A stretch of 64,000 bases of DNA from assembly GCA_021741205.1 (NCBI GenBank), contig JAIOYI010000005.1, positions 124,001-188,000 of the forward strand, read 5' to 3'. A model generated the notes under the pieces. It did not search any database. It was not told the origin of the DNA and worked only from the letters and a program-made list of their open reading frames with translations. The stretch is from Emcibacter sp. (lineage in GTDB: Bacteria > Pseudomonadota > Alphaproteobacteria > Sphingomonadales > Emcibacteraceae). Of this stretch, positions 1-64,000 are shown piece after piece. Every line of letters starts with the position of its first letter. The first letter of the stretch is position 1. A program made the translations under genes and the position numbers.

Positions 1-1665
1 CTTGTATCCAAGGATGACTTTGGCCCACTGGTGAAGACCACGATGACCCGTTGTATTCATTGCACCCGTTGTGTGCGCTTTTCCGAAGAGATCGCTGGTG
101 TTCCCGCACTCGGTGGTATTGGGCGCGGTGATCATATGGAAATCACCACTTACCAAGAACAACCCTTTGCCTCTGAGCTTTCTGGTAATGTTGTTGATCT
201 GTGTCCCGTTGGGGCCTTGACCAATAAACCTTATGCTTTCTCAGCCCGCCCTTGGGAATTAAAATCAACGGAAACCTTTGATATTCATGATGCCATGGGA
301 TCAAGTATCCGTGCCGATGCACGGGGTCGTGAAGTTATGCGCATTTTGCCTCGCCTAAATGAGGATGTGAATGAAGAATGGATTTCAGACAAAACCCGTC
401 AAGCGGTTGATGGATTAAAATATAATCGCATTGATAGGCCCTATATTCGCAAAGCGGGCAAGTTGCAGGCGGCCTCTTGGGACGAGGCATTTTCTGTTAT
501 TGCGACCAAGCTAAAAGGCGTGAAGGGTAATGAGATTGCGGGCCTTGTGGGTGATCTTTGTGACGCAGAAAGCATGTATGCTCTGAAAGGACTGCTTAAT
601 TCATTGGGTAGCAAAGCCATTGATTGCCGTCAGGATGGTGCCCATTACGGCGGAAAAAATCGGGTCGGATATCTGTTTAATACGGGTATCGCGGGTATTG
701 ATGAGGCGGACGCTTGTCTACTTGTGGGAACAAACCCCCGTAAAGAAGCCCCTGTTCTGAATATTCGTTTGCGGGCCTTAACAAAGCGTGGCCCCATTGC
801 TGCTGTAGGTGAGAATGAAAATCTGACCTATCCTGTGGAATATTTGGGTAATACGGCCAAAGCACTAGAAGAATTACTTGCGGGTAAGGGTGTCTTTGCC
901 AAGGCATTGAAATCCGCCAAAAAACCTATGATTATTTTGGGGTCAGGAGCCGTAAGTCATGTGGACGGGGCTGCTATTCTAAAACTTGCCCATGATATTG
1001 CTGATAAATACGGCATGGTTAAAAAGGGTTGGAACGGTTTTAACATTCTTCATCATGCCATCAGTCGGGTTGGGGCAATGGATATGGGTCTTGTTGCAAA
1101 GTCGGGTGTTGATGGTATTTTGGACGGCGCCGTATCGGGCAACATCAAGGTCGTCTTTAATTTAGGCGCTGACGAAATTGATACAGCACGCCTGAAAAAA
1201 GCCTTTGTGATTTATCAGGGCAGCCACGGTGACGAGGGCGTTAAACAGGCCGACGTTATTTTACCTGGCGTTGCCTATACGGAAAAATCGGGTACTTATG
1301 TAAATTTGGAAGGTCGGGTGCAAAAAGCCCCACGGGTTATTTTTGGACCGGGGGAAGCCAGAGAAGACTGGACAATACTTAGGGCCTTATCGGAAAGGTT
1401 GGGTCATACCTTACCTTTTGATAATCTTGCGGAACTGAGGGATAAGATGATTGCGGATTTTCCGTCTTTTGGTCTTGTGGATCAGTTGCCTTCTGAGGCA
1501 TGGGCAGAATTTGGTGTTCAAGGTAAAATATCCGATAAGCCAATCATGAATGCTATCGCTGACTTTTATCAAACCAACCCCATAGCACGGTCATCAAAAG
1601 TGATGGCGGAATGCAGCAATGCCTATGAGGGGACAAAATTTATGGCGGAGGCATCCCATGGCTGA
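1..1665 (+). CDS. nuoG: NADH-quinone oxidoreductase subunit G (5' end outside window)
   Basis: This is the large iron-sulfur subunit of the peripheral arm of respiratory complex I, which passes electrons from NADH towards quinone. The frame is open from the first base with no start, so roughly the first 130-140 residues, including the ferredoxin-like [2Fe-2S] part, lie upstream. Visible are CIHCTRC and, further on, DLCPVGAL, together the Cys ligands of a [4Fe-4S] cluster. The rest has the molybdopterin-oxidoreductase-like fold that in NuoG carries no molybdenum. About 554 residues are present against about 690 in alphaproteobacterial homologues. The stop overlaps the nuoH start by 8 bp, so the two are translationally linked. 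Confidence 0.97.
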
Positions 1666-2722
1666 TTTACTCGTTGAATTTTTTACATGGGCTTTTGGCG
1701 TGACACTCGTGCCATGGTTTGCCACATTGCTTGGTATTGTGGTTGGAATTCTGGCGATTGTTTTGCCGCTTCTTATTGCGGTTGCCATGAGCGTTTATAT
1801 GGACCGCAAGGTATGGGCGGGGATGCAGATGCGCCGTGGCCCGAATGTGGTGGGACCTTGGGGATTGATGCAATCATTCGCTGATGGTTTAAAACTTTTC
1901 CTCAAAGAAACCATTATACCGGCCAGTGCCAATAAATTTATTTTTCTGCTGGCTCCTGCGCTGACCTTTATCTTGGCGCTTGTGGGCTGGGCGGTTATTC
2001 CCTTTGGCGACGGGGTGGTTTTGGCGAATTTAAATGTGGGTATTCTTTATCTATTCGCTATGTCATCCCTTGGTGTTTATGGGATTATTCTGTCTGGATG
2101 GGCCAGTAATTCCCGCTATGCCTTTTTGGGAGCGTTACGCTCATCGGCGCAAATGGTTTCCTATGAGGTCTCTATTGGTTTTGTTCTTGTTACGGTTCTC
2201 ATGTGTGCGGGATCATTGAATTTGAGCGAGATTGTCCTTGCTCAGAAAAACGCCTTCATGGGAGTTAATGGTTATTGGTTTACACCGCTATTCCCCATGT
2301 TGATTGTTTTCTTCATTTCCGCATTAGCAGAAACGAACCGTCCACCCTTTGACCTACCCGAAGCAGAATCAGAAATTGTCGCAGGCTATCAGATTGAATA
2401 TTCATCCATGGCCTTTGCGTTATTCTTCCTTGGTGAATATGCCAATATTATCCTGATGTGTGCGATGACAAGCATTTTGTTCCTTGGCGGATGGCTACCA
2501 CCTGTGGACTGGGAACCGCTTTATATTATTCCGGGATGGATTTGGTTTTTTGGTAAAATAATTTTCATGTTCTTTGTCTTTGCTTGGGTCAAGGCAACCG
2601 TACCACGGTATCGTTATGATCAGCTGATGCGACTGGGTTGGAAAGTATTCTTGCCATTGTCTCTACTTTGGGTCGTATTAACGGGATTGTTCTTGTTGCT
2701 TACCGACAAGATACCGGCATAA
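1658..2722 (+). CDS. nuoH: NADH-quinone oxidoreductase subunit H
   Basis: Membrane subunit at the base of complex I that helps form the quinone-binding chamber and couples electron transfer to the proton pumps. The 354-residue product has about eight membrane segments and the conserved loop [19 protein letters not shown] chose the ATG at 1658 because a GGAGG lies six bases upstream and family members start close to this point; an ATG at 1619 in the same frame would run far into nuoG with no ribosome site. It follows nuoG with an 8-bp overlap and precedes nuoI by 13 bp, the usual order. Confidence 0.97.
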
Positions 2723-2735
2723 AGGAATAGGTGAT

Positions 2736-3224
2736 ATGTTACTACTCAAACACGCAGCACGAACATTTTTGTTAAGTGAATTTGTCAAAGCCATGTGGCT
2801 GACGTTCCGCTATATGTTTCGGCCCAAGGCGACCATCAATTATCCTTATGAAAAGGGGCATTTAAGCCCCCGTTTCAGAGGCGAGCATGCTCTGCGCCGT
2901 TATCCCAATGGTGAGGAACGCTGTATCGCGTGTAAATTATGCGAGGCAATTTGTCCTGCACAGGCCATTGTGATTGAGGCTGCCGTTGCTGATGATGGCT
3001 CACGGCGCACAACTCGGTATGACATTGATATGACCAAATGTATTTATTGCGGTTATTGTCAAGAAGCCTGTCCCGTGGAGGCGATTGTTGAAGGACCTAA
3101 TTTTGAATTTGCCACAGAAACCAGAGAAGAGCTCTACTATAACAAGGAAAAGCTATTGAAGAATGGTGAAATGTGGGAACAAGAAATCGCCACCAATATT
3201 AAACTTGATGCGCCGTATAGATAG
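2736..3224 (+). CDS. nuoI: NADH-quinone oxidoreductase subunit I
   Basis: Peripheral-arm subunit carrying two [4Fe-4S] clusters (N6a and N6b in the standard nomenclature) that relay electrons towards the quinone site. The ligands are visible as [12 protein letters not shown] (Cys 63, 66, 69, 73) and [12 protein letters not shown] (Cys 102, 105, 108, 112). The length of 162 residues is normal. An amphipathic N-terminal helix (WLTFRYMF) is consistent with docking on the membrane arm. It lies between nuoH and nuoJ with gaps of 13 and 12 bp. Confidence 0.97.
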
Positions 3225-3236
3225 GATAAATAGAAT

Positions 3237-3848
3237 ATGATTTATACATTTTGCTTTTATCTTTTTGCCACCGTCACAGTATTTTCTGGAATTATGGTTA
3301 TCTCCAGTCGCAATCCCGTGCATTCGGTATTGTATCTGATCTTGGCCTTTTTTAATTCGGCAGGATTATTCGTGATGCTCGGGGCTGAATTTGTTGCCAT
3401 GATATTGGTGATTGTCTATGTGGGGGCGGTTGCGGTCTTGTTTATCTTTGTCGTCATGATGCTTGACATTGACTATAGCGAAATGCGCAAAGGCTTTCAG
3501 AAATACTTGCCTATTGGTGGTTTGATCGGGTTTTTGCTTTTGGCAGAGCTTGCCTTGGTTGGTATGGGATGGGGATTGTCGGGCGGCGTTGTCACCGATC
3601 CTGCTACCGCCATTCCGGCCTTAACGGAAATGTCCAATACAGAGGCGCTCGGCAGCCTTCTTTATACAAAATATGTCTTTTTGTTTCAGATGGCGGGTCT
3701 GATTTTGTTGGTTGCTATGATTGGCGCCATTGTATTGACCCACAGAAAACGTCCAGGGGTTAAGAAACAGAATATCAATAAACAGGTTATGCACCGCAGA
3801 AGTGATGCGTATGAAATTGTTAAAGTTAAACCGGGTCAAGGGATATAG
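3237..3848 (+). CDS. nuoJ: NADH-quinone oxidoreductase subunit J
   Basis: Small membrane subunit of complex I and part of the proton-translocation path next to NuoK. The 203-residue product has five hydrophobic segments, including the conserved glycine-rich stretch around [16 protein letters not shown]. The C-terminal tail after the last membrane helix is basic and likely cytoplasmic. It starts 12 bp after nuoI and is followed by nuoK after 23 bp, the largest gap inside this part of the operon. Confidence 0.95.
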
Positions 3849-3871
3849 GGCCGAGGGGTGGTAGGAAAAAA

Positions 3872-4183
3872 ATGATGGAAATTGGACTTGCTCATTATCT
3901 AACCGTTGCGGCCATGTTGTTTACCATTGGTATCTTCGGTATCTTTTTGAACAGGAAGAATGTGATTATTATACTGATGTCGGTAGAACTTATTCTACTT
4001 TCGGTCAATATTAATTTTGTTGCATTTTCTTCTTATCTGCATGACATGGTTGGGCAGGTATTTACCATGTTTATTTTGACCGTTGCGGCGGGTGAAGCGG
4101 CCATTGGGCTTGCAATCCTCGTTATTTATTTCCGTAACCGTGGCAGTATCGCGGTTGAAGACATTCATCTGATGAAAGGATAA
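3872..4183 (+). CDS. nuoK: NADH-quinone oxidoreductase subunit K
   Basis: Three-helix membrane subunit of complex I, related to MrpC of sodium/proton antiporters. Acidic residues inside the helices, seen in [11 protein letters not shown] and [12 protein letters not shown], are the conserved glutamates of the proton channel. The length of 103 residues is typical. Translation could start at 3872 or at the next codon, since two ATGs are adjacent. It ends 7 bp before nuoL. Confidence 0.96.
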
Positions 4184-4190
4184 AGATATA

Positions 4191-6122
4191 ATGTATCAGA
4201 TAATTGTTTTCGGACCCCTTCTTGCCGCCGTTATTGCGGGTCTATTTGGTAAAAGACTGGGGGATAAGGGCGCACAATTTGTCACATGCGGAGCCTTGAT
4301 CTTGTCGGCTTTCTTGTCGTGGGTTGCCCTTTTTCAGGTGGCCTTTGGTCACAGCGTTGAACATGTGACGGTAATGAATTGGGTTAGTTCAGGGGATCTG
4401 AACTTTAACTGGGGATTTAAGATCGATAGCTTAACGGCGGTGATGCTTGTGGTGGTCAATACGGTATCCTGTTTGGTTCACATTTATTCTGTGGGCTATA
4501 TGAGCCATGATCCGCATAAGCCCCGTTTTATGGCTTACTTAAGCTTTTTCACATTTGCCATGTTGATGTTGGTGACGGCGGATAATTTTGTTCAAATGTT
4601 CTTTGGTTGGGAAGGCGTGGGTCTTGCATCCTATTTGTTGATCGGATTTTGGTATAAGAAACCATCAGCCTGTGCCGCGGCGATTAAGGCCTTTATCGTG
4701 AACCGTGTGGGTGACTTTGGCTTTGCGCTCGGTATTTTCACCCTCTTTATGGTCACAGGTGCGGTTGATTTTGAAACAGTTTTTGCCGCCATTCCACAAT
4801 TAGAGGGACAGACAATTCATTTTCTTTGGATGGATTTGGATTTGATCACAACCATCTGTATTTTGCTTTTCATTGGAGCGATGGGTAAATCGGCACAGCT
4901 TGGTCTGCATACTTGGCTTCCAGACGCCATGGAGGGGCCGACCCCCGTATCGGCACTGATCCATGCGGCAACCATGGTGACGGCGGGTGTCTTTATGGTG
5001 GCACGTTGTTCACCAATTTTTGAATATTCTCCAGATGCCTTGGCCTTTGTTGCGCTTATTGGTGCCTCGACCGCAATATTTGCCGCAACCATTGGCACAA
5101 CACAGAATGATATCAAGCGGGTGATTGCCTATTCAACCTGTTCTCAGCTTGGTTATATGTTCTTTGCTTTGGGCGTTTCGGCCTATGGGGCGGCCATATT
5201 TCATCTCTTCACCCATGCCTTTTTTAAGGCCTTGCTGTTCCTTGGGTCTGGTTCTGTGATCCATGCCATGAGCGATGAACAGGATATGCGGAAAATGGGC
5301 GGACTGCGTAAGAAAATTCCAGCAACATTTGCCATGATGACCATTGGTACCTTGGCGTTGACGGGATTCCCTTTCTTTGCGGGTTATTATTCCAAGGATA
5401 TGATTATTGAGGCGGCCTTTGCTTCGGGCTCTTCTATGTCGGGCTATGCTTTTGCGATGGGTGTTCTTGCGGCTTTATTGACCTCTTTTTATAGCTGGCG
5501 TTTAATCTTTATGACCTTTTTTGGTAAAAGTCGGGCCAGCAAATCCGTGCAAGACCATGTGCATGAGAGTGGCAACTGGATGATGGTGCCGTTATATGTG
5601 TTGGCCGCAGGCGCAGTCGGGGCTGGTTTCCTGTTTAAGGATTATTTTGTTGGTCATCATTATAAAGATTTCTGGGGTCATGCCTTATTCCTCAAAGATG
5701 CGGCTCATAACGTTATGGAAGAGGCTCATCATGTACCAGGCTGGGTCATGGCGGCACCTTTTGTGGTGATGGTTACTGGATTTTTGATTGCGGTTTATGC
5801 CTATATCATAAAGCCAGAAACACCAGCAGCATTCTCTGGAACTTTCCGTCATCTTTACAATCTGTTTTACAATAAATGGTATGTGGATGAAATCTATGAC
5901 TTCTTATTTGTCAATCCTGCGAAAAAATTAGGATTGTTTTTGTGGAAGAAGGGGGATGAAAATATCATTGACCGTTACGGGCCAGATGGCGCCGCAGAGG
6001 GAGTTATGATACTTGCCCGTAAATTTAAAGCATTGCAAAGTGGTTATGTTTACCATTATGCGTTTGCCATGTTGATCGGTATTGCCGCTTTCGTCACGTG
6101 GTTTGTAGGAGGGGCAAGCTAA
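4191..6122 (+). CDS. nuoL: NADH-quinone oxidoreductase subunit L
   Basis: The distal antiporter-like proton pump of complex I. The 643-residue protein has the N-terminal NuoL domain, then the proton-conducting core with [16 protein letters not shown] and the channel segment [21 protein letters not shown] long C-terminal part contains the lateral helix typical of this subunit. Many membrane helices span the whole length. The stop codon TAA shares its last base with the ATG of nuoM. Confidence 0.97.
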
Positions 6123-7621
6123 TGGAACATTTCCCTATTCTTTCAATTATTACCTTCTTGCCGCTGCTTGGGGTTCTCTTTATTTTGCTGACCAAGGGCG
6201 AGAATGCTGACCGTAATGCTCGCAATGCGGCGTTATGGGTTACGGTTTTTACTTTTCTTGCTTCCTTGATACTGTGGTTTAGTTTTGATAAAACAACCGC
6301 CGACTTTCAATTTGTAGAACGTGCTCCTTGGCTTGGCGATAATATCAATTACCATATGGGTGTTGATGGAATTTCCATATTATTCGTCATGTTGACCACC
6401 TTCATTATGCCCATTGTGATTTTGACGGGATGGGATGTGATCAAGGTTCGGGTGAAGGAATATTTGATTGCCTTCCTTCTGCTTGAAACATTGATGATTG
6501 GTGTTTTCTGTGCCTTGGATATGGTTCTTTTTTACCTGTTTTTCGAAGGCGGCTTGATCCCCATGTTTTTGATTATTGGGGTTTGGGGTGGCAAGAACCG
6601 TATTTATGCGGCTTATAAGCTATTTCTTTATACGTTGCTGGGCTCTGTTCTTATGCTGCTTGCCATGCTGTATATGTATTTTCAAACAGGAACCACAGAT
6701 ATCCCCACTTTGATGCAGTATAATTTTGATGTTAATGCTCAAACTTGGCTATTCCTTGCTTTCTTTGCCTCATTTGCGGTGAAGATGCCTATGTGGCCAG
6801 TTCATACGTGGTTACCCGATGCCCACGTACAGGCGCCCACAGCGGGTTCTGTGATTTTGGCTGGTATCTTGCTTAAAATGGGAGGATATGGTTTCTTGCG
6901 GTTTTCATTGCCCATGTTCCCTCACGCCTCTGTCGAACTTGCGTGGCTGATCTATAGTTTGTCTGTGATTGCCATTATTTATACGTCGCTTGTGGCCTTG
7001 ATGCAGCAGGATATGAAAAAGTTGATTGCCTATTCATCTGTTGCCCATATGGGGTTTGTCACCCTTGGTATATTTGCCTTTAATACACAAGGTATCGAAG
7101 GTGCCATTATGGTGATGTTGGCGCATGGTTTTGTGGCAAGCGCGCTGTTCCTTTGTGTTGGGGTGATTTATGACAGACTTCATACCCGTGAGATTGATCG
7201 TTATGGTGGCTTGGTGAATATCATGCCAAAATACGCGCTTGTCTTTATGTTTTTTACCATGGCCTCGGTGGGACTTCCTGGAACGGGTAACTTTGTTGGC
7301 GAAATTCTGGTCTTGATCGGATTATTCAAGGTCAGTATCTGGACGACATTCTTTGCTGCTTTTGGTCTGATTCTGGGAGCGGCTTATATGCTGTGGCTAT
7401 ACCGCAAGGTTGTCTTTGGTGAATTGGTCAAAGAGGATCTTAAGACCATGCTCGATATGGATAAGCGGGAAATATTAATTTTTGCACCCTTGGTGTTATT
7501 TACCTTATGGATGGGCATACATCCGTCAACCTTTATGGATTTCATGCATGTGTCCGTTGAAAATCTTATTACACATCATCAGGCCGCAGTTTCCGTGGTT
7601 GTTGATACGGTAACACCGTAG
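6122..7621 (+). CDS. nuoM: NADH-quinone oxidoreductase subunit M
   Basis: The middle antiporter-like proton pump of the membrane arm. The start at 6122 is preferred over an upstream in-frame codon at 6098 because it overlaps the nuoL stop as TAATG and has AGGAGG at the right distance. The 499-residue product shows [20 protein letters not shown], which matches the proton-channel loop of this family, and the conserved Glu in [10 protein letters not shown]. The next gene, nuoN, starts 13 bp later. Confidence 0.97.
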
Positions 7622-7634
7622 GGAGATATGAGAG

Positions 7635-9137
7635 ATGACTGAAATGATGCTTCCCAATTTAACCCCCGCATACGGCGAAATTCTTATGGCTCTTGGAGCC
7701 ATGGCACTGTTGATGCTGGGTGTTTTTCGTGGCAATTCATCCACCCGCTTTATATCATTGATCTCAGCGGCCTTAATGATTGCAGCCTTATTTATTACCG
7801 TAAACTGGCAAGATACAGCCGTCTATACCTTTGGAAATATGTTCGTTGTGGATCGCTTCACATCCTTTATGAAAATTTTGGTCTTGGTGGCATCGAGTTT
7901 AGCGGTGATCATGTCGATACAATATTTCAAGGATGAGGGAGAGGAAAGATTTGAATATCCCATTCTTCTTCTTCTGGCGACTGTTGGTATGATGGTGATG
8001 ATTTCTGCCAATGATTTGATGTCGCTTTATATGGGTTTGGAATTACAATCATTGAGCCTTTATGTGTTGGCCTCTATACGGCGTGATAGTGAGCTTTCAA
8101 CAGAGGCGGGCTTGAAATATTTTGTCCTTGGGGCATTGTCTTCGGGTATTTTGCTTTTTGGTAGTTCGTTGATATACGGTTTTGTGGGCAGCACAAATTT
8201 TACAGTCATTGGCGATACACTGGCTCATGCCAATGAACATTTGGGAGGACATGCTCCGAATATTGGGGTGATTGTCGGGATGGTTTTTGTCCTTTCTGGT
8301 CTTGCTTTTAAAATTTCTGCGGTTCCTTTTCATATGTGGACACCAGATGTTTACCAAGGTGCGCCAACCCCTGTAACGGCCTTTTTTGCGGTTGCACCAA
8401 AGGTTGCGGCTCTTGCGCTTCTGGTTCGGGTATTGTATGTGCCGTTCGGCGAACTGTCCCATTCTTGGACACAGGTTATTGTCTTTATGTCCCTTGCTTC
8501 AATGGTGCTTGGCTCTGTGGCGGCTGTGGTGCAAACGAATATCAAACGCTTGATGGCCTATAGCTCAATAGGTCATATTGGTTTTGCCCTCGTGGGTCTT
8601 GCTGCTGGAAATCAGGAAGGCGTGCGTGGGTTGATGATTTATATGGCTATATATCTTGTGATGAATGTGGGAACATTTGCCTGTATTCTGTCTATGCGCC
8701 GTAATAATGGTATGGTTGAGGAAATATCCGATCTTTCTGGCCTTGTACAGACACGTCCCTTAATGGCGGTCGCCTTAGGAATTTTTATGCTTTCTTTGGC
8801 AGGAATCCCGCCGATGGCTGGTTTCTGGGGAAAATGGTATGTCTTTAAGGCCGTTATTGCCAAGGCCGTTGAAAATCCTATGGCCACGGATTATGGGCTG
8901 ATTAGCCTTGCGGTTATTGGTGTTGTTGCCAGTGTGATCGGAGCATATTATTATTTGAATGTGGTTAAAATTATGTTCTTTAATGCACCAGAAGAAGAAT
9001 TCATGCCGCAAAAATCATTTAAAATGACTGCCATTATGAGTTTTGGTGCGGCACTTATGGTATTGTTCTTATTGCCGCAGGTGAACGCCCCCATTTTGGA
9101 ATATGCCAGAATGGCTGCTGCTGCCTTGATCTCTTAA
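7635..9137 (+). CDS. nuoN: NADH-quinone oxidoreductase subunit N
   Basis: The proximal antiporter-like proton pump of complex I. The 500-residue product is strongly hydrophobic throughout and has [20 protein letters not shown], the NuoN version of the antiporter channel motif, and [14 protein letters not shown]. It closes the nuo set. The following gene birA begins 6 bp later on the same strand, so transcription very probably continues. Confidence 0.97.
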
Positions 9138-9143
9138 TATCTT

Positions 9144-9908
9144 ATGGTGATGACAAAGCCTTTTTCAATGCCCGAGGGATATGACCTTCGGGCATTTGAC
9201 ATTTTGGACAGCACCAATGTTGAGTGTCGCCGCATAGCAGATACGGGCGTGGCGGGCAATATTTGGGTCACAGCCAAGAGCCAAACTATGGGCAAGGGAA
9301 GACGGGGAAGATCGTGGGTTTCTGACAACGGTAATCTTTTTGCATCGCTCTTATATGCCATTGATTGTGATCTTGCGACGGCGTCCGAGATTTCCTTTGT
9401 GACGGCCTTGGCTGTGCGGGATGTGGTGGCGGATATAGTGCAAGATAATGATGCTGTGGCCTGTAAATGGCCTAATGATATTTTGGTGCGGGGCAAGAAA
9501 ATATCTGGTATTTTGCTGGAAACCGCAGGACGGGGAAATGAAATACCCACCCATGTGATTATTGGTATTGGCATTAATATTACGGATCATCCAGAGGTCA
9601 CCTTATATCCCGCAACAGATTTGAAAAGCTGTGTTGGGCGTGACGTGGCCTTGGATACGGTTATGCAAAATCTTATTACATCTATGGATCACTGGCTTTG
9701 TGCTTGGAAAGATAGAGGATTTTCTGTCATACGCAAGGCGTGGAAGGAAAATTCTTATGGTATGGGAGAAGGGATCACCGTTCGTTTACCCAATGAGGTA
9801 TTAGAGGGTCGCTTCGTTGATTTAGATGACCATGGTGCACTAATACTTGAGTTTAACGGTGAAAGACGACATATTACCGCAGGTGATATTTTTTTTGAGG
9901 TGACGTAA
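9144..9908 (+). CDS. birA: Biotin--[acetyl-CoA-carboxylase] ligase
   Basis: Attaches biotin to the carrier protein of biotin-dependent carboxylases through biotinyl-AMP. The 254 residues contain the catalytic core: the lipoate/biotin-ligase signature GKGRRGRSWVS near residues 52-62, KWPNDILV near 113-120 and GIGINI near 150. A short C-terminal SH3-like domain follows. There is no N-terminal helix-turn-helix, so this is the group I enzyme that does not repress biotin genes. The position between nuoN and coaX is common in alphaproteobacteria. Confidence 0.93.
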   Translation: MVMTKPFSMPEGYDLRAFDILDSTNVECRRIADTGVAGNIWVTAKSQTMGKGRRGRSWVSDNGNLFASLLYAIDCDLATASEISFVTALAVRDVVADIVQDNDAVACKWPNDILVRGKKISGILLETAGRGNEIPTHVIIGIGINITDHPEVTLYPATDLKSCVGRDVALDTVMQNLITSMDHWLCAWKDRGFSVIRKAWKENSYGMGEGITVRLPNEVLEGRFVDLDDHGALILEFNGERRHITAGDIFFEVT

Positions 9909-9910
9909 TT

Positions 9911-10693
9911 ATGCTTCTTGCGATTGATGCTGGAAATACAAATATTGTTTTTGCCATTCACGAAGGCCTAGAGCTTCGCCATAAATGGCGTATATCAAGT
10001 TCTTCTAGCAGGACGGCTGATGAATATATGGTATGGCTAACCCAGCTTATGTTGTTGGAAAATATTTCACCAAAGAAAATAACGGGTGCTATCATTGCAA
10101 CTGTGGTGCCGCAAGCCTTATTTCCCTTACAGCTTTTATGTCGGCGATATTTTGATTGTACAGCTCTTGTCGTTGGGGAAGATGGTGTGGATTTGGGTCT
10201 TGAAATCAAATTGGATAACCCAAAAGAGGTCGGCGCAGATAGGCTTGTCAATGCGGTGGCCGCCCATAAGAAATACGGCGGCCCCATGATTGTGATTGAT
10301 TTTGGAACAGCAACGACCTTTGATGTTATTGATAATGACGGCGCTTATTGTGGCGGCATTATTTCGCCTGGGGTTAATCTATCTGTGGAGGCTCTTCACA
10401 TGGCGGCAGCTAAATTGCCTCGTGTGGCGGTTGAAAAGCCCGCTAAAATTATTGGCACTGGAACAGTATCGGCTATGCAGTCTGGGATTTTTTGGGGTTA
10501 TGTGGGGCTTGTGGAGGGGTTGGTTCGTCGTATCAAACATGAATTTTTACAGCAACATCCAGATCAAATTATGAGAGTTTTGGCAACGGGTGGTCTTGCT
10601 CCCCTTTTTAATGATGAGATTGATGAAATTGAAATCGTCGATCAGGAATTGACCACCTATGGTCTTTTCGAAATATATAGTCGGAATATATAA
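9911..10693 (+). CDS. coaX: Type III pantothenate kinase
   Basis: Phosphorylates pantothenate in the first step of coenzyme A synthesis. The 260-residue sequence opens with LLAIDAGNTNIVFAIHEG, the phosphate-binding loop of the ASKHA fold. It also has the type III motifs GADRLVNAVAAH and IDFGTATTFDV. The start is 2 bp after birA and the end 5 bp before the RNase J gene, so it is a middle gene of the long operon. Confidence 0.95.
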   Translation: MLLAIDAGNTNIVFAIHEGLELRHKWRISSSSSRTADEYMVWLTQLMLLENISPKKITGAIIATVVPQALFPLQLLCRRYFDCTALVVGEDGVDLGLEIKLDNPKEVGADRLVNAVAAHKKYGGPMIVIDFGTATTFDVIDNDGAYCGGIISPGVNLSVEALHMAAAKLPRVAVEKPAKIIGTGTVSAMQSGIFWGYVGLVEGLVRRIKHEFLQQHPDQIMRVLATGGLAPLFNDEIDEIEIVDQELTTYGLFEIYSRNI

Positions 10694-10698
10694 TATTT

Positions 10699-12369
10699 AT
10701 GTCCTATAAAAGCCGTAAAAATGCCTTGTATTTCCTGCCTCTTGGAGGGTCTGGAGAGATCGGTATGAATTTGAATTTATACCAAACCAAGGGTAAATGG
10801 CTCATGGTTGATTGCGGCATATCATTTGCGGATAGTTATCTTCCGGGTATTGATTTGATTATGCCTAATGTCAATTATATTGAAAAACGCAAAGATGATT
10901 TGGTGGGGCTTATTATTACCCACGCCCACGAGGATCATGTGGGTGCGCTTGCGCATCTTTGGCCACGGTTTCGCTGTCCTGTTTATGCAACGCCATTTAC
11001 AATGATTTTAATCCGTCAGAAACTTGCCGAGGCCGGGCTGTTGGGCGAGGTGCCTTTAATTGAAATCCCACTTGAGGGGAATGTAGAGGTGGGGCCTTTT
11101 ACCATAGATTTCCTGTCCTTAACCCATTCCATACCAGAACCAAATGCGCTGCGCATAAAGACGGATTTGGGGGTAATATTCCATACAGGGGACTGGAAGC
11201 TAGACCCTGATCCTCTTGTGGGGGAGGCAACGAACGCTGCAAAAATGCAAAAGGTCGGCGACGAGGGGGTATTGGCACTGATTTGTGATTCCACCAATGT
11301 TTTTAACCCAGAATCTTCTGGCTCGGAAAGCACAGTGCGTGATAATATTAATCAAATTTTAGCCACGAAGAAGGGTAAAGTTTTTTGCGCAACATTCTCT
11401 TCAAACGTGGCACGGGTTGATACCTTGGCCATGGCCGCAAGAAACAATGGACGCGCTATCTGCCTTGTGGGGCAATCATTGAAAAGAAATGTGGCGGCGG
11501 CTATAGAGGCTGGTTATCTCAAAGATTTCCCAAAAATTGTCAGCGAAGGTGAGGCTAAGAATCTTCCTAACGAAAAAATTCTTTACATCTGTACAGGATG
11601 TCAGGGAGAGGCACGGGCTGCGCTTATGCGTATTGCGGAGGGCAATAACCGTGAAGTAAAAATTGTGCGGGGCGATACGGTTATCTTTTCCTCCAAGATC
11701 ATTCCAGGCAATGAAATCATGATCGGTAGGCTCCATAACATGTTGGTGGAATTTGGTGCCGAGGTGATTACAGAAAAAGATGCCTTTGTTCATGTGTCGG
11801 GTCATCCGGGTCAACAAGAGCTTCGGCAGATGTACGACTGGATTAGGCCGGACATATTGGTGCCCGTTCACGGCGAGGTGCGTCATATGGAAAAACAGGC
11901 GGAATTTGGTCGGAACCATGGTATCCCATCATGTTTGGTGCCCCGTAATGGCACCCTCATCAGGCTAGCCCCAGGCCCCGCAGAAATTGTCGAATATAAC
12001 ATTGTTGGGCGCTTGGCTTTGGATGGTGGTTTTCTTATCCCAAGTGAAGATGACGCTATTGTGACACGGCGGCGTATCTTATATAATGGCGCACTTGTAA
12101 TATCTTTGGTTGTGGATATGAGGGGTGAATTTTTAACAGCCCCCGTCGTGACAAATCTTGGTAACCCTGATGGGGGGATGGGTTATTTTGAGGATGTGAT
12201 TATAGAGGCCGCCCTTGCGGCTGCCCACAAACTCACCACAAGCCAAAGAGCCGATAAAAACAAACTCGCAGAATCCGTTCGGGCTTATGCTCGAAAGGCC
12301 GCTATGAATTATACGAAAAAAGAAACGGGTCCTCTAACCGTGGTCACTGTAACACAGATGGAAAATTAA
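10699..12369 (+). CDS. rnj: Ribonuclease J family protein
   Basis: Metallo-beta-lactamase/beta-CASP ribonuclease with 5'-exonuclease and endonuclease activity on RNA. The zinc-binding HAHEDHVGA sits near residue 74, and the beta-CASP part contains CTGCQGEARAAL and HVSGHPGQQEL. The length of 556 residues is typical of alphaproteobacterial RNase J. The window also has an RNase E/G-type enzyme at 45421-46806, so both decay systems are present. It lies 5 bp after coaX and 9 bp before the epimerase gene. Confidence 0.93.
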   Translation: MSYKSRKNALYFLPLGGSGEIGMNLNLYQTKGKWLMVDCGISFADSYLPGIDLIMPNVNYIEKRKDDLVGLIITHAHEDHVGALAHLWPRFRCPVYATPFTMILIRQKLAEAGLLGEVPLIEIPLEGNVEVGPFTIDFLSLTHSIPEPNALRIKTDLGVIFHTGDWKLDPDPLVGEATNAAKMQKVGDEGVLALICDSTNVFNPESSGSESTVRDNINQILATKKGKVFCATFSSNVARVDTLAMAARNNGRAICLVGQSLKRNVAAAIEAGYLKDFPKIVSEGEAKNLPNEKILYICTGCQGEARAALMRIAEGNNREVKIVRGDTVIFSSKIIPGNEIMIGRLHNMLVEFGAEVITEKDAFVHVSGHPGQQELRQMYDWIRPDILVPVHGEVRHMEKQAEFGRNHGIPSCLVPRNGTLIRLAPGPAEIVEYNIVGRLALDGGFLIPSEDDAIVTRRRILYNGALVISLVVDMRGEFLTAPVVTNLGNPDGGMGYFEDVIIEAALAAAHKLTTSQRADKNKLAESVRAYARKAAMNYTKKETGPLTVVTVTQMEN

Positions 12370-12378
12370 GAAAGATTA

Positions 12379-12786
12379 ATGATGATTGGAAGATTAAACC
12401 ACGTTGCTATTGCGGTGAATGATTTGGATACCGCGGTAACTCTTTACCGTGATACATTAGGGGCGAAGGTCTCAAAGGCCACCGAGCAGCCAGATCACGG
12501 CGTGATTACGGTTTTTGTGGAATTGCCTAATACCAAGATTGAATTGCTTTATCCCTTAGGCGATCATTCACCCATTCAGGCATTTCTGGATAAAAATAAA
12601 TCGGGGGGTATTCATCACCTTTGTTATGAGGTTGAGGATATATATGCCGCACGGGATAAATTATTGGCCGACGGTATGCGCATCTTAGGTGGAGCAGAGC
12701 CGAAAATAGGGGCGCATGGTAAACCTATTCTGTTTTTGCACCCCAAAGACTTTTGTGGAACGCTTGTTGAATTGGAAGAGGTATAA
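12379..12786 (+). CDS. mce: Methylmalonyl-CoA epimerase
   Basis: Small glyoxalase-fold enzyme that interconverts the R and S forms of methylmalonyl-CoA in the propionyl-CoA to succinyl-CoA route. The 135 residues show paired metal-binding segments: LNHVAIAVNDL at the N terminus, GGIHHLCYEV near residue 75 and the final GTLVELEEV with its Glu ligand. Two ATGs occur in tandem at 12379. The location after RNase J is a conserved alphaproteobacterial arrangement. Confidence 0.92.
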   Translation: MMIGRLNHVAIAVNDLDTAVTLYRDTLGAKVSKATEQPDHGVITVFVELPNTKIELLYPLGDHSPIQAFLDKNKSGGIHHLCYEVEDIYAARDKLLADGMRILGGAEPKIGAHGKPILFLHPKDFCGTLVELEEV

Positions 12787-12788
12787 GA

Positions 12789-13031
12789 ATGACAATTGCT
12801 AATCATATAATTGTTTTTATTGTTTGTTGGTGGATGGTTCTTTTTATGGTGTTGCCTTGGGGGATCAAGGGGCATCATGAAAGCGGTGAAGATTTCCAAA
12901 CTGGTATTGAACCTGGATCACCGATTAAAGCCAATATGGGAAAGAAGGTGCTCGTTACCACGGGGATCGCTTTTGTGGTTTGGGGTATATTCTGGGCTGT
13001 TATGGAGTTTAATCTAATCTCTTTGAATTAA
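12789..13031 (+). CDS. DUF1467 family small membrane protein
   Basis: An 80-residue protein with two predicted membrane helices (residues about 5-25 and 55-75) separated by a short polar loop. The stretch WWMVLFMVLPWGIKG near the start is typical of DUF1467 proteins. The function is not known. It starts 2 bp after the epimerase gene, as in many alphaproteobacteria, and is the last gene of the nuo-led run; a gap of more than 500 bp follows. Confidence 0.85.
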   Translation: MTIANHIIVFIVCWWMVLFMVLPWGIKGHHESGEDFQTGIEPGSPIKANMGKKVLVTTGIAFVVWGIFWAVMEFNLISLN

Positions 13032-13072
13032 GCCTTGTTCCTTTTTATTGGTGTATTCTTCCCTGAGTCATT

Positions 13073-13244
13073 TATAAAATGTCAAAAAAATATTACTTTT
13101 TTACAGAGGGTTGTTATGAATAAGGATTTTTTTATGCTTAATATTGGTGATGTATAAATGTCACACATTAGCTCATTAGAAAGTATTTTTTGTGTAACTG
13201 TACCATTTTTCAAGACTTAAGATGTATGTGTTATAAATATCACA
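13073..13244. repeat. Three spaced copies of a TATAAATRTCACA-like motif
   Basis: In the non-coding stretch after the DUF1467 gene the motif occurs at 13073 (TATAAAATGTCAAA, divergent), 13153 (TATAAATGTCACA) and 13232 (TATAAATATCACA). The starts are 80 and 79 bp apart. The second copy sits in a palindrome, GTGA-N10-TCAC, and the third in GTG-N10-CAC. Even spacing suggests operator sites, but I recognise no regulator. A 13-codon ORF with a good GAGGG site (13116-13157) overlaps the second copy. Otherwise 13032-13297 shows no gene. Confidence 0.4.
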
Positions 13245-13297
13245 GTGTGGTTTTTATGTTTTGTCTAACTCTTTGTTAAATAAAGATAATTTTTCTC

Positions 13298-13326
13298 TTG
13301 ATTTTGTTTCATTTAAGTCTGACTAT
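13298..13326 (+). promoter_or_regulatory. Putative promoter of the sRNA
   Basis: TTGATT at 13298-13303 and GACTAT at 13321-13326 with a 17-base spacer are placed to start transcription just before the conserved sRNA. The -35 match is good and the -10 match moderate. Confidence 0.45.
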
Positions 13327-13332
13327 GAAGTT

Positions 13333-13426
13333 GAGAGATGCTCTTGGTGTAGGAGTATTTCTTTAGCCCTTCGTGGGCGTTTCCTCCCTAGACTTGGGCC
13401 ACTCTTTACGGGTGGCCTCTTTTTTT
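13333..13426 (+). ncRNA. mmgR: suhB/mmgR-family small RNA (alpha-r8 type)
   Basis: The segment has the hallmarks of the alphaproteobacterial suhB/mmgR sRNA: a small hairpin GCCC-TTCGT-GGGC at 13366-13378, then the unpaired conserved line GTTTCCTCCCTAGACTT at 13379-13395, then a terminator hairpin GGCCAC/GTGGCC with a T tract. The CCTCCC line resembles an anti-Shine-Dalgarno and is the likely target-pairing site. In Sinorhizobium, mmgR limits polyhydroxybutyrate granules; a PHA synthase gene is present at 38565. The 5' end is inferred from the promoter only. Family assignment is from memory of the motif. Confidence 0.75.
13397..13426 (+). terminator. Rho-independent terminator of the sRNA
   Basis: Stem GGCCAC (13397-13402) pairs with GTGGCC (13412-13417) and is followed by TCTTTTTTT. 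It forms the 3' end of the sRNA. The rest of the gap up to trpS (13427-13553) shows nothing further that I can name. Confidence 0.85.
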
Positions 13427-13553
13427 GTGGTCTCTATAATAATTTATCAAACTTCATCAAGCCTTCTTGACCATCTTGAAATTTGAGGTCATAAAACATT
13501 CCCTATAGTAAAACATAATCGGGATATGTCCAAAATATTCCAAAGGAAAAAAC

Positions 13554-14564
13554 ATGACGACATTCAAACAACGCATCTTTTCTGGTGTACAGCCTTCTGG
13601 AAATTTAACGCTTGGTAATTATTTGGGAGCTATCCGTAACTGGGTGGCTTTACAAAAAAGTTATGAGAGTATTTTTTGCGTTGTTGATCTGCATGCTATC
13701 ACGGTTTGGCAAGATCCAGAAGTTTTGCGCAATGCAACCCGTGAGGTTGCAGCGGGTATGATTGCAAGTGGCATTGATCCAAAGGAATGCATTATTTTCA
13801 ATCAAAGTCAGGTGCCAGCACATGCAGAACTTGCGTGGATATTTAATTGCGTGGCTCGAATTGGTTGGTTAAACCGCATGACGCAGTTTAAGGAGAAGGC
13901 GGGCAAAAACCGTGAGGGAGCCAGTTCAGGTCTTTATGTGTATCCTAATTTGATGGCTGCGGATATCATGATATATAAGGCAACTCATGTACCCGTGGGG
14001 GAAGATCAGAAACAACATCTGGAACTTACCCGTGATATTGCCCAGAAATTTAATAATGATTATGGTGTTGATTTCTTCCCTATTGTTGAACCTTTAATTT
14101 TCGGGGAAGCTACACGTGTTATGTCGTTACGAGACGGCACGGCAAAGATGAGCAAATCTGATCCTTCGGAAAATAGTCGGATTAATTTAACGGATGATAG
14201 AGATGTTATCGCTAAGAAAATTCGAAAAGCCAAAACCGATAGCGAACCTATTCCAGAAACTTTGACAGAGTTGAAAGATCGACCAGAAGCCCAAAATCTT
14301 ATCAATATCTTTGCAGCCCTAAGCGACAGAACAGCTCTTGATGTCTGCACTCAATATGGCGGTATGGGTTTTGCAACCTTTAAAAATGATCTAGCGGAAC
14401 TTAGTGCATCTGTTCTTGGGCCTATAACAGAGGAAATGAAAAAGCTTTGTGATGAAAGGTCCTATGTGGATCAAATTCTTAAAGAGGGTTCACAAAAGGC
14501 TCGGGAAATGTCTGAGCCCATATTAAAAGATATATATAATATTGTAGGCTTCTTGCAATCATAA
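13554..14564 (+). CDS. trpS: Tryptophan--tRNA ligase
   Basis: Class I aminoacyl-tRNA synthetase charging tRNA-Trp. The 336 residues show [18 protein letters not shown] at 9-26 (the HIGH-type signature) and KMSKSD near residue 200 for ATP binding. A GGAAAA ribosome site precedes the ATG. In many alphaproteobacteria murJ stands upstream; here the neighbour is the sRNA instead. The downstream DUF4136 gene starts 40 bp later on the same strand. Confidence 0.97.
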
Positions 14565-14604
14565 GGGTAAATGATTATCTTTGTAGTATCTCTGTGGAAG
14601 AGGG

Positions 14605-15270
14605 ATGAAATTTAAGGATCAAATGATGAATAATATTTTCAGATTTGTAATTGTGTTGATATTAGCAGGATTTTTATCAGCCTGTAATAATACCTTTACC
14701 TCCAATGTATCCCGTTTCCATGAATTGCCAACTCCACAGGGAGAATCCGTTATGATTGTCCCGAGTGATCCTGCAAAAAATAATAGTCTTGAATTTGCAT
14801 CCTATGCCAATATTGTTGGCGATTACCTTGGAAAACTTGGTTATCGTCCCGCTGGTGATGGTGTGCCAGATTTGATTGTTGAACTGGATTACGGTGTCGA
14901 TGACGGCAAGGTTATAGTCAGAAATTATTCTTTCGGATATGGTTATGGATTCCCTCACTTCTATCCTCGCAGCTATTTTGGCTATTATTATCCCTATAGC
15001 TATTTTGACTTTTATGACCCTTTTTATGGCTATTATTCACCCCATAGAAGAGATGTCGACTCCTATGTTAAATATACAAGAAAATTATCTATGGTGATTA
15101 GACCCAATCAAGACGGCCTTAAAAATCTTTTTGAAGGAACAGTGGAAAGTACAGGTCGGAACAATAACATTACTGCTATTATGCCCCATATGGTGCAGGC
15201 TTTGTTTACAAATTTCCCTGGTGTGAGTGGGTCAACAGAAAAAATAGTGATTAATTTGGATGAGAAATAA
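14605..15270 (+). CDS. DUF4136 family lipoprotein
   Basis: Probable outer-membrane lipoprotein of unknown role. A hydrophobic signal segment ends in the lipobox LSAC at about residues 24-27. The middle has a very aromatic tract rich in Tyr, Phe and Gly (nt about 14930-15045), and the C-terminal part fits DUF4136. Start choice is unsure: 14605 has purines directly against it, whereas the tandem ATGs at 14623/14626 have AAGGA at a normal distance and give a shorter signal peptide. The stop overlaps the next gene by 11 bp. Confidence 0.75.
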   Translation: MKFKDQMMNNIFRFVIVLILAGFLSACNNTFTSNVSRFHELPTPQGESVMIVPSDPAKNNSLEFASYANIVGDYLGKLGYRPAGDGVPDLIVELDYGVDDGKVIVRNYSFGYGYGFPHFYPRSYFGYYYPYSYFDFYDPFYGYYSPHRRDVDSYVKYTRKLSMVIRPNQDGLKNLFEGTVESTGRNNNITAIMPHMVQALFTNFPGVSGSTEKIVINLDEK

Positions 15271-16228
15271 AATCAAGACAGCGTTGAAAGGTATTTGGGG
15301 TAAGATCACGCTAAAGATTTTCCAAAGAATCGTTATAGCCTTCGGGATTTTTGTGTTTTTCTATTATCTGATTGGTATGGTCATTGTTGAAAATATCAAT
15401 GATGATAAGGATTTTGCATCGGATAAACTTCAATATGCATCCACGCAAAGCAATGCGGTTTCCATGTCTATTGCCATGATTGATCGGGAAGTCAACGTCC
15501 ATTCATGGATATCCAATGATCCTTGGTTCAAGCCCGGTGCCTTGCTTGATAATATGGCAAATTATCAAAAGGGAATGATTTCGGCCAATGCCATTTTTGC
15601 TATTGAACTAAAAGATCAACTTAGCCGAATGCGAGGATCAAGTCAGGTGGATAGTAACCTGCAAGAGGTGGCAAGCGGTATGAATTATGCGCCAGACAGG
15701 TGGTATTGGGATCCCAGTGTCTCCATTTTTCTTTTTGTAGCACCAGCAGAAAAACAATATAACAGCGCCCTGAATAATCTTATGGATTATAATGAACGCC
15801 TTAAAAATGGCGATGCGGTTTATGAGCGGCGTTCTGATAATCTATTGTCAACATTGGATAAGATATCACTTGATTTTGGATCTTCATCGGATTCTATCGC
15901 TCGAAAAATTGATAATGGTATTGGCTGTGTTTTGGATACCAAGGCGGATGATCTATTCTATAATGTTAAGGGGCGAACTTATGCTTATTGGCTGATCTTA
16001 AAGGGGCTTAAGGCGGATTTTAATAAGGTTATTATAGATAAGGATATCGGCAACAGTTGGACACAGTTAGAACAAAGCCTTGGCGCGTTGCTTGACCTTG
16101 ACCCTATTATTGTATCAAATTGCGATGCGGATGCCTTTTTGTTTCAAAACCACATTTCGGCTCAGGGATTTTATCTTCTTCGGGCAAGAACGCAGCTTAA
16201 AGAAATCATCAATATATTGCTGAAATAA
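15260..16228 (+). CDS. DUF2333 family protein
   Basis: A 322-residue protein with one N-terminal membrane anchor (about residues 24-44) and a large part predicted outside the cytoplasm. Segments such as SNDPWFKPGALLDNM and QLSRMRGSSQVD match DUF2333, a family of unknown function found in proteobacteria. It overlaps the 3' end of the DUF4136 gene by 11 bp, so the lipoprotein and this anchored protein are probably made together and may work together in the envelope. Confidence 0.8.
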   Translation: MRNKIKTALKGIWGKITLKIFQRIVIAFGIFVFFYYLIGMVIVENINDDKDFASDKLQYASTQSNAVSMSIAMIDREVNVHSWISNDPWFKPGALLDNMANYQKGMISANAIFAIELKDQLSRMRGSSQVDSNLQEVASGMNYAPDRWYWDPSVSIFLFVAPAEKQYNSALNNLMDYNERLKNGDAVYERRSDNLLSTLDKISLDFGSSSDSIARKIDNGIGCVLDTKADDLFYNVKGRTYAYWLILKGLKADFNKVIIDKDIGNSWTQLEQSLGALLDLDPIIVSNCDADAFLFQNHISAQGFYLLRARTQLKEIINILLK

Positions 16229-16234
16229 AAAAAT

Positions 16235-16280
16235 CTTGCCAAACTTCCCTGTTGGATGGCAAGATGATGGTATTTTTTGA
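16235..16280 (+). terminator. Possible terminator after the DUF2333 gene
   Basis: ATCTTGCCA (16235-16243) and TGGCAAGAT (16259-16267) form a 9-bp stem with a 15-base loop, followed after six bases by TATTTTTT. The T tract is not immediately adjacent, so termination may be partial. Confidence 0.5.
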
Positions 16281-16325
16281 TCAAAAAGACTTCATGAGGT
16301 CTGGATAACAAAGATAGGGATTGTT

Positions 16326-16799
16326 ATGCCTACACAGGAAAATAAGTGGAAATTTTTGGTGATCGCAGACGATACACCAGAATTTAAAAAAGTGCTTCGT
16401 TTGGCCTCTTTACGGGCTAAGCGTGTGGGGGGAACTCTTGTTCTGCTTCGTATTATTCAGCCGAGCGAATTTCAGCATTGGATGTCTGTTCAGGATATTA
16501 TGGAAGAAGAGGCCATGCAAGAGGCTCGCATTATGCTGGATCACTTTGTTGAAGAGGCTTTTCAGCTTTCAGGCGTAGAATGTGAGAAGATTATCAGAAA
16601 CGGTAAGGCAGGCGAAGCTATTACCCAATATATTCAAGAAGACAAAGATATTCATTTATTGGTTCTTGGGGCTAATGTGGATGGAGACCCAGGCCCTCTT
16701 GTTAGGGCATTCCGAGAAGAACTGCTGAACGTATTGCATATGCCCGTCCTTGTGGTTCCCGGCAATATGACCGATAGCGAGATCGATAAATTTGTTTAA
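16326..16799 (+). CDS. Universal stress protein (UspA family)
   Basis: A 157-residue single-domain UspA protein. The beginning KFLVIADDTPEFKKVLRLA and the end LLVLGANVDGDPGPLVRAF with PVLVVPG fit the nucleotide-binding fold, although the classic G-2x-G-9x-G(S/T) loop is altered. Such proteins accumulate under starvation or stress; the exact role here cannot be told. It is flanked by non-coding gaps of about 100 bp on both sides and is likely a single-gene unit. Confidence 0.85.
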   Translation: MPTQENKWKFLVIADDTPEFKKVLRLASLRAKRVGGTLVLLRIIQPSEFQHWMSVQDIMEEEAMQEARIMLDHFVEEAFQLSGVECEKIIRNGKAGEAITQYIQEDKDIHLLVLGANVDGDPGPLVRAFREELLNVLHMPVLVVPGNMTDSEIDKFV

Positions 16800-16915
16800 A
16801 AGCAGAAAAAAATATAAAATAAGACTATTTTACTCTTGATTTGAATTTCTTCCTTGATTTTATCCTTATAAATTGCCATCTATAATATTATTATATAAAG
16901 ATGTAGGATATATCC

Positions 16916-17467
16916 ATGTTTATTCAAACCGAAACGACCCCGAACCCAGCAACCTTGAAATTTGTTCCAGGCGAGACTGTGATGGAGAGGGGAACAGCCT
17001 TTTACGAAACAGCTGAGGAGGCGGAAAATTCACCGCTTGCAAAACGTCTTTTTGCGGTCGAGGGTGTGTCGGGTGCCTTCTTCGGATTTGATTTTATTGC
17101 GGTCACCTTAAAAGATGAGGTTTGGGATGATAAAAAAACCGATGTTTTGGGGGCGATTATGGAGCATTTCACATCAGGTGATCCGGTTGTGTCTCTTGGA
17201 ACAAAATCCGTACCAGCAGCAGAAGAAAAACCAGAAGACGCAGAGATCGTAGCCCAGATTAAAGAATTGCTCGAGGCACGTGTCAGGCCCGCTGTGGCAC
17301 GGGATGGGGGCGATATTACCTTTCATGCTTATGATGATGGCATTGTTTATCTTCGTATGCAGGGAGCCTGTTCTGGATGCCCAAGTTCAACGGCAACTTT
17401 AAAATATGGTATTCAGAATTTGCTGAAACATTATATTCCCGAAATCGAGTCAGTGGAAGCGGTTTAG
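16916..17467 (+). CDS. nfuA: NifU-like iron-sulfur scaffold/carrier (Nfu)
   Basis: Carries [4Fe-4S] clusters to target apoproteins. The 183 residues comprise the N-terminal Nfu_N domain, beginning FIQTETTPNPATLKFVPG, and a C-terminal NifU domain with GACSGCPSSTATLK, whose CxxC holds the cluster at a dimer interface. The upstream gap has a perfect TATAAT near 16882 but no clear -35. The gene ends only 5 bp from the convergent deacetylase gene. Confidence 0.93.
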   Translation: MFIQTETTPNPATLKFVPGETVMERGTAFYETAEEAENSPLAKRLFAVEGVSGAFFGFDFIAVTLKDEVWDDKKTDVLGAIMEHFTSGDPVVSLGTKSVPAAEEKPEDAEIVAQIKELLEARVRPAVARDGGDITFHAYDDGIVYLRMQGACSGCPSSTATLKYGIQNLLKHYIPEIESVEAV

Positions 17468-17472
17468 CGCTC

Positions 17473-18522
17473 TTAAAGAACGAAAAAAGCTCGCCCGAAC
17501 CAGTACCACCTTTTGTTGGCACCTGGCATAGTGCAATTTATTTTGCTTCGACCTTTGGGTAAGGCTTCAGTAAAGCGCACTTCAATTCTATTATCTCCAA
17601 TGCGGGTAATATCTGCAGCATGGCTCATATGGGATAGGTAGCAACTTAATGCCGAAAGTCCCGACAGGTTTTTATCCACTGTAAAACCAATATTTGGGGG
17701 ATTTTGAGTTATAATAGGGCTTATGGGCAGAATATCACGCACGGGCAATGCTTGCGCATTGATGACGAGCTTAAAACGCGCCATATCAGAATATTTTTCA
17801 TTAAAAGGAAAACGGGGTAGGGCGTATATGTCGCTTTTGCTGTTTGCGGCTCCTGAAAATTGTCCAAAGGCTGCTTTAATGCCTTTCTCTTTTAGAATAT
17901 TTTCAAGCTCTGGGCTATATTCACCGTAAGGATAAGCAAAAATATCAGGTATAAATCCAAGTTCTTTTTGATAAAGGATGCTTGCTTTTTCGATGTCCTG
18001 AACAGCTTTATCCATGGGTATGTAAAGCAAATGATCATGGCTGTGGGCATGATGTCCAATCGAAACCAAGGGATCTTTGGATAAGGCGCGAATTTCTTGC
18101 CATGTCATGTATCCTGCAATATTTCTGTCTATGGCTTCTGTGGAGACAAATATGGTAAAGGGAAGATTGGCAGCCTTCAGTCTTGGCCATGCATTATCAT
18201 AAATGGATTGATAAGCATCATCAATGGTGATGGCGATGGTGCGGGGCGGAAGTTTTATATTGTTTTTAAGCGCATCAACGATTTTATCCAAAGGGACAAT
18301 ATTATATTTCTTGTTCTTAAGCTCTGCAAGATGGGCATCAAATTGTTCTAATGTGATATTGGTTGTGGAAAAATTATCTTCACCAAAGCGATGATACATG
18401 ATGATGACGGCGGAATCTTCTGTTTGATCGGCGGTTGCAGGCTCTGGTAGCATAAGGACGGATACAAACAATATTGCAGATAAAATGATGACCACAAGGG
18501 TGAGATATTTTTGTTTAATCAT
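17473..18522 (-). CDS. Exported polysaccharide deacetylase family protein
   Basis: NodB-fold deacetylase acting outside the cytoplasmic membrane, probably on an N-acetylated envelope or extracellular glycan. Visible motifs are TIDDAYQS (motif 1 with the catalytic and metal-binding Asp pair), SIGHHAHSH (metal-binding His) and FAYPYGEYS. I chose the ATG at 18522: it has AAGG upstream and gives a proper signal peptide beginning MIKQKYLTLVVIILSAILF. An in-frame codon at 18657 would add 45 unlikely residues. A C-terminal region of about 100 residues after the NodB domain is not recognised. It is convergent with nfu. Confidence 0.85.
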   Translation of the reverse strand: MIKQKYLTLVVIILSAILFVSVLMLPEPATADQTEDSAVIIMYHRFGEDNFSTTNITLEQFDAHLAELKNKKYNIVPLDKIVDALKNNIKLPPRTIAITIDDAYQSIYDNAWPRLKAANLPFTIFVSTEAIDRNIAGYMTWQEIRALSKDPLVSIGHHAHSHDHLLYIPMDKAVQDIEKASILYQKELGFIPDIFAYPYGEYSPELENILKEKGIKAAFGQFSGAANSKSDIYALPRFPFNEKYSDMARFKLVINAQALPVRDILPISPIITQNPPNIGFTVDKNLSGLSALSCYLSHMSHAADITRIGDNRIEVRFTEALPKGRSKINCTMPGANKRWYWFGRAFFVL

Positions 18523-18693
18523 GGCATAACCTTGGTCTATAACAATGCAACAACGGGATCGAATAAGGAGTATAACAGGATAATTCCAAAATAAAATCTT
18601 CTTTGTTGTCTCTATTAGGTTTGGAAATTTGTTGAAGTGTGAGATATAAGAGGACATTATTTTAATATTCGGAAAAAAAATTAGAGATAATTT

Positions 18694-18798
18694 ATGTCTT
18701 CAGAAAACGCCCTTCATATTATATCGAACGCTATATGTTCAATAAAACAGGGTATCAGACTGGATATTTTTTTTGATGGGGCGTGTGAAATATTTTGA
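18694..18798 (+). CDS. Possible 34-residue leader ORF coupled to tsaB
   Basis: A short ORF starts with ATG at 18694 after a weak purine stretch (GAGA) and ends with TGA at 18796-18798. That TGA overlaps the TTG start codon of tsaB by two bases. tsaB itself has no good Shine-Dalgarno at the usual distance, so translational coupling from this ORF is plausible. The peptide matches nothing I know and may be chance. Confidence 0.3.
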   Translation: MSSENALHIISNAICSIKQGIRLDIFFDGACEIF

Positions 18799-19505
18799 TT
18801 ATTCTTGCTCTTGATTGTGCCCTTTCATCCTGTTCAGTGTCCGTTATTAAGGACGGGGAGGTGCTTTCCGAAATATTTGAAGAGAGAGATCGGGGGCAGG
18901 CAGAACGTTTATTGCCTATGTGTCAGGAAGTCTGCCAAAGGCATTCCTTAACCTTTGATGATTTGGATGGGATTGCAGTCACCCGTGGTCCAGGCACTTT
19001 TACAGGCGTACGCATTGGCCTTGCCGCCGCCAAGGGCTTGGCGCTTGCGTTGCATATACCTATTATTGGTGTCACAACATTAGAAGCCGTTGCAAGACAT
19101 TCTTTCGATGTTTTGACAGGTGATGATATGGGTAAAATTGCCGTCGCTCATGATGCCAGACGATCAGAAATTTATTGGCAAATTTTTGAAAAAAGAGATC
19201 ATGCTATTGTCGCATGCACGGAAGCTCTTGCGGTGCCTTTGGCTGATATTGCACTGCATTTTTCTACGGCAGTATCCGTCGTGGTTGGAAGCGGGACAGA
19301 ATTGATAAAATCCGCTCTGCCGAAAGATATATTGGAGCATTTGAGTTTTCCAGACATATCACCCGAACCCCGTGCGGCTACCGTGGGACAAATTGCTTAT
19401 GAAAAAATTATTTCAGGTGACGCTATAGAGAGCCTTGCTCCGCTTTATCTGCGGGCTCCGGATGCCATTGCGGCACGTGCTATCACTTACGCTTTTCAAA
19501 ACTAA
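18795..19505 (+). CDS. tsaB: tRNA threonylcarbamoyladenosine biosynthesis protein TsaB
   Basis: Partner of TsaD and TsaE in making the t6A modification of ANN-decoding tRNAs. The 236-residue ASKHA-fold protein has the N-terminal ILALDCALSSCSVSVIKDG, the segment TRGPGTFTGVRIGLAAAKGL and AHDARRSEIYW. The start is TTG at 18795. It shares one base with rimI (TAATG), a common alphaproteobacterial pair. Confidence 0.93.
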   Translation: MIILALDCALSSCSVSVIKDGEVLSEIFEERDRGQAERLLPMCQEVCQRHSLTFDDLDGIAVTRGPGTFTGVRIGLAAAKGLALALHIPIIGVTTLEAVARHSFDVLTGDDMGKIAVAHDARRSEIYWQIFEKRDHAIVACTEALAVPLADIALHFSTAVSVVVGSGTELIKSALPKDILEHLSFPDISPEPRAATVGQIAYEKIISGDAIESLAPLYLRAPDAIAARAITYAFQN

Positions 19506-19993
19506 TGGCCTTCTCTCTTGATATATTCAGCGGGGCATCGGCTGTGGCCGTGTCCGAGATATTGGCCGCATTACAGACCGCATCTTTTCAAAATGGCCTT
19601 GAACGGCATTGGTCGTGCCATGATATGTCCATGGCCTTCAGCACGATGGGAGCAAAGACCCTCATTCTTTCTGAGGAGGATAAGCCCATAGCTTTTCTCT
19701 TGTGGCGCGCTGTGCTTGACGAGGCTGAAATATTAATGATCTGTGTTTTGCCAGAATATCGTGGACGAGGACATGGCGGAAAGATGCTAGAAGTATTATA
19801 TGATAATCTTGCTATTGAGGGGGTCCATGAGGTTTTTCTTGAGGTGAGTGAAAACAACAAAGCCGCCATCGCGCTCTATCAAAAAAATGCCTTTAAAATT
19901 GTGGGGCGTCGGAAAAATTATTACGGTGATAAAGGCATTCAACAGCAGGATGCTCTTATTATGCAATATATCCTGCCAAAGGTAATGTTGTAA
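19505..19993 (+). CDS. rimI: Ribosomal-protein S18 alanine N-acetyltransferase (RimI-type)
   Basis: GNAT-family acetyltransferase. The acetyl-CoA loop VLPEYRGRGHGGKML lies near residues 79-93, followed by LEVSENNKAAIALYQKNAF. The 162-residue length and coupling to tsaB support the RimI assignment; other N-terminal protein acetylation targets are possible. Its ATG overlaps the tsaB stop. No clear terminator follows before fur. Confidence 0.88.
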   Translation: MAFSLDIFSGASAVAVSEILAALQTASFQNGLERHWSCHDMSMAFSTMGAKTLILSEEDKPIAFLLWRAVLDEAEILMICVLPEYRGRGHGGKMLEVLYDNLAIEGVHEVFLEVSENNKAAIALYQKNAFKIVGRRKNYYGDKGIQQQDALIMQYILPKVML

Positions 19994-20093
19994 TTATCAT
20001 TGGGAAATCAAGAGGGATGAAATTATTTGGCATTAAATAGGATAGAGTGTATAGTTCCGAAAGAAAATTTGAGAATACAGGGTAAATAAATAT

Positions 20094-20513
20094 ATGTCTT
20101 CAGAAATTGAACAGTTATGTATTGAAAAAGGCATGCGGATGACCGACCAACGTCGGATTATTGCAAAAGTCCTTTCAGAGGCTTCGGACCACCCTGATGT
20201 TGAAGAGGTTTATCGGCGGTCGACTAATATAGATTCTAAAATTAGTATCGCAACCGTTTATCGTACTGTCCGCTTACTTGAAGAGGTGGGAATATTGGAA
20301 CGCCATGATTTCCGTGTGGAAAATGGTGAAAATCGGGCAAGATTTGAACTTGTAACTCAGGTTCATCATGACCATATGATTGATATTGACACGGGTGCTG
20401 TTATTGAATTCCACGACGATGAAATAGAAGAATTGCAGAAAAAAATTGCTAAAAAATATGGCTATAAATTGATTGATCATCGCATGGAACTCTATGGTGT
20501 GAAAATTAAGTAA
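20094..20513 (+). CDS. fur: Fur family transcriptional regulator
   Basis: Metal-responsive repressor of 139 residues with an N-terminal winged helix (RMTDQRRIIAKVLSEA, SIATVYRTVRLLEE) and a C-terminal metal-binding and dimer domain (HHDHMIDIDTGAVIEFHDDE). In several alphaproteobacteria the direct orthologue responds to manganese (Mur) rather than iron, so the metal cannot be decided here. The fur-plsC-miaB order is conserved in the class. Confidence 0.92.
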   Translation: MSSEIEQLCIEKGMRMTDQRRIIAKVLSEASDHPDVEEVYRRSTNIDSKISIATVYRTVRLLEEVGILERHDFRVENGENRARFELVTQVHHDHMIDIDTGAVIEFHDDEIEELQKKIAKKYGYKLIDHRMELYGVKIK

Positions 20514-20556
20514 TGCAGATCGTTATTGTCCCAAGGTGAAATATAAATTATATCCT

Positions 20557-20590
20557 CCCTGCATATCTTTTTATAGGATGCAGGGATTTG
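20557..20590 (+). terminator. Hairpin after fur, probable terminator
   Basis: CCCTGCAT at 20557-20564 pairs with ATGCAGGG at 20578-20585 around a 13-base loop; ATTTG follows. The stem is strong but the T tract is weak. It lies inside a longer possible reading frame of plsC and argues against that longer start. Confidence 0.5.
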
Positions 20591-20616
20591 TATTAAGGCG
20601 GTACCAAGAAATTTAT

Positions 20617-21414
20617 ATGAGAGAGTATTACAGAATATTCAAGGCGCTGTTTTTCTTTGCGGTCTTGCTTCCGCCCACCATTATATTAAAGAAATTGAGG
20701 TTTCCTGGTTACAAGGTATGGCCTCATATGGTCCATGGGTCGTTGTGCAATGCCCTTAATATAAAAGTAACGGAATTTGGCGAACAGCTTGAGGGAACAC
20801 CGACATTATTTGTCAGCAATCATGTGTCATGGATTGATATTATTGTGTTGGGCCATATTTTGAAGGCGTGTTTCATTGCGAAAAAAGATATGATTGATTG
20901 GCCGATACTTGGCTATTTATCCACCCTTCAAAGAACAATATTTGTTGATCGGGAACGCCGTACGGATGTTATAGAACAGAAAAGAGAGATGCAGGAAAGA
21001 ATGCATAACGGTGATAATCTGATTTTATTTCCCGAAGGCACCACCTCCGATGGCGGAAGAGTTTTGCCTTTTAAAAGCTCCTTATTTGGGGTGACAGAGA
21101 CTGCGATGCATTTGCATGAGGATGAAGAGGGCCATATGCAGGAATTAATGGTTCAACCCATCACTCTTGTGTATAAGCGGATTAATAATATGCCCACCAT
21201 TAGGGCCAATAGACCGAGTGTGGCATGGTACGGCGATATGGAAATGGGGTCTCATTTAAGGGGGGTTTTGAGATTGCTTAAAATTGAGGCTGAGGTTCAT
21301 TTCCATGAACCTGTTTCCCGAAATCTTTTTAAAACCAGAAAAGAACTCGCTGTTTATTGCCAGCGCACAATTGAAAAAAGATTATTTGAATCCTTAAGAG
21401 GAAAAATCAAATGA
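20617..21414 (+). CDS. plsC: 1-acyl-sn-glycerol-3-phosphate acyltransferase family protein
   Basis: Transfers an acyl chain to lysophosphatidate in phospholipid synthesis. The catalytic NHVSWIDI (HX4D) and LFPEGTTSDGG motifs are clear, and a membrane helix (FKALFFFAVLLPPTIIL) sits at the N terminus. I prefer the ATG at 20617 (265 residues). An in-frame GTG at 20536 would place translation across the fur terminator hairpin. Ornithine-lipid acyltransferases are the main alternative within this family. It ends 30 bp before miaB. Confidence 0.88.
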   Translation: MREYYRIFKALFFFAVLLPPTIILKKLRFPGYKVWPHMVHGSLCNALNIKVTEFGEQLEGTPTLFVSNHVSWIDIIVLGHILKACFIAKKDMIDWPILGYLSTLQRTIFVDRERRTDVIEQKREMQERMHNGDNLILFPEGTTSDGGRVLPFKSSLFGVTETAMHLHEDEEGHMQELMVQPITLVYKRINNMPTIRANRPSVAWYGDMEMGSHLRGVLRLLKIEAEVHFHEPVSRNLFKTRKELAVYCQRTIEKRLFESLRGKIK

Positions 21415-21444
21415 TCCGTAACATTATGAATAACAGGACGTTTT

Positions 21445-22815
21445 GTGACCAAAAAACTTTATATTAAAACCTATGGATGCCAGATGAATGTCTATGATAC
21501 GGAACGTATGGTAGATTTAATGTCTTATGAAGGCTATGCCGTTACGGATCAACCAGATGATGCGGATCTTGTGGTATTGAATACCTGCCATATCAGGGAA
21601 AAGGCCGCAGAAAAGGTCTATTCGGATATTGGACGACTTCGGGTATTAAAGACGAAAAAGATCAAAAAGGGTGGCAAGGATTCTATTCTTGCGGTCGGCG
21701 GTTGTGTGGCACAGGCTGAGGGTTCTGAGATTCAACGCAGAGCCCCCGTGGTGGACATGGTGTTTGGTCCGCAAACCTATCATCGTCTGCCCGAAATGAC
21801 GAAAGAGGCTCATAAAGCAAAATCCGAGGGGATACGCCCACAGATTGTGGACACAGATCTTTCGGTCAGTGAGAAATTTGATAGCCTCTCAAAACAGGCG
21901 GTAAGTCAGAAAAAAACAGCCTTCCTGACCGTGCAAGAGGGATGCGATAAATTCTGCACCTATTGTGTGGTGCCCTATACGAGGGGTGGCGAATTTTCTC
22001 GCTCTTTTGAAGATGTCATGAAAGATGCAAAAAAGCTCGATGATGCAGGCGTATTGGAAGTGACGCTGCTAGGACAAAATGTCAATGCCTATCATGGTAT
22101 GTCGGCACAGGGCGTGGAATGGACTTTGGCGAACCTTATCCGCCATTTGGCCAAAGAGACAAACTTTAAACGTATCAGATATACCACGTCTCATCCGCAG
22201 GATATGACCGATGACTTGATTGCCGTTCATGGGGAAATAGAACAATGTATGCCCTATCTTCATTTGCCCGTTCAGGCGGGCTCTGACAAGATTGTTAAGG
22301 CCATGAACCGTCATCACACCATAGCCTCTTACCGGAAAATTATCGATGATGTGCGAAAAATGCGTTCTGATATTGCTCTGTCTGGTGATTTTATTGTCGG
22401 TTTCCCGGGTGAAACGGATGCGGACTTTCAGGAAACCATGAATTTGGTACGGGAGATTAATTATGCGCAGGCCTATTCCTTTATGTATAGCGCCCGCCCC
22501 GGAACCCCAGCCGCAGATCGGGATGATCAGATAGAGGAGCATGTAAAAGCCGAACGTTTGGCAGAGTTACAGGATGAATTAATCCGTCAACAGAGAGCCT
22601 TTAACGATACAAGTGTTGGCAAAATCATGGCGGTACTATTGGAAAGAACAGGAAAAGAGGCAGGACAACTTGTAGGCAGAAGCCCTTATATGCAGGCCGT
22701 TCATGTTAATGTTGGAAATCGTGACATGGTTGAACAAAATTTTGATAAATTGGTCGATATGAAAATCATCAGTGCTGGCCCCCGAAGTTTGAAAGGTGAA
22801 TTGATTTCTAAATGA
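21445..22815 (+). CDS. miaB: tRNA-2-methylthio-N6-dimethylallyladenosine synthase
   Basis: Radical-SAM methylthiotransferase modifying A37 of tRNAs that read UNN codons. The N-terminal domain has cluster cysteines in KTYGCQMNVYDTERM, NTCHIREKA and VGGCVAQAEG. The radical SAM CxxxCxxC is seen in GCDKFCTYCVVPYTRGGE. A C-terminal TRAM domain completes 456 residues. Translation starts at GTG 21445 with AGGA seven bases upstream. The stop overlaps the phoH ATG by 4 bp. Confidence 0.96.
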   Translation: MTKKLYIKTYGCQMNVYDTERMVDLMSYEGYAVTDQPDDADLVVLNTCHIREKAAEKVYSDIGRLRVLKTKKIKKGGKDSILAVGGCVAQAEGSEIQRRAPVVDMVFGPQTYHRLPEMTKEAHKAKSEGIRPQIVDTDLSVSEKFDSLSKQAVSQKKTAFLTVQEGCDKFCTYCVVPYTRGGEFSRSFEDVMKDAKKLDDAGVLEVTLLGQNVNAYHGMSAQGVEWTLANLIRHLAKETNFKRIRYTTSHPQDMTDDLIAVHGEIEQCMPYLHLPVQAGSDKIVKAMNRHHTIASYRKIIDDVRKMRSDIALSGDFIVGFPGETDADFQETMNLVREINYAQAYSFMYSARPGTPAADRDDQIEEHVKAERLAELQDELIRQQRAFNDTSVGKIMAVLLERTGKEAGQLVGRSPYMQAVHVNVGNRDMVEQNFDKLVDMKIISAGPRSLKGELISK

Positions 22816-23795
22816 GAAAGACTAAACCCGCCACGATAACGCTTGAGTTTGAGGATAATAACCGATTGCCATTGCTTTATGGGGAACATAATGCCCATCT
22901 TGCCCGCATAGAACAAAAAACAGGGGCGAGCATTTCACCCAAAGGTAATATTCTGGTTATTGAGGGCAAGAAAACAGCACGGGAAACCGCTAAACAAATT
23001 ATTATTGGTCTGCATGAGAAATTAGATCATGGCCATGAAATTACCATGGGTGATGTGGACGGCGCCATCAGAATGGTGGACTTTCTTGATATACCAAAGA
23101 AAGAAAAAATCATCGAACGCAAAGATTTCTCAAAAATTGAGAATAGTATTCGGACAAGAAATTCTATCGTTTCTCCGCGTTCCATTAATCAGGCCCGTTA
23201 CATACAGTCCTTGCGGGAGAATGATATGACCTTTGGTCTGGGGCCTGCAGGTACGGGAAAGACTTTTCTTGCAGTCGCCATGGCAGTGGCTTATTTGCTA
23301 GAAGGCAAAGTGGACAGAATTGTTTTGACAAGACCCGCTGTAGAGGCTGGTGAAAAGCTTGGCTTTCTTCCTGGAAATATGAAAGAAAAAATTGATCCCT
23401 ATCTTAGACCGCTTTATGATTCCTTAGGCCAGCTTATATCAATGGAACAAACCGAACGACGTATGGAAAATGGCGACATCGAAGTCGCTCCTCTGGCCTT
23501 TATGCGGGGACGCACCTTGTCCAATGCCTTTGTTATTTTGGATGAAGCACAAAATACAAGCGCTATGCAAATGAAAATGTTCTTAACCCGCTTTGGTGAA
23601 AATTGCCGTATGGTCATTTGTGGTGATCCATCACAAGTGGATTTGCCCGATGGCACAAAGTCTGGCCTGCATCATGCGCTGAATATCTTGGGAGATATTA
23701 ATGAAATATCCTTCATTCATTTTAATGCTGATGATGTGGTCAGACACTCTTTGGTTGGAAAAATTGTTCGTGCCTATGATAAGGCGGAAAAATGA
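22812..23795 (+). CDS. phoH: PhoH family ATPase
   Basis: Cytoplasmic P-loop ATPase linked to RNA metabolism, in the PhoL/YbeZ branch that partners YbeY. The 327-residue sequence has an N-terminal KH-like part, Walker A GLGPAGTGKTFLAVAMA and Walker B VILDEAQNTS. It overlaps miaB upstream and ybeY downstream by 4 bp each, so the three are translationally coupled, which fits a joint function. Confidence 0.94.
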   Translation: MRKTKPATITLEFEDNNRLPLLYGEHNAHLARIEQKTGASISPKGNILVIEGKKTARETAKQIIIGLHEKLDHGHEITMGDVDGAIRMVDFLDIPKKEKIIERKDFSKIENSIRTRNSIVSPRSINQARYIQSLRENDMTFGLGPAGTGKTFLAVAMAVAYLLEGKVDRIVLTRPAVEAGEKLGFLPGNMKEKIDPYLRPLYDSLGQLISMEQTERRMENGDIEVAPLAFMRGRTLSNAFVILDEAQNTSAMQMKMFLTRFGENCRMVICGDPSQVDLPDGTKSGLHHALNILGDINEISFIHFNADDVVRHSLVGKIVRAYDKAEK

Positions 23796-24334
23796 CGTTA
23801 CGGAAAAGTCCAGATAATATACATATTGAAATTTCTGTTGAATTTCCGAAATGGCAGGATAATTTTCCAGAGTATCAGGATCATATTACGGCCTGTTTTG
23901 ATCTGATCGTAGCACATGTTCCAGAAACACAAAATTTTTCCAAATTTTCCCATCTTGAGTTGAGCATACTGCTTGGGGATGATGATAATATTAAACAGCT
24001 CAATTTTGATCATCGCAAACAGAACAAACCAACTAATGTTTTGTCTTTTCCCTGTCTATCGGATGAGGAAATTGATTTATACTTGAAGCGGGGTAAAGAT
24101 ATTCCTGATTATCCCGTGGCTTTGGGCGACGTTGTTTTTGCTTTTGAAACCATCGAAAGAGAGGCCAAGAGCCAAGGAAAGCGTTTTTCAGATCATTTTT
24201 GTCATTTATCCTTGCATGGTATACTGCATTTGCTTGGCTATGATCATATAGAAGATAATGAAGCGGAAATTATGGAAAATCTAGAGCGAGAATTATTGCA
24301 AAAACTATCTATTGACGATCCCTATCAAGATTGA
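23792..24334 (+). CDS. ybeY: Endoribonuclease YbeY (rRNA maturation factor)
   Basis: Zinc-dependent endoribonuclease needed for 16S rRNA 3' end maturation and ribosome quality control. The zinc motif LHGILHLLGYDHIED is near residue 140, and RKQNKPTNVLSFP is the conserved RxxxxxTDVLSFP-type segment with Asn in place of the usual Asp. The length is 180 residues. The start overlaps phoH; corC follows after 35 bp. Confidence 0.94.
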   Translation: MTLRKSPDNIHIEISVEFPKWQDNFPEYQDHITACFDLIVAHVPETQNFSKFSHLELSILLGDDDNIKQLNFDHRKQNKPTNVLSFPCLSDEEIDLYLKRGKDIPDYPVALGDVVFAFETIEREAKSQGKRFSDHFCHLSLHGILHLLGYDHIEDNEAEIMENLERELLQKLSIDDPYQD

Positions 24335-24369
24335 GACAATTGCGACTGATATTTAAATGGTTAAAATAA

Positions 24370-25332
24370 ATGAATAATGAAGATAACGTTACAACAACGG
24401 CGACAAAGCCAGACCCTGAACCTCAATCGAAAAAGCCAGATGGTTTCTGGCATTGGTTGAAAAATATATTTTCTGATCGTCAAGGGGACAGTTCGGTTAA
24501 AGACGGATTAGAGGAAGTTATGGGCGAGCTTGAGGATGAAGAATCCTCTTTTGGCATGGAAGAACGCTCTATCATAAAAAATGCGCTGACCTTTAGAAAT
24601 AAACGGGTCGATGATATTATGGTGCCAAGAACGGATATTATCGCTGTTGAGGCCTCGGCCAGTTTCGAAGAGGTGATGGATATTTTTATTAAAGGCACAA
24701 CCTCAAGACTTCCCGTTTACCGTGAAACCCTTGATGAAGTGATTGCGATGGTTCATATTAAGGATGCTTTCCGTGAATTTGTCACAAATGGGGACAGCAA
24801 CAAAGATAAAAAATTGCGCTCCATCCAGCGACCCATATTATTTGTGCCACCCTCCATGAAATTATTTGATCTTTTGACAAAAATGCAATCAACCCATATT
24901 CATATGGCTCTTGTGGTCGATGAATATGGTGGTACGGATGGGCTTTTGACCATCGAGGATCTTGTGGAGCAGATTGTAGGCGATATTGAAGATGAGCATG
25001 ATGAGGTCGAAAAGGAATTATTAAGCGAGTTACCGGGGGGCGATCTGATGGCAGATGCCCGTCTGCCTATCGAAGAGCTAGAAGACCTCCTTGGTCTTGA
25101 TCTTTTGCCCGATGATCAGGATGATGACGTGGATAGTCTAGGGGGAATGTTGTTTACGATTGCAGGATATATTCCAGAGCTTGGCGAAACCATAACGGAT
25201 GCAAATGGCATTCAATATAAAATTATGGAGGGAGATTCCCGCCGCATTAAAACGATCCGTATCCGCCGTAAAAATGTGCAAAATCGTAAGCAGGATATAG
25301 TGCAAGACAATAATCAAACTATAAAGCCTTAA
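24370..25332 (+). CDS. corC: CBS-domain protein of the CorC/HlyC family
   Basis: A 320-residue cytoplasmic protein with two CBS domains (TFRNKRVDDIMVPRTDI and LLTKMQSTHIHMALVVDEYG) and a C-terminal CorC_HlyC domain (DDDVDSLGGMLFTIAGYIPE). It lacks the membrane DUF21 part of larger relatives. In enterobacteria CorC affects magnesium efflux and shares the ybeY-lnt neighbourhood seen here. Substrate specificity cannot be judged. Confidence 0.9.
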   Translation: MNNEDNVTTTATKPDPEPQSKKPDGFWHWLKNIFSDRQGDSSVKDGLEEVMGELEDEESSFGMEERSIIKNALTFRNKRVDDIMVPRTDIIAVEASASFEEVMDIFIKGTTSRLPVYRETLDEVIAMVHIKDAFREFVTNGDSNKDKKLRSIQRPILFVPPSMKLFDLLTKMQSTHIHMALVVDEYGGTDGLLTIEDLVEQIVGDIEDEHDEVEKELLSELPGGDLMADARLPIEELEDLLGLDLLPDDQDDDVDSLGGMLFTIAGYIPELGETITDANGIQYKIMEGDSRRIKTIRIRRKNVQNRKQDIVQDNNQTIKP

Positions 25333-25335
25333 ATT

Positions 25336-26913
25336 ATGAGGGCAGAGAAGATGATATCAATGCTGCTGACATGGCTTGATCAGAGAAGCAGTACCCAACG
25401 TATGGGACTGTTGTTGGTTGCGGGACTGTTAAATGGCTTTTCATTTGCCCCTTTTTATTTTTTTCCCGTTCTTGCTGTAACCTATCCTTTGCTTTTGTTG
25501 ATATTATTTAAAAGCCAGCGCCTGTCAGAAGCATTTTGTTTTGGTTGGTGGTTTTCCTTTAGCCAGTTGTTTATGGGAACCATATGGATCGCATCCGCTT
25601 TCGAGGTGGATAGCCGATATTCCCTATGGGTTGGATATCTTGCGGTGGCTTGTCTTGCTATGATACTTGCACTTTATTCGGGTTTAGCAACGGGACTTTT
25701 GTGGCATTTATATCATCGTCGGAACCTTAAGGATAATGCATGGTCTATTGTTCTGTCTTTTGTGGTTTTTTGGACGATTGCCGAATGGTTGCGAGGAAAT
25801 CTCTTCACAGGGTTTCCTTGGAATTTGACGGGATATGTTTGGGGATTTTCGGATATCATGCTGCAAACCTCCGCTATGTGGGGCATATATGGTTTGGGAT
25901 TGATCACGATTTTTCTGGCCTTGATACCCTATATGTTGATTGTATTATCTTCTTCACGTCGGTCCATTTATAGCATTTTGATTGTTGGTGGGCTCATTGT
26001 CGGATGTCTTATTTCTTATGGTATGGTTCAATTGTCGGGACCCACAAAATTTCGGGATGATGTAAAGCTTAAGATTGTTCAGGCCAATATCAATCAAGAG
26101 GATAAATGGGATCCTGAAAAAAAGGCCGATAATTTTATAAAATATTTGAATATGAGTAAAAGCAATCCAGAGGAAGGGATAACCCATGTGATTTGGCCAG
26201 AAACAGCCGTGATTTATTTTCTGGATAGTGAACCCTCCAGACGTTATTTGATTGCGGATATTTTGAATGAAGACGCATTATTAATGACAGGTTTTCCTCG
26301 TATTGAGCGACGGCCTGAATTTAAGGCATGGAATTCTTTTCTAACCATTGATCATGAAGGTAACGTGCTTAATACCTATGATAAACACCATCTTGTTCCC
26401 TTTGGCGAATATACGCCCTCACTGTTAAGTGATTCACTGTCATTTTTGGGGCTTGGTATGCTGGTTGAAGGTTTTTCTTACAGTAAAGGAGAGGGGCTAA
26501 AAACACTCCACATGAAGGGAACCCCATCCGTGGGCGTGCTCATTTGCTATGAGATCATTTTTCCAGGCAAGGTCGTAAACAAGGCAGACCGTCCTGACTG
26601 GCTTTTAAATATTACCAACGATGCCTGGTATGGAAGTTTTAACGGGCCTTATCAGCATTTGGTGCAAACAAGAGTTAGGGCAATCGAAGAAGGCCTGCCG
26701 ATTGTGCGATCAGCAGGCACAGGAATTTCGGCGGTCATTGATGCCAATGGCAGAGTTGTGAAAGCTTTAGGTTTAAACCAACAGGGTGCTGTAATATCGG
26801 CCTTACCTGCAGCCAGACAGAGCCATTCACTATTTTATAAAGATAGTATATTAGGCTTTTACCTTTTGGTATTACTATGTTATAGTTTTGGTATTCTGTT
26901 TAAGAGGCAATGA
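25336..26913 (+). CDS. lnt: Apolipoprotein N-acyltransferase
   Basis: Adds the third acyl chain to lipoproteins at the inner membrane. The 525 residues include about six N-terminal membrane helices, a nitrilase-type periplasmic domain and a C-terminal membrane anchor. The Glu-Lys-Cys catalytic set is seen in IWPETAVIYF, DKHHLVPFGEYTP and VGVLICYEIIFPG. A second in-frame ATG at 25351 has a GAGGG about ten bases upstream and may be the true start. Confidence 0.95.
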   Translation: MRAEKMISMLLTWLDQRSSTQRMGLLLVAGLLNGFSFAPFYFFPVLAVTYPLLLLILFKSQRLSEAFCFGWWFSFSQLFMGTIWIASAFEVDSRYSLWVGYLAVACLAMILALYSGLATGLLWHLYHRRNLKDNAWSIVLSFVVFWTIAEWLRGNLFTGFPWNLTGYVWGFSDIMLQTSAMWGIYGLGLITIFLALIPYMLIVLSSSRRSIYSILIVGGLIVGCLISYGMVQLSGPTKFRDDVKLKIVQANINQEDKWDPEKKADNFIKYLNMSKSNPEEGITHVIWPETAVIYFLDSEPSRRYLIADILNEDALLMTGFPRIERRPEFKAWNSFLTIDHEGNVLNTYDKHHLVPFGEYTPSLLSDSLSFLGLGMLVEGFSYSKGEGLKTLHMKGTPSVGVLICYEIIFPGKVVNKADRPDWLLNITNDAWYGSFNGPYQHLVQTRVRAIEEGLPIVRSAGTGISAVIDANGRVVKALGLNQQGAVISALPAARQSHSLFYKDSILGFYLLVLLCYSFGILFKRQ

Positions 26914-26931
26914 AATTATATTGGGTGCATG

Positions 26932-26943
26932 GTTTAATTAAAC
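26932..26943. promoter_or_regulatory. Palindromic site upstream of the XRE regulator
   Basis: GTTTAATTAAAC is a perfect 12-base palindrome about 75 bp before the XRE gene. A regulator binding its own promoter is a common arrangement; no second copy was noted in this gap. Confidence 0.35.
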
Positions 26944-27019
26944 TATGGGCGCGATATTTTTTGTATAGTGGGGTTTGTTATTTAAGTGTGTAATGAGTAT
27001 TAATGAGTCGAGATAGAAA

Positions 27020-27442
27020 ATGATTAAATCTAAACCAGAACCCGTTGACGTGCATGTTGGATCACGTGTGCGCATGCGTAGAACTTTATTGGGTATGAGC
27101 CAAGATAAATTGGGTAAAGCCTTAAATTTGACTTTTCAACAGGTTCAAAAATATGAACGTGGTGCAAATCGAATTGGCTCTAGCCGTTTGCATCAGCTTT
27201 CCCAAATTCTTGACGTTCCGGTATCCTATTTCTTTGATGAAATGTCCGATGCTACAGCGGGAAAAGCTGTTGGTATGGCCGAGGCTGGCAAACAATCTTT
27301 TGAGGTTGGGCAAATGGCGCGTCGTGAAACATTAGAACTCGTAAGGGCTTATTATAAAATTCAAGATCCTGTTGTTCGCAAAAGAATATTTGAGATGGTA
27401 AAGTCCGTCGGCAATGCTTCCTTTGAAACAGAAAGCAAATAA
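27020..27442 (+). CDS. XRE family transcriptional regulator
   Basis: DNA-binding protein of 140 residues. The helix-turn-helix (RVRMRRTLLGMSQDKLGKAL with LTFQQVQKYERGANRI) covers about residues 15-50. The tail ends in an ALELVRAYY-like segment (ETLELVRAYYKI) common in alphaproteobacterial lnt-linked regulators. Usually metK follows this gene; here a DUF952 gene follows instead. Targets are unknown. Confidence 0.88.
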   Translation: MIKSKPEPVDVHVGSRVRMRRTLLGMSQDKLGKALNLTFQQVQKYERGANRIGSSRLHQLSQILDVPVSYFFDEMSDATAGKAVGMAEAGKQSFEVGQMARRETLELVRAYYKIQDPVVRKRIFEMVKSVGNASFETESK

Positions 27443-27512
27443 GCCTAATCAGACTTTAAAAATTATCATAAATATGTGATACAAATTTATCCTATTCTTA
27501 TGGACAGGTTCG

Positions 27513-27860
27513 GTGAGTGCTATCGACATTATTTATAAAATTTGTCCAAAAGAAGACTGGGATGATGCCTGTAAGATTGGTTTTTATTCTGGATCAGAAG
27601 ATGACCTGAGAGACGGGTTTATTCATTTTTCCACAAAAGCCCAAGTGGAGAAAACCTTGTCGAAACATTTTTCTGGTCAAAAGGGGCTTTTGCTGCTCGC
27701 TGTTGATGTCTCATATCTTAACCCTTCGGCATTAAAATATGAAACCTCACGTCGAGGTGAAAAATATCCCCATCTGTATGGAAAACTTTTGCCCTCTATG
27801 GTTAAAGCACGCTATATAATAGAGCTGAATGATGTTAATGAACATGTAATAGATTTTTGA
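27513..27860 (+). CDS. DUF952 family protein
   Basis: A 115-residue cytoplasmic protein with the family pattern DGFIHFSTKAQVEKTL and YPHLYGKLL. Its function is not established. Translation starts at GTG 27513 with AGG seven bases upstream. It lies 9 bp before pyrD, an association seen in other alphaproteobacteria, so the two are probably co-transcribed. Confidence 0.85.
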   Translation: MSAIDIIYKICPKEDWDDACKIGFYSGSEDDLRDGFIHFSTKAQVEKTLSKHFSGQKGLLLLAVDVSYLNPSALKYETSRRGEKYPHLYGKLLPSMVKARYIIELNDVNEHVIDF

Positions 27861-27869
27861 GGGAAGCTT

Positions 27870-28952
27870 ATGGGGTTATATCATATTGCCAAGTCATTAC
27901 TTTTTACCTTATCGCCCGAGCGCGCCCATGGTCTTGCTCTGTTTGGATTGAAGCATGGCCTTGTATTTTCTGATCATCACCGTGATGACGATATTTTGGC
28001 CACAAATTTATGGGGTATAAATTTTTCAAATCCCATAGGCCTTGCCGCAGGTTTTGATAAGAATGCAGAAGTTATTTGCCCTATGTTGGCTCAGGGATTT
28101 GGTTTTGTAGAAACGGGAACAGTGACCCCAAAACCACAGGACGGTAATCCAAAACCTCGACTGTTTCGCCTGACAGAGGATCAAGCGGTCATTAATCGTA
28201 TGGGGTTTAATAATCTGGGACTGGAGGTTTATGCAAAAAATCTTAAAAGACGTCAGAAATTGGAAAAGTCTGGGATTGTTGGGGCTAATATTGGTGCCAA
28301 TAAAACAAGTGATGATCCCATTGAGGATTATGTGATTTGCCTTAAAAAACTTTTGGGCTTGGCTCATTATTTTACCCTTAATATTTCATCTCCCAATACC
28401 CCGGGACTTCGAGCCTTACAGGGGAAAGAGGCTCTTGATAATTTATTAGGCCGTCTTATGAGCGTTCGAGATACGGCTGAAAATACTCCTGTTCGTCCAC
28501 CTTTGTTGGTTAAAATAGCGCCTGATCTTGATTTAGGGGAACAAAAAAATATTGCAGAAATGGCGCTCAAGCATGGTATCGATGGTTTGATCATCAGTAA
28601 CACCACTATTGGCCTTAGAGACCAGTTAAAATCAGAATTTTCCGGTGAAAGCGGTGGCCTAAGCGGTGTGCCCTTATTTGATTTGTCGACAGATATTTTA
28701 TCGGATATGTATCGCCTGACCGAAGGGAAGGTTCCCTTGATCGGCGTTGGTGGCATCCAATCTGGTCATGATGCCTATCGTAAAATAAGGGCTGGAGCCT
28801 CGCTGGTGCAACTTTATAGTGCATTGGTTTTTCATGGCCCGGGGCTTGTACGAAAAATCAAGTTAGAATTGCGGGATGAGCTTATTAAAGGCGGTTTTAA
28901 ATCCATAAAAGATGCCGTAGGCTCAGATCACAAAGACATTAAAAGGACTTAA
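27870..28952 (+). CDS. pyrD: Dihydroorotate dehydrogenase (quinone)
   Basis: Class 2 enzyme of pyrimidine synthesis that oxidises dihydroorotate and passes electrons to quinone at the inner membrane. The 360 residues include the N-terminal membrane-associating extension (MGLYHIAKSLLFTLSPERAH), NISSPNTPGLRALQ with the catalytic Ser region, and the FMN-binding PLIGVGGIQSGHDAY. It follows the DUF952 gene by 9 bp and precedes the arsC-like gene by 1 bp. Confidence 0.96.
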   Translation: MGLYHIAKSLLFTLSPERAHGLALFGLKHGLVFSDHHRDDDILATNLWGINFSNPIGLAAGFDKNAEVICPMLAQGFGFVETGTVTPKPQDGNPKPRLFRLTEDQAVINRMGFNNLGLEVYAKNLKRRQKLEKSGIVGANIGANKTSDDPIEDYVICLKKLLGLAHYFTLNISSPNTPGLRALQGKEALDNLLGRLMSVRDTAENTPVRPPLLVKIAPDLDLGEQKNIAEMALKHGIDGLIISNTTIGLRDQLKSEFSGESGGLSGVPLFDLSTDILSDMYRLTEGKVPLIGVGGIQSGHDAYRKIRAGASLVQLYSALVFHGPGLVRKIKLELRDELIKGGFKSIKDAVGSDHKDIKRT

Positions 28953-28953
28953 A

Positions 28954-29301
28954 ATGACAGTGACAATTTTTCATAATCCAAAATGCAGTAAATCGCGTGA
29001 AACATTGGCCTTGATTGAAAAACAGGGCATTAAGCCAACTATTATTGAGTATTTAAAGGATATTCCGACAGCCTCTATGTTATCGGATATATTGGATAAA
29101 CTTGATATGGAACCGCGCGATCTAATGCGTAAGAAAGAGGTGGAATATAAGGAAAATAATCTGGCATTGGATCATCTCAGTCGGGAATATCTTATACAGG
29201 TTATGGTGGATTTCCCCCGATTGATTGAACGTCCCATTGTGTTATCGAACGGCAAAGCAGCCATCGGTCGCCCGCCAGAAAATGTACTTAACATTCTATA
29301 G
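28954..29301 (+). CDS. arsC: ArsC-family arsenate reductase-like protein
   Basis: Small thioredoxin-fold protein of the glutaredoxin-dependent ArsC/YfgD type. The reactive Cys is in NPKCSKSRETL at position 11 or so. The downstream Arg of true arsenate reductases may correspond to RPIVLSNGKAAIGRPP. At 115 residues the length is right. No arsenite pump or ArsR gene is nearby, so a general redox role is as likely as arsenic resistance. The 3' end overlaps convergent trxC by 6 bp. Confidence 0.85.
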   Translation: MTVTIFHNPKCSKSRETLALIEKQGIKPTIIEYLKDIPTASMLSDILDKLDMEPRDLMRKKEVEYKENNLALDHLSREYLIQVMVDFPRLIERPIVLSNGKAAIGRPPENVLNIL

Positions 29302-29730
29302 ATTGCTCTTGGCCCAACGGACAATATCGGCGGCTGCCATTGCCCCTGCCTGACGGTTTATTTCCTGACCATGTCGAAACAGAATAAGGGTTGGGATACT
29401 TCGGACAGCATATTTTGCCCCAAGGGATTGTTCATTTTCCGTATTGAGTTTTGCCAACCGAAAGTTTGGCTCTAATTGCTGGGCGGCCTTTTCAAACTCA
29501 GGCGCCATCATCTTGCAAGGCCCGCACCAAGGCGCCCAAAAATCCACCAGAAGCGGAATATCATTACGTGTGATATGTTTGTGAAAATTTTGACTTGTCA
29601 GTTCAAGAGGATGGGCATCAAATAAGGCATGATGACATTTACCACAATTAGGGTTATCGGAAAGCCTGTTTTTTGGTATGCGGTTGATGGCACCACAACT
29701 TGGGCAAACAATATGCAAAGGATCACTCAT
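29296..29730 (-). CDS. trxC: Thioredoxin 2 (zinc-ribbon thioredoxin)
   Basis: Disulfide reductase of 144 residues. An N-terminal zinc ribbon (VCPSCGAINR and NCGKCH) precedes a thioredoxin domain with the active site FWAPWCGPCKMMAPEF and the cis-Pro loop VRSIPTLILF. TrxC is induced by oxidative stress in enterobacteria; no OxyR site could be recognised here. It ends head to head with the arsC-like gene, and the ferritin-type gene lies 22 bp upstream on the same strand. Confidence 0.95.
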   Translation of the reverse strand: MSDPLHIVCPSCGAINRIPKNRLSDNPNCGKCHHALFDAHPLELTSQNFHKHITRNDIPLLVDFWAPWCGPCKMMAPEFEKAAQQLEPNFRLAKLNTENEQSLGAKYAVRSIPTLILFRHGQEINRQAGAMAAADIVRWAKSNL

Positions 29731-29752
29731 TTACTATGTCTCTCAAAAGAAA

Positions 29753-30040
29753 TTATTCATGGGCAATAGCGATCTGCGTAAAGAGATAATCTTTAAGTTC
29801 TTTGCTTAAAGTATGGTCATGGCGTCTAATCCATTCCAGAATCATGGCAGCATGTTCTTTTTCCTCATCACGGTTATGGGCAAGAATAGCCCGAAGTGCT
29901 GGATCATTACAGGCCTCAACCCGCTGATTATAAAAATCAACGGCTTCCAGTTCTTCCCTCAAGGAAACAATAGCTCTGTGCATGTCTTTTGTTTCGGGTG
30001 TGAGGTCCTGAAGGGGTTCTTGATATCCACCATTTACCAT
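29753..30040 (-). CDS. Encapsulated-ferritin-type protein (EncFtn) without loading peptide
   Basis: A 95-residue helical ferroxidase closely resembling EncFtn of Rhodospirillum rubrum, recognisable by HRAIVSLREELEAVDFYNQR and LAHNRDEEKEHAAMILEW. Glu30, Glu60 and His63 correspond to the iron-oxidising residues of the family. The ATG at 30040 has AAAGGA seven bases upstream; an in-frame codon at 30112 would precede the promoter. The protein stops right after the catalytic core. The C-terminal tail that targets EncFtn into encapsulin shells is missing, and no shell gene is present in the window. trxC follows on the same strand. Confidence 0.88.
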   Translation of the reverse strand: MVNGGYQEPLQDLTPETKDMHRAIVSLREELEAVDFYNQRVEACNDPALRAILAHNRDEEKEHAAMILEWIRRHDHTLSKELKDYLFTQIAIAHE

Positions 30041-30077
30041 TTTTTTATCCTTTAAGGTTGATTGTTTAATAACAAGC

Positions 30078-30086
30078 ATTATACCA
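30078..30086 (-). promoter_or_regulatory. Extended -10 promoter element of the EncFtn gene
   Basis: On the minus strand TGGTATAAT gives a perfect -10 with a TGn extension, about 38 bp upstream of the start codon. No good -35 is visible, which fits an extended -10 promoter. trxC is probably read from here too. Confidence 0.55.
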
Positions 30087-30142
30087 TAAATTGCTGTGAA
30101 ATAGTATCGCATAACCCGTATTTATTCTGTTTATAAAAAAAA

Positions 30143-31276
30143 TTAGTCCAGTGTGCGTCGATAACGTAGCATAGCGAGTGCGCCTGTTATGATCATAATG
30201 GCAACCAATGGCCAGATGTCAGTTATAATATCATTAATTTCAGCGCCTTTGAGCATAATTCCTCGCATAAGGCGGATAAAATGGGTGGCGGGCAGAGCCT
30301 CTCCAATAACTTGAGCCCATTTTGGCATGCCAAGAAAAGGAAACATAAACCCAGATAATAAAATTTGCGGCATCAGCAGAAAAAAGGTCATTTGCATGGC
30401 CTGCATTTGGGTGCGGGCCATGGTGGAAAAAAGAAAACCAAGGATCAAATTAACAATAATATAAATCGTAATCACGCCAATTAAAAGACCAAGCGAACCC
30501 ATAAAAGGAATATCAAACATAAATTTGGCTGCGATAAGAACGACAGTCGTTTGAACATAACCGACAAAGACATAAGGTGTTATTTTACCAAGCATCATTT
30601 CAAGCGGCTTAATGGGCATCGCTAAAAGATTTTCCATAGTGCCTCGTTCATTTTCCCTGGTGATCGCAACGGCTGTTATCATGGTCATGGTCATGGCAAG
30701 GATAATGCCGAGCAATCCAGGTACGATATTATAATGGGTGATGCCAGCGGGGTTATAGCGGCGGTGCAGCACAACATCCACAGGGGGTGACACGGGCGCC
30801 AGTGACGATAGGGAGCCAGATAAGTCACGGCGCAAACCGCTGTCAACAATCTTAGTCATGGCGTTAAGAGCACCAGAAGCCGCCGAGGGGTCTGTCGCAT
30901 CGGCGACCAGTAATATTTGCGGATGCCTACCTCGCACCAGATCACGACCAAAATTTTCTGGTATAATCAGGATGTAATTCACCGCACCCTCACGCATTAA
31001 TTTCTCGGCCACATTTTCTTGCAAAGGTCTGTGTGTTATATCCATAAAGGTTGAATTTTCAATAGCCATAATGATGGAGCGGGAAAAATTTGACTGATCC
31101 CGATCAATGACAGCGGTGGGTAAATGACGGGGGTCGGAATTGATGGCAAAACCAAACATAATAAGCTGCATGACGGGAACACCAATCATCATAGCAAATG
31201 TCATGCGATCTCGGCGCATCTGGATGAATTCTTTCTTTAATACGGCAATCATACGGGTAAAGGAAAAATGTCTCAT
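30143..31276 (-). CDS. ABC-2 type transporter permease
   Basis: Inner-membrane permease of 377 residues resembling YbhS/YhhJ. One N-terminal helix, a large periplasmic loop, and five or so C-terminal helices follow the ABC-2 layout, including ENERGTMENLLAMPIKPLEM at the coupling segment. It overlaps the ATPase gene by 4 bp. YbhFSR-type exporters have two different permeases; only one is encoded here, so it may act as a homodimer. Substrates of relatives are drugs or cations. Confidence 0.88.
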   Translation of the reverse strand: MRHFSFTRMIAVLKKEFIQMRRDRMTFAMMIGVPVMQLIMFGFAINSDPRHLPTAVIDRDQSNFSRSIIMAIENSTFMDITHRPLQENVAEKLMREGAVNYILIIPENFGRDLVRGRHPQILLVADATDPSAASGALNAMTKIVDSGLRRDLSGSLSSLAPVSPPVDVVLHRRYNPAGITHYNIVPGLLGIILAMTMTMITAVAITRENERGTMENLLAMPIKPLEMMLGKITPYVFVGYVQTTVVLIAAKFMFDIPFMGSLGLLIGVITIYIIVNLILGFLFSTMARTQMQAMQMTFFLLMPQILLSGFMFPFLGMPKWAQVIGEALPATHFIRLMRGIMLKGAEINDIITDIWPLVAIMIITGALAMLRYRRTLD

Positions 31277-32202
31277 GAGAAATTATCCTTAGCACTCGTC
31301 ATCAGATGAATGAAGGCTTCTTCGAGGCCCGCTTCTTTCTTGCTCCATTTGAGAAGAGTGTCGTTTTGCCATGGAGCAATGGCTTTTTGCAGAGCTATTT
31401 CATCTCGGCTGCTTATATGGAGCGCTGTTCCAAAACGAGCCACCTGTTCGATGGCAGGATTTTTTTTGAGGGCTCTTGCTATTTCTCTTAATTTTTTACC
31501 CTCAACCCGCCAAGTATGCAGCCCTACACGGGCGGGAATTTCTGCTGATGGCGCATCAATTAATTTTTTACCGTAAGCGATATAGGCGATGAAATCACAC
31601 TGCATGGCCTCATCCATATAATGGGTTGAGACCAATATGGTAATTCCCTGGTCGGCAAGGTCATGAATACTGTCCCAGAAATCTCGTCTGGCTTTGGGGT
31701 CAACACCTGCGGTTGGCTCATCAAGCAATAATAATTTCGGGTCATGGATCATGCAGGCTGCAAGAGCCAAGCGTTGTTTCCAACCGCCTGAAAGTGAGCC
31801 TGCTAATTGATGAGAACGAGCCTCTAGTCCAAGTCCTTCCAGAGCCTTTGATACCCGGTGGCTTCGATCAGAAATGTCATACATCTGAGCGACAAAATCA
31901 AGATTTTCCCTTATGGTCATATCCTCCCACAGGGAAAATTTTTGGGTCATATAACCTACGTTGGCTTTGATTTCATCAGATTGGGTGATCACATCAAAGC
32001 CAAGGCAAGTCCCAGAACCTGCACTTGCCTTTAGCAACCCGCAAACCATTCTAATTGTCGTGGTTTTCCCAGAACCATTGGGGCCTAAAAAGCCATAAAC
32101 GGCGCCCTTCGGTACGGCAAGATCAAAGTTATCCACGACCCTTTTATCGCCGTAAATTTTAGTCAAACCACGAACATCTATGACCAAATCAGAGTCTGTC
32201 AT
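31273..32202 (-). CDS. ABC transporter ATP-binding protein
   Basis: Energises the adjacent exporter. The 309 residues have Walker A GPNGSGKTTTIRM, signature LSGGWKQRLALA and Walker B KLLLLDEPTAGVDP, with a C-terminal extension after the nucleotide-binding domain. I chose the ATG at 32202, which overlaps the fusion-protein stop as ATGA; an in-frame codon at 32373 would run 57 residues into the upstream gene. A single ATPase domain is present, whereas YbhF-type proteins often carry two. Confidence 0.92.
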   Translation of the reverse strand: MTDSDLVIDVRGLTKIYGDKRVVDNFDLAVPKGAVYGFLGPNGSGKTTTIRMVCGLLKASAGSGTCLGFDVITQSDEIKANVGYMTQKFSLWEDMTIRENLDFVAQMYDISDRSHRVSKALEGLGLEARSHQLAGSLSGGWKQRLALAACMIHDPKLLLLDEPTAGVDPKARRDFWDSIHDLADQGITILVSTHYMDEAMQCDFIAYIAYGKKLIDAPSAEIPARVGLHTWRVEGKKLREIARALKKNPAIEQVARFGTALHISSRDEIALQKAIAPWQNDTLLKWSKKEAGLEEAFIHLMTSAKDNFS

Positions 32203-33164
32203 GGCAAAATTACGTTCACGGGTTGACCGTTCAGAAAAAATTCTGGCTGATCTGGACGGGCTTCCACAAGATAAACAAGTTTTGCCCGTTCTTTTTTGGT
32301 AAAAATTACCGGTGGAGTGAATTCCGCCTGATTGGAAATATAGGTAATTTTTCCCTTTTGACCCATTGTGCAATTATCACATTGGAAGAAAACCATGTCT
32401 CCATGGTGAATGAGGGCTAGCATGGGTTCTGGCACAAAAAATCTTATACGCATTTGATCGGGGGGCAATAGGGAAAGCACGGGTTGTGTGGGGCCTGTCA
32501 TTTCACCAACCCGCCTAAATATAGTCTCAATCCGTCCAGAAGCGGGTGCCATAATATTGCGATCTTTTAAGTCCTCTTTTGCTCGTGAAATAGCGGCGGT
32601 ATGGGTTTCGACCTCATGTTCGGCGGCAAGAATAACGTCTGAGCGGGCGGGCAGGCGAATAAGCGCAAGTCGAGACTTAGCCTCCGTCACTTGAGCTTTT
32701 GCCTTATCCATGCGGGCGCGGTCCTGATCAAGAGTTGCATGGGGTTTGATGCCACCATCAACCAAATTCTTGCTGCGGTCATAAGTTTTTTGGGCCAGTG
32801 TATATTCAGCCTCAGCCGCCTTGAGAATTTCTGTGGCGGCGTTAATTTCTTCTTTGCGGCCACCTTTCTTTAGATTTTCTAATTGTGCCTCTGCCGCGTA
32901 TTTTGCCGCAATCAGTTGGTCTAATTGTGCCTGCGCGCGGTCACGATCAACTGAAAATAATAGCGTCCCCGCATTAACCTCATCACCTTCTTCAACATTT
33001 AAGGCCGTTATGATACCCTCGGCACGGGGGGATAAACTCAAAAGGCGTCCCTCCACATAGCCTTGTAAAGGTTCATTCTGTTCAGCATCACAGGATATTA
33101 AACAGGATATCAAAATAAGCAGCGTTAAGTTAAGAAGAAATTGAGTGAATAAAGATCGGGTCAT
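32199..33164 (-). CDS. HlyD family periplasmic adaptor of the ABC exporter
   Basis: Membrane-fusion protein linking the inner-membrane exporter to an outer-membrane channel. The 321 residues contain the biotinyl-lipoyl-like halves (RAEGIITALNVEEGDEVNAG and APASGRIETIF) around a long coiled-coil rich in Ala, Glu and Lys at about 75-190. The signal peptide ends in LISC at Cys25 followed by Asp26, so it may be a lipoprotein kept in the inner membrane by the Asp+2 rule. AGAAGGA lies seven bases before the ATG. It is the first gene of the exporter operon. Confidence 0.88.
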   Translation of the reverse strand: MTRSLFTQFLLNLTLLILISCLISCDAEQNEPLQGYVEGRLLSLSPRAEGIITALNVEEGDEVNAGTLLFSVDRDRAQAQLDQLIAAKYAAEAQLENLKKGGRKEEINAATEILKAAEAEYTLAQKTYDRSKNLVDGGIKPHATLDQDRARMDKAKAQVTEAKSRLALIRLPARSDVILAAEHEVETHTAAISRAKEDLKDRNIMAPASGRIETIFRRVGEMTGPTQPVLSLLPPDQMRIRFFVPEPMLALIHHGDMVFFQCDNCTMGQKGKITYISNQAEFTPPVIFTKKERAKLVYLVEARPDQPEFFLNGQPVNVILP

Positions 33165-33440
33165 TTTTTTCCTTCTACTTTTATTTTGTTATATTCTCTA
33201 TAATATTTTTGAATTTGGGTTATTTATTTTTCTTAAGGTTAATAAATGACCAATTACCTCAAAATATGCAAGAGGAGTCTGCTAATATTAAAGTTCAAAA
33301 TTTTTTGGAGCAAGATAATGAAGTTTGAAATTCATTGTACCAGAGAAATAATTTAGGCTAGTCTAACATTATTGAATGCCCTATGCCTAGAGGGACAGAA
33401 AATAGTAAATATCTTATCGGAAATATATAGGTTTATAACA

Positions 33441-34403
33441 ATGAAGAATATCTGGTCATCAATACTGAAGCCACGCACATGGGTTTCCCATACTTTGCTG
33501 GCCATCATTACGGTTGCTTTTTTTTCGCTAGGATTTTTGGATTATATCCACCCTATTGAAGAATTTCTGGATTCTGATCGGTTTGCTTTTCAAATCGGAG
33601 AAATGCGCTTTTCCATTTATATTCTAACGAAGGCATTACTGACCGTCATCATATTATTTTGGGTGACGGGTATTGTCTCGGATTTTGGTGAGAGACATAT
33701 TAAAAATTTACATAATATCAGAATAAGCAACCGAACCCTTATGACCAAAGCTTTTCAGGTTGTGGTTTATTTTGTTTCGCTTTTGATCGTTCTTGATGTG
33801 CTGGGTATAAATTTAACAGGTCTTGCGGTATTTGGCGGTGCGGTTGGTATTGGTGTTGGTTTTGGGCTCCAGAAAATCACCTCCAATTTTATCAGTGGTA
33901 TCATTTTGCTGTTTGAAAAATCCGTTGAAGAAGGGGACTTGATCGAACTTAATGATGGTACAGTGGGCTTTATCCGTCAGACGAGCGCACGTTATACCTT
34001 GCTTGAAACATTTGAAGGTCGGGAAATTATGATTCCAAACGAGGATTTTGTGACTAATAGGGTGACAAATTGGACCTTTAGCAATACGCGTGGTCGTATT
34101 GATATTAATGTGGGGGTTTCTTATGGCACAGACCTTGATCTTGCGAGCAAACTTATTTTAGATGCGGCAACAGAACATCCCTTATGTTCGGTTGATCCTC
34201 ATCCGGATTGCTTTCTGGTGGATTTTGGCGATAGTTCGGTCAATTTTACGCTCTATTTCTGGGTCGAAAATGTGATGGAGGGACGAAAACGCCCCAGAAG
34301 TGATGTATTATTTACCATATGGCGAAAATTCAAAGAACATAATATCGAAATCCCTTTCCCACAAAGGGACGTTCATATTAAAAATCAAGAGGTCTTAAAA
34401 TGA
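33441..34403 (+). CDS. MscS family mechanosensitive channel
   Basis: Pressure-relief channel of about 320 residues with three membrane helices. The pore-lining helix is rich in Gly and Ala (LAVFGGAVGIGVGFGLQKI) and is followed by the beta domain (VEEGDLIEL, GFIRQTSARYTLLETFEGRE, IPNEDFVTNRVTNWT). I prefer the ATG at 33441 over an in-frame TTG at 33372, since the shorter form begins just before helix 1. It overlaps the next gene by 4 bp. The gap 33165-33440 holds the divergent promoters and no gene I can see. Confidence 0.92.
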   Translation: MKNIWSSILKPRTWVSHTLLAIITVAFFSLGFLDYIHPIEEFLDSDRFAFQIGEMRFSIYILTKALLTVIILFWVTGIVSDFGERHIKNLHNIRISNRTLMTKAFQVVVYFVSLLIVLDVLGINLTGLAVFGGAVGIGVGFGLQKITSNFISGIILLFEKSVEEGDLIELNDGTVGFIRQTSARYTLLETFEGREIMIPNEDFVTNRVTNWTFSNTRGRIDINVGVSYGTDLDLASKLILDAATEHPLCSVDPHPDCFLVDFGDSSVNFTLYFWVENVMEGRKRPRSDVLFTIWRKFKEHNIEIPFPQRDVHIKNQEVLK

Positions 34404-35371
34404 CGGATCATATTATATTATCCTATGAATTTGATGGCCTTGGTGGGGGCATGCCTATTGCTCATGATGCCATAAGCCAAGTGATAAAAGACGATGCCTT
34501 GGCTTGGGTGCATATGGATGTGAACCATCCTAAAACGAAAGCATGGCTCGATAAAGAAATATCTTATCTTGATCATTATGTGGTTGATGCCTTGCTTGCC
34601 GATGAAACTCGACCCCGGGTGACAGAAATAAATGACGGCGCTCTTATTATTTTGCGTGGGGTTAATTTAAATAGAAATGCGAAACCAGAAGACATGGTGT
34701 CTATTCGGCTGTGGGTTGATAAAAATCGGATCATAAGTTTGCAAAGAAGGCCTTTAAAAACAATTTCCGATTTAGAAGAAAAAATCAAGCAAGGCAAGGG
34801 GCCAAAAGATGCGGGACAATTTATCTGTATGCTGGTTTCAAGCTTATTTGAATATATGGAACCTGTTCTGTTAGAGCTTGATGAATTAACCGATACAGTA
34901 GAAGAACAGGTCATGGAAAGTGCTGATGTTGCGCTGCGAGAGAATATTGTTGATATCCGTAAGCAAGCCATCGCATTTCGACGTTATATGGCACCTCAAA
35001 AAGAGGCTATTGGCCATTTGCGTCTTGCCGATCTTGACTGGCTTAATATTAAACACAGACGTTATCTTCAGGAAAATCAGGATCGGGTCACACGCTATAT
35101 AGAGGATTTGGATGCTATCAGAGAGCGTTCTCAAATCGTAAAGGATGAGTTGACCAACATGATTGCCGATAGACTTAACAAAAATATGTATATTTTATCT
35201 GTCATCGCAGCCATATTTCTGCCCCTTGGCTTTTTTACAGGACTTCTTGGCATCAATGTAGGGGGAATTCCAGGGGCAGATGTCAGTTATGCCTTTTGGT
35301 TGTTTTGTGGCATTCTCACCAGTGTTGTTTTGTTGCAGGTGATTATTTTCAGAAAACTGAAGTGGTTTTGA
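34400..35371 (+). CDS. zntB: CorA-superfamily zinc transporter (ZntB-like)
   Basis: Divalent-cation transporter of 323 residues: a large cytoplasmic N-terminal domain with long helices and two C-terminal membrane helices. The pore signature reads GLLGINVGGIPG; the GxN followed by GGIPG is characteristic of ZntB. The ATG overlaps the mscS stop, so the channel and transporter are co-expressed. Zinc is the likely ion by family; direction of transport is debated for this group. Confidence 0.88.
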   Translation: MTDHIILSYEFDGLGGGMPIAHDAISQVIKDDALAWVHMDVNHPKTKAWLDKEISYLDHYVVDALLADETRPRVTEINDGALIILRGVNLNRNAKPEDMVSIRLWVDKNRIISLQRRPLKTISDLEEKIKQGKGPKDAGQFICMLVSSLFEYMEPVLLELDELTDTVEEQVMESADVALRENIVDIRKQAIAFRRYMAPQKEAIGHLRLADLDWLNIKHRRYLQENQDRVTRYIEDLDAIRERSQIVKDELTNMIADRLNKNMYILSVIAAIFLPLGFFTGLLGINVGGIPGADVSYAFWLFCGILTSVVLLQVIIFRKLKWF

Positions 35372-35487
35372 TTTATCCTTCAAATTCATTACGAATTGTA
35401 ATAGAATGTTGAGTTTTAGTGATTTGCTTTAAAGGCTTAATTCCTATTGTATGTTGATATATTTTGGGAACGAGGAAAAATTTTATA

Positions 35488-36198
35488 ATGATTAATAAGC
35501 ACGTAAAGTCGGTAACACAGGCCGTTGCAGACATCTCAGATGGTGCGGTTATTATGATCGGTGGTTTTGGTGAGGCGGGTAGCCCCATAGAATTGATCCA
35601 TGCTCTTATTGATCTTGGGGCGAAAAACCTGACAATCATTAACAATAATACTGGCAATGGTGAGGTGGGGCTTGCCGCATTGATCGGAACGGGCCAGGTC
35701 AAAAAAATGATTTGTTCTTACCCCAGATCAAGCCATTCAAAAGTTTTTCCAGAACTTTATAGGGCAGGGAAAATTGAGCTTGAAATTGTCCCTCAGGGAA
35801 CGTTAGCAGAGCGTATTCGGGCAGGGGGTGCTGGAATTCCGGCATTTTATACCGCAACGACCGTGGGAACCCCTCTGAGCGAGGACAAAGAAATTCGCAA
35901 TATCAAAGGGCGCGATTATGTCCTTGAATATGCCTTAAAGGCTGATTTTGCTTTGATTAAATGTGAGAAGGCAGACCTTATGGGTAATTTAACCTATAAC
36001 AAAACCGCCAGAAATTTTAATCCCATTATGTGTATGGCGGCTACAACCACCATTGTGCAGGCACATAAAATTGTTCCCACGGGCGATATTGACCCAGAAC
36101 ATGTCATCACTCCTAATATCTTTGTCAATCGTGTGGTTGAGGTATCAGATCCCCTTATCGAATCTAAACTTATTGCAGAAGGGATCAGTTATCCATGA
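35488..36198 (+). CDS. pcaI: 3-oxoacid CoA-transferase, subunit A (3-oxoadipate type)
   Basis: Alpha subunit of a class I CoA transferase that moves CoA from succinyl-CoA to a 3-oxoacid. The 236 residues show VIMIGGFGEAGSPIELI and NNNTGNGEVGLAALI. I chose ATG 35488 with GAGGA upstream; an in-frame ATG at 35464 lies outside the conserved start. It overlaps subunit B by 4 bp. The closest family is PcaI, but SCOT-type enzymes are similar, so acetoacetate is a possible substrate. Confidence 0.85.
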   Translation: MINKHVKSVTQAVADISDGAVIMIGGFGEAGSPIELIHALIDLGAKNLTIINNNTGNGEVGLAALIGTGQVKKMICSYPRSSHSKVFPELYRAGKIELEIVPQGTLAERIRAGGAGIPAFYTATTVGTPLSEDKEIRNIKGRDYVLEYALKADFALIKCEKADLMGNLTYNKTARNFNPIMCMAATTTIVQAHKIVPTGDIDPEHVITPNIFVNRVVEVSDPLIESKLIAEGISYP

Positions 36199-36857
36199 GC
36201 GATAAAGTAAAAGATATAAAAGGTTGGACCCGTGAACAGATGGCGGAACTTTGTGCGCAGGATATTCCCGATGGGTCTTATGTAAATCTTGGTATTGGGA
36301 TTCCAGAACTTGTGGCGAAATTTGTCCCCAAGGGACGTGAGTTTATCTATCATACGGAAAATGGTTTGCTGGGCATGGGACCATCCCCCAAGGCAGGACA
36401 GGAAGATCCAGAACTTATCAATGCAGGTAAGAAAGCCGTGACGGCACTATCAGGTGCCAGTTATTTCCACCATGGGGATAGTTTTGCCATGATCCGTGGC
36501 GGACATATTGATGTTTGTGTTTTAGGTGCTATGCAGGTGTCAGAGACGGGTGATCTTGCCAACTGGTCAACGGGCGAGCCAGATGCTATTCCAGCTGTTG
36601 GTGGTGCTATGGATTTGGTGGCAGGAGTTAAAACCATCTTTGTTATCACTCAACATATCACCAAGGACGGTGCGGCAAAGCTTGTTGAGAAATGTAGCTA
36701 TCCTTTAACAGGACAGAAGGTTGTCACCAGAATTTATACAGACCTTGCCATTGTTGAAGTCACACCAGAAGGTTTTCGCTTGCGCGCCCTTGCACCTGGT
36801 GTGGATTTTGACGAGGTCGCCGCAAAAACGGATGCCCCCCTATTGCCTATGATGTAA
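36195..36857 (+). CDS. pcaJ: 3-oxoacid CoA-transferase, subunit B (3-oxoadipate type)
   Basis: Beta subunit carrying the catalytic glutamate, seen in YHTENGLLGMGP. The stretch SYFHHGDSFAMIRGGHIDVC followed by LGAMQVSETGDLANWSTG resembles PcaJ more than ScoB. The length of 220 residues is normal. No other beta-ketoadipate gene is near; the downstream partner is an ALDH7 dehydrogenase 42 bp away, which suggests use in degrading lysine or another dicarboxylate-forming compound. Confidence 0.87.
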   Translation: MSDKVKDIKGWTREQMAELCAQDIPDGSYVNLGIGIPELVAKFVPKGREFIYHTENGLLGMGPSPKAGQEDPELINAGKKAVTALSGASYFHHGDSFAMIRGGHIDVCVLGAMQVSETGDLANWSTGEPDAIPAVGGAMDLVAGVKTIFVITQHITKDGAAKLVEKCSYPLTGQKVVTRIYTDLAIVEVTPEGFRLRALAPGVDFDEVAAKTDAPLLPMM

Positions 36858-36899
36858 CATAGTAAAGAAAACTAAAAATAATTATTAAGGAAATTATAG

Positions 36900-38402
36900 A
36901 TGTCTTATGAAAAAATTTTAAAAAACCTCGGTTTGGATGAGCAAGATTACAAAAATGGTACGTTAGCGGTTTATTCCCCAACCGACGGCAGTAAGATTGC
37001 ATCGGTTCCCGAAGTTGATGGCGCTGAAGTAACGCATATGATCGGGCAGGCTAAGGAAGCGTTTTTGGCATGGCGTGATGTTCCCGCTCCAAAACGTGGT
37101 GAGCTTGTGCGGCTTCTTGGTGAGGAGCTCAGAAAATCAAAAGAAGATCTCGGCAAGCTTGTTACTCTTGAATGTGGTAAGGTTTTACAGGAAGGCCTTG
37201 GGGAAGTTCAGGAAATGATCGATATTTGTGATTTTGCCGTTGGCCTTTCCCGTCAGTTGTACGGTCTAACAATTGCCTCTGAACGCCCTGGTCATTTTAT
37301 GCGGGAAACATGGCATCCTTTGGGGGTTTGCGGGGTCATTTCGGCCTTTAACTTTCCCGTTGCGGTATGGGCATGGAACACGGCGCTTGCAATTGTATGT
37401 GGTAATGCTGTGATCTGGAAGCCGTCTGAGAAAACACCGCTCACGGCGATTGCTTGTGGTAAGATATTTGATCGTGCGATGAAAAGATTTGGCACAGCAC
37501 CCGCTCATTTGAGCCAGATTGCCAATGGGGGACGTGAAGTGGGTGAGGTTTTGGTCGCAAGTCCAGATGTGCCCGTTATCAGTGCCACAGGAAGCACCCG
37601 CATGGGGCGCATCGTTGGAACAAAGGTTGCCGAACGTTTTGGCCGTTCAATCCTAGAGCTTGGCGGTAACAATGCCATGATTGTGACCCCTGAGGCTGAT
37701 CTTGATATGGCTTTGCGGGCAACATTATTCAGTGCCGTGGGAACCGCAGGTCAGCGTTGCACCACCCTACGTCGAATGATTGTGCATAAAGACGTTAAAG
37801 ATAAACTATTGCCAAAAATTCAAAAGGCCTATGCCACCATTAAAATTGGTGATCCTATGGAGAAGGGGAGTTTAATTGGACCATTGATTGATAAGGATTC
37901 CTATGATGCCATGCAGAATGCACTTGCCCAAGCCAAAGAGCAGGGGGGCAAGATTGTTGGGGGCGAGCGTGTGTTGAGCAATGAATATCCCAATGGTTAT
38001 TATGTTCGGCCTGCTATTGTTGAAATGCCCGCTCAAAGCGATGTGGTCAAACATGAAACATTTGCACCCATTCTATATGTTTTAACCTATGATTGCTTGG
38101 ATGAGGCCATAAAATTGCAAAATGATGTACCGCAAGGTTTGTCTTCTTGTATTTTTTCTACAGATGTGCGGGAAACGGAATATTTCTTGTCATCATTAGG
38201 ATCGGACTGCGGTATCGCCAATGTCAATATTGGTCCAAGCGGTGCAGAAATTGGTGGAGCCTTTGGCGGTGAGAAAGAAACAGGTGGTGGCCGTGAATCT
38301 GGCTCTGATGCTTGGAAAGGCTATATGCGCCGTGCCACCAACACCATTAATTATTCACGGGAACTTCCTCTGGCTCAGGGTGTTGAATTTAACGTGGATT
38401 AA
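36900..38402 (+). CDS. amaB: ALDH7-family aldehyde dehydrogenase (aminoadipate-semialdehyde type)
   Basis: NAD-dependent dehydrogenase of 500 residues. The catalytic pair is visible as ILELGGNNAMIV (Glu) and GTAGQRCTTLRR (Cys). The C-terminal SGSDAWKGYMRRATNTINYS is typical of the ALDH7 family, whose members oxidise alpha-aminoadipate semialdehyde in lysine breakdown. TAAGGA lies upstream of the ATG. A strong terminator follows, so the operon is pcaI-pcaJ-amaB or an independent unit inside it. Confidence 0.87.
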   Translation: MSYEKILKNLGLDEQDYKNGTLAVYSPTDGSKIASVPEVDGAEVTHMIGQAKEAFLAWRDVPAPKRGELVRLLGEELRKSKEDLGKLVTLECGKVLQEGLGEVQEMIDICDFAVGLSRQLYGLTIASERPGHFMRETWHPLGVCGVISAFNFPVAVWAWNTALAIVCGNAVIWKPSEKTPLTAIACGKIFDRAMKRFGTAPAHLSQIANGGREVGEVLVASPDVPVISATGSTRMGRIVGTKVAERFGRSILELGGNNAMIVTPEADLDMALRATLFSAVGTAGQRCTTLRRMIVHKDVKDKLLPKIQKAYATIKIGDPMEKGSLIGPLIDKDSYDAMQNALAQAKEQGGKIVGGERVLSNEYPNGYYVRPAIVEMPAQSDVVKHETFAPILYVLTYDCLDEAIKLQNDVPQGLSSCIFSTDVRETEYFLSSLGSDCGIANVNIGPSGAEIGGAFGGEKETGGGRESGSDAWKGYMRRATNTINYSRELPLAQGVEFNVD

Positions 38403-38432
38403 TTTCTGTTTTATGACACAAAAGTAAAGATG

Positions 38433-38462
38433 ATGTGCGCCTCTTGTGCGCACATTTTTTTT
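38433..38462 (+). terminator. Rho-independent terminator after the ALDH7 gene
   Basis: TGTGCGC at 38434-38440 and GCGCACA at 38448-38454 form the stem, extended by an A-T pair, and are followed directly by eight T. Confidence 0.9.
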
Positions 38463-38564
38463 GCTTATATTATAGGTGTGAGTGACGGTGGTTGGTGTCT
38501 GTCTTGTTGCGTATGGCTCGAAATATATTGATATTTTATTCTTTTAATCACGAAGGAAAATATT

Positions 38565-40394
38565 ATGGAAAAAGCTGTAAAGCCCGTAACAAAATGTAAG
38601 GCTGCAAATAATATTGTACCCTTTGTGCCGTCGCCTATGGCCTATGATAATGATATTTATCGCTCATCTGGTCTTTCTGATGCCATTGATCGTACCTTAC
38701 ACGCCTCTGCCGCTAAATTTACGGGTGGTTTGTCCCCTATTGCTTTGTTGGGAGCCTATGCTGATTGGGCGCAACATTTGATGTTTTCCCCCGGAAAGCA
38801 AGTTGAACTCATAGAAAAAATCGCTCGAAAAACCACAAAACTTGCTCATTATACCTGTAATTGTACAGATTTCAGAAAAACAGAAAACTCGGATGGTCCC
38901 TGTATTGAACCCCTGCCACAGGACAGGCGTTTTACAGGGCAAGCGTGGCAAAAATGGCCCTATAATATAATATACCAGTCCTTTTTGCTTAATCAGCAAT
39001 GGTGGTATAATGCAACAACGGGGATCAGAGGTGTTACCCAACAACATGAAAATGTGATGGAATTTTCGACACGGCAAATATTAGATATTTTCTCACCCTC
39101 AAATTTTTTCATGACAAACCCAGAGGTAATTGAACGAACAATCGAGGAGAAGGGGAAAAATTTGCTACGAGGCCTGCAAAATTATAGGGATGATATGGCA
39201 GATTTGATGAATGGAACAAAGCCAAAGTCTGAAACCTATAAGGTTGGTCAAAATATTGCGGCAACGAAGGGAAAAGTGATTTTCCAAAATCGCCTTATGG
39301 AACTTATTCAATATGAATCCTGTACGGACAGCGTGCGTCCCGAGCCTATCTTGATTGTTCCTGCATGGATTATGAAATACTATATTCTTGATCTAAGTCC
39401 CCATAATTCTTTGGTCAAATATCTCACAGAACAGGGCTATACGGTTTTTATGATTTCTTGGAAAAATCCTGATGAAAATGACCGTGATTTGGGTATGGAC
39501 GACTATCGCCAAATGGGTGTAATGGAGGCATTGGACGTGATGTCAAAGATTATACCCAATGAAAAAATCCATACGGCGGGTTATTGTCTTGGCGGTACGT
39601 TACTGTCTATTGCCGCATCGGCCATGGCGCGGGACGGCGATGATCGTTTGGCCTCAATAACCCTTTTTGCAGCTCAGACAGATTTCACAGAGGCTGGTGA
39701 GCTCAGTCTTTTCATTAATGACAGTCAGCTCGTTTTTTTAGAGGATATGATGTGGGAAAAGGGTTTTCTGGATACACATAAAATGTCAGGAACTTTCCAG
39801 CTTTTGCAGTCCAATGATCTGATCTGGTCCCGCATGGTGCGCAATTATATGATGGGAGAACGGAGAGATGAAACCGACCTTATGGTTTGGAATAGCGATA
39901 CAACCCGAATGCCTTACCGAATGCATAGCGAATATTTACGGCAATTGTTTCTGAATAACGCTCTTGCGACGGGGCAATTCAAGGTGGGTGAACAGCCTGT
40001 GATGTTGAGCGATATCAGACAGCCAATTTTTGCCGTGGGTACCGTGCGGGATCATGTGGCTCCTTGGCGATCTGTTTATAAAATACATCAATTATTGGAT
40101 ACAGAGGTGACCTTTGTCTTGACCAGCGGAGGACATAATGCGGGCATAGTCTCTGAAATTGGCCATAAAGGACGTCATTATCAGATCAAGACCAAAACAT
40201 CAGAATCTCAATATCAGGATCCTGATAGTTGGTTAAAGGAAACGCCAGAACATGACGGTTCTTGGTGGAGCGCATGGATTAATTGGCTTGATGAGCGATC
40301 TGGACAATCGGTCGCCCCACCAAGCATGGGAAATCCAAAGGCTGGTCTGCGCCCTCTGGCAGATGCCCCTGGTCATTACGTATTTCAGAATTAG
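38565..40394 (+). CDS. phaC: Class I poly(3-hydroxyalkanoate) synthase
   Basis: Polymerises hydroxyacyl-CoA into intracellular PHA granules. The 609-residue length fits class I. The lipase-like box GYCLGG with the active-site Cys is near residue 340, the Asp is in GTVRDHVAPW near 495 and the His in TSGGHNAGI near 522. The ribosome site GAAGGA is seven bases from the ATG. No phaA, phaB, phasin or phaR is adjacent. The preceding terminator makes it a separate transcription unit. Confidence 0.95.
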   Translation: MEKAVKPVTKCKAANNIVPFVPSPMAYDNDIYRSSGLSDAIDRTLHASAAKFTGGLSPIALLGAYADWAQHLMFSPGKQVELIEKIARKTTKLAHYTCNCTDFRKTENSDGPCIEPLPQDRRFTGQAWQKWPYNIIYQSFLLNQQWWYNATTGIRGVTQQHENVMEFSTRQILDIFSPSNFFMTNPEVIERTIEEKGKNLLRGLQNYRDDMADLMNGTKPKSETYKVGQNIAATKGKVIFQNRLMELIQYESCTDSVRPEPILIVPAWIMKYYILDLSPHNSLVKYLTEQGYTVFMISWKNPDENDRDLGMDDYRQMGVMEALDVMSKIIPNEKIHTAGYCLGGTLLSIAASAMARDGDDRLASITLFAAQTDFTEAGELSLFINDSQLVFLEDMMWEKGFLDTHKMSGTFQLLQSNDLIWSRMVRNYMMGERRDETDLMVWNSDTTRMPYRMHSEYLRQLFLNNALATGQFKVGEQPVMLSDIRQPIFAVGTVRDHVAPWRSVYKIHQLLDTEVTFVLTSGGHNAGIVSEIGHKGRHYQIKTKTSESQYQDPDSWLKETPEHDGSWWSAWINWLDERSGQSVAPPSMGNPKAGLRPLADAPGHYVFQN

Positions 40395-40541
40395 TCTGTT
40401 CTTATAAATACACAATATATTCCCTTTAGCGAGCGAGAAGCTCAATTTTTTCTGGTAGAAATATTATGTGTTCTTTGCTATTATAATTGATTTCTAACCA
40501 TGTAGAAATTTTAAAAATCAATATTTTGGAAGGATAGATAT

Positions 40542-41786
40542 ATGAGGTTGCTAATATTTACCACGACCTTTTTATTATTTCAAGCCGTGAATTTTCAACC
40601 GATCTATGCTCAGAGTTGGTTGAAAGGCATCAAATCAAAGATAAAGGAAACGGTTGAGCAGAAAATTGTAGAGGAAGCAAAAGATGCTGTAGACTCCCAA
40701 AATGAAGAAACCGATCAGAAGGATATGTCAACGTCGTCTGAAGAACCAAAACAGTCATCAACGCAAAGCGTTAAAGACCCTGCAAAACTTGACTTATATG
40801 GGGGACATAATGCACCCTGGAATGTGGCCCATGCGGATAGCAAAAAAGTTTTGGACATAAAAATTAAAGGTATGCGTTTAGGTATGCCCGAAGTTTTAAT
40901 TAATGACATTCTTGTGGATGAAGGATTTGAAAAAATTGGCTATAATGTTTACAGCAAAGATCTCGTTGAAATCAATGGTCAACAAGAGGAAGTAACTCGT
41001 TCCCAGCAAAGAGGGAAATCCGTAGAAGAAAAGGGGAAACTTATAAAACGGTATACTATTGAATATCAAACCGTTGCCGTTGATGATGAAACAATGAATG
41101 AATTTGATGATTCCCTAAAGGCACTGATTAAAAATGGTAAAAAGAAATTCAATGAAATAAAGGAAAAATACACACAGCAACAAGGGGATTACCGTGGCCA
41201 AAGAGGCGAGAGGAAAAAAATAGAATATGAACAATTTCCTGTTGATACTAGTGCGTTTAAATTGGTTTATTCCTTTAGTTACACACAAAGTTTCGCCAAT
41301 GGCAGCCAGTATGATCAAGCATCCTTGATGGCACAAATAAGAGATCTCTTTGGACCGCCAACCTATGCGCCAGAAAGCGTTCACGCTCGGGATGGTTCTG
41401 CATTTGGCACCAATGAACTGAATTGGCTCATTTATCATGATGCGGCATTTGCCCCCGTTGCGCAAAGAGAAGAACTTTTGGTTGGGGTAGATAAAAAAGG
41501 GGATCGTTGGGCGATGAAAAACAGCTTCAGTCATCCTTGTGGAGCAAGTCCCTATAATAATATGAATTGTGTTGCCGCCCCCATAACATCAGCCTATGAC
41601 ACGCTTTCACGAAGATTGGAAGCGGCAAGAATTATTTATGCTCCCGTTATGATGGTGCAATTCCAATCCCCTATCATTAGCACCAAATTAGCATGGGAAT
41701 ATATCAAATCTGCTGAAAGCATTCGTGATTATTACAATAAAAATAATGCCTATCAAAAATTACCAAAAGCAAAGGCAGACTTTTAA
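40542..41786 (+). CDS. Exported protein of unknown function
   Basis: I do not recognise this 414-residue protein. It has a signal peptide ending around FQPIYAQS (residues 19-26), then a low-complexity charged stretch rich in Glu, Lys, Ser and Thr to about residue 80, and a mixed C-terminal part with two cysteines in FSHPCGASPYNNMNCVAAP. It is presumably periplasmic or released. It follows phaC by 147 bp and its stop codon abuts a tRNA-Phe fragment, so the gene end may mark an insertion boundary. Confidence 0.7.
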   Translation: MRLLIFTTTFLLFQAVNFQPIYAQSWLKGIKSKIKETVEQKIVEEAKDAVDSQNEETDQKDMSTSSEEPKQSSTQSVKDPAKLDLYGGHNAPWNVAHADSKKVLDIKIKGMRLGMPEVLINDILVDEGFEKIGYNVYSKDLVEINGQQEEVTRSQQRGKSVEEKGKLIKRYTIEYQTVAVDDETMNEFDDSLKALIKNGKKKFNEIKEKYTQQQGDYRGQRGERKKIEYEQFPVDTSAFKLVYSFSYTQSFANGSQYDQASLMAQIRDLFGPPTYAPESVHARDGSAFGTNELNWLIYHDAAFAPVAQREELLVGVDKKGDRWAMKNSFSHPCGASPYNNMNCVAAPITSAYDTLSRRLEAARIIYAPVMMVQFQSPIISTKLAWEYIKSAESIRDYYNKNNAYQKLPKAKADF

Positions 41787-41810
41787 ACCTCCGATACACG
41801 GATTTTCAGT
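41786..41810. repeat. tRNA-Phe fragment, possible distal attachment remnant
   Basis: These 25 bases match positions 45039-45063 inside tRNA-Phe (T-loop edge to anticodon loop) at 22 of 25 positions and in the same orientation; differences are at the 5th, 10th and 13th base. Similarity weakly continues to lower coordinates. The copy lies on the 3' side of the tRNA at the far end of the iorAB segment, where a duplicated att core would be expected. Confidence 0.55.
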
Positions 41811-41849
41811 TTATGACGAAGTAGAGTTTGTGTTAATCGTATTAAAAGC

Positions 41850-44135
41850 TTACGTTTTTAGTTGATCACCCAGTGGGAATTTTCTAATCCGTTTTCCTGT
41901 TGCATTATAAATAGCGTTCATCAATGCGGGTATGAAGGGGGGCAATGCTATTTCCCCAAGGCCCGTTGGAATTTCATTGCTGTCTACAAAATGAAAATCA
42001 AAGGCCTTAATGGCTTCATTAATTCTGACAAGTGGAATATCATTAAAATTGCCTGTCGTTATACGACCGTCATCAAATTGAATATTTTGATAAATGGCGG
42101 CTGACAGGCCATCCATACAACCTCCCTCCATTTGTGCCTTCGCACCTAGGGGGTTGATAACCAAACCACAATCCGCAGCCCCAGTAACCTTTAAAACTGT
42201 CAAATTACCTTTATCATCTACAAAAACATCAACCACCATTGCAGCATAACTGCCGAAGGTGAAACAACTGGCAATACCACGTCCTTGACCATTAGGCATT
42301 TTTTTGCCCCATCCAGCTTTTTCTGCAGCAAGACGAAGAACGCCTTTCATGCGAGCACTACTAATTGTTTTATTCTTAACGGGGACAGGTGTCCAACTGT
42401 TGAAAGGGTATTCTTTATCAACACCAAGAATTTCTAGACGATAGTCCAGTGGGTCCTTATTCAGACCAACTGCGATCTCATCAATCATACTTTCTATTAC
42501 AAAGCCTGTTGTATTGTGCCCCGGCCCACGCCAAGCACCCGTTGGGACCTTTATTTTAGGATAGGCTCTTTTTAGTCTAGAGTTTGGGACGTGCTTTTCG
42601 GGGAAACCCTCCATCCATGCCGTACCTTTTCTAGATGATATGGCATCCCACGCCTTTAGATTGCCATTTTCATCCACGCCTGCTTTAATTCTATATAGGG
42701 CTGAAGAATTAATAAAGCCATGACGTACGTCATCCTCACGTGTCCAGTAAACTTTAACGGGACGGCCTGTTTTTTGTGAAAGAAATACGGGTTCAGAAAC
42801 AAAATCAATAGTTGCCTTACGGCCATAACCTCCACCAATTCGTCCATTTTCAACATGAATGTTTTCAAAAGGAACACCTGTTGCCTTAGCTACATATGGA
42901 GCAATGGTTTCTGGGAATTGATGGCCTGCTTTTATGATAACTTCGTTTTGCATGACATGAGCTGAACAGCTTAATGGTTCCATGCAAAAATGTTCCCAGA
43001 ATGGAACTTCATATTCCCTTTCAAAAATTTTTTCTGATGTTTTTAATGCCTCATCAACGTCGCCTTTTTCATCTAACGTTTTCACATCATCCCGCGATAT
43101 GGCATCTCTCATTTCTTGTGCGTGCCACGCATTATTTTCGTGGCTAAAATTGCCCTTGTCCCAAACAATTTTTAATGCCTCACGCCCCTTTTTTGCTGCC
43201 CAAATGTTGGTTGCAATAACCGCTACACCAGGAGAATTTAATTTCAATTGACCTTCTTCACCTAGGTGCGGTATTTCGATTACATCGACTACATTGTTCA
43301 CTTTTAAAGCGGCGGTGGCATCAAAGCTCTTTACCTTTCCATAATAATGTGGACAGCGTTCTATCATCGCCACTAATTGGTTATCGAAATTCTTATCAAA
43401 CCCAAACTCTATATTTCCAGTTACAATATCGCGGGCTAGTTTTTGACCCTTCGGTTTGCCAACGATATTGCCCGCTCCTTGGACTTTTATGGTTGGACCT
43501 GACTTAGTTTCTGAAAAATCAACTTTTCTCAATAAATAATCACCCCATTGGGAAGTTTTCTTTTTCAAACCGGGTACTTTTATTTTGGCGGCGGTGTCAG
43601 CGAACGCTGAATACGGATATTTTTTGCCCGAAGATTTGACAATTACATAGCTGTTTTCTGTCACCATATCTTTTTGGGAAATTAATAAGTCTTTTTCTGC
43701 GGCCTTGAGAATGAGGTATTTTGCTAATGCCCCGCACTCTCTTAACGGTTGCCAAGCATTTGTGACTGATCCACTGCCGCCTGTCCCCTGCAGAACATAA
43801 TCCAATACTTGCCTATTCTTTTCATCCATGAAATGAGAATTTGGGATCATCTCTACTATGATAGTTTCCCAGTCTGCATCTAACTCATTAGCAACAATCA
43901 TGGGTAAAGTGGTTGAGATGCCCGTTCCCATATCAGGTACAGGCGCACCAATTGTAATGGTGTTATTTGCGTTGATTTGGACGAAAGGACCTAATTTTCC
44001 ATCAAACAATGTATCTGCAGCTTGACCATCTTCCTGACCAAAAATTGGTATCATTGGCATGCACACTGTTAAGGCACCTGCAGAAACAAATATTTTTAAG
44101 GTATTACGTCTTGAAATTGATTTTGAAATATTCAT
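41850..44135 (-). CDS. iorB: Molybdopterin-binding hydroxylase large subunit (IorB type)
   Basis: Large subunit of a xanthine-dehydrogenase-family molybdenum hydroxylase, resembling isoquinoline 1-oxidoreductase beta or membrane-bound aldehyde dehydrogenases. The 761 residues start with a twin-arginine signal (SISRRNTLKIF), so the folded enzyme is exported. Visible are PTGAWRGPGHNTTGFVIES and the late GLGEIALPPFIPALMNAI, whose Glu is the usual active-site base. The ATG has GAGGA seven bases upstream and lies 2 bp after iorA. The true substrate is unknown. No maturation factor or cytochrome subunit is adjacent. Confidence 0.85.
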   Translation of the reverse strand: MNISKSISRRNTLKIFVSAGALTVCMPMIPIFGQEDGQAADTLFDGKLGPFVQINANNTITIGAPVPDMGTGISTTLPMIVANELDADWETIIVEMIPNSHFMDEKNRQVLDYVLQGTGGSGSVTNAWQPLRECGALAKYLILKAAEKDLLISQKDMVTENSYVIVKSSGKKYPYSAFADTAAKIKVPGLKKKTSQWGDYLLRKVDFSETKSGPTIKVQGAGNIVGKPKGQKLARDIVTGNIEFGFDKNFDNQLVAMIERCPHYYGKVKSFDATAALKVNNVVDVIEIPHLGEEGQLKLNSPGVAVIATNIWAAKKGREALKIVWDKGNFSHENNAWHAQEMRDAISRDDVKTLDEKGDVDEALKTSEKIFEREYEVPFWEHFCMEPLSCSAHVMQNEVIIKAGHQFPETIAPYVAKATGVPFENIHVENGRIGGGYGRKATIDFVSEPVFLSQKTGRPVKVYWTREDDVRHGFINSSALYRIKAGVDENGNLKAWDAISSRKGTAWMEGFPEKHVPNSRLKRAYPKIKVPTGAWRGPGHNTTGFVIESMIDEIAVGLNKDPLDYRLEILGVDKEYPFNSWTPVPVKNKTISSARMKGVLRLAAEKAGWGKKMPNGQGRGIASCFTFGSYAAMVVDVFVDDKGNLTVLKVTGAADCGLVINPLGAKAQMEGGCMDGLSAAIYQNIQFDDGRITTGNFNDIPLVRINEAIKAFDFHFVDSNEIPTGLGEIALPPFIPALMNAIYNATGKRIRKFPLGDQLKT

Positions 44136-44137
44136 GA

Positions 44138-44602
44138 TTAATCCTCAGATTTCATTAGGTATGCAGCTCTATGGATAGCTTTTCTAATGCGATCATATGT
44201 ACCACATCGACAAAGATTAGTGTGGTTGTTATCTATTTCTTCATCTGTTGGATTGGGGAAATTTTTTAAAAGATCAACTGTCGCCATAATTTGACCAGTC
44301 TGACAATAACCACACTGAGGCACATCCTCTTCGATCCAAGCTTTTTGTACGGCATGTAATTCATTATTTGTTGCCAATCCTTCAATAGTGGTAACACTGA
44401 CGCCATTAAGATCGCCCATTTGTACGCCACAAGATCGTACGGCAGAACCATCAATATGGACGGTGCATGCACCACATTCGCCTATGCCACATCCAAATTT
44501 TGTGCCTTGAAGGTTAGCATCTTCTCTAAGATACCAAAGCAGAGGCATATCACCATCCCCTGAATAATTTAATTTTTTACCGTTGACTGTCAAAGTGATC
44601 AT
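44138..44602 (-). CDS. iorA: [2Fe-2S] subunit of a molybdenum hydroxylase (IorA type)
   Basis: Electron-transfer partner of iorB with 154 residues. The plant-ferredoxin cluster is seen in [16 protein letters not shown] and the second cluster in [12 protein letters not shown] with [15 protein letters not shown]. Start at 44602 is supported by AAGGA eight bases upstream; an in-frame codon at 44656 lies before that site. It is the first gene of the pair and stands about 165 bp from the duplicated tRNA flank. Confidence 0.9.
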
Positions 44603-44864
44603 GTTGCTTTCCTTTTTGTTAAATTTTAAAGGAATAATAAAATTAAACAAGATCATTCAACGCAGAAATTCTACAGATTATCGCAAAACCAAACATAATT
44701 GACTAAACAAATTTATTTACAGGATCAGATAAATATGGGGTTTTTAGATCTTAAAATAAGAGAAAATCTGTTGCCTTCGTTTCACTTCGGCTGAACAGTG
44801 GTTCTCGCCGCTCCCCCAAACCATTAAAAAAACCCCCACAAAGTGGAGGCTGTTTTAATGGTGC

Positions 44865-44927
44865 TCCCTAGAATAAAATCCCGGGCATCATAATGGGGCG
44901 GATTTATCAACGCGCGCTTTGCTCGGT
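44865..44927 (-). pseudogene. Degenerate tRNA-Phe 3' half
   Basis: Between the two 96-bp repeats the minus strand retains AAATCCGCCCC, CCCGGG and, in the adjoining repeat, GCACCA. These correspond in order to the T-arm, acceptor strand and CCA end of tRNA-Phe, but are separated by unrelated bases (9 and 15 long). It cannot form a tRNA. It looks like a decayed tandem copy. Confidence 0.5.
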
Positions 44928-44984
44928 TGTTGCCTTCGTTTCACTTCGGCTGAACAGTGGCTCTCACCGCTCCCCCAAACCATT

Positions 44985-45009
44985 AAAAAAACCCCCACAA
45001 AGTGGAGGC
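44985..45009 (-). terminator. Terminator of tRNA-Phe (with a duplicate at 44826-44850)
   Basis: On the minus strand CCTCCAC pairs with GTGGGGG around TTT, with one U-G pair, and is followed by seven T. The same structure occurs 159 bp further on in the other repeat copy. Confidence 0.8.
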
Positions 45010-45017
45010 TGTTTTAA

Positions 45018-45092
<75 letters not shown>

Positions 45093-45132
45093 ATATGGGA
45101 TCAGATAGGGGCTCACTTACATGAGTGGATGG

Positions 45133-45161
45133 GTTATAGAAAAAAACAACAGGTCTGTCCA
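45133..45161 (-). promoter_or_regulatory. Promoter of tRNA-Phe
   Basis: On the minus strand TGGACA (45156-45161) and TATAAC (45133-45138) are separated by exactly 17 bases, each one mismatch from the sigma-70 consensus, about 40 bp upstream of the tRNA. Confidence 0.75.
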
Positions 45162-45223
45162 GCACTCGTTTAAAAAAAATGCACCCTCGCCAAAAGTCCA
45201 AGTTTTCAGCGGTCTTGGTGGGG

Positions 45224-45409
45224 TTAATCCATGTCGTCTAAATCATTTTTAGACGCCACAGGTTCGTTATCGGGAATCGCATAGCTTCCCTTGAACCAAC
45301 GGCCTAAATCCACATCCGCACAGCGAGCAGAACAAAAGGGATGAAATTTTGGCTCTGCGGGATGTTTTTTGCAAATGGGGCACATATTATTGCTGTTGGC
45401 AGCTTTCAT
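45224..45409 (-). CDS. yacG: DNA gyrase inhibitor YacG (zinc-finger protein)
   Basis: A 61-residue zinc protein with the four Cys ligands in CPICKKHP and [20 protein letters not shown]. In E. coli, YacG binds GyrB and protects gyrase. It ends the conserved maf-rng-yacG run, starting 11 bp after rng. Confidence 0.92.
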
Positions 45410-45420
45410 CTTTTCAATCC

Positions 45421-46806
45421 TTAAGCGCTTGCATTCAAAATAAGCGGGCTTCCCGTGCGCTCGGTAAATTTTTCCAGAAGTTCCGAATGATTTTCAAGCC
45501 ATTGTTTGACTGGTATCGTGGTCTTTACGCTGTGGGGGATGCCAGGTTTTTGGATGGCATCCTGTTCTGCTGAGCGCAGCAGTGATAAGGCCAATGTTTC
45601 CGTCTTGGCTGCGGGAAGATTGTCTGAGAGAAGTTGACGGTGCAGGGGGAGATGGCTTGCCTTTCGCACCACTTCCAATAACCCAAATGCTGATATGTTA
45701 CTGCGTTGAATTTGTATGGGGTCATCTAGAATAAGATTATCAATAACGGTCAAAAGATTGCTGATGTCCGACTTTTCAGACATATTAATAAAATCGATAA
45801 CAATAATACCGCTTAATCCCCGAAGGCGTATTTGACGGAAAATTTCCTTTGCGGCGGCAAGATTTATAGCGAGCCTTTGTTTGGCGGGATCGCTATGCAG
45901 CTTGGCATTGCCCATATTAACATCAACGACGATCATGGCCTCTGTTTGTTCAATGGTAATCCATGCACCAGAGTATAGGTTGACATGTTTATCAAATATT
46001 TTATCTAGTTCTTCCTCCACCGCAAAATAGTCAAATAGGGCCACGCTGTTTTGGTGCAATATCATACGAGACAGAAGGTCCGGGGAAAATTCTTTTGCCC
46101 ATTTTTGGGCTTTTCTTAGAGCAGAGGCTTGATCAAAAATGATCTTGTCATGTTTTGTGCTGCCGTATTCCCGCATGATTTGTAAAAGACTATCGGGACC
46201 TTGGGACATTAAAAATGGCACTTTGTTTTTTTCTCTATTGTCATAGGCCCGGATCCAATGACGAATAAGATGATGGGCGGTTTTTGCGATCTCATCAGGG
46301 GAGAGATGTTCGGCCTCTGTTCTTAGGGTAAGACCCAAACCTTGCAAGTCTATTGTGCTTGCGAATTTTTTCAGATTTTCTCGGCGGATGGGGTCTTTGA
46401 TGCGGCTTGAAATAAAGGCGCCTTCCCGAAAGGGATGAAGAATGACGGCTGAACTGATAATTTCAATACGGCCGGTGAGCTTGACAGATTTGTCGTCCAC
46501 CGCATCACTGGTGACCTGAACAATTATCTTTTGTCCTTCGTTGAGCAATTCTGTGAGGTCTTTTGGCTTTTTTCCTGCCCGTTTTGGCAATAATTTGAGA
46601 GGAAGAAAGCCCGTGATATCATTGCCCAAATCAACAAAAGCGGCCTGAAATTCGCTGTTTAAGGATATGACACGACCGTAAAAAATGGCTCCCATAAGCG
46701 ACGGTTCATGGTCACGAAAAAGTCTTACTTCGACGGGTTTGTTATAATTCAAATGGGCAACACGAAATTCGCCAATCGCTGCATTGATTAAAATATTAGA
46801 AGACAT
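45421..46806 (-). CDS. rng: Ribonuclease E/G family protein (RNase G-like)
   Basis: Endoribonuclease of 461 residues lacking the long C-terminal scaffold of RNase E. The S1 domain ([32 protein letters not shown]) is at the N terminus. The catalytic DNase I-like part has [11 protein letters not shown] and the conserved [10 protein letters not shown]. Start 46806 is preferred because GAGGG is seven bases upstream, inside the end of maf, which it overlaps by 11 bp. The upstream ATG at 46812 is too close to that site. The zinc-link cysteines of RNase E are not evident. Confidence 0.9.
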
Positions 46807-47404
46807 AACCATTCCCTCGTAACATATTGACGGTTTCAAAAAGCGGCAACCCCACTACATTGCTATAGGATCCGTTGATGCTTTTTATAAAGCCAGCTGC
46901 TATGCCTTGGATGGCATAGGCACCAGCCTTGCCCTGCCACTCGTTATGGCTGAGATAATATTCCATATCAGTTTGTGACATAGACTTAAAGGTAACCGTG
47001 GTGGCAACCGCTCGCCCTAATTGCCGCCCATCAGGGGTGATCAGAGAAATTCCACTATAGACCCTGTGCCGCCGCCCCGAGAGAAGAGAAAGAAATTTTT
47101 TTGCCTCATCCTTTGTTGCGGCCTTACCTAAAATGCGTGTTCCCACCGCAACGACAGTGTCGGCAGCAAGAATATAGCTGTTCTTATGATGTTGCAGAAT
47201 GAAGGCCGCTTTCTCTTGGGCAAGGCGCAGAGCCAGTTGTCTTGGATTTTCATGAGGCAGGGGCGTTTCATCTGTATCTGCGGCTATGATGCGTTTTGGT
47301 GTAATGCCGATCTGCGCCAGAAGATCCAATCTTCTTGGGGATGCCGAAGCCAAAATCAGATCAGCGGTAGTCTTATTGATATAGGGTGTTTCTGATGACG
47401 TCAT
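46796..47404 (-). CDS. maf: Maf family nucleotide pyrophosphatase
   Basis: House-cleaning pyrophosphatase of 202 residues acting on non-canonical or UTP/dTTP-type nucleotides. The N-terminal LILASASPRRLDLLAQIGI is the family signature, with YILAADTVVAVG and KAGAYAIQGIAAGFI downstream. It lies between infA and rng, its usual place in alphaproteobacteria, and overlaps rng by 11 bp. Confidence 0.95.
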   Translation of the reverse strand: MTSSETPYINKTTADLILASASPRRLDLLAQIGITPKRIIAADTDETPLPHENPRQLALRLAQEKAAFILQHHKNSYILAADTVVAVGTRILGKAATKDEAKKFLSLLSGRRHRVYSGISLITPDGRQLGRAVATTVTFKSMSQTDMEYYLSHNEWQGKAGAYAIQGIAAGFIKSINGSYSNVVGLPLFETVNMLRGNGYVF

Positions 47405-47481
47405 GAATATAGATTAACCGATCCCGTAAGAATTTGTGAAGCCGGAATCGTTATGAGGCAACAAAATCGAGCCCAAGCCCC

Positions 47482-47700
47482 TTATTTGAAACGATAGGTA
47501 ATGCGACCCTTAGACAGATCATAGGGGGTCATTTCAACAAGAACATCATCACCCACCAGAACACGAATACGGTTTTTACGCATTTTTCCCGCCGTGTGGC
47601 CCAATACCTCATGGTCATTTTCAAGTTTTACACGGAACATAGCATTGGGCAGTAATTCTGTTACGACGCCGCGCATTTCCAATAATTCTTCTTTTGCCAT
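47482..47700 (-). CDS. infA: Translation initiation factor IF-1
   Basis: A 72-residue OB-fold protein, essential in assembling the 30S initiation complex. The sequence [19 protein letters not shown] with [20 protein letters not shown] is the canonical family. AAGGAG is placed well before the ATG. The flanking gaps of 77 and 140 bp suggest its own promoter. Confidence 0.98.
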
Positions 47701-47840
47701 TATGGCTCCTTATAAATATTACTTGTGGAGATAAATAGCTTAAACTACAGAATTTTCAAGATATTTTGTTGTTTTCGAACCATTTAGATGGAAAAAAACG
47801 CTAGACAGGGAAAAATATAGAAAATAATCAGTGATATTTC

Positions 47841-48356
47841 TTAAACATGAGGAAAATATTCAATGACAAATCGTTTTTTTATTTTTTCGGTTAACATATC
47901 GCGTGTTTGACGAAAGGCCGTCATAATATTCTCACGGCTACCCGATACAGCCGTGGGGTCAAGGGTTGGCCAATATTCTACTTTACAGTCAAGGGTGCGG
48001 GTAAGGTCTATGGCCTTATGTTGGGCTTCAGCACTTAGGGTCACGATAAGATCAAAGGAATTATCCATAAGATCCTCAATTTTTTTTGGGACGTGACCTG
48101 ATATGTCAAGGCCTAACTCCTCCATGACGGCAATTGAGAAGGGATCAACACAGTCGTCTTCCGCTCGAATCCCCGCACTTTCCACATAAAGTCTATGGCC
48201 ACAAAAATATTTTGTTAAGGCCTCCGCCATAGGGGAGCGCACCGCATTAAAATTACAGATAAATAATACGCTATCTGGCATGCTTAGAGATGGGATGTGA
48301 TCTGTTAACTCTGGAGAGCCTAGGGACAGTGAGCTGCTGGGATGAATAATGGGCAT
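47841..48356 (-). CDS. Low-molecular-weight phosphatase/arsenate reductase-fold protein
   Basis: A 171-residue protein with the CX5R(S) phosphate loop FICNFNAVRSPMAEAL near residue 33 and a late Asp in WPTLDPTA. An N-terminal extension of about 25 residues precedes the domain; an internal ATG at residue 26 is possible. It starts 1 bp after the UPF0262 gene, as in the conserved hisD-UPF0262-phosphatase-infA order. Protein-tyrosine phosphatase activity is likely but the target is unknown. Confidence 0.85.
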   Translation of the reverse strand: MPIIHPSSSLSLGSPELTDHIPSLSMPDSVLFICNFNAVRSPMAEALTKYFCGHRLYVESAGIRAEDDCVDPFSIAVMEELGLDISGHVPKKIEDLMDNSFDLIVTLSAEAQHKAIDLTRTLDCKVEYWPTLDPTAVSGSRENIMTAFRQTRDMLTEKIKKRFVIEYFPHV

Positions 48357-48357
48357 G

Positions 48358-48840
48358 TTATCTAATCTGCAAAACGCATATCAAAGTAAACAGACGGCGC
48401 GCTGTATGGAAGTCTATTTTTACTTTTTCACTCAGCCTTTCTTGTAGTATTTCGGATCCCTCATTATGGAGACTTCTTCGTGCCATATCAATTGTCTCAA
48501 TTTGTCTTGGGCTAGCGGTTTTTATGGCCGTAAAGTAACTGTCACAGATATGAAAATACTCTTTAATAACTCTGCGTAGCATGGATAAGGGGAGCATTAT
48601 AGTGGTGAGTTTATAATTTTCGGTTGAATTAATATCCATGGCCAAACGGTTGTCTTCAATGCGTAACTTAATATGAAAAGGCCCTTCGTAATTGTCAGGC
48701 AATATTTCCAAAGGGCAGTAATAATTTTCTTCCAATAGATCAAAAATTGCCACACGACGCTCGTGATCAATATCCGCATTGCGGCGAATGATTGATTTAT
48801 CATCCAGTTCGATATGGCAAATTCTATGATTTGGACTCAT
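48358..48840 (-). CDS. UPF0262 family protein
   Basis: A 160-residue cytoplasmic protein. The beginning HRICHIELDDKSIIRRNADI and the stretch RRVAIFDLLEENYYCPL match UPF0262, a family restricted to alphaproteobacteria with no assigned function. It lies between hisD and the phosphatase gene, 30 bp after hisD, and is probably part of that operon. Confidence 0.88.
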   Translation of the reverse strand: MSPNHRICHIELDDKSIIRRNADIDHERRVAIFDLLEENYYCPLEILPDNYEGPFHIKLRIEDNRLAMDINSTENYKLTTIMLPLSMLRRVIKEYFHICDSYFTAIKTASPRQIETIDMARRSLHNEGSEILQERLSEKVKIDFHTARRLFTLICVLQIR

Positions 48841-48870
48841 TGATCTATGTCCGATTTTCCTGTCTCATTT

Positions 48871-50166
48871 CTAACCTTTAAGTCTTATGCCAATGGATCT
48901 GGCGTGAGCATCTAAACCCTCCTCATGGGCAAGTGTCATGGCCATAGGCCCAATGAGAGAAAGGCTTTTCTCGGTGCATTCTATCAGACTATTCCTTTTC
49001 ATAAAATTAAGAACACTTAATCCCGAAGAAAAACGTGCGCTGCGGGCGGTGGGCAGAACATGGTTTGGCCCTGCCACATAATCACCAATGGCTTCTGGTG
49101 TATAGCGTCCAAGGAAAATTGACCCCGCATGGTGGATTTTAGCGGCCATGGCACGTGGGTTATCAACGGCAAGTTCCAAATGCTCTGGCGCTAGTCTGTC
49201 AATCAGGGGTATGGCTTGATCCATGGTGTTGACCACAATAATTGCCCCATGATTTTCCCAACTTTTGCGGGCAATATGGGCTTTGGGAAGGTCTCTGAGA
49301 TGGTCTTCGATTGCTTTGCAGGTGGCGCTGGCAAAGGTTGCATCATCTGTGATTAAGATGGACTGGGCAACCTCGTCATGCTCCGCTTGGGAAAGCAAGT
49401 CCATGGCAATCCAATGAGGATTGTTTTTACCGTCCGCCACAACCAGAATTTCTGAGGGTCCTGCGATCATATCAATACCAACGGTACCGAAAACTTCACG
49501 TTTTGCTGCGGCAACATAGGCATTGCCAGGACCCGTTATCACATCAACGGGAGCAATGGACTCTGTCCCGTAGGCAAGAGCTGCGATAGCCTGCGCTCCG
49601 CCAACTTTATAGATTTCCGTAATGCCAGAAAGTTCAGCCGCCGCTAACACCAAGGGGTTAAGACTGCCATTCGGAGCCGGCACGACCATAACAATGCGCT
49701 CAACGCCTGCACATTTGGCGGGCAGGGCATTCATAAGAACCGATGAGGGATAGACGGCCTTGCCCCCTGGGACATAAATTCCCGCAGCAGAAACAGCCTG
49801 CCAACGCACAGACAATGACACGCCTTGTTCATCTGTATAGTGATCATCCTGTGGTAAATGGCGGACATGAAATTTTTTAATGCGGTCAGCTGCATAGGCC
49901 AAGGCTTTTAAGGTCTTGTTACTACACTGGCTTTTGGCTTCTTTAAGCTCATGATTGCTTACCCTTATGGTTTTGGGGTTTAGATCAAATTTGTCAAATT
50001 TTTGGGTATACTCAAATAAGGCCTGATCACCACGGACCTGAATATCTTTTAAAATGGATTTTACGACCTCGGACACATCGTGATCTGAGTCCCGACGAGC
50101 AGAGAGAAATGCCGAAAAATCCTGATCAAAATTTGTGTCTTTTATGTTTAAGGTTGTCACCATCAA
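48871..50166 (-). CDS. hisD: Histidinol dehydrogenase
   Basis: Catalyses the last two oxidations of histidine synthesis with zinc and NAD. The 431 residues show AGIYVPGGKAVYPSSVLMN, VDVITGPGNAYVAAAKREVF, the zinc and NAD region DMIAGPSEILVVAD, and LAPEHLEL. Two ATGs are adjacent at the start. It follows hisG by 18 bp. The other his genes are outside the window. Confidence 0.96.
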   Translation of the reverse strand: MMVTTLNIKDTNFDQDFSAFLSARRDSDHDVSEVVKSILKDIQVRGDQALFEYTQKFDKFDLNPKTIRVSNHELKEAKSQCSNKTLKALAYAADRIKKFHVRHLPQDDHYTDEQGVSLSVRWQAVSAAGIYVPGGKAVYPSSVLMNALPAKCAGVERIVMVVPAPNGSLNPLVLAAAELSGITEIYKVGGAQAIAALAYGTESIAPVDVITGPGNAYVAAAKREVFGTVGIDMIAGPSEILVVADGKNNPHWIAMDLLSQAEHDEVAQSILITDDATFASATCKAIEDHLRDLPKAHIARKSWENHGAIIVVNTMDQAIPLIDRLAPEHLELAVDNPRAMAAKIHHAGSIFLGRYTPEAIGDYVAGPNHVLPTARSARFSSGLSVLNFMKRNSLIECTEKSLSLIGPMAMTLAHEEGLDAHARSIGIRLKG

Positions 50167-50184
50167 ATATTCACCTCATTGATT

Positions 50185-50853
50185 TTAAGTTAAATCACTG
50201 CGCACGCTAATATTTTGTAATATAGCACTGATTTCTGAATTTCTGGTTTTAAATGCTGTGCGGTTAATAATAAAACGGGAGGTGATGTCGATAATTTTTT
50301 CCACCTCGACCAAACCATTTGCCTTAAGCGTTGCCCCTGTGCTCACCAAATCCACAATGCGTTGACATAACCCGAGACTAGGTGCAAGTTCCATCGCCCC
50401 GTTAAGTTTGATACATTCGGCCTGCACGCCTCGTTTGGCAAAATGCTTACGGGTGAGATTTGGGTATTTTGTAGCGACCCGAACGTGGCTCCATCGGCTT
50501 GGATCATCCCCAATGCTTAAAGATTCCAGTTCAGCAACGGAAAGATGACAATGACCAATATCCAGATCAAGGGGGGCGTATATCTCAGGATAATCAAATT
50601 CCAACAAGACGTCATTTCCCGCAACCCCGAGATGTGCGGCACCAAAGGCAACGAAGGTTGCCACGTCAAAGCTTCTTACCCGAATAATTTTAAGTAAGGG
50701 ATTGTTGGTATCGAATGTTAGTTTTCGAGATTTAGGATTGTCAAAATCAGGCTCGGGTATGATTCCTGCGGCACGGATTATTGGCATGACTTCATCTAGA
50801 ATACGGCCCTTAGGCAGCGCCATGATCATCGCTTCATTGGAAGACACCTTCAT
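50185..50853 (-). CDS. hisG: ATP phosphoribosyltransferase, short form
   Basis: First enzyme of histidine synthesis. At 222 residues it is the short HisG, lacking the C-terminal regulatory domain, and by family rule needs HisZ as regulatory partner. [20 protein letters not shown] is the N-terminal signature, and [17 protein letters not shown] holds the PRPP-binding loop. No hisZ is present in the window. It precedes hisD in the same operon. Confidence 0.94.
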
Positions 50854-50903
50854 TATACTCCTACAATTTAAAAAATGCCTTCTTGTACAAAATTGTTGCG
50901 CAA

Positions 50904-51410
50904 CTATCCAGTGTTTTCGGGATTATCATCCTGCAGTGCATTAAGAATTTTATGTTTAGGGTGGCATTTGGCAGACCATGGTTCCCCTATATCCTTCATA
51001 AAGCCAGATATTATCTCACATTCAAGTCGGATAACTCCGTGACCTGAAAAGATAAAATCAAGAAGAAAGGTTTCGGATGGAGTTTTTCGAGCCTCAATGG
51101 AGAGAAGTACTAAGGGATGTTCTTTCAAAGACATCGCAATATTTTGACTGTTAATGGCAAGGACATCTTCAAAATGTAGCCCCGTTCTTATGCGGCAACA
51201 ATTTTTACGATCGTCAGGATCGCTTTTAAGGCTAAATTCATCGGTGTCGGAGCAGTTATCTTCCCACACGTAACGGTTCAGCATCATGATAAAACGGCGG
51301 GCACTACCTTGATAGGTAATATCACCCATTTTTGTAATCGCATCCTGAAGATATGCCGACAGGATCGTAATGTCTTCGATGTCTTCAGCCCTAAGCTTCA
51401 GATTTTCCAA
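50904..51410 (-). CDS. DUF2948 family protein
   Basis: A 168-residue protein of unknown function. The start [19 protein letters not shown] and [14 protein letters not shown] fit DUF2948, an alphaproteobacterial family nearly always found between murA and hisG or hisD. It lies 38 bp after murA and 50 bp before hisG on the same strand. Confidence 0.87.
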
Positions 51411-51448
51411 TGGCCGTTCCTTGTGTTTTACCTCGGTATTTTAACATG

Positions 51449-52738
51449 TTAAATATTGTCTGTCTTCATACGTGATATTTTTGCCCCACATGCCTCAAGC
51501 TTTTGAACCAGACGCTCATAGCCACGATCAAGATGATAAATTCGGTTTACTTCCGTGATATCCTCGGCGGCAAGTCCCGCAAGGACAAGTGACATAGAAG
51601 CCCTAAGGTCAGTGGCCATAACAGGGGCACCCAAAAGCCGTTTTATGCCACGAATGGTGGCCGTTGAACCATTGATGGTAATATCCGCTCCCATACGACA
51701 TAATTCTGGCACATGCATAAATCTATTTTCAAATATGGTTTCGGTGATGACAGATGCCCCCTCGCAAAGCGTCATCATGGCCATCAGTTGGGCCTGCATA
51801 TCGGTTGGAAACCCAGGATAGGGATTGGTTACCGCATTAATGCCAATGATTTTATCATTGGTGAGCCTCGTAATGAGTCCTTTATCCGTATTGATGAAAG
51901 TAAGGCCTGCTTTTTTAAGAATTCCGAGGGTGCCCGTCATAACTTCGGGTAGATTTTTACCGATGAGCTCTAATTCACCATGGGTCATTGCGGCAGCAAC
52001 GGCGTAACTCCCTGCCTCTATTCTGTCTGGCATAACGGTATATTCAGCGCCGTGAAGTTCAGGCACTCCTTCGACCACAAGGCGGGATGACCCAATACCT
52101 GTAATTTTGGCACCCATAGCAACAAGACATTGGGCGAGATCTGTTATTTCAGGTTCTTTTGCCGCATTTTCAATGGTCGTTGTGCCTTGGGCAAGGCACG
52201 CCGCCATGAGGATATTTTCCGTTGCCCCTACGGAGACGGTTGGGAAATATATTGTTCCGCCACGGAGTTTTCCAGAGGAACGTACATAACCCTCTTTTAA
52301 TTCAATGCTCGCGCCAATATCTTCAAAACCCTTGAGATGTAAATCAATGGGGCGGTTGCCAATAGCGCAACCACCGGGGAGCGAGACAATCGCCTCACCC
52401 TCCCGAGCAAGCAAAGGGCCAAGCACCAATATAGAGGCGCGCATTTTTCGGACGATATCATAGGGTGCGGTTGTGCTTGTTATATGATCGGCCTTAATGG
52501 TCATGCTTTGACCAAGTCCCCTGTCCCAACCGTCTTTTTCATAGGTGATATGACAGCCAAGCTCGGTCAGAAGGCTTGCCAGTGTTTTGATGTCTGCAAG
52601 ATTTGGTAAATTATGAAGTGTAAGCCCGCCCTTGGTTAACAGTCCCGCACACATGAGGGGTAGGGCCGCATTTTTGGCACCACTAATGGGGAGCTCGCCT
52701 TCAAGCCGGTAACCACCCTCAATAATAATTTTTTCCAT
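51449..52738 (-). CDS. murA: UDP-N-acetylglucosamine 1-carboxyvinyltransferase
   Basis: First committed step of peptidoglycan synthesis. The 429 residues show the substrate loop [14 protein letters not shown] at about 18-31 and the catalytic Cys in [17 protein letters not shown], near residue 118. The Cys form implies that the usual fosfomycin-binding residue is kept. It lies 27 bp after dcd. Confidence 0.97.
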
Positions 52739-52765
52739 ATAGGCCCCGTTCTGTTCAAGAATGTT

Positions 52766-53320
52766 TTATAGTTTAGGTAGTGTGACACCAGTTTGGCCCA
52801 TATATTTGCCCGCACGTGCATTATAGGGAACTTCGCAAGGTTCGTTTCCTTCAAAGAATAAAAATTGACAAGCCCCCTCATGGGCATAAATTTTAGCGGG
52901 TAGGGGGGTTGTATTGGAAAATTCCAAGGTGACATGACCTTCCCAGCCGGGTTCAAGAGGGGTTACATTAACAATGATGCCGCAGCGAGCATAGGTGGAT
53001 TTGCCCAGACATATAACCAAAACATTTTCTGGAATGCGGAAATATTCCACAGTTCTGGCAAGGGCAAAGGAATTTGGTGGAATGATACAGGTCTCTCCAG
53101 GTCTGTCGACAAAACTTTTGGAGGCAAAGTTTTTTGGATCAACGGTCACAGAATCTACATCAGTAAATATTTTGAATTCACTGGAAACACGGGCATCATA
53201 CCCATAAGAAGATAGGCCATAAGATATCACACCATCACGTTTTTGACGGTCTTCAAAAGGTTCAATCATGCCATGATTGACGGCTTTTTCTCTGATCCAT
53301 TTATCCGACATGATTGCCAT
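52766..53320 (-). CDS. dcd: dCTP deaminase
   Basis: Converts dCTP to dUTP for thymidylate synthesis. The 184-residue trimeric enzyme shows [35 protein letters not shown] and the catalytic-Glu segment [15 protein letters not shown]. The murA neighbour on the same strand is usual in alphaproteobacteria. Confidence 0.96.
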
Positions 53321-53377
53321 AGAGCGTAATCCTTATTGCTTAATTTTTTGATTTATATTTTTTACCCTAGAATAATG

Positions 53378-53551
53378 TTATTCACAAGAGCTATGGGACT
53401 TGTTTTCTTCTTTTTCATCTTGGATTTCGTGGTTATGGTTCATATCCTTTTTGGGTTCTGGGGTGGATTGCAGTTTGCGACGCTTTAAATTGTCTTTAAG
53501 CGCTTGGGACAAACGTTTTTGTTTTTCTTTTTGCTTTTCAGCTTTGCTCAT
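53378..53551 (-). CDS. Small basic conserved alphaproteobacterial protein
   Basis: A 57-residue hydrophilic protein. The basic N-terminal half (KEKQKRLSQALKDNLKRRK) resembles a short alphaproteobacterial family found next to murA; the acidic, His-rich tail is not conserved. ATG 53551 has AAGGA seven bases upstream; an in-frame codon at 53614 is less likely. The function is unknown. Confidence 0.65.
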   Translation of the reverse strand: MSKAEKQKEKQKRLSQALKDNLKRRKLQSTPEPKKDMNHNHEIQDEKEENKSHSSCE

Positions 53552-53729
53552 GAAGGCATCCTTAAGCATATGCGGATTATGTCTAATTATTCTATTATTG
53601 CAATCAATAGGCACTATTTAAAGGCAATCTTTGAAAATCGCAAATTATTATAGAATAGGCTTGCACAGTCATAAAAGCTGTGGCATCTTCCGCGCCATTC
53701 CAAAATGTCTTGGCAGATTATGTGTCAGG

Positions 53730-53804
53730 GCCGCTGTAGCTCAGTGGTAGAGCGCATCATTGGTAATGATGAGGCCGGGAGTTCAATTCTCCCCAGCGGC
53801 ACCA
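53730..53804 (+). tRNA. tRNA-Thr (GGT)
   Basis: Cloverleaf with acceptor GCCGCTG/CAGCGGC, D-arm AGCTCAGTGGTAGAGC, anticodon stem CATCA/TGATG and loop TTGGTAA (anticodon GGT), and T-arm GGGAGTTCAATTCTCCC. CCA is encoded. A TTGCAC lies about 60 bp upstream with a poor -10. A 7-bp hairpin at 53829-53854 may terminate it, although a T tract is lacking. Confidence 0.97.
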
Positions 53805-53898
53805 GTTTTCTCATTTTATCTATATAAAACAATATGTTATAAGTTATATATTGTCATTCTTGTTATGGATACTACAAAAAATGCAACAGATATCTTCA

Positions 53899-55032
53899 TT
53901 ATACTTCGGCTATTTTTAGAATATTATGTTCGAGTAAATTTTGTAATATTTCAATATGGTTAGTAAATATTCCCGCTGAAAATGGGGTTTCCTGTGCCAT
54001 CATATTAACGAGGAACAGATCGACAAAATCCAGCTCAAAGGACACATCACCTGCCGAAATACAATATTTTTGTGGAGACTTTAGTGGAGTAAACATTATT
54101 TTTAACGAGGGTGGCTTGATCAGCATGGTGTTTCTAGCGATGATGTCCTCTACATTATCATAGTCGTCCTCATAAGTTTGTATTGGGCTGGTAAAATAAT
54201 GGGTCAACCATTTGATGAAATAATCCTGATCGAAAATATCTGTCATAAAAGACTTTAAATCATCAATATGGTTTGGGGCAATATGAAATGGAACGGCGCT
54301 TTCGGTAAGATTTTGACCCAAATATCGAGGGATATCCACGTGATGTTCCTCGATATAATGACCAAATTCGGTGAGCATCTCGGACAAGGTTGGGCCTAGA
54401 AACCCCACGGAATAGGTGAGGGACGGCTTTAAACTGACCCCTTGGTGAGCAAATCTTGGGGGAATGTAAATGACATCACCTTCTGTGACGGTGACCTCTT
54501 CACCTTCAAAGGATTCTTTTAATATTTTGAGAGAGATGTCTTCGATATAATCTTCATTCTTGATGGGGGCAGAAGCGATTTTCCAGTGTCTTTCGCCTTT
54601 GCCTTGTACTAAGAAAACATGATAGCTGTCCGTATGAGCACCCACCGTTCCGCCTTTTGGGGAAAAACTGACCATAATATCATCAAGCAGCCAACGGGGG
54701 GAAAAGTTAAAATATTTTAGAAGCTCCGCCGTTCCATCATGATATTGATCGGTATTTTGGACAAGCAAGCTCCAATCTTCTTCGCCTAATTTTGCAAAGA
54801 CCTTCTCGTCAAAGGGGCCGTAAGTGCATGTCCAGTCGCTCTGTTTTTTGCCTTTTTTCACTAGGCGGGATTGCACCTCCTCTTCCATAGAAAGTCCGGC
54901 GAGATGATCTTCATCAATCAGGGCTGTTATGATTTCTTTTGGTATCATGCTGCGCACGACAAAGGGTTTTTTGTTCCAGAATTTATGAAAAAATTCTTCT
55001 GTTGTTGGAAGTGTATCAAGGATAAGAGACAT
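53899..55032 (-). CDS. roxA: Ribosomal protein L16 arginine hydroxylase (RoxA/YcfD-like)
   Basis: Fe(II)/2-oxoglutarate oxygenase of the JmjC cupin-4 family; the E. coli relative hydroxylates an arginine of L16. The iron site is HTD in GGTVGAHTDSYHVFLVQG with a distal His in PPRFAHQGVS, and RWLLDDIMVSFS is the YcfD-type lead-in. About 377 residues follow from ATG 55032. An alternative TTG at 55062 has AAGG eight bases upstream and would add ten residues. The gene diverges from the OsmC-YcaO gene with about 135 bp between. Confidence 0.88.
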   Translation of the reverse strand: MSLILDTLPTTEEFFHKFWNKKPFVVRSMIPKEIITALIDEDHLAGLSMEEEVQSRLVKKGKKQSDWTCTYGPFDEKVFAKLGEEDWSLLVQNTDQYHDGTAELLKYFNFSPRWLLDDIMVSFSPKGGTVGAHTDSYHVFLVQGKGERHWKIASAPIKNEDYIEDISLKILKESFEGEEVTVTEGDVIYIPPRFAHQGVSLKPSLTYSVGFLGPTLSEMLTEFGHYIEEHHVDIPRYLGQNLTESAVPFHIAPNHIDDLKSFMTDIFDQDYFIKWLTHYFTSPIQTYEDDYDNVEDIIARNTMLIKPPSLKIMFTPLKSPQKYCISAGDVSFELDFVDLFLVNMMAQETPFSAGIFTNHIEILQNLLEHNILKIAEV

Positions 55033-55169
55033 GGATAAAGGCCTATCATGAGTAAATGACAATAGATAAACCTTAAGCTGAGCAGAGTAAAGAAGGTTTG
55101 ATTTAACGATATATCTGATATAAGCAATGACGCATTATTGATGTCACATTATCATGAAAGAATAGCCTA

Positions 55170-57332
55170 ATGGAAATCACTGTAAACTTTTTGGACAACC
55201 TTCGGCTGGAGGCTAAGTTTGATGATTTTACCATAACGACAGACCAGCCTATTCGCTATAAGGGTGATGGAACTGCGCCAAGTCCGTTTGATTATTTTTT
55301 AGCCTCTTCCGCTCTTTGTGCGGCATATTTTGTAAAGGTTTATTGTCTGTCCCGTGATATCCCAACAGATGATATTCGGGTCTCGCAAAATAACATTATT
55401 GATCCGGAAAACAGATATAATCAAACCTTTCAAATTCAAGTCGAATTGCCGTCCAGTATTTCGGAACGTGATCGGGTGGGTATTTTAAGGTCGGCTGATC
55501 GCTGCACGGTGAAAAAAGTCATTCAGCAAATGCCTGAATTTAAACTGGATGCTGTGGAAAATTTGGATGATGCGTCGTTGCTAGAAATCTATGGGGGCGA
55601 GGGTAATACGATGATTGTCGGCAAAGATCTGCCGCTAGAACAAACAATTGCCAATATGACGTCTATTCTATCGGATGTTGGTATTAAAATTGAAATTGCG
55701 TCTTGGCGCAATATTGTCCCCAATGTATGGTCGCTTCATATGCGAGAAGCGGCGTCTCCTATGTGTTTTACCAACGGAAAAGGGGCGAGCAAAGAAAGTG
55801 CACTTTGTTCGGCCTTGGGCGAATATATTGAACGGATGAGCTGTAATTTTTTCTATAATGATTATTATTTTGGCGAAGAAATCGCAAACAGTAAATTTGT
55901 CCATTACCCCGATGAAAAATGGTTTAAAGCAGGACCAAATGATACTTTGCCAGAGGGGCTGATGGATGAAAGATGCTTGCAACTCTATAATCCAGAGGGG
56001 GAATTAAGGGCGTCTCATCTCATTGATACAAATTCGGGGCTTGTCGAACGGGGAATTTGTGCCTTGCCCTTTACACGCAATTCAGACCAGAAAACGGTCT
56101 ATTTTCCGTCTAACTTGATCGAAAATCTATTTGTAAGCAATGGCATGAGTGCGGGCAATAATTTGTATGAAGCAAAGGTGCAATGCCTGTCTGAAATATT
56201 TGAACGAGCCGTTAAACGACAAATTATTGAGCAAGAAATCATTCTGCCCGATGTGCCAAAAGAAATTCTCGCAAAATACCCTCATATTTTGGCAGGGATA
56301 GAGGAGCTGGAAAATAAGGGTTTTCCCATTTTGGTTAAGGATGCCTCTTTGGGGGGGAAGTTTCCTGTCATGTGTGTGACCTTGATGAACCCGAAAACAG
56401 GCGGCGTTTTTGCATCCTTTGGGGCGCACCCAAGTTTTGAAGTGGCGCTGGAACGCTCCCTCACGGAATTATTACAGGGCCGCAGTTTTGAAGGCTTAAA
56501 TGACGTACCGCCCCCGACGTTCAATAGCCATGCGGTGACCGAGCCGAATAATTTTGTTGAGCATTTTATTGATTCAACTGGTGTCATATCATGGAAATTC
56601 TTTAGCGCAAAACATGATTATGCGTTTTGCGAATGGGATTTTAGCGGCACGACTTCGGCAGAATACGAACGCCTGATGGCTATCCTCGCAGATCTTGGAA
56701 AAGAGGTTTACGTGGCGACCTATAACGATTTTGGAGCGACGGCTTGTCGGATATTAGTGCCTGGCTATTCAGAAATTTATCCGACGGAGGATTTAATCTG
56801 GGATAATACCAATAAAGCCCTTATGTTCAGAGAAGATATTTTAAACATTCATTCCTTAACGGACGGCGAGCTTGAAGATTTGCTTGACCGTTTTGAAGAG
56901 TTGGAGCTGGATCACTATACGACTATATCAAGTTTAATCGGCATAGAATTTGATGAAAATACGGTTTGGGGCAAGTTGGATATTGGTGAACTGAAAATAA
57001 TGATTTATTTGGTCTTAGAGCAATATGAAGAAGCAAAAGAGATCGTTGCCGACTTCTTAAATTTTAATGATAATACAGTGGACCGTGTTTTGTTTTATCA
57101 GGCAATGAGCGCAGTACTTGACATTACCCTTGATGATGAATTGGATGTGGATGATTATCTCCCAAATCTCAACCGAATGTACGGCGTGCAGGTCATGAAA
57201 AATGTGATGGGGTCTGTGACGGGGGATGTTAAATTTTCTGGCTTAACAAAGACGAGTATGACGCTCGAGGGATTGGATAAACATCTGAGATTGATTGAAA
57301 GCTATAAAAAACTACATCAGGCGCGGCAATGA
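55170..57332 (+). CDS. ycaO: OsmC domain/YcaO domain fusion protein
   Basis: A 720-residue fusion. Residues about 1-135 are an OsmC/YhfA-type domain with its two redox cysteines visible in SSALCAAYFVKVYC and SADRCTVKKV. Residues about 150-560 are a YcaO domain (GKGASKESALCSALGEYIER, QCLSEIFERAVKRQ) and the rest is a helical YcaO-type tail. E. coli YcaO, without OsmC, supports RimO-dependent methylthiolation of ribosomal protein S12. No peptide precursor or dehydrogenase of a thiazole-peptide cluster is nearby, so a housekeeping role is more likely. It diverges from roxA. Confidence 0.85.
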   Translation: MEITVNFLDNLRLEAKFDDFTITTDQPIRYKGDGTAPSPFDYFLASSALCAAYFVKVYCLSRDIPTDDIRVSQNNIIDPENRYNQTFQIQVELPSSISERDRVGILRSADRCTVKKVIQQMPEFKLDAVENLDDASLLEIYGGEGNTMIVGKDLPLEQTIANMTSILSDVGIKIEIASWRNIVPNVWSLHMREAASPMCFTNGKGASKESALCSALGEYIERMSCNFFYNDYYFGEEIANSKFVHYPDEKWFKAGPNDTLPEGLMDERCLQLYNPEGELRASHLIDTNSGLVERGICALPFTRNSDQKTVYFPSNLIENLFVSNGMSAGNNLYEAKVQCLSEIFERAVKRQIIEQEIILPDVPKEILAKYPHILAGIEELENKGFPILVKDASLGGKFPVMCVTLMNPKTGGVFASFGAHPSFEVALERSLTELLQGRSFEGLNDVPPPTFNSHAVTEPNNFVEHFIDSTGVISWKFFSAKHDYAFCEWDFSGTTSAEYERLMAILADLGKEVYVATYNDFGATACRILVPGYSEIYPTEDLIWDNTNKALMFREDILNIHSLTDGELEDLLDRFEELELDHYTTISSLIGIEFDENTVWGKLDIGELKIMIYLVLEQYEEAKEIVADFLNFNDNTVDRVLFYQAMSAVLDITLDDELDVDDYLPNLNRMYGVQVMKNVMGSVTGDVKFSGLTKTSMTLEGLDKHLRLIESYKKLHQARQ

Positions 57333-57554
57333 CAACAATAAAGGCGTGATCTGGCTACAAAGCCTTGTCAAAAATCAGCTGAGGTTGGTCATTTCTATTA
57401 ATTATTATCATTTTATGATATGGGTATTTTTTACGGTTTATTAATAGCCCTATGTTTTTATTTAGAATATTAAATGGATTGATTTATATCGGTGGCATTT
57501 TTTATCATTTTTCATGTTGGTTATGTTGGTTTTGAATGTAAAAAAGGATAGGGA

Positions 57555-58785
57555 ATGAGCGGAATATCGAATAAATATGCATTCAGAGAAGTATTTTTCC
57601 GACCTGAAGGGTTTTTGATGGTGATTGCCTTTACCGTTATGCCGTTGATATCAGGGTTATTGTTATATAAAGAAAATAAATCCGATATTCAGGCTGAATT
57701 ATATCAATTATGTAATGTCATTAATGAAAATATTGATCCTGCGAAACATGAGCTTCTGGCTTCTTCACCTGTACTTGATAAGAAATTACAGTTGGAATTG
57801 CTTTCAAGCCTTAGTCTTATTCATCTCAGCAATCCAAAAATACGTTATATTTATACGGTTAAAAAAATTGAAAACGAATGGTATTTCATTTTGGATACTC
57901 TGCAAAACCCCGCCGTTTTTGATAAATTAAAAAGTCATTATACAAGAGATAATATTTCAAACTTTAGAGAAAAATATGATTATCCCATTGGTTTCCTAGA
58001 TGATATGGACGAAATTAGGCAAGGAAAATTTCATATTGATAAAGATGTTTACGTTGATGATTATGGTAAAACGATTGGCTGTATGGTTGGCATTAGAGAC
58101 GGTGAAAAATTGGTGGGGGCGCTTGGGGTTGATTATAGCGTTGAACGATTAGATGATATTGAAATCAATATTACCCGGAGTATTACCGCAGGATGCATCA
58201 TCGGCATTATTTTTCTTTTAATCGCCGTAAGATATTTGTATCGTTATATGCAGGAGAGACAACAGTTATTGCATGAACTTGATCAATTATCCCATATTGA
58301 TTCCCTCACAGAAATTTCAAACCGGCGATCTTTATTTTCTAAGTTGCGAGAATTTAGCAAGAATGGCCAGCAAGAAAGCTTATAAAGCGGCTGCCATAAT
58401 AGATATCGACTGGTTCAAAAAAGTTAATGATGAATATGGCCATAGTGCAGGCGATCAGACCTTAAAGCATTTTGCAAAATTATTGAATCATTGTTGTAAT
58501 ATCAATAAATTCATTATTGGTCGGGTAGGCGGCGAGGAATTTGCTATCTTTTGTGCGACCACAGAGGTGGATGATATGGTTGAGGCATTGGCAAGCTTAA
58601 AGAAACTTCTTTCTAATAGCCCCGTAGTTATGGACGAATTAGAATTTAAAATAACCTTTAGTGCGGGTTACATAGTCTCTCATGATGATGTTGTTGATGT
58701 GCATGATCTGTTGGCTTTTGCCGATCAGGCTCTTTACGATGCCAAAAAAACAGGTAGAGATAAAATTGTTGAATTTCTAGGTTAA
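57555..58785 (+). pseudogene. Diguanylate cyclase with a frameshift in the GGDEF domain
   Basis: The first frame (57555-58385) encodes two membrane helices (about residues 20-38 and 212-232) around a roughly 170-residue sensor region, then the start of a GGDEF domain (HIDSLTEISNRRSLFSKL). It stops at 58383. The domain continues in the next frame from about 58378 with AIIDIDWFKKVNDEYGH and GRVGGEEFAIF to 58785. Removing one A from AAA at 58375-58377 joins the two parts perfectly. The GGEEF site is intact but no RxxD inhibitory site is seen. It may be a recent mutation or an assembly error. Confidence 0.88.
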
Positions 58786-58798
58786 TGAGAAATAATCT

Positions 58799-60268
58799 TC
58801 AGCTTAACTCAACCTGTACATTTTGTTTCTGTCGTTTGGGAAGCAGGCTGCCGAGGATCATGCCGACAATGGCCATGAAAAGCCCAACAAGCTGTGGCGG
58901 TATGATCAACGCTTCACCTTGATCGGCCATTTGAAAATTAAGTGCCTCCAATACGGCCCATGAAATAACACCAAAGGCAATGGACAATAGCGCCCCCCGA
59001 TTGGTGGCACGCTTCCAATATACTCCAAAAGCAAGCGGGACAAAGGCGCCGCATAATGGCACAAGATAGGCGTTTTCAACCATCTCAAAAATGCTTAATC
59101 CTGCCGAGGTGCTGAGATAGGCATAGCCTAATACGATCAAGCCGAAGATCAGAACAGACAATCTTAGGCTCAGCAGCAGTTGACGGTCATTTAAGTTAAA
59201 CATCCCTTTAAAAATATTTTCGGATAAAATACTGGCTGGTGCAAGAAGGGTTCCCGATGCGGTTGACATAATAGCAGAAAGCAGCGCCCCAAAGAATATA
59301 ATCTGAACAAAAATTGGCACATCATTTAGAATAAATTCAGGCAAAATTCTTTGATAATCGCCACCTTCACCCATATGTTTTGCCAATAGGTCGGGATCAA
59401 TCATGCTTGCGCCGTAAACAATGAAGATCGGGACAAAACAAAAAACAATATAAAAACTGCCACCCAGCACGGCACCCCGTACGGCGGTTTTTTCATTCTT
59501 GGCCGACATCACGCGCTGGAAAACATCTTGTTGTGGAATGGAACCAAGTGCCAGTGTGACAAAGGCACCGAAAAAGGCCAATATGGAAACCAAATTCAAA
59601 TCGGGCCAGAAATCAAATTTATTATTGGCAGAGGCATGGTCAATAACGGCCATAAAACCACCATCAAGCCTTCCTGCAACGATATAGGCAACCATAAGAA
59701 GCCCGCCCAGAATGATGATCATCTGAATAAAATCCATGATGGCCACCGAGAACATGCCACCGTAAATGGTATAAAGCAATACAACGGCCAATCCAAGCAC
59801 CATACCTTGGTTCAATGAGATAGCATCGCTTGATAGAAGATTAATGGTCAATCCCAGAGCGGCTATCTGTGCCGATACCCACCCCAGATAGCTGATGCAG
59901 ATCGCAACAGATACAAGAATTTCAACGGCCTTGCCGTAACGTTGACGGTAAAAATCACCGATAGTCAAAAGCTTCATGCGGTAAAGACGAGCGGCGAAAA
60001 ACAGACCCACAAATACGAGACACAAACCAGCACCAAAGGGATCGGCAACAATGCCACCCAGTCCTTCTTCCATAAAGGTTGCGGGCATGCCCAGAACGGC
60101 CTCTGATCCAAACCATGTTGCAAAAACGGTTGCAATAGTAACGTAAAGGGGTAGGGAACGACCCGCCAGAATATAGTCTGTGGAGTTCTTGACACGGAGA
60201 GCTGCATATAACCCTATGCTAACGGAAACAACAATATATAAAATAACTGCAATACCAAGTGTTCCCAT
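58799..60268 (-). CDS. Sodium:solute symporter family transporter
   Basis: SSS-family symporter of 489 residues with about 13 membrane helices. GRSLPLYVTIATVFATWFGS and GGMFSVAIMDFIQMIIILGG are family segments. AGGGA lies nine bases from the ATG, and the gene is only 23 bp after ornithine decarboxylase, so they share an mRNA. This suggests transport of ornithine, putrescine or another polyamine; yeast DUR3 of the same superfamily carries polyamines. Other solutes cannot be excluded. Confidence 0.85.
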   Translation of the reverse strand: MGTLGIAVILYIVVSVSIGLYAALRVKNSTDYILAGRSLPLYVTIATVFATWFGSEAVLGMPATFMEEGLGGIVADPFGAGLCLVFVGLFFAARLYRMKLLTIGDFYRQRYGKAVEILVSVAICISYLGWVSAQIAALGLTINLLSSDAISLNQGMVLGLAVVLLYTIYGGMFSVAIMDFIQMIIILGGLLMVAYIVAGRLDGGFMAVIDHASANNKFDFWPDLNLVSILAFFGAFVTLALGSIPQQDVFQRVMSAKNEKTAVRGAVLGGSFYIVFCFVPIFIVYGASMIDPDLLAKHMGEGGDYQRILPEFILNDVPIFVQIIFFGALLSAIMSTASGTLLAPASILSENIFKGMFNLNDRQLLLSLRLSVLIFGLIVLGYAYLSTSAGLSIFEMVENAYLVPLCGAFVPLAFGVYWKRATNRGALLSIAFGVISWAVLEALNFQMADQGEALIIPPQLVGLFMAIVGMILGSLLPKRQKQNVQVELS

Positions 60269-60291
60269 GTTTTTTTATTCCCTGCCTTTTT

Positions 60292-61554
60292 CTAAGAACC
60301 CTTCTTTGATAAAGATTCTGATTTGATTACTATTTTCTTTATGCGGCCGAAACCATTAAAATCTGTACGGGATACTTCGCCGTATGCGCCTAATTGTTCT
60401 AATCTAATCCAATCACCCACCTGAATATCATCAGGAAGCATGAAGGGTCCCCTCATCATATCCACAGAATCGCATGTGGGGCCTGCGAAACGAAATGGTG
60501 CCATAGAGCCAGAAAAAGGTTTATTTTCCCGACGTATGGGGTGTGCGGGGTAGGCAAGTCCAATAGCGCCGCCCGCTTCGAATAATCCGCCATAGGTACC
60601 ATCATTCAAATAAAGAAGGTCGTTTTTGCGACCCTCGATACGGACAATAAGCGATCCTGCAGAAGCCACAAGTCCACGTCCAATTTCGCACAACAAATCA
60701 AGATGTTCAAGATTATTCTTTTTGATTGATCTGGCTATGGCTTTTGTGAATTTTTGGATAGGGGGTAATTTCTGGTCACTATTGAGATCAGCAGGAAATC
60801 CACCACCAACATCAAGTGCCTCCACGTTCATACCGCTGTCGATCATAATCATTGCCGCATAGTCCACAGCCATTGCATAGATGCTAGGATCGTGGCACTG
60901 GGTTCCTACGTGGAAGCTCAGGCCAAGCTTTTTACAGAGAGGGCGACATTTTTTGAGCAATTCAACGCCTTCGTCATATTTGGCGCCAAATTTACTGGAA
61001 AAATCTGTGGCCACATTGCCACCTGGGTTGTTCTTTGGAATGGCAATGCGGACAAATAATTCAAGATCCTTTGCCCCACCTGTTGCCTGAATTATTTTAT
61101 CCACTTCTCCTGCATAATCCAGTACAAAAGCCCGAACCCCATGTTCCTTATAGGCCTCATAAATAGCTTCGGGGGCCTTGATGGGATGCATGAAATATAA
61201 TTTTGCATCAGGGAATAGTCCCTTCACCAATCGAACTTCGCCGATAGAGGCTACGTCAAAACGTTTTATACCGCCGTGATACATGGCTTCTAGGAATACG
61301 CTGTCTGGGTTGCATTTTACCGCATACATAGGGTGACCTGTGAAAGCCTTGACGAACTTCTGAGTTCTTTTGACAAGCTTTTGAGGTTCCAAAATGCTAA
61401 CGGGTACATTAGGCTTTAATTGCCTAATATAATCATCGTCAATGGCATGAGAAACGCTAATAAATTCAGAAACCGAAGGTAAAGTTTCATTTTGAGAAAA
61501 TGTTAAGGCACTATAAGAAGCCTTTTGGCTCCTTTGGAAAGGATTGTTGAACAT
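60292..61554 (-). CDS. odc: Ornithine/lysine decarboxylase (alanine-racemase fold)
   Basis: PLP enzyme of group IV making putrescine from ornithine, and in some alphaproteobacteria cadaverine from lysine. The PLP lysine is in MYAVKCNPDS, and the glycine loop is GGGFP. The active-site Cys from the partner subunit is in GPTCDSVDMMRG. It has 420 residues from ATG 61554; a TTG one codon earlier is possible and better spaced from AGGG. Diaminopimelate decarboxylase is excluded by the CDSVD motif. The long structured leader indicates control by polyamine level. Confidence 0.92.
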   Translation of the reverse strand: MFNNPFQRSQKASYSALTFSQNETLPSVSEFISVSHAIDDDYIRQLKPNVPVSILEPQKLVKRTQKFVKAFTGHPMYAVKCNPDSVFLEAMYHGGIKRFDVASIGEVRLVKGLFPDAKLYFMHPIKAPEAIYEAYKEHGVRAFVLDYAGEVDKIIQATGGAKDLELFVRIAIPKNNPGGNVATDFSSKFGAKYDEGVELLKKCRPLCKKLGLSFHVGTQCHDPSIYAMAVDYAAMIMIDSGMNVEALDVGGGFPADLNSDQKLPPIQKFTKAIARSIKKNNLEHLDLLCEIGRGLVASAGSLIVRIEGRKNDLLYLNDGTYGGLFEAGGAIGLAYPAHPIRRENKPFSGSMAPFRFAGPTCDSVDMMRGPFMLPDDIQVGDWIRLEQLGAYGEVSRTDFNGFGRIKKIVIKSESLSKKGS

Positions 61555-61559
61555 CAACT

Positions 61560-61640
61560 GTAAACCCTATGCTAAGTGGGATAAGCCCTGGTTAACTACA
61601 AGATAAACGTCGTTGCATAACCATCCAAGGGCCATAGGCA
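61560..61640 (-). ncRNA. speF-type structured leader RNA of odc
   Basis: In the transcript CCUAUG (from 61638) can pair with CAUAGG (61571-61566), and inside it GCCCUUGG (61632-61625) with CCAGGGC (61591-61585), allowing one bulge. This placement and sequence fit the alphaproteobacterial speF motif described upstream of ornithine decarboxylase genes. The closing stem covers part of AGGG, the odc ribosome site. Assignment is from memory of the motif and needs a covariance search. Confidence 0.65.
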
Positions 61641-61686
61641 CGTACGCAAACACCTTATGTAGTAAGAATGATGAATATTCAATCAT
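61567..61686 (-). CDS. Possible 39-residue leader peptide of odc
   Basis: An ATG at 61686, about 20 bases after the predicted transcription start, opens 39 codons that run through the whole speF-like RNA. The stop UAG (61569-61567) overlaps the odc AGGG. The peptide is hydrophobic and begins MIEYSSF; its second half starts at an internal Met (residue 18) followed by ALGWLCNDVYLVV. The Shine-Dalgarno is weak, so a later start (GTG or the internal ATG) is possible. It could act as an arrest or attenuation peptide like E. coli SpeFL. Confidence 0.45.
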   Translation of the reverse strand: MIEYSSFLLHKVFAYVPMALGWLCNDVYLVVNQGLSHLA

Positions 61687-61712
61687 TATATTCATCGTTT
61701 GTTATTATTTTT

Positions 61713-61741
61713 AAAATACTATAAATATTGTTTTATTTCAA
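61713..61741 (-). promoter_or_regulatory. Promoter of the odc operon
   Basis: On the minus strand TTGAAA (61741-61736) and TATTTT (61718-61713) are separated by 17 bases. Transcription would start near 61706 and give a leader of about 150 nt before odc. Confidence 0.6.
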
Positions 61742-61765
61742 CAGGTTAATTATATTTTTTTTGCC

Positions 61766-61799
61766 ATTAAAAAAGCTGTCCCTATTAAAAAAGTTGTCC
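61766..61799. repeat. Tandem 18-bp duplication across the patatin gene stop
   Basis: ATTAAAAAAGCTGTCC at 61766-61781 and ATTAAAAAAGTTGTCC at 61784-61799 differ by one base. The second holds the last codons and stop of the patatin gene, so the first duplicates the end of the gene beyond its stop. Confidence 0.7.
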
Positions 61800-64000
61800 A
61801 ACGAATAGAAATACTGAAGTCTGTCCGCCGTCACCAATGCCTGCGCCCAGATAAATAGGTCCAATCAAACTGTCGGCCCCAACAAAGAGGCTTGAACTCC
61901 AATGCAAGTCATTTAAACTCATATCTTGGCGCCTGTTCCACAAATTACCAGCCTCGATCGTTCCGCCGACAAAAATTGGCATTTGGGCGAGAAATGAACC
62001 ACCGCCTGCTATTTTACGATAATAAACGGCCGCCAATGATCCGCCGTGATTTCCAGTGATTTGTCCCGGACTATAGGCGGTCAGTCTCATAAACCCACCA
62101 AGAGGAACCAATCCGGTTTCATCCAAGGTATCGTTGAAAGCGGTTGTAAAATGATAATTAAAGCCAAGCGTATTATCCCCCCATGACAGAGGCAGAAAAC
62201 CGTTTGATGAAATGGTATCAACACTATTATCACCGTCAAGCCAAGGCAGATTATTGGTATAGAGTGCCTCAAGAAATATTCCTTTATGGGGGAATCTTAC
62301 ATTATCAATCGTATCAATGGTGAAACTCATGGAAAGTGTGGTTTGATCAAAAGCCTTGCTTGAATCTATCGGAAAGCCTATTCGTCCACGGATATCGCCA
62401 AAAGATCGTTGAAGACCAATTCGAGCCGTTGCCCATTGGTCAAAATTTCGGCCAAAGCCCATCTGTACAAGGGCCTGTGAGATGCGCAGTTGAGATAATA
62501 TTGTACCATCATCATCAATGACGTTTCGGTTATATTTTCGTCCCACTGCATTGGCAAAAATATGGTAACGATCCGCAAAATCGATGGGCTGATAAAATTC
62601 TGTAAAAAGTCCAAATTCATCCCCGATTTTAAAGAGCGCCTGCCATTCTCCGCCATAATTATTGAGAGCGAGATTGGTATAGCCAGCGGCCAGTTGGAAA
62701 CCGCTTTCGCCCTCAAAATCTTCTTGTAGGGCAAGGCCGAATCGAATGTGATCCTCGCCATTTTTAGGTTTTTTCACGTTAATGTTAACACCAGTCTGGC
62801 CATTTTCTTTTACAACAGCATAATCAATCTTATCGAATATCTCGAGGCCATATATTGTGGAAAGGTCATGGGACATACGGGTGGTGTCAAGTTTTTGCCC
62901 AGCTTTTATAGACAGGCGAGCCTTGATTATTTCATCAGAGATTTTTGTATTATTGTTGATATGAATAAAGTCGATAACAGGGTTGTTATTTGATTTTGAT
63001 TTTCTGGCGCTTATATAGTCTTGCCATGCCTGATCAGACAGGCTGTATTGGCTTAATTTATGGATATGGTCTTCTGCGGACTGCTTGCCCAGTGGGATGG
63101 TCTCTAGAGTGCGTTCAAAATCGACAAGACCAATATCACCAAGATCCGGGCGGATAAAGATGTCACGCTCCGTCAGGCTTTTTAATTGCTCCACCGAAGC
63201 CTTCTTAGTCATAATCATGATTAATTGATCAATGACATTGGTAAAGGATGATATTTCTTTTTTTGTGAGTAAAGCGGTACTCACATCGACCGCAATAATA
63301 ATGTCTGCCCCCATGGAACGAGCAACATCAATGGGAATATTATTGGCAACACCACCGTCCACAAGCAATTTATCGCTATATTCTATGGGAGGAAATAGGG
63401 CAGGAACCGCCATGCTCGCCACCATAGCAGATACCAGATTTCCCTGATCCAAAACAACAGCCAGTCCAGTTTCAAGATCCGTGGCTACGGCCTTGAACGG
63501 GATTGCGAGATTATCAAAATTATTGCTGCCTGATGAGTTGTTGATTAAATTTAGTAAATATAATCTCAGATTGTTGGTGGTGACAAGGCCTGTGGGTAGC
63601 CTAAGCTTTCCTTCTTTAAGACCAAGTTTAAATTTGATGAGAAAGCCATTGTCGTCTTGTTTTCGTTTAAAGGAACGCTGACTTCTCAGGGTACGGCTTG
63701 AAAGCAAAGTCTGCCAGTTGATGTCTTTGAGGATATCTTTCAATTCGTCCGCAGAATAACCTGAAGCATATAATCCGCCAACAACCGCTCCGAAACTTGT
63801 TCCTGCAATAACGTCGATGGGGATGTGATTTTCTTCAAGAACTTTTAGGATGCCAATATGAGCGCCCCCCCGTGCGCCGCCCCCTGATAAGACAAGGCCA
63901 ATTTTTGGTCTGGGGGATGCGTTGTTATCATCATTATAGGCTTCTGTCTTTTGGCCAGTCAAAAGATATAAAGATAATATGCACATCAAATAAAAACTGA
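61785..64000 (-). CDS. Patatin-like phospholipase with POTRA and beta-barrel (PlpD type), 5' end outside window
   Basis: Type Vd autotransporter-like lipase. The patatin domain has the oxyanion loop LSGGGARGGAHIG, the nucleophile in AGTSFGAVVGG and the Asp in VDGGVANNIPID. A POTRA-like part follows, and then an outer-membrane barrel ending in FLFVGQLF with a terminal Phe. The hydrophobic signal core (CILSLYLLTG) is present. The frame stays open to the window edge and no basic start region is seen, so the true start probably lies beyond 64000. An ATG at 63986 is the first one inside. Confidence 0.88.
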   Translation of the reverse strand, partial: SFYLMCILSLYLLTGQKTEAYNDDNNASPRPKIGLVLSGGGARGGAHIGILKVLEENHIPIDVIAGTSFGAVVGGLYASGYSADELKDILKDINWQTLLSSRTLRSQRSFKRKQDDNGFLIKFKLGLKEGKLRLPTGLVTTNNLRLYLLNLINNSSGSNNFDNLAIPFKAVATDLETGLAVVLDQGNLVSAMVASMAVPALFPPIEYSDKLLVDGGVANNIPIDVARSMGADIIIAVDVSTALLTKKEISSFTNVIDQLIMIMTKKASVEQLKSLTERDIFIRPDLGDIGLVDFERTLETIPLGKQSAEDHIHKLSQYSLSDQAWQDYISARKSKSNNNPVIDFIHINNNTKISDEIIKARLSIKAGQKLDTTRMSHDLSTIYGLEIFDKIDYAVVKENGQTGVNINVKKPKNGEDHIRFGLALQEDFEGESGFQLAAGYTNLALNNYGGEWQALFKIGDEFGLFTEFYQPIDFADRYHIFANAVGRKYNRNVIDDDGTILSQLRISQALVQMGFGRNFDQWATARIGLQRSFGDIRGRIGFPIDSSKAFDQTTLSMSFTIDTIDNVRFPHKGIFLEALYTNNLPWLDGDNSVDTISSNGFLPLSWGDNTLGFNYHFTTAFNDTLDETGLVPLGGFMRLTAYSPGQITGNHGGSLAAVYYRKIAGGGSFLAQMPIFVGGTIEAGNLWNRRQDMSLNDLHWSSSLFVGADSLIGPIYLGAGIGDGGQTSVFLFVGQLF

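Follow-up and report, generated by a model that had tools for sequence, protein, structure and literature searches.

SpeFL, encoded in the speF leader of E. coli and Salmonella, is a translated arrest peptide. The alphaproteobacterial RNA of the same name, a riboswitch candidate since 2005, is still an orphan. As described by Corbino et al. (2005; PMC1273637), the extended speF element is conserved from the transcription start through a stem that carries a large insertion at its top, and then continues as about 80 conserved nucleotides folded into a bulged stem-loop; six metabolites tested in that work with the tumefaciens RNA gave no binding. A 2018 update of the speF model, cited in PMC7266159, found additional conserved parts of speF, and part of the present finding may thus already be known. 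Among the matches listed from open-licence literature, none dealt with a leader peptide within an alphaproteobacterial speF leader or with a speF ligand.

Here we analyse the leader of an ornithine decarboxylase gene (odc) in a 64,000-nt stretch of Emcibacter sp. DNA, called the window throughout. A preliminary description had proposed that a leader peptide, threaded through a speF-like RNA, controls odc. Comparison with related leaders instead suggests an RNA element that hides the odc Shine-Dalgarno (SD) sequence and probably works with no peptide taking part.

The odc gene and its surroundings

The product of odc gives Pfam matches to PF02784 (7e-34) and PF00278 (5.6e-11), and its best solved relatives are lysine/ornithine decarboxylases, for example 5gjm, 2plj and 7odc; matches to NCBIfam were all below cut-off, with lysA first. 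Besides the annotated ATG (Table 1), an in-frame TTG lies at 61557. Relatives were collected by a pattern scan of GTDB species genomes with the window decarboxylase, from which the best 80 of 107 were kept, and the named loci closest to the window odc are mostly alphaproteobacterial MAGs. Like speF, the window leader lies upstream of a COG0019-type odc gene in an alphaproteobacterium.

Three further features of the window were seen in passing. The upstream neighbour of odc, a 734-aa frame at 61785-63989 (-), resembles by eye a patatin-like phospholipase whose C-terminal half is barrel-like. Just within the odc reading frame lies a hairpin, AAGGAGCC/GGCUUCUU at 61515-61534 (-), which is also predicted for L108 at this position and takes other forms in some relatives. 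A suhB/mmgR sRNA (RF00519, 70.7 bits) is found at window position 13359-13433 (+).

Table 1. Coordinates of the odc gene and of observed and predicted leader features in the window.
Feature	Position	Strand	Basis or remark
odc, ornithine decarboxylase-like PLP enzyme, 420 aa	60295..61554	-	ATG 61554; stop codon 60294-60292
odc Shine-Dalgarno sequence AGGG	61565..61568	-	10 nt before ATG; sequence; aligned in relatives
SD-sequestering hairpin, 5' arm 61612-61592, 3' arm 61575-61555	61555..61612	-	covariation, predicted SD burial
P4, GGG/CCC hairpin inside the sequestering hairpin	61578..61588	-	1 of 3 pairs changed on both sides in relatives
Core of conserved 5' element, GUACGUGCC-(20 nt)-GCAACGAC	61609..61645	-	covariance model R1 match
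P2 helix, CGUGC (61642-61638) with GC-A-ACG (61616-61611, one bulged base)	61611..61642	-	RNAalifold, covariation
P3 hairpin AUGGCC/GGUUAU, variable in relatives	61617..61635	-	columns 7-10/10 paired
ORF proposed as leader peptide	61567..61695	-	42 codons; 39 from second ATG 61686; judged not a gene
Inferred promoter, TTGAAT (61682-61677), 17 nt, CATAAG (61659-61654)	61654..61682	-	8/12 matches (4/6 + 4/6)

A conserved 5' element precedes odc

Upstream of odc, the leader carries an element whose pattern, common to relatives in many families, is CGCACGUGCC-(variable)-G(C/U)AACGACG. R1, a covariance model of 66 positions that we built from 25 rows, matches the window at 61592-61657 with 53.6 bits (E 6.3e-14 in the loci set and 3.1e-13 in the genome), the window itself being among the R1 rows. 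The window's genome holds one good copy, its other matches having E values of 0.36 and 2.41. At E <= 0.01, R1 is found in 81 of 385 genomes of the class, with 100 places listed, some of the weak ones likely by chance (e.g. L237; E 0.0023, 31 nt).

The structure of the element was tested by comparison because the window leader, folded as a single sequence, gains no stability over its shuffles (z -0.43). Across nine leaders z ranged from -2.77 (L111) to +0.79, with most relatives not better than shuffles, and single-sequence folding was set aside as mostly uninformative. On A1, an alignment of 25 pattern-chosen sequences, RNAalifold found the P2 helix unprompted, one of its pairs occurring as GC in 11 rows, GU in 11 and AU in 3. 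Among 87 regex matches, the two P2 pairs left free by the pattern (the other three being fixed or always paired by the search itself) read GC 83, AU 1, GU 1, AC 2 and GC 64, GU 18, AU 3, AC 2; all four AC cells come from two matches regarded as chance (L058 and L193). L111 has a double change (CAUGC/GCAAUG), and the bulged base is altered in L106, L108 and L088. Within ten window-type leaders, 100% of P2 cells are paired and one pair shows a double change, 43 of 500 shuffles being as high; here as elsewhere, the shuffle controls retain relatedness and sequence pattern partly guided the choice of members. Across many families the core bases hardly vary, unlike the remaining positions, in rows that were chosen by pattern. 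A match to SCARNA7 (E 0.22) was dismissed as chance or irrelevant, as were matches of L024 and L021 to eukaryotic Rfam families; a search of Rfam with L024 and L026 gave no bacterial match.

The preliminary description was right in calling the leader a speF-type structured RNA that contains the odc ribosome site; the support for this comes from the 5' element common to both, and not from the Rfam model itself. RF00518 gave no match in the window at its gathering threshold, none for 61450-61850 up to E 5 and none over the cut-off (at least 37 bits) in the whole genome, and membership by model was rejected. The link is one of adjacency. RF00518 occurs at E <= 0.001 in 14 genomes, and in 10 of these the RF00518 match is preceded by an R1 match, with a gap of 4-5 nt; the other four keep GCAACGACG, and their 5' strand differs. 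From this adjacency together with the text of Corbino et al. (2005), we take the window core to be, very probably, a homologue of the 5' domain in the alphaproteobacterial extended speF element, joined in the window directly to odc. The 5' domain is missed by the current Rfam speF model: over its cut-off RF00518 reaches 12 of the 385 class genomes, against the 81 reached by R1 at E <= 0.01, under thresholds that are not equivalent.

A hairpin predicted to hide the odc Shine-Dalgarno sequence

Directly after the core, AUCUUGU (61604-61598) can pair with AUAGGGU (61570-61564), which would place the odc SD inside a long hairpin. On A2, an alignment of ten window-type leaders, 85.0% of the cells of this hairpin are paired, against 81.0% for shuffles, of which 2 in 500 do as well. 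Six of its pairs show double changes, where shuffles have 3.1 on average and 12 in 500 have as many; sliding the pairing lowers the paired fraction to 40-50%. Pairs were counted on A2 only, L117 having been left out for its long insertion and a larger alignment of 52 SD hairpins (A3) being too divergent for counting.

Folding predictions agree with the comparison. The probability that the window SD is unpaired is 0.01, against 0.34 with shuffled upstream sequence, and 0.18 when the RNA is folded from the inferred transcription start. Across 67 leaders the mean is 0.073, against 0.394 with shuffled upstream sequence, and the native value is the lower one in 64 of the 67. These 67 were drawn from the 87 regex matches by removing L058, L193, 12 further loci (L060-L062, L064-L068, L070 and L072, which are of RF00518 type, and L103 and L113) and five lacking a start with an SD (L047, L092, L114, L211 and the chance match of L108), and by merging one duplicate.

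The preliminary description had placed the SD in a different pairing, an outer stem CCUAUG/CAUAGG. The complementarity is there (61638-61633 with 61571-61566); covariation is not. In the window-type rows 78.3% of its cells are paired, 385 of 500 shuffles are as high and no pair shows a double change, and the comparison supports a pairing other than this one.

What would free the SD may differ between leader types. In longer leaders a further helix, P1 (GACGC/GCGUC), precedes the core, and none of 2,000 permutations of flanks paired as well as the leaders' own flanks (63 distinct flanks). In the wider family the 3' strand of P1 also serves as the 5' strand at the base of the SD hairpin, a geometry usual for expression platforms. 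For the window type, with ten flanks, 1,475 of 2,000 permutations were as good as own pairing; the test as a whole covered 84 members with 73 distinct flanks, with L058, L193 and one of two matches in L108 excluded as chance. We considered P1 as the switch in the window, where the best duplex (AAGGUG/UAUCUU) reaches -7.7 kcal/mol, yet own pairing was no better than cross pairing, and we rejected it. This outcome fits a transcript that begins at the element in leaders of the window type. A clean mutual exclusion of P2 and the SD hairpin was also rejected, the two having only two bases in common in the window. With P2 forced in ten leaders, the SD opened noticeably only in L109 (0.54) and L112 (0.22); the window SD stayed buried, so that P2 alone would not be the switch. 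In aggregate, hiding of the odc ribosome site is supported by these sequence comparisons, and a state that frees it is suggested through P1 in the long leader types and not in the window type.

The leader reading frame and the likely transcription start

The open reading frame noted in the preliminary description is present, and its stop does fall on the odc ribosome site, TAG (61569-61567) overlapping the SD. Its length is mildly unusual: 110 of 2,000 first-order Markov shuffles of the 206-nt leader (5.5%) hold an ATG ORF of at least 39 aa. Conservation of the start and of the stop position did not bear out. We read ten RNA-keeping relatives in the ORF frame, setting aside L106, L108 and L111, whose core letters differ. 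None of the ten has an ATG at either of the window's places, and eight have no ATG, GTG or TTG before a stop upstream of the element; L112 (TTG) and L120 (ATG) start at other places than the window. Stops are scattered from 25 to 211 nt from the element, and among the ten the window's 76 nt is matched only by L117. The preliminary description had itself named leaders that keep the RNA and lose frame or start as the observation that would speak against the peptide, and such leaders are what the relatives contain.

The most similar leaders (L104, L105 and L107) have the frame open through the element as in the window, with the start gone. The inner stretch VPMALGWLCNDVYLVVN is similar in these three, where the RNA is alike and equal in length as well. 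Over 51 nt, the four closest leaders differ at 3 to 7 positions per pair, with 9, 5 and 14 differences at codon positions 1, 2 and 3 over the six pairs, numbers too small to tell a coding frame from a non-coding one. When 32 genomes of the family were searched by tblastn with the ORF peptide, the window was the single convincing match (E 0.105 for the next best), and the peptide matches nothing in Pfam or NCBIfam. By eye, neither ATG is preceded by an evident SD.

The position of the promoter bears on the same question. Promoter-like sites exist in the leader, as had been claimed; three were found where 2.0 were expected. The promoter we infer is weak on its own score, but correctly placed. 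Its -10 element matches at only 4/6 positions; it lies at -14 from the RNA element, the same distance as in relatives, and L107 has an identical -10. A -10 match of at least 5/6 starting at -18 to -12 from the element occurs in 11 of 18 leaders (window included), compared with 1-3 of 18 in five control stretches. Transcription is expected to start at about 61646-61648, at the RNA element and about 40-50 nt below both ATGs. Of two higher-scoring sites, TTAAAA-18-TATAAT (10/12) has its -10 at 61690-61685, overlapping the ATG at 61686, and would exclude both ATGs from the mRNA; TTGAAA-17-TATTTT at 61741-61713 (9/12) would include both, with no SD for either ATG seen by eye downstream of it.

An unconserved start, ATGs lying above the inferred transcription start and the lack of an SD together suggest that the peptide is not conserved and is probably not made. 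On the unconserved start and stop, the missing tblastn homologue and the position of the ATGs, we rejected a leader peptide in the window. Going by start conservation and the inferred transcript, the window has no conserved translated upstream ORF within its transcript of the kind expected for a SpeFL-like arrest peptide. Control of odc by a ribosome stalled on the peptide, the mechanism originally proposed, loses its support with these results.

The element recurs before polyamine genes

We examined gene contexts at 68 of the 100 listed R1 places, made up of the 30 best loci and 40 hand-picked ones, two of them repeats. Polyamine genes lie downstream of the element at 61 of the 68: odc directly at 55, an hss-odc operon at five and speD-speE at one. 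In the hss-odc operons (L225, L226, L232, L257 and L258) homospermidine synthase comes first and odc follows; hss was identified by phmmer against homospermidine synthase structures for L226 and by tblastn to the L226 hss for the others. The speD-speE pair (AdoMet decarboxylase and spermidine synthase) is at L229:300-2062. The remaining seven places comprise L209/L233, with an amidotransferase, L211, L224, L227 and L235, which run off their contigs, and L231 and L237, which have no clear gene. At L209/L233 the gene that immediately follows the element encodes a class I glutamine amidotransferase (PF00117), for which a link to glutamylated polyamine turnover is our guess.

This distribution ties the element to polyamine synthesis and favours a signal from the polyamine pathway. 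The contexts (odc, hss-odc and speDE) narrow down where that signal lies, to polyamine metabolism, and suggest homospermidine: it is missing from the metabolites tested in 2005, going by the list in the text of PMC1273637, and it comes first among the candidates since hss-odc operons, too, begin with the element.

Short reading frames in related leaders

Among the 67 leaders with a buried SD, 44 drive a frame of fewer than 80 codons and 23 a long one, which is odc in most cases and in the window; in this split L087 is counted by an out-of-frame ATG, and the long frame of L209 is the amidotransferase. The short upstream ORFs (uORFs) come after the SD hairpin, where odc itself starts in the window. 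In family f7 a uORF is found in five of seven genomes, and four of these uORFs, compared in six pairs, have pS of 0.48-0.66 against pN of 0.18-0.28, so that at least these look like selected peptides. Outside f7 the selection signal is weaker or absent: pS 0.35 and pN 0.20 for L039/L040, two synonymous changes only for L019/L020, and pS 0.14 and pN 0.13 for L081/L085.

Strong-SD uORFs follow the element in L033, L034, L035 and L037 (f7), L039 and L040 (f5) and L023/L036 (f8). Their C-termini read ..VLDxHSP.. or similar (VLDKHSP, for example, in f7), and we regard them as candidate arrest peptides. None of six leader peptides tried against NCBIfam, the window ORF among them, gave a match. The earlier suggestion of undescribed peptides in speF-type leaders therefore does not apply to the window, and is worth following in other genomes and at this other place in the leader.

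Other recurring C-termini of uORFs after the element are [LI][FI]GR[EK]NPLSS, SSMRAPD and FYLQLQH (respectively in L187, L188, L189 and L197; L199, L201 and L204; L077 and L092). In L080, L082 and L083, GGGGGCUGAGACACCCCCCUGAA stands right after a 9-aa leader ORF; its letters are reminiscent of a thiamine box.

Discussion

The odc leader of the window is probably a structured RNA, homologous to the speF 5' domain, that controls translation with no peptide involved. Transcription of the odc mRNA would start at the 5' element; P2 and P3 would form the conserved core, with the long SD-hiding hairpin directly after it; and pairing of AUCUUGU with AUAGGGU, which the comparison supports, would keep the odc SD hidden. 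The core very probably senses a polyamine-pathway signal, which would alter access to the SD, and no leader peptide would take part. Whether the sensing is direct is a separate matter, and we give binding of a metabolite by the RNA itself roughly an even chance.

A 39-codon peptide translated through the RNA, whose ribosome stalls or terminates on the SD and so controls odc, would explain the overlap of stop and SD and the likeness of the VPMALGWLCNDVYLVVN stretch among the closest leaders. A promoter-like site would put its ATGs on the mRNA, and leader ORFs are known for odc elsewhere, as in the odc1 motif (PMC8632094). Against it stand the ten relatives, which have no ATG at the window's places and mostly no start at all, the stop distance shared with a single leader, the ATGs above the inferred transcription start with no evident SD, a length that 5.5% of shuffles reach and the absence of a tblastn relative among the 32 family genomes. 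We hold this reading to be very improbable. A hairpin acting as a constitutive translation brake or in a thermometer-like way, with no dedicated sensor and with P2 and P3 only as a 5' stabiliser, is unlikely in a lesser degree: the window SD is buried with or without P2, and no ligand is known (Corbino et al. 2005; PMC1273637). Yet near-invariance of the core over many families while the rest varies (in pattern-chosen rows), and its place before polyamine genes at 61 of 68 sites, fit sensing better.

Within the peptide-free, speF-type control that we prefer, the core could instead be a site at which a protein or sRNA that regulates polyamine genes binds, and not a metabolite aptamer. A short conserved core with a bulged base, placed before odc, hss-odc and speDE, would suit such a site, as would the failure of the six metabolites of 2005 to bind (PMC1273637); we see this as a minority prospect. 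Speculatively, and with a similarly modest chance of being right, the 5' element may be a sensor in its own right that can stand apart from the RF00518 domain and responds to a polyamine outside the 2005 list (homospermidine first), with its SD hairpin plugged either into odc directly, as in the window with its leader of about 95 nt, or into short ORFs encoding stalling peptides with conserved C-termini. The window leader is of practical use as a minimal natural version of speF, short enough to be produced as a single RNA and placed before a reporter.

Comparison with known leader systems

The spermidine riboswitch (PMC10853860) is likewise an RNA control in polyamine metabolism. It is described as a variant of a SAM aptamer, and a word search of that paper for speF, ornithine decarboxylase and alphaproteobacteria gave no hit.

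The odc1 motif (uORF-25-1; PMC8632094) is likewise an alphaproteobacterial odc leader with its SD in a stem and a riboswitch candidate; it differs in having UUG starts, an 11-aa uORF and a sequence unlike that of the window element. Among our loci, the Sphingomonadaceae-like odc leaders of family f6 (L043-L059) have the form GCUGCCCC..GGGAC.UCC..GGCAGC..GGUCCCUUG. By eye, the f6 leaders of this order look like the published odc1 motif. The window leader does not show the f6 sequence CUGCCCCAUGGGACUUCC with adjacent UUG starts, and an 18-base piece of f6 has no match in L015 with up to 3 mismatches.

The speF leader of E. coli and Salmonella also controls an ornithine decarboxylase gene; the window differs from it in having no conserved peptide. 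The closest likeness remains that to the alphaproteobacterial extended speF element. Its 5' part, judged from the text of PMC1273637, is matched by the R1 element of the window; the 3' domain of about 80 nt goes undetected there by RF00518, and a shorter SD hairpin occupies the analogous position. The 14 RF00518 loci stand before a different odc subgroup, at 32-36% identity to the odc of L018, and, unlike RF00518-type speF, the window hairpin carries the SD of odc itself.
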